The notes under the pieces: model-generated
Seen by the model: only the letters and a program-made list of their open reading frames with translations
Told to the model about the DNA's origin: nothing
Databases searched by the model: none
NCBI GenBank assembly: GCA_017553815.1
Contig: JAFZJT010000082.1
Location: 1 to 11,150, forward strand
Reading direction: 5' to 3'
Origin: Clostridia bacterium
GTDB taxonomy: Bacteria; Bacillota_A; Clostridia; Christensenellales; CAG-138
Length of the DNA: 11,150 nucleotides
In this document: positions 1 to 11,150 of the stretch, in pieces
How positions within the stretch are numbered: the first letter of the stretch is position 1
How the letters are laid out: every line of letters starts with the position of its first letter
Translations under genes and position numbers: made by a program

Positions 1-157
1 ACTAAGTCTATTTGATCCCCGCGACCCGTTTACGGGTAGCAGATAAACCTATGCGTGGCTGGCAGGCCAATAAACAGCCCACGTGTGGGCAGCCAATAAT
101 ATGAGGGCTATGCCCGAAACTGAAATACCCCCGGCTATGCCGGGGGATCATTATTGG
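1..157 (+). mobile_element. Probable right end of an IS200/IS605-family element, rich in hairpins
   Basis: Several perfect hairpins lie in a row. ACCCGT/ACGGGT (25-38) overlaps the end of the partial reading frame. GCCCAC/GTGGGC lies at 77-90. GGGC-TAT-GCCC lies at 105-115. CCCCCGGC-TAT-GCCGGGGG at 128-146 is an 8-bp stem with the same TAT loop. CCAATAAT (93-100) and ATTATTGG (150-157) are inverted copies that would close a stem around the last two hairpins. GCCAATAA also occurs directly repeated at 66-73 and 92-99. IS200/IS605 elements carry subterminal hairpins recognised by TnpA instead of terminal inverted repeats. The exact right boundary is not visible; I place it near 157 because the closing stem ends there. 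An alternative is an unrelated structured RNA or a REP-like array. Confidence 0.45.
2..46 (+). CDS. 3' end of probable IS200/IS605-family TnpA (Y1) transposase, partial
   Basis: Reading from base 2, the last codons before the TAA at 44-46 give LSLFDPRDPFTGSR. The DPF(T/K)G(S/N) ending is, from memory, typical of the C-terminus of IS200-type Y1 transposases, which cut and join single-stranded DNA through a tyrosine. The rest of the gene lies outside the window, so the HUH motif and the catalytic Tyr cannot be checked. The hairpin-rich DNA that follows is what an IS200/IS605 right end looks like, which supports the call. A 14-residue tail is weak evidence alone, and it could be the end of another gene. 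Confidence 0.4.
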   Translation, partial: LSLFDPRDPFTGSR

Positions 158-169
158 GTTTTAGCGCGG

Positions 170-198
170 TTGATTTTATCTCGCGGATTTGTTATAAT
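170..198 (+). promoter_or_regulatory. SigA-type promoter for the gene at 205
   Basis: TTGATT (170-175) and a perfect TATAAT (193-198) are separated by 17 bp. The expected start of transcription, about 7 bp after the -10, falls on the A of the ATG at 205. There is no room for a leader, so the transcript is probably leaderless. The -35 lies only about 12 bp after the apparent end of the IS-like sequence. Confidence 0.7.
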
Positions 199-204
199 AG
201 CGGC

Positions 205-1767
205 ATGGAAAATGGTATGGAAAAGCTTGAAAACGGATCGGCTTCAGCCGCGAATGAAGTCTCCGAAAAAACGGGAAACAGCGGGAAGGCCGCGCTCCCT
301 TATTCGGCGCTGTCTCTATCAAGAAGAAACGCATTCATGTGGGCGGCGATGCTTTTTGCGCTGCTCTCCTTTGCCGTGCGCATAGCCTACTACAGCCCGA
401 TAAGAGAGGGCGCGGAAGGCACGGGGTCATTCCTGTTCCCGTTCTTTTTCGTCGTTCTGCCCGGGCTTTGCTATCTTTTGTTTTCAATAGACATTATATT
501 TAAGGGCGAAAAGGAACTCTACAGAACCTCGCGCCCCGTGCTTTTATTCGTTGCTTTCCTTATAGCGCGCGCGCTTTGGCTCCTAAAAGAGGGTAAAAAC
601 GGCGTAACAAGCGCTCTTGTCGCCGCCGCGCTGATAGTCCTTTACATCGTTTGCGCGGTTCTCTATCGATTCGCTGTAAATACCGGCGGAAGAAGACGGA
701 ATATCGCCAAACGCCGCTTTCTTGCGCTCGCGGCGCTTTTGATAGCGCTTGCGGCGGAGATATTGCTCGTGCTTCTCCCGCAGAGGACGGAGCTGACAGT
801 GGCTCTGTGCTTTGCCGAGGCCTCGCTTATTATGAATATCCTCGCGGCGACCTGCGTGCTTATCGGCGCAAAAAAGCGTGAAAGCGAGCATCCTATGCCG
901 ATGGCGGGGGACAGGAAGGACGGTCGCAGGATACGCTCGCTCGACCCGATGAACAGCGTTGCCGTATACGTCATGACCGAGCGCAACACGGCAAACAATC
1001 TCTTCCACGACAGCGTTGAGGTAAGCAAAGCGGAAGCCTATATAAGGCAAAAGCGCGAACAGGGTCTCGACAGCTTCGGCTATACGCATCTCTTCCTCGC
1101 CGCATACGTTCGCACCGTTTCCCAGCGCCCCGCGATGAACCGATTCATCAGCGGGCAGAAGGTGTTTTCAAGGGAGGATCGCCTCGAGATAGCGATGGCG
1201 ATAAAAAAGGATATGTCCCTTGAGGCCTCCGAAACGATAGTGAATATCATCCTCTCGCCAGAGGACACCGCTGAAACGATCTATGAAAAATTCAATAAAG
1301 AGGTCGAGGCTGTAAAGGCCTCCTCGGAGCTCGACAGCGGCTTTGATAAGTTTGTGGGGCTTGTGAACTATATCCCCGGCCTGCTTTTGAAGTTCACGGT
1401 CTGGTTCATAAAACTTCTCGATTATTTCGGGCTTCTGCCGAATTTCATAACCAAGATAAGTCCCTTCCACGGCTCCATCTTCGTAACGAGCATGGGTTCG
1501 CTGGGCATCCCCCCGGTCTATCACCATCTTTACGATTTCGGAAACATACCGCTGTTTCTCGCCTTCGGCATGAAGCGCAGCGAAAACGAGGTGCAGGCGG
1601 ACGGAAGCGTTTCAAGAAAGAAGTATATCGACTTCACTGTCAATACCGACGAGCGCATCTGCGACGGCTACTACTACGCCTCCGCGTTCAAGTATTTCAA
1701 GCGCTGTATCGCGGATCCTTCGCGCCTTGACGAGCCGCCCGAGAGCGTGGTTTGGGATGTCGAGTAA
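205..1767 (+). CDS. Membrane protein with C-terminal 2-oxoacid dehydrogenase E2-like acyltransferase domain
   Basis: The 520-residue protein has about six transmembrane helices (roughly 43-63, 74-98, 109-126, 134-157, 169-191 and 195-219) and then a soluble domain from about 245 to 508. That domain resembles the catalytic domain of E2 acyltransferases and chloramphenicol acetyltransferase: an SMGSLGI segment, a PLFLAFG strand, and the C-terminal motif DERICDG (482-488). In true E2 enzymes this motif is DHRxxDG and its His is the catalytic base. Here residue 483 is Glu, so ordinary acyl transfer is doubtful. No lipoyl or subunit-binding domain is present, so it is not a component of a normal dehydrogenase complex. 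I chose the ATG at 205 because the promoter would run into any earlier start; the frame is open from an ATG at 154, and 217 is an alternative. It heads a likely three-gene operon. Fold assignment is fairly secure, function unknown. Confidence 0.7.
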   Translation: MENGMEKLENGSASAANEVSEKTGNSGKAALPYSALSLSRRNAFMWAAMLFALLSFAVRIAYYSPIREGAEGTGSFLFPFFFVVLPGLCYLLFSIDIIFKGEKELYRTSRPVLLFVAFLIARALWLLKEGKNGVTSALVAAALIVLYIVCAVLYRFAVNTGGRRRNIAKRRFLALAALLIALAAEILLVLLPQRTELTVALCFAEASLIMNILAATCVLIGAKKRESEHPMPMAGDRKDGRRIRSLDPMNSVAVYVMTERNTANNLFHDSVEVSKAEAYIRQKREQGLDSFGYTHLFLAAYVRTVSQRPAMNRFISGQKVFSREDRLEIAMAIKKDMSLEASETIVNIILSPEDTAETIYEKFNKEVEAVKASSELDSGFDKFVGLVNYIPGLLLKFTVWFIKLLDYFGLLPNFITKISPFHGSIFVTSMGSLGIPPVYHHLYDFGNIPLFLAFGMKRSENEVQADGSVSRKKYIDFTVNTDERICDGYYYASAFKYFKRCIADPSRLDEPPESVVWDVE

Positions 1768-1830
1768 AATAGGGCGGAAGGAAACCAGCTTTTCAGAAAA
1801 CGGAGAGCCGTTTGTGGCAGATAAAAAAGT

Positions 1831-2508
1831 ATGAACGAAAAAAGAAAAAACAACGGGATACAGGGTGTGCTCATTGCCGCCTCATGCTTTTTGATAATCG
1901 CGGTGTTCGCGCTCATCCTTATCATCCCAGCCTCAAGGGAGGATTTCAAAAGGCTTTCGAGCGAGCATCCCTATATAATGGGCTTCATCAAGTTCGCGCT
2001 TCTTGCAACGATAGGCGAAGTTTTCGCTTTGCGTATCAAGAAAAAGGAGTGGATGCTCCCGGTTCTCGTCGTGCCGCGCATAGCGATATGGGGCGTTATC
2101 GGAATCGCGATAACCTTTATGATGAAGTTCTTCTCAAACGGCGTTTCCGCTATGATGGAGAAGGGGCTTCTTCCGAACCCGCAAGAGGGATTCCGGCAGA
2201 ACCTTCTTCGAGCGTTCTTCACGGCGGCGCTTATGAACCTCTGTTTCGGACCCGTGTTCATGGCGTTTCATAAATGCACCGACAAATACCTCGAACTGCG
2301 CGCCGCCGGCGTTGAAAAGCCCGGTCTCAAGGGCGTTATCGAGTCGATCGACTGGCACGGTTTCGTATCCTTCACGCTGTTTAAGACCATCCCGTTCTTC
2401 TGGATACCCGCGCACACGCTGACCTTTATGCTCCCCGCCGAGTATCAGGTCATAGTCGCGGCGGCGCTCTCGATCGCGCTCGGAATAATACTGAGCCTCA
2501 AAAAATAA
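1831..2508 (+). CDS. Multi-pass membrane protein, Mpv17/PMP22-like
   Basis: The 225-residue protein is strongly hydrophobic. A helix near residues 10-32 is followed by segments near 50-65, 75-98, 127-145 and 178-222. The C-terminal half holds IDWHGFVSF, then KTIPFFWIPAHTLTF, then LPAEYQV. From memory this pattern is found in bacterial proteins annotated as Mpv17/PMP22 family, which are membrane proteins of uncertain function, possibly channel-like. The start has no clear Shine-Dalgarno sequence (AT-rich GATAAAAAAGT precedes it). The gene begins 63 bp after the acyltransferase-like gene and ends 45 bp before the GTPase fusion, so it is probably cotranscribed with both. A short AAACGG/CCGTTT hairpin (1798-1813) lies in the upstream gap but lacks a U-tract. 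The family call is tentative; an integral membrane protein is certain. Confidence 0.6.
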   Translation: MNEKRKNNGIQGVLIAASCFLIIAVFALILIIPASREDFKRLSSEHPYIMGFIKFALLATIGEVFALRIKKKEWMLPVLVVPRIAIWGVIGIAITFMMKFFSNGVSAMMEKGLLPNPQEGFRQNLLRAFFTAALMNLCFGPVFMAFHKCTDKYLELRAAGVEKPGLKGVIESIDWHGFVSFTLFKTIPFFWIPAHTLTFMLPAEYQVIVAAALSIALGIILSLKK

Positions 2509-2553
2509 AGTGGCAACGAATAATCTGACGATAAGGAAATATAAACCGAAAAC

Positions 2554-5550
2554 ATGACAAAGCTTGCTTTGGGGATCCTCGCACATGTGGACGCAGGAAA
2601 GACCACACTCTGCGAGGGTCTTATGTATTTAACGGGCAGAATACGCGAAAGGGGAAGGGTGGATCACGGCGATTCACACCTTGATAACCATGCTCTCGAA
2701 AGAAAGCGCGGCATAACCATCTTCTCAAAGCAGGCAGGCATAAAAACCGAAAGGCTCGAAGCGGAGCTGATCGACACGCCCGGTCACGTCGATTTTTCGA
2801 CCGAGGCCGAGCGCGTCCTCGGCATACTCGATTACGCGGTGCTGATAATTAGCGGCACGGACGGCGTTCAGGCGCATACGCTCACGCTCTGGAAGCTGCT
2901 GCGCCGTTTTCATGTTCCGACTTTCATCTTCATAAACAAAATGGATATCGCCCATTTCAAAAGAGCGGAGCTGATGCGCGCGCTTGAAAGGGAGCTTTCG
3001 CCCGTCTGCGTGGATTTCTCCGCGGAGGAAGGGGCGCTTTTTGAGGCTGCAGCTATTGCGGATGAGGCGCTTTTTGAAGCCTACCAACTAAACGGCGCGC
3101 TTTCAAAAGCGGAGATAGCCGAAGCGATAAGGGAGGAGCGCATCTTCCCGTGCTTCTTCGGCTCGGCGCTGCATTTAACGGGCGTTAAGGAATTCATCGA
3201 GGGGCTTGAAGAGTATACGCTCGCCCACTCATTCGGCGCGGAGTTCGGCGCAAGGGTTTTTAAAATCTCAAGGGATGCGCAGGGTCAGCGGCTCACGCAT
3301 CTTCGCGTTACGGGCGGGGAAATGACCGTTCGCATGAGCGTTTCCTATACGAGCCGAAGCGGCGAGCGGAAAGCTGAGAAGGCGGTGGGGATACGCCTGT
3401 ATTCTTGCGCAAAATTCACTCAGATTGAAAAAGCATCTGCGGGGGAAATAGTTGCCGTGACGGGATTAACCGAAACCTACCCGGGTCTTGGACTCGGCGT
3501 TGAGGAGAAAAATCCTTCGCTTGCCGCCGTTTTAACGCCTGTCTTGAGCTACCGAATAAAGCTTCCTTTGGGCGTGGACGCGCAAAGCGCATTCAAAAAG
3601 CTCTCGGAGCTGTCGGAGGAGGATCCCGCGCTCTCGATCGAATGGGACGACGAGCAAAAGCAGATACGCGCGCGCCTGATGGGTGAGGTGCAGATCGAGG
3701 TTTTAAAAAGCATCATAAAGGAGCGCTTCGATCTGGACGCGGAGATAGATGAGGGCCGCGTCATGTACCAAGAAACGATAAAAGCGCCCGTCGAGGGCAT
3801 AGGGCATTTCGAGCCGCTTCGGCACTATGCCGAGGTGCATCTGTTGCTTTCGCCGCTCGAAGCGGGAAGCGGGCTTGAATGGGGCTCGAGCGTCAGTCAA
3901 AACGACCTTGACTTGAACTGGCAAAGGCTGATTTTGACCCATATCGCCGAAAAAACGCATAGGGGAGTGCTGACGGGCTCGCCCATAACCGATATGCGCA
4001 TCGAGCTTATCGCGGGCAGGGCGCATCTTGCGCACACCGAGGGCGGCGATTTCCGCCAAGCTACCTACCGCGCGATAAGGCAGGGGCTTATGAAGGCCGA
4101 GAGCGTCCTGCTCGAACCGTATTACGCCTACCGCATCGAGCTTTCGCGCGAACAGCTCGGAAGGGCGATAGGCGATATCCGCGCGATGGGCGGAAGCTTC
4201 AATATCGCCGAGGAGGAGGCTTCGGACGGCTTTGCCGCGATAACGGGCTTTGTTCCCGTTGCGGGAATGCGCGGCTATGCGCGCACGCTCGCTTCGTACA
4301 CGGGAGGCAGGGGCAGGCTCTCTCTTGAGGTGTCGCATTACGACCGATGCACCGAGTCCGAGAAGGTCATCGCGGAATTCGCCTACGAGCCCGAGCGCGA
4401 CATTGATAATACGGCGGACTCCGTTTTCTGCGCCCACGGCGCGGGCTTCACGGTGAACTGGCGCGAGGTCGAAAACTATATGCATATCGACACGGGGCTT
4501 TCGCGCGAGCGCATCTCGGAGGGCGCGGAAACGCCGGAGCCGAGGCTCGTTTCGCGCAATCTGAACGTGGATGAAAAGGAGCTGGAGGCGATAATGCTAC
4601 GCGAATTCGGCCCCATCAAGCGCCCCGATTACGGAAGAAGCGAAAAACGCGCCGAAAAAAGCGAAAAGGAAATACCGCCAAGACCCATCCAAAAGGAATA
4701 CCTGATGGTGGACGGCTACAATATGCTCTTTGCGTGGGAGAGCCTTAGGGAGCTTGCCAAGGACGACCTTGCTGCGGCAAGAAAGCGGCTCATGGACATT
4801 CTCGTCAATTACTGCGGCTTCAAAAAGAGCGAGATCGTGCTCGTGTTCGACGGCTACCGCGTAAAGGGCAACGCGGGCGAAAGATTCGATTATCACGGCC
4901 TCAAGGTCGCGTACACCAAGGAAAACGAGACCGCCGACGCGCTTATCGAGCGACTCATCGCCGAGATCGGCAAAAACTACGCCGTGCGCATCGCCTCGTC
5001 GGACGGCATGATACAGCTTTCGGGCGTTCGCTCGGGCGCGCTTCGCATGACAGCGCGCGAGCTTGAAGCCGAGGTGGAGAGCGTCAACGAAAGATTGCAC
5101 GAGTATATGGAAAATCTCAAAAAGGGGAATGCCTTGGTGAAGCTCGAGCTTGGAAAAGCATTTGCAAAAGAGGGAAAAAGCGAAATGATACTGCACAAAA
5201 TGAACCTGAACGACCGCCCGTTTGAGATGATAAAAAGCGGGCAAAAGACAATCGAGCTGCGGCTCTACGATGAAAAGCGCAGGCTGATCTCGGTCGGGGA
5301 TATCATCGAGTTCACGCATTCCTCGGATGAAACGCGAATTCTTCGCACAAGGGTGAAGGCACTGCACATTTTCAAGGACTTTGCGGAGCTTTACGCCGCG
5401 CTTCCGCTCGATAAATGCGGCTATACGGCGGAGGATATCGCGCTCGCCTCGCCCGAGGATATGCTCGAATACTACTCAAGGGAGAAGCAGGCGCAGTACG
5501 GAGCGGTTGGAATAGAGCTCGAAGTGTTAGACAAACATGAAACGAGTTAA
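2554..5550 (+). CDS. TetM/EF-G-like translational GTPase fused to YacP/Rae1-like NYN nuclease and ASCH domain
   Basis: The protein has 998 residues. Residues 1 to about 645 are an EF-G/TetM-type GTPase with all nucleotide motifs: AHVDAGKTT (10-18), RGITIF (52-57), DTPGH (74-78), NKMD (128-131) and a GSALHLTGV G5-like loop. Domains II to V follow. The domain IV tip reads HTEGGDFR (494-501), where TetM has a Pro-containing SPVSTPADFR loop. Residues 646-715 are a charged linker. Residues 716-865 match the YacP/Rae1 NYN fold: VDGYN with D720, VFD with D766, TKENETAD with E792 and D795, SSD with D817, and SGALRMTARELEAEVE. These are the expected metal-binding acids, so the nuclease looks intact. 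Residues 878-992 form an ASCH domain (PFEMIKSGQKTIELR, then GDIIEF). Known: TetM relatives bind ribosomes, and Rae1 cuts mRNA in the A site. Inferred: the GTPase targets the nuclease to ribosomes. The nearest AGGA is 16 nt before the ATG, so translation start is weakly marked. Confidence 0.88.
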   Translation: MTKLALGILAHVDAGKTTLCEGLMYLTGRIRERGRVDHGDSHLDNHALERKRGITIFSKQAGIKTERLEAELIDTPGHVDFSTEAERVLGILDYAVLIISGTDGVQAHTLTLWKLLRRFHVPTFIFINKMDIAHFKRAELMRALERELSPVCVDFSAEEGALFEAAAIADEALFEAYQLNGALSKAEIAEAIREERIFPCFFGSALHLTGVKEFIEGLEEYTLAHSFGAEFGARVFKISRDAQGQRLTHLRVTGGEMTVRMSVSYTSRSGERKAEKAVGIRLYSCAKFTQIEKASAGEIVAVTGLTETYPGLGLGVEEKNPSLAAVLTPVLSYRIKLPLGVDAQSAFKKLSELSEEDPALSIEWDDEQKQIRARLMGEVQIEVLKSIIKERFDLDAEIDEGRVMYQETIKAPVEGIGHFEPLRHYAEVHLLLSPLEAGSGLEWGSSVSQNDLDLNWQRLILTHIAEKTHRGVLTGSPITDMRIELIAGRAHLAHTEGGDFRQATYRAIRQGLMKAESVLLEPYYAYRIELSREQLGRAIGDIRAMGGSFNIAEEEASDGFAAITGFVPVAGMRGYARTLASYTGGRGRLSLEVSHYDRCTESEKVIAEFAYEPERDIDNTADSVFCAHGAGFTVNWREVENYMHIDTGLSRERISEGAETPEPRLVSRNLNVDEKELEAIMLREFGPIKRPDYGRSEKRAEKSEKEIPPRPIQKEYLMVDGYNMLFAWESLRELAKDDLAAARKRLMDILVNYCGFKKSEIVLVFDGYRVKGNAGERFDYHGLKVAYTKENETADALIERLIAEIGKNYAVRIASSDGMIQLSGVRSGALRMTARELEAEVESVNERLHEYMENLKKGNALVKLELGKAFAKEGKSEMILHKMNLNDRPFEMIKSGQKTIELRLYDEKRRLISVGDIIEFTHSSDETRILRTRVKALHIFKDFAELYAALPLDKCGYTAEDIALASPEDMLEYYSREKQAQYGAVGIELEVLDKHETS

Positions 5551-5594
5551 AAAACACTTGAAAATATCGTAAATTTATCGAATTTCCTGTTGTA

Positions 5595-5623
5595 TTGATC
5601 AGAAAAGGATACCGTAATATATA
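5595..5623 (+). promoter_or_regulatory. Candidate promoter for the small acidic protein gene
   Basis: TTGATC (5595-5600) and TATATA (5618-5623) are 17 bp apart in an AT-rich gap. A second reading is TTGTAT (5590-5595) with TAATAT (5615-5620), 19 bp apart. No terminator hairpin is seen between the preceding stop (5550) and this site, so readthrough from the upstream operon is possible as well. Confidence 0.4.
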
Positions 5624-5652
5624 CAAGGCATCGAGAATGCTGAACTAATCCT

Positions 5653-5660
5653 AAAAGGAG
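5653..5660 (+). promoter_or_regulatory. Strong ribosome binding site for 5668
   Basis: AAAAGGAG lies 7 nt before the ATG at 5668. It is the best Shine-Dalgarno sequence on the + strand here, and it settles the start against the out-of-frame ATG at 5663. Confidence 0.85.
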
Positions 5661-5667
5661 ATATGGT

Positions 5668-6117
5668 ATGGCAGGTATTTTGGACGCTATTAAAAACCTT
5701 TTCTCGAGAAAGGAAAATGAAGCAGAGCAGGCGGTAAATCAGGCGGCGAACGCGGCCGAGAACACCGCAGAGGACGTGCAGGACAAGGCAGAGGACATTA
5801 AGGACGCGGCGGAGAACATTGTGGACGACGTTAAGGACAAGGTGGACGACGTTGTTGATGGGATCAAGGATAAGCTTCCCGATATCGGCAGCTTCTTCGA
5901 GTCGATCCTCGGCAAGCTGCCCATCGAGGGCGAGCTTGGCGATCAGGTAAACGAGGTCATCGGCTCCGTGCGTTCCTCCGCTCCCGAGGATGCGGACGTT
6001 CGCAGCATCGGCGGCAGAATCATCGATGCGCTCACCGCTAAGTTCGGTCTTGAGGGCGAGATCGGCGAAAAGATAAAGGCGGTCATCGAATTTATCAAAT
6101 CGAAGCTCCCCATCTGA
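5668..6117 (+). CDS. Small acidic amphipathic-helix protein (LEA/apolipoprotein-like), uncharacterised
   Basis: The 149-residue protein has no signal peptide and no membrane segment. Residues 14-70 are almost all A, E, D, K, N, Q and V in a repeating amphipathic pattern (AENTAEDVQDK, AEDIKDAAEN, VDDVKDKVDDVV), like LEA-type stress proteins or surface-binding helices. The 12-base unit GTGGACGACGTT occurs twice (5821 and 5842), a sign of short internal duplication. The second half contains two similar segments: LPIEGELGDQVNEVIGSV and FGLEGEIGEKIKAVIEFI. This suggests a duplicated domain of about 60 residues. I do not recognise a named family. The strong RBS, a separate promoter candidate and the efficient-looking terminator suggest it is an abundant, independently controlled protein. 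Confidence 0.75.
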   Translation: MAGILDAIKNLFSRKENEAEQAVNQAANAAENTAEDVQDKAEDIKDAAENIVDDVKDKVDDVVDGIKDKLPDIGSFFESILGKLPIEGELGDQVNEVIGSVRSSAPEDADVRSIGGRIIDALTAKFGLEGEIGEKIKAVIEFIKSKLPI

Positions 6118-6144
6118 GGACGAGGAACAAAACAGCATAAAACG

Positions 6145-6185
6145 AAAAAATGCTTCGGCGGTTCGCTGCCGAAGCATTTTCTTTT
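6145..6185. terminator. Bidirectional rho-independent terminator between convergent genes
   Basis: A 13-bp perfect stem, AAAATGCTTCGGC (6147-6159) with GCCGAAGCATTTT (6168-6180), has an 8-nt loop. On the + strand it is followed by TTTTCTTTT, and on the - strand by six T (complement of 6145-6150). It can end the gene at 5668-6117 and the converging gene at 6265-7107. Confidence 0.9.
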
Positions 6186-6206
6186 GAAATTCCGAAGGAA
6201 TTTCAA
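6184..6206. repeat. Perfect 10-bp inverted repeat next to the terminator
   Basis: TTGAAATTCC (6184-6193) and GGAATTTCAA (6197-6206) form a perfect stem around a GAA loop. It is separate from the terminator stem and has no U-tract, so it is probably a piece of a dispersed intergenic repeat and not a second terminator. Confidence 0.7.
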
Positions 6207-6213
6207 CCTCAAC

Positions 6214-6248
6214 TATTCACTTTTCATTATTCAATATTCACTATTAAC
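6214..6248. repeat. Tandem 7-bp repeat, five copies
   Basis: The units read TATTCAC, TTTTCAT, TATTCAA, TATTCAC and TATTAAC, a 35-bp array with consensus TATTCAN. It lies just beyond the 6184-6206 hairpin and 16 bp before the stop codon of the - strand gene. Its function is unknown. Confidence 0.75.
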
Positions 6249-6264
6249 TAAAAGCGGTTCCCCG

Positions 6265-7107
6265 TCATTCCCTTCCCTTATTGAAGGTGATGATGCTCTC
6301 GGGGTCTATCGGGCTGCCCTCATAGTGCAGCTCGAAATGAAGGTGGCTTCTTTCGGCGCATTCGCTTATCGCGGTGTCGCCTATAAAGCCAATGACCTGC
6401 CGCTCGTCGACGCGGTCGCCCGTTTTGACAGGCGGCTCATCCTTGAGGCTTGAATAAACGCTTATAAGCCCGTTTGCGTGGCGCACGACGACCGTAACGC
6501 CGAGCATATCGTCGGAGTAAACGTTTTCAACGGTGCCGGAGAGTACGCAGTAAACCTCATCGCCCTTCTTCGCCGCGATATCCACGCCAGAATGCGTCAT
6601 CCATTGCTTGAGCGTTTCGGAGTAGATAAGCGAATTCATCGCGAAAACCCGGATAACGTGACCGTCCACAGGGGGCTGGAGCTTCGATAGCTGCGGATCG
6701 GCGGTCAGCTCCGGATGCGGCGTAATATCGGGTATCGGCACGGGCGAGTCGGCGGGAACGGCCGTCTCGCGCGGCTTTGCGCTCGGCGCGGGCGAAACGT
6801 TGTAAGCGTAGGGTGATAGGGTGATGTTGGGCTTGGGCGATACCGCATTGCGCGGGTTTTGGGTCGGGGCGGGAGAGGCCGATGACCCTGCGGTGGGCGT
6901 GCTCACGACCTCGGCGAGCCGCTCGTCGTCGCTCCTGCCTACGGGCGTGGGCTTATCGCCGTCGCCCAAAAACAGCACCGCCGCCGCGATGCCCAAAACG
7001 GCAAGGCAGGCGAAGGCCGACAGATACAGCCCGTTCCTTCTGAAAAATATCGCGGTGCGCAGCCTCGTTTGGCGCAGCTTCCATTTGCGTTCGGATCTTT
7101 TGTCCAT
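6265..7107 (-). CDS. spoIIQ: SpoIIQ-like M23 (LytM) zinc metallopeptidase-family membrane protein
   Basis: The 280-residue protein has a basic cytoplasmic N-terminus, one membrane helix (about 27-47), a Pro/Ser/Thr-rich spacer (about 53-145), and a C-terminal M23 domain (about 150-275). The zinc-site motifs are complete: HSGVD (H172, D176) and HLH (H255, H257). The domain also shows GDRVDERQVIGFIG and HLHFEL. A single anchor, an extracytoplasmic LytM domain and this length fit SpoIIQ, the forespore protein that pairs with SpoIIIAH in the channel across the engulfing membranes. B. subtilis SpoIIQ has a degenerate zinc site, whereas clostridial forms keep it, so the intact site fits a clostridial type. 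AAAGGA (7115-7120) lies 7 nt before the ATG. The SigF-like promoter upstream supports forespore expression. The alternative is a generic M23 cell wall hydrolase. Confidence 0.72.
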   Translation of the reverse strand: MDKRSERKWKLRQTRLRTAIFFRRNGLYLSAFACLAVLGIAAAVLFLGDGDKPTPVGRSDDERLAEVVSTPTAGSSASPAPTQNPRNAVSPKPNITLSPYAYNVSPAPSAKPRETAVPADSPVPIPDITPHPELTADPQLSKLQPPVDGHVIRVFAMNSLIYSETLKQWMTHSGVDIAAKKGDEVYCVLSGTVENVYSDDMLGVTVVVRHANGLISVYSSLKDEPPVKTGDRVDERQVIGFIGDTAISECAERSHLHFELHYEGSPIDPESIITFNKGRE

Positions 7108-7165
7108 ATTTCCGTCCTTTCGTTATCGTTGCATTTTTCGGGCGTTTGCCCGTTTCGATCGGATT

Positions 7166-7194
7166 TAGTTTGCCCGAAAGAAACGCGCGTATAC
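7166..7194 (-). promoter_or_regulatory. SigF-like forespore promoter for the SpoIIQ-like gene
   Basis: On the - strand, GTATA (7194-7190) is followed after 14 bp by GGGCAAACTA (7175-7166), which fits the SigF -10 consensus GGNNANAHTR at every fixed position. The spacer is 1-2 bp shorter than usual. Transcription would begin near 7159, giving a leader of about 50 nt. That leader holds a small hairpin, CGGGC with GCCCG (7139-7152). Confidence 0.5.
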
Positions 7195-7270
7195 GCTAAA
7201 TTTTGAAGCTTGATTATTAAAAGAAAACGGGGACGATGTTTCCAATAATAAACAAAAAACGAAATCACGA

Positions 7271-7310
7271 AAATAAAAAAAGAGCCCCCGGAGCGGATCG
7301 GGGACTCTTT
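7271..7310 (-). terminator. Rho-independent terminator of the large secreted protein gene
   Basis: Read on the - strand, AAAGAGTCCCCG (7310-7299) pairs with CGGGGGCTCTTT (7290-7279), with one G·U pair and an 8-nt loop. A run of TTTTATTT follows (7278-7271). On the + strand the G·U becomes a C·A mismatch, which confirms the direction. It starts about 20 bp after the stop codon at 7332-7334. Confidence 0.9.
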
Positions 7311-7331
7311 CTATTTGGGTCAGTGGGTTTT

Positions 7332-10300
7332 TCAGCTTACAAAGCCGTTAAAAACGGGCTTGTCGAACACGGGAGCGGAAGCCGCGCCCGCGGTGACGAG
7401 CTTAAACAGCCTGACACTTCCGTTCGTGCTCTTGCCGGTGGTGAAATAGGTCTTGCCGGAGTTGATGGTCAGATAGTAATAGCCTGCGGAGTCGATCTGG
7501 TTGTTCAGATCGCCGTTCTGCCATTTCCAGGAAACGGAGGTCGCGGTGGGAGCAAGATACTCGGTGGAATCAAGACCCATGTACTTGCCGTTGCCGACGT
7601 TGCGGAACGTCCAGCCCGCCGTTTCATTGCCGCCGACGGTCCAAAGGATGTCGTTTGCGTTGACGCTTGCGGGAACGGTGAGGATGCCGCTTGAATTGAC
7701 GGTAACGGACTTTGCGGTGAGGTAGTGGTTGTTGGAATAGATGGTATTGCCAACAGCCTTATCGCCGATAACAACGATGTACTTCTCGCCAGCAACGGGG
7801 GCGCTTACTTCAACGTAGCTGTCAACTGCGAGAGCCGCGGTGGGTGCGGGGGTGGGTGTCACGGGAGCAGATGTCGGGGTGTTGGTCGGCCTCGGAGTTG
7901 CGGTCGGAGCCGGGGTGTTGGTCGGTGCCGCGGTCGGGTTTGCGCCGCTCTCAACGAGCTTGTAAAGCTTAACGCCGCCGCTCGTGCTCTTGCCGGTGGT
8001 GAAGTAGGTATTGGCGGAGCTGATGGTCAGGTAGTAGTAACCCTCGGAGTCGATCTGGTTGTTCAGATCGCCGTTCTCATATTTCCACGCAACCGAGGTC
8101 GTTGTGGGAGCAAGATACTCGGTGGAGTCAAGACCCATGTATTTGCCGTTGCCGACGTTCCGGAACGTCCAACCCGCGTTGGCGTTGCCGCCAACGGTCC
8201 AGAGGATGTCGTTCGCGGAAACGGATGAGGGGATGGTGAGAGTGCCGTTTGAGTTGACGGTAACGGTCTTGGCGGTCAGATAATGGTTGTTGGAATAGAT
8301 GGTATTGCCAACAGCCCTGTCGCCGATAGCCACAACGTACTTCTCGCCTGCAACGGGTGCGCTTACCTCAACGTAGGAGGTGCCGCCGGGAGCCGCGGTG
8401 GGAGCAGGGGTATTGGTCGGTCTCGGGGTCGCGGTTGGCGCGGGGGTATTGGTCGGTCTCGGGGTCGCGGTTGGCGCGGGGGTAGCGGTCGGGTTTGCGC
8501 CGCCCTCAACGAGCCTGTAAAGCTTAACGCCGCCGCTCGTGCTCTTGCCGGTGGTGAAATAAGTATTGGCGGAGCTGATGGTCAGGTAGTAGTAACCCTC
8601 GGAGTCGATCTGGTTGTTCAGATCGCCGTTCTCATATTTCCACGCAACGGAGGTCGCGGTGGGAGCAAGATACTCGGTGGAGTCAAGACCCATGTATTTG
8701 CCGTTGCCGACGTTCCGGAACGTCCAGCCCGCATTTGCGCTGCCGCCAACGAGCCAAAGGATGTCGTTTGCGTTCACACTTGCGGGGATCGTCAGAGTGC
8801 CGTTTGAGTTGACGGTAACGGTCTTGGCGGTCAGATAATGATTGTTGGAATAGATGGTATTGCCAACAGCACTGTCGCCGATAACCACAACGTACTTCTC
8901 GCCCGCAACGGGAGCTGAAACCTCAATGCAGGAGGTGCCGCCGGGAACCGCAGTGGGAGCGGGAGTCGGGGTATTCGTGGGACTCGGGGTTGCGGTCGGA
9001 GCCGGGGTCGGGGTGTTGGTCGGCCTCGGAGTCGCGGTCGGCGCTGGGGTTGGGGTGTTGGTCGGCCTTGGTGTCGCGGTCGGCGCTGGGGTTGGGGTGT
9101 TGGTCGGCCTTGGTGTCGCGGTGGGCGCGGAGCCGCCGCCGGAGTAGGAAACATTGTCGATCCTTACGCAGTCGGCGCCGCTGTTCATGCTCAGATCCTT
9201 GGTCATCAGCCACTCGAACTTATACCTGCCTGCGGAGGGCGCGGTGAAGGTGTGGCTGTTCCAGTCGCTGTTGTAGGTGCCGGAAAGATGGAGCTTGCTG
9301 ACGTCGTTTACGTTGAAGTCGAACCAGTCGTAGTTGGATTCGCAGCTGTACCAGTAATCGAAGCTGAGGGTCTCGCCCGCCTGCATATTGATGATCGTTT
9401 GCAAGGTGGAAATGCTGTCGTCAACGTTGATATTGCCGGATTCCGCATAGCTTCTGCCGTCCGCTTGCTTAACGCTGAAGGGATAGTCGCCCACGGACAC
9501 GAAGTCGAGAGCGCCGCCCGCAACGTTCAGAGCCGCCTTGAGCTCGGGATCCGAGCGGATGATAACGTTTACCTGCGCGGTGCCGAAAACGGAGCCGTTT
9601 ACACGAACGGTGCAGGTGATGACGGCTTCGCCGTATTCAAGACCCTTGATAGCCGCAAAGCCGCTGTTTCCGTTTACCTGCGCAACCGCGGGGTTGGAGG
9701 AGGTCCAAGTCAGCTCGTAGTTGTTCGCGTTCGTGGGAACGGTGTTGAAGTTGACGTATGCGGTCTCATCGAGCATCAGCTGAACAGAGTTGCGGTCGAG
9801 CTCAAAGCTCGTGATGTTGACGTTCTGATTGTCGGTAACGAGCTGCCAATCGCAGTAAACGGTTTGACGCGAATCGGGATTGGCGGGGAATGCGTCGCGG
9901 GTGCTCATGACAACGGGATATGCCTTATCCTTGCCGTAGGGATCGGGCAGACCGACACTGTTGACCATAGTGTTAAACGCCTCGGCAATGGTTGCGCCGT
10001 TCTTCATCTCGCCCCAGAATATCTCTTCAAAGCGATAATCACCGGAGAAGGAAACGTTCTGGGAATAGCCGTAGACCGCTGCCGCGCCGGATGCGAGCAG
10101 AGCCCTGCCGGTGGTGCCCTTACCCTCGCGCTTCATGCCCTGACACATGGCCATCCAGAAGAAGGTGTTTGAAAGCCTTCCGTTTATATGGTTCTGGATA
10201 TAGCGGCCGTCGATGTATGCGCCGTCACTGACGTTGATCGCCCATCCGTTGCTGTAGTCATCGGCGGTGATGCCTGCGCTGGTGGTGAGGCAGAGATAGC

Positions 10301-10967
10301 TGGAGTTTCCACGCTGAACGCCGTGGCTGTCGTAGATAACAACGCCCTTATTGATAACGTTCGCGGCGATATTAGGACCCGTCGCGTTCTCGGCCTGGAC
10401 AAGGGTGTATGTGCCGCCGGTCGTATTCGCGATGGACTGAGCCTCCGTCTTGTACTGATCGGTGAAGAGGCTGTCGATGCCGTAGTAGGGAGCAACGAGC
10501 AGTACGTTCGGGGAGGAATAGGTGTTCACGGTCTTTGGGGAAACGGACTCGGTAACTACCTTGCCGTTTGCGTCGTAAACGATGATGCCTTCGCTCGGGT
10601 CAACCTGCATCGCGCCTTCGGAGCTGAGTTCGTTGCGCAGATGATAGTTGTAGGCGCAGTGCATGCCGTCCACGGTGAAGTAGAAGCCGGGGTCGGTCCT
10701 GCCGCCGAGGGAGATGCTGTCCTTATCGACGTAGCGGGTGTTGAGAGCGGCCTCAAGCGCGGCGTTGATCACTTGAGCGCGATCCATGCCCTCTTCAAGG
10801 GCTTTTGCTTCGGCAGCGTTGATAGCTGCCCAGGTTTTTACCAGCTTGCTCATTTGACGTGCTTCATAGGTGACGCTGCGTGCACCTTCTGCGAGGGAAG
10901 CCACGGGGATCATGGCGACGGCCATGATGAAGGCAAGAGCCAGTGCGAGGATTCTTCTGGTTTTCAT
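7332..10967 (-). CDS. Large secreted multidomain protein with caspase/gingipain-like cysteine peptidase domain
   Basis: The 1211-residue protein starts with a signal peptide (MKTRR, hydrophobic core, SLA-EG cleavage near 26). Residues 27-150 may be a propeptide. Residues about 153-365 look like a clan CD (caspase/gingipain C25-type) peptidase: a strand then YDSHG with H215, and FFWMAMCQG with C275, followed by the glycine-rich GRALLASGAAAVYGY and the AEAF helix. Both dyad residues are present. A BIG2 Ig-like domain follows (about 384-470), then a beta-sandwich-like domain (about 474-608) possibly binding carbohydrate, a Thr/Pro linker (614-676), and three 145-residue repeats (680-824, 865-1009, 1051-1195) joined by Thr/Pro linkers. 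There is no LPXTG, dockerin or SLH anchor, so it is either released or held by the repeats. GGAGG (10973-10977) is 5 nt before the ATG at 10967; the in-frame ATG at 10979 overlaps this site and is rejected. Substrate unknown. Confidence 0.82.
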   Translation of the reverse strand: MKTRRILALALAFIMAVAMIPVASLAEGARSVTYEARQMSKLVKTWAAINAAEAKALEEGMDRAQVINAALEAALNTRYVDKDSISLGGRTDPGFYFTVDGMHCAYNYHLRNELSSEGAMQVDPSEGIIVYDANGKVVTESVSPKTVNTYSSPNVLLVAPYYGIDSLFTDQYKTEAQSIANTTGGTYTLVQAENATGPNIAANVINKGVVIYDSHGVQRGNSSYLCLTTSAGITADDYSNGWAINVSDGAYIDGRYIQNHINGRLSNTFFWMAMCQGMKREGKGTTGRALLASGAAAVYGYSQNVSFSGDYRFEEIFWGEMKNGATIAEAFNTMVNSVGLPDPYGKDKAYPVVMSTRDAFPANPDSRQTVYCDWQLVTDNQNVNITSFELDRNSVQLMLDETAYVNFNTVPTNANNYELTWTSSNPAVAQVNGNSGFAAIKGLEYGEAVITCTVRVNGSVFGTAQVNVIIRSDPELKAALNVAGGALDFVSVGDYPFSVKQADGRSYAESGNINVDDSISTLQTIINMQAGETLSFDYWYSCESNYDWFDFNVNDVSKLHLSGTYNSDWNSHTFTAPSAGRYKFEWLMTKDLSMNSGADCVRIDNVSYSGGGSAPTATPRPTNTPTPAPTATPRPTNTPTPAPTATPRPTNTPTPAPTATPSPTNTPTPAPTAVPGGTSCIEVSAPVAGEKYVVVIGDSAVGNTIYSNNHYLTAKTVTVNSNGTLTIPASVNANDILWLVGGSANAGWTFRNVGNGKYMGLDSTEYLAPTATSVAWKYENGDLNNQIDSEGYYYLTISSANTYFTTGKSTSGGVKLYRLVEGGANPTATPAPTATPRPTNTPAPTATPRPTNTPAPTAAPGGTSYVEVSAPVAGEKYVVAIGDRAVGNTIYSNNHYLTAKTVTVNSNGTLTIPSSVSANDILWTVGGNANAGWTFRNVGNGKYMGLDSTEYLAPTTTSVAWKYENGDLNNQIDSEGYYYLTISSANTYFTTGKSTSGGVKLYKLVESGANPTAAPTNTPAPTATPRPTNTPTSAPVTPTPAPTAALAVDSYVEVSAPVAGEKYIVVIGDKAVGNTIYSNNHYLTAKSVTVNSSGILTVPASVNANDILWTVGGNETAGWTFRNVGNGKYMGLDSTEYLAPTATSVSWKWQNGDLNNQIDSAGYYYLTINSGKTYFTTGKSTNGSVRLFKLVTAGAASAPVFDKPVFNGFVS
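7383..7817 (-). repeat. Third copy (C-terminal) of the 145-residue repeat domain
   Basis: Encodes residues 1051-1195, from YVEVSAPVAGEKY to LFKLVTAGA. It is the most diverged of the three: SVTVNSSGILTV, VSWKWQNGD and TINSGKTYFTT replace the forms shared by the other two. The protein continues only about 16 residues beyond it. Confidence 0.9.
7941..8375 (-). repeat. Second copy of the 145-residue repeat domain
   Basis: Encodes residues 865-1009. It is nearly identical to the first copy at both DNA and protein level (WKYENGDLNNQ, SANTYFTTGKSTSGG), which suggests a recent duplication or continuing gene conversion. The pattern VGNGKYMGLDS and GYYYLTIS suggests an all-beta, possibly ligand-binding fold. 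I do not recognise a named family with certainty. Confidence 0.9.
8496..8930 (-). repeat. First copy of the 145-residue repeat domain
   Basis: Encodes residues 680-824, starting CIEVSAPVAGEKY; the other two copies start with YVEVSAP, so this copy alone has a Cys. Spacing to the second copy is 555 bp and from second to third 558 bp, linkers included. Confidence 0.9.
8961..9128 (-). repeat. Four tandem 42-bp repeats coding a Thr/Pro linker
   Basis: Four copies of a 14-residue unit, APTATPRPTNTPTP, with one R to S change in the last copy, total 168 bp. Related shorter linkers lie at 8376-8495 and 7818-7940. These are flexible, extended spacers between secreted domains and possible sites of O-glycosylation. 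Repeat number may vary between strains through slippage. Confidence 0.9.
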
Positions 10968-10972
10968 TATAA

Positions 10973-10977
10973 CCTCC
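10973..10977 (-). promoter_or_regulatory. Ribosome binding site deciding the start at 10967
   Basis: GGAGG on the - strand, 5 nt before the ATG at 10967. It lies inside the four-codon extension that would begin at 10979, so the shorter protein, which opens with a normal signal peptide, is preferred. Confidence 0.85.
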
Positions 10978-11000
10978 ATTGGAATTTGTTTATATACAAC

Positions 11001-11046
11001 GCGGCGGAGGGCGGCTCATGCTCCGCTCGAGCCGTCCGATCGCCGC
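11001..11046 (-). promoter_or_regulatory. Nested hairpin in the leader of the secreted protein gene
   Basis: An outer stem, GCGGCG (11001-11006) with CGCCGC (11041-11046), encloses an inner stem, CGGCTC (11012-11017) with GAGCCG (11029-11034). It is GC-rich in an otherwise AT-rich gap and has no U-tract on either side, so it is not a plain terminator. It could stabilise the 5' end of the mRNA or bind a regulator. Confidence 0.5.
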
Positions 11047-11067
11047 ACCATATATCGAACAAAGAGA

Positions 11068-11097
11068 ACACTAACACAGCCGATATCGGTTTGTCAA
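11068..11097 (-). promoter_or_regulatory. Candidate promoter with palindromic operator for the secreted protein gene
   Basis: On the - strand a perfect TTGACA (11097-11092) is followed after 18 bp by TAGTGT (11073-11068), a weak -10 that keeps the T, A and final T. Inside the spacer lies the perfect palindrome CCGATATCGG (11080-11089). Upstream of the -35 the DNA is very AT-rich (11098-11150), like an UP element. A strong -35 with a weak -10 and a spacer palindrome is typical of a regulated promoter. Transcription would start near 11061, giving a leader of about 94 nt. Confidence 0.5.
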
Positions 11098-11150
11098 TAG
11101 ATGGAACTCTATTATTTATTTATATTAATGTATAATAAGATTTAATAATA

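Follow-up and report, generated by a model that had tools for sequence, protein, structure and literature searches.

A Tet/EF-G-type GTPase joined to a YacP/Rae1-type NYN nuclease and an ASCH domain in Clostridia, and its distribution relative to separate YacP genes

Introduction

What a single protein may do at the ribosome when it joins a Tet/EF-G-type translational GTPase, a YacP/Rae1-type NYN nuclease, and an ASCH domain is the question raised by one gene in an 11,150-nucleotide stretch of Clostridia DNA (the window, here meaning that whole stretch). Fusions of the first two parts are already known, having been published from ten Clostridiales species with a suggested role in drug resistance (Atkinson, 2015; PMC4342817), and a preceding sequence-only reading of the window had named them correctly. 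The window protein resembles these in its Tet-type GTPase, its YacP-like NYN part, and its clostridial host, but differs in its many more hosts, its occurrence as the apparent sole Rae1, its altered domain-IV tip, and the added ASCH domain, of which the main text of PMC4342817 makes no mention. The wide spread, the sole-Rae1 pattern, the unfused tail-bearing GTPases found with a separate YacP, the tip features, and the late arrival of ASCH are new here.

Domain Organization of the Fusion Gene

The gene occupies positions 2554–5550 of the plus strand as a single intact frame of 998 codons (998 aa), uninterrupted as had been claimed from the letters alone, and its order of GTPase, tail, NYN nuclease, and ASCH domain is defined by the frame, by profiles, and by homologs of the same length. 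All Pfam matches of the fusion protein score above their gathering scores, except that of EF-G domain 2, which equals its own exactly (27.0 bits). The GTPase with EF-G domains II–V covers residues 1–602 (2554–4359, plus strand), as delimited by five EF-G/GTPase Pfam models, comparison with TetM and EF-G, and the motif residues; GTP_EFTU matches at 5–221 (E=1e-46) and is accompanied by EF-G domains 2, III, IV, and V, which identifies an EF-G/Tet-type translational GTPase in which domain II only reaches its cut-off. The GTPase motifs, comprising the P-loop A10–T18, R52–F57, D74–H78, and N128–D131, had been described as complete, and K16, T17, T55, D74, H78, and D131 are indeed kept in an alignment of 31 rows that includes the window protein (one truncated row has a gap at K16 and T17), with N128 replaced by threonine in 2 of the 31. 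Two features absent from the sequence-only reading are the completeness of EF-G domains II–V and a conserved tail between the GTPase and the NYN domain (about residues 596–645).

Within domain IV, the EPLRH motif (residues 420–424; 3811–3825, plus strand), located by alignment, is present in 31/31 aligned members and in 12 unfused relatives, apart from residue 423 in the latter (arginine in nine, lysine in two, and glycine in one). The domain-IV tip H494–Q502 (HTEGGDFRQ; 4033–4059, plus strand) carries an HT.GGDFR pattern common to all 31 aligned members and all 12 unfused relatives read. The tail (approximate bounds 596–645; 4339–4488, plus strand) was recognized from alignments and is matched by no Pfam model; its residues C599, C626, and H644 are invariant in those 31 rows, in a second alignment of 34 rows, and in the 12 unfused relatives, and may form a metal site. 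All 12 of the unfused GTPases read, out of 29, thus share with the fusion both the tip residues (H494, T495, and G497–R501) and the three tail residues.

A linker (residues 646–715; 4489–4698, plus strand), in which model confidence falls below 50 at 650–673 and 686–710, leads to the YacP/Rae1-type NYN nuclease at residues 717–857 (4702–5124, plus strand), which is defined by profiles, alignment with YacP, and dN/dS. Pfam NYN_YacP matches this segment with E=3.5e-42 (144.6 bits against a cut-off of 24.6), and the acidic residues D720, D766, E792, D795, and D817, which the sequence-only reading had named, are invariant in 31/31 rows. The NYN part also matches the solved YacP of Bacillus subtilis (E=2.5e-22) and is the most constrained part of the protein, with dN/dS of 0.05–0.09. 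The likeness to B. subtilis Rae1/YacP (5mq8 and 5mq9) extends over about 140 aligned residues, but that protein is separate and small (181 aa in the solved entries), whereas here the nuclease stands behind a GTPase and is accompanied by a linker and an ASCH domain. The first Rae1 substrate to be characterized was S1025 (PMC11780869).

Distribution of the Fusion and of Separate YacP Genes

In a survey of 393 genomes of the class of relatives to which the locus L001 belongs, the fusion occurs in 136, as 129 long frames and 7 cut or broken ones; 49 of the 129 long fusions were assigned from the frame length of a tail match. An intact separate YacP accompanies the fusion in only one of these 136 genomes (G307, 174 aa), compared with 113 of the 257 others (Fisher p about 2e-24, a value to be taken only as a guide, the genomes being related). 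Similarly, in 24/24 genomes chosen among 80 named fusion loci, the single NYN_YacP match lies within the long frame (845–1039 aa, with one listed at 597 aa). In G258 and G067, the GTPase and the NYN domain lie in different frames, which may reflect breaks or sequencing errors. Among these relatives, the fusion takes the place of a separate YacP gene, 135 of the 136 fusion genomes being without an intact one; it is widespread and seems to be its host's only Rae1. For the window organism, whose own genome presumably also has no other YacP, this rests on the related genomes. A large group of Clostridia appears to have built the Rae1 nuclease into a translational GTPase. A fusion once made from the resident yacP would trivially remove the separate copy, and the exclusivity consequently shows replacement and not GTP gating.

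The GTPase tail also occurs without the fusion in 29 genomes, 22 of which have a separate YacP, as against 91 of the 228 genomes without the tail (p about 3e-4). Neither partner strictly requires the other, since a tail-bearing GTPase without any YacP match is found in 7 genomes and YacP without the tail in 91. In a tree of 57 rows, where fusion was scored by length and from which L002 and L022 were omitted for want of a usable frame, a single branch separates the 45 fused from the 12 unfused rows. In the wider family, no ORF family besides the fusion gene is found near it in more than 14 of 81 sequences, these counts being rough as some wrong-strand frames were taken.

Proposed Mechanism

The reading favored here, with a probability of about one half, is that of a chromosomal, vertically inherited ribosome GTPase which carries the cell's only Rae1 and docks this tethered nuclease on paused ribosomes. 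The GTPase would bind the factor site of ribosomes with an empty A site, either paused or blocked, and its specialized domain-IV tip (EPLRH and HT.GGDFR) would probe the decoding center while the linker of approximately 70 residues, which follows domain V and the Cys/His tail, keeps the NYN nuclease tethered. Upon GTP hydrolysis and exit of domain IV, the NYN domain could then cleave mRNA at the A site or immediately beside it; it counts against this model that domain IV and a Rae1 in the A site would compete for space and would have to act in turn. The ASCH domain, as a late addition in one small clade, would serve as an extra RNA-contact module. Of the sequence-only reading, the GTPase-linked A-site nuclease stands as the best reading and is supported by the genome distribution, while nothing was found in favor of its rescue role. 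Confidence in the full-length model is moderate (mean pLDDT 69.7, pTM 0.43), and the model is uninformative on domain placement; all of the best 50 matches listed in its structure search are EF-G or EF-G-like entries, and since they superpose poorly (rmsd 19–27), no domain placement is claimed.

A broader extension, put forward tentatively, is that mRNA surveillance in the A site of Clostridia is GTP-gated and relies on a dedicated GTPase, equipped with a decoding-center tip of its own, together with Rae1, as two proteins or one depending on the lineage. The ASCH form would then recognize a particular RNA feature, and cutting by Rae1 would be licensed by the GTPase instead of following free entry into the A site. 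GTPase gating of A-site mRNA cleavage becomes testable with a single gene.

The link may alternatively provide joint supply only, the NYN domain being an ordinary Rae1 and the GTPase having a separate ribosome job, with fusion keeping an equal dose and proximity to the ribosome. The predicted low confidence of the linker and the existence of each partner alone (7 of the 29 tail-bearing genomes without YacP, and the 91 with YacP but no tail) are in keeping with such an arrangement, but it is rather unlikely given that one fusion has been kept across rows labeled Lachnospiraceae and Oscillospiraceae, with no unfused row inside the fused group among the 57.

Relation to Tetracycline Resistance Proteins

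Atkinson (2015; PMC4342817) proposed a protein of the tetracycline ribosome-protection kind extended by an RNase, with the GTPase displacing the drug and the RNase working on the RNA of blocked ribosomes. In the A site, Tet-type factors occupy space that overlaps with the sites of EF-G and tetracycline (PMC8161019), and the fusion resembles TetM and TetO in being a GTPase with EF-G-like domains, TetM being its best solved-structure match (249 bits) and tet_protect its top NCBIfam model; in addition, one plasmid-borne copy carries a Tet-family annotation. The tet_protect score is nevertheless 395 bits, below the curated cut-off of 775, and the fusion differs further from TetM/TetO in its domain-IV tip and its extra Cys/His tail. 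The position of TetM Pro509, a residue in the drug site (PMC8161019), is taken by Ala493 in the window protein, by alanine, lysine, serine, histidine, or asparagine in 31/31 aligned members, and by lysine in 12/12 unfused relatives, TetM being the sole member with which this feature was compared. The label "TetM-like," understood as drug displacement, is thus supported neither at the proline position nor by the score. Otr(A), a known resistance protein, is also unlike TetM at the domain-IV tip, and the missing proline alone consequently does not exclude resistance. Both upstream genes are, however, kept in five relatives, and only 2 plasmid records out of 72,556 matched a tail-NYN query at a coverage of 80% or higher, which leaves drug protection improbable. 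Because the TetM proline is absent and the HT.GGDFR tip is shared, a specialized decoding-center factor appears likelier than a resistance protein, as judged from the alignments. Genes annotated as Tet-family resistance, as in the plasmid copy above, may hence be mRNA-surveillance factors.

Relation to Ribosome Maturation Factors

The protein could also be a ribosome maturation or turnover factor, whose nuclease, positioned on the subunits by the GTPase and the ASCH domain, would cut rRNA or precursors of it. Members of this ASCH family also occur joined to rRNA methyltransferases: PF05958, the U5-methyltransferase family, occurs in 23 of 28 non-Tet long proteins, the one such protein checked (P0243) scores above the NCBIfam RlmD (rumA) cut-off, and P0268 is of RsmF type, albeit below the RsmF cut-off. 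A part in the maturation of rRNA and tRNA has likewise been put forward for the NYN domain (cited in PMC4342817). However, 112 of 120 clusters among the matches listed are without ASCH, which cannot therefore define the basic role, and Rae1 is described as translation-dependent and acting on mRNA; a maturation role is accordingly a poor candidate beside the docking of a tethered Rae1.

The ASCH Domain

The ASCH domain covers residues 878–992 (5185–5529, plus strand), where the sequence-only reading had placed it, and is established by profiles, fold, and dN/dS. Pfam ASCH matches at 884–992 (E=8.8e-7, or 2.3e-8 when the segment is searched alone), the octapeptide GQKTIELR conforms to GxKxxxxR, the ASCH motif as written in PMC5615036, and the fold predicted for the segment from a 46-row alignment (mean pLDDT 92.7) matches solved ASCH proteins. 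The domain search suggested beforehand recovered both NYN and ASCH matches. The domain is under purifying selection (dN/dS 0.18–0.22), and M878 coincides with the start position of separate ASCH genes.

Limited to a single small clade, the domain was added late and lies outside the basic machine; it is present in 7 of the 120 fusion clusters among the matches listed, plus one fragment. The three-part machine proposed earlier is thus real as to its GTPase-NYN-ASCH order, but ASCH does not belong to its basic form. In the relative G433, ASCH is a separate gene overlapping the Tet-NYN gene by 4 bases; an AU test neither establishes nor rejects a shared origin of this ASCH and the fused one (p=0.44), and the two may be separate recruitments. 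No ASCH match was found next to the fusion in the fetched flanks of L002–L080. Together with this relative, in which ASCH is a separate overlapping gene in G433, the ASCH-bearing form offers a natural example of how a ribosome factor of several domains is assembled in steps.

Solved relatives in both sequence and fold are of PH0355/PF0455 type (2z0t and 1s04; E about 2e-12 and 1e-12, with a TM of 0.78 by query length for 2z0t_A), which are separate archaeal proteins called hypothetical in their entries, whereas here ASCH is fused. The fold is also common to a Zymomonas ASCH RNase and Escherichia coli YqfB, at 14–19% identity. YqfB is an ASCH amidohydrolase (PMC9599836), its fold is matched (Foldseek E=1.9e-4), and the octapeptide lysine and arginine are kept, but a YqfB-type enzyme that deacetylates N4-acetylcytidine and adds RNA-editing activity to the fusion is very unlikely: of the triad Lys21-Thr24-Glu74, the position of nucleophile Thr24 (Lys+3, located by octapeptide spacing) is glutamate in 46/46 aligned ASCH sequences, and the hypothetical proteins PH0355 and PF0455 are closer.

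The Join and the Flanking Sequence

The 18 residues at the NYN-ASCH join (861–878) are loose, with dN/dS of 0.62 and 0.35 and a third value not computable. An assembly join or frameshift merging separate genes, as the two overlapping genes of G433 and a separately listed 121-aa protein (P0121) with letters identical to the ASCH end of P0003 might suggest, has a negligible chance and is contradicted by six other 90%-clusters (P0002–P0007) of identical domain order (997–998 aa, 81–86% identity), by three other genomes (L001, G440, and G436) with the ASCH-bearing fusion behind the same two upstream genes, and by purifying selection on either side of the join.

Of these upstream genes, both on the plus strand, the one at 154–1767 has a C-terminal profile match to 2-oxoacid-dehydrogenase acyltransferase, and that at 1831–2508, ending 45 nt before the fusion gene, has a weak Mpv17-like match below the Pfam cut-off. 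A leader RNA or attenuator is common for tet genes; no Rfam match reached gathering thresholds in the window, L140, or L001, and this candidate was set aside, with only 45 nt between the upstream stop and the fusion start codon. An anti-phage defense protein was likewise rejected (0 PADLOC families at E up to 0.01). Within 1700–6300, promoter-like sites are about as frequent as expected by chance (3 vs. a mean of 2.5), and terminator-like sites are somewhat more frequent (12 vs. 6.6, sd 2.8). The longest terminator-like stem in that interval lies on the minus strand at 6182–6145.

Domain organization and gene integrity

The fusion gene (window 2554–5550, plus strand) is a single open frame of 998 codons, uninterrupted as the sequence-only reading had it, and all the motif residues named there are found in the window protein. 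Profile searches place GTP_EFTU at residues 5–221, EF-G domain 2 at 231–307, EF-G domain III at 328–399, EF-G domain IV at 401–516 and EF-G domain V at 518–602, and they match the two further domains that had been claimed, NYN_YacP at 717–857 and ASCH at 884–992. Among solved structures, the whole protein matches TetM best (249 bits), with S. aureus EF-G close (242 bits), while the nuclease part is closest to B. subtilis YacP (E = 2.5e-22) and the ASCH part to archaeal PF0455 (E ~1e-12) and PH0355 (E ~2e-12). The nuclease residues D720, D766, E792, D795, and D817 are invariant in an alignment of the window protein with 30 homologs picked from the best 120 clusters listed.

In all, 7993 clusters were scored, and among the 120 best that are listed, seven (P0001, the window protein itself, to P0007) are 997–998 aa long with 81–100% identity, and all seven carry ASCH (five by the precomputed Pfam list, two by rescan); P0024 is a 594-aa row carrying ASCH, and the other 112 are shorter (846–914 aa) with no ASCH listed. 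The proposed GTPase–NYN–ASCH order recurs in full in P0002–P0007 and is not listed for those 112 clusters. The full form is also present in three further genomes (L001, G440, and G436), and the order of the two genes upstream of the fusion is kept in all three as well as in G433 and G437. The same-length homologs P0002–P0007 and the full forms in L001, G440, and G436 speak against an assembly join or frameshift, and the window fusion is not an artefact. P0121 (121 aa) equals by eye the ASCH end of P0003, and is a fragment, an internal start call or a split copy.

The fusion as the probable Rae1 of its host

By gene counts across genomes, the fusion probably serves as the Rae1 of its host. Among named genomes, a search limited in its rows yielded 596 relatives, of which the best 80 were retained; 24 genomes chosen from these 80 had one NYN_YacP match apiece, within a long frame. 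In a draw of 393 genomes from the class of L001's genome (labelled Clostridia), YacP and GTPase-tail matches, found in 250 and 165 genomes, respectively, were classified by their position and by the length of their frame. This gave 129 fusions in frames no shorter than 734 aa (80 with the NYN row itself listed in such a frame, and 49 judged from the frame of the tail), and seven more that were cut or frame-broken (G067, G179, G195, G208, G213, G258, and G318). An unfused tail-bearing GTPase occurred in 29 genomes, 12 of which were read as sequence, including G226 (301-aa frame) and G229 (35-position match in a 44-aa frame) among the 29; a separate YacP accompanied it in 22 (frames of 170–190 aa in 20 genomes, 178 aa in G354, and 180 aa in G395), and seven had no YacP. 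YacP without the tail was found in 91 genomes (45 in frames of 169–216 aa and 46 in frames of 160–226 aa, save one of 342 aa), neither was found in 136, and G284 held a single scrap below the cut-off.

An intact separate YacP accompanies 1/136 fusion genomes vs. 113/257 others (Fisher p ~2e-24), because only G307, of five fusion genomes with more than one YacP match, has one: the extra matches in G143, G197, and G231 are weak, partial and below the cut-off, and those in G393 are two small, broken fragments, of which one is barely above it. A separate YacP is present in 22/29 unfused-tail vs. 91/228 tail-less genomes (p ~3e-4); since the sampled genomes share descent, both p-values serve only as a guide. 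The pieces in G393 (G393:C56:81209-81444) resemble a decayed older copy. The 342-aa frame (G309:C66:17869-18387), which has no GTPase tail, is possibly a different YacP fusion.

The GTPase and the resistance-gene reading

The GTPase is of a kind of its own, judging by its tip and tail. The 12 unfused relatives read as sequence (~640–670 aa, with the start codon chosen by the analyst) all have the domain-IV tip K-H-T-x-G-G-D-F-R and the tail residues C599, C626, and H644, and 10 of the 12 have a Cys adjoining the tail His. No Pfam model matches the tail in the profile search of the window protein; as all 12 share it, the tail is part of the GTPase. In a tree of 57 GTPase parts, a single branch parts 45 fused from 12 unfused; it stands for a single fusion or a single split, according to where the root is placed.

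Atkinson 2015 reports that in ten clostridial species Tet proteins carry a YacP-like NYN domain, and proposes that this works in resistance (PMC4342817). Among the open-access titles and abstract beginnings listed, there was no other report of the fusion, the sole-Rae1 pattern or the ASCH form; other Rae1 papers, one of them on how Rae1 is distributed, could contain part of this. TetM Pro509 sits in the drug site (PMC8161019); Ala493 of the fusion is its counterpart in the TetM alignment, and Pro occurs there in none of the 31 aligned proteins and none of the 12 unfused relatives. The tet_protect score of 395 is about half the cut-off of 775. A tail-NYN query gave some match in 57 of 72,556 plasmid records and 12 of 50,697 phage records, with at least 80% coverage in two of each. 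The altered tip, the low score, and this rarity argue against a mobile resistance gene and are still compatible with some resistance. The hits H11 and H12 (MT835563 and MT835514; 97–98% tail-NYN coverage) are unannotated faecal "Bacteriophage sp." records that may be host DNA. Twelve Clostridioides plasmid records hold an NYN-domain protein matching the nuclease part only, with hits H8–H10 on plasmids of ~97–100 kb.

Proposed mechanism

Within the A site, Tet-type factors are described as overlapping both the EF-G site and the tetracycline site (PMC8161019). The GTPase would dock on the ribosome first, its tip would probe an empty decoding centre, GTP hydrolysis would vacate the site, and the tethered NYN would then cut the mRNA. 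Because the site should not hold domain IV and NYN at once, turn-taking between them is predicted; the tethering linker (646–715) has mostly low pLDDT in the predicted structure. A possible role of the ASCH domain is to hold mRNA or rRNA.

The ASCH domain

In 103 genomes of L001's family, ASCH matched in 32, one each, with three matches in frames of 997–1008 aa and 29 in frames of 119–456 aa, which may include other fusions; YacP matched in 43 (frames of 852 aa or more in 40, a 173-aa frame in G451, and cut or broken in G428 and G443). The ASCH start overlaps the Tet-NYN stop as ATGA in G433, and no ASCH match was found in G437, which is closer than G433 to the window's clade (tree support 91, not starred). 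The fused ASCH sequences group together in a single clade (support 99/93), and the G433 ASCH may be placed with it or apart (AU p = 0.44). Met878 marks the former ASCH start; the window retains it, as do G440 and G436, and L001 has lost it. Between the window and three relatives, dN/dS is 0.05–0.09 for NYN, 0.14–0.16 for the GTPase, 0.18–0.22 for ASCH, 0.20–0.26 for the tail and linker, and 0.35–0.62 for the 18 join residues (one of three values not computable); ASCH is therefore maintained and the join loose.

Long proteins with the same ASCH family numbered 36 among 374 candidates, eight of them of the Tet-NYN-ASCH type; the other 28 comprise 23 with PF05958, one RsmF-type, three with acetyltransferase models, and one with an amylase model, with P0243, P0268, and P0264 checked by search. 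These fusions to other proteins point to a promiscuous module, largely but not exclusively RNA-linked. Across P0242–P0268, fusions of the family to RlmD-type methyltransferases recur, one fusion is to an RsmF-type methyltransferase, and others are to acetyltransferase/Nudix-type proteins. The YqfB nucleophile is Thr (PMC9599836), whereas its position is Glu in 46/46 aligned ASCH sequences.

Neighbouring genes

A large 1215-aa protein (window 7332–10979, minus strand) matches Big_2 and has similar modules at its C-terminal end, separated by stretches rich in Pro and Thr, with a counterpart in G440 (71–76% identity). An M23 peptidase (6265–7107, minus strand; Pfam 8e-23) is matched in three relatives, in G440 and G433 downstream of the fusion gene and in G437 on the contig that carries it. 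A small protein (5668–6117, plus strand) with weak YtxH/apolipoprotein-like matches is matched downstream in the ASCH-fused G440, G436, and L001, with no match in G433 or G437.
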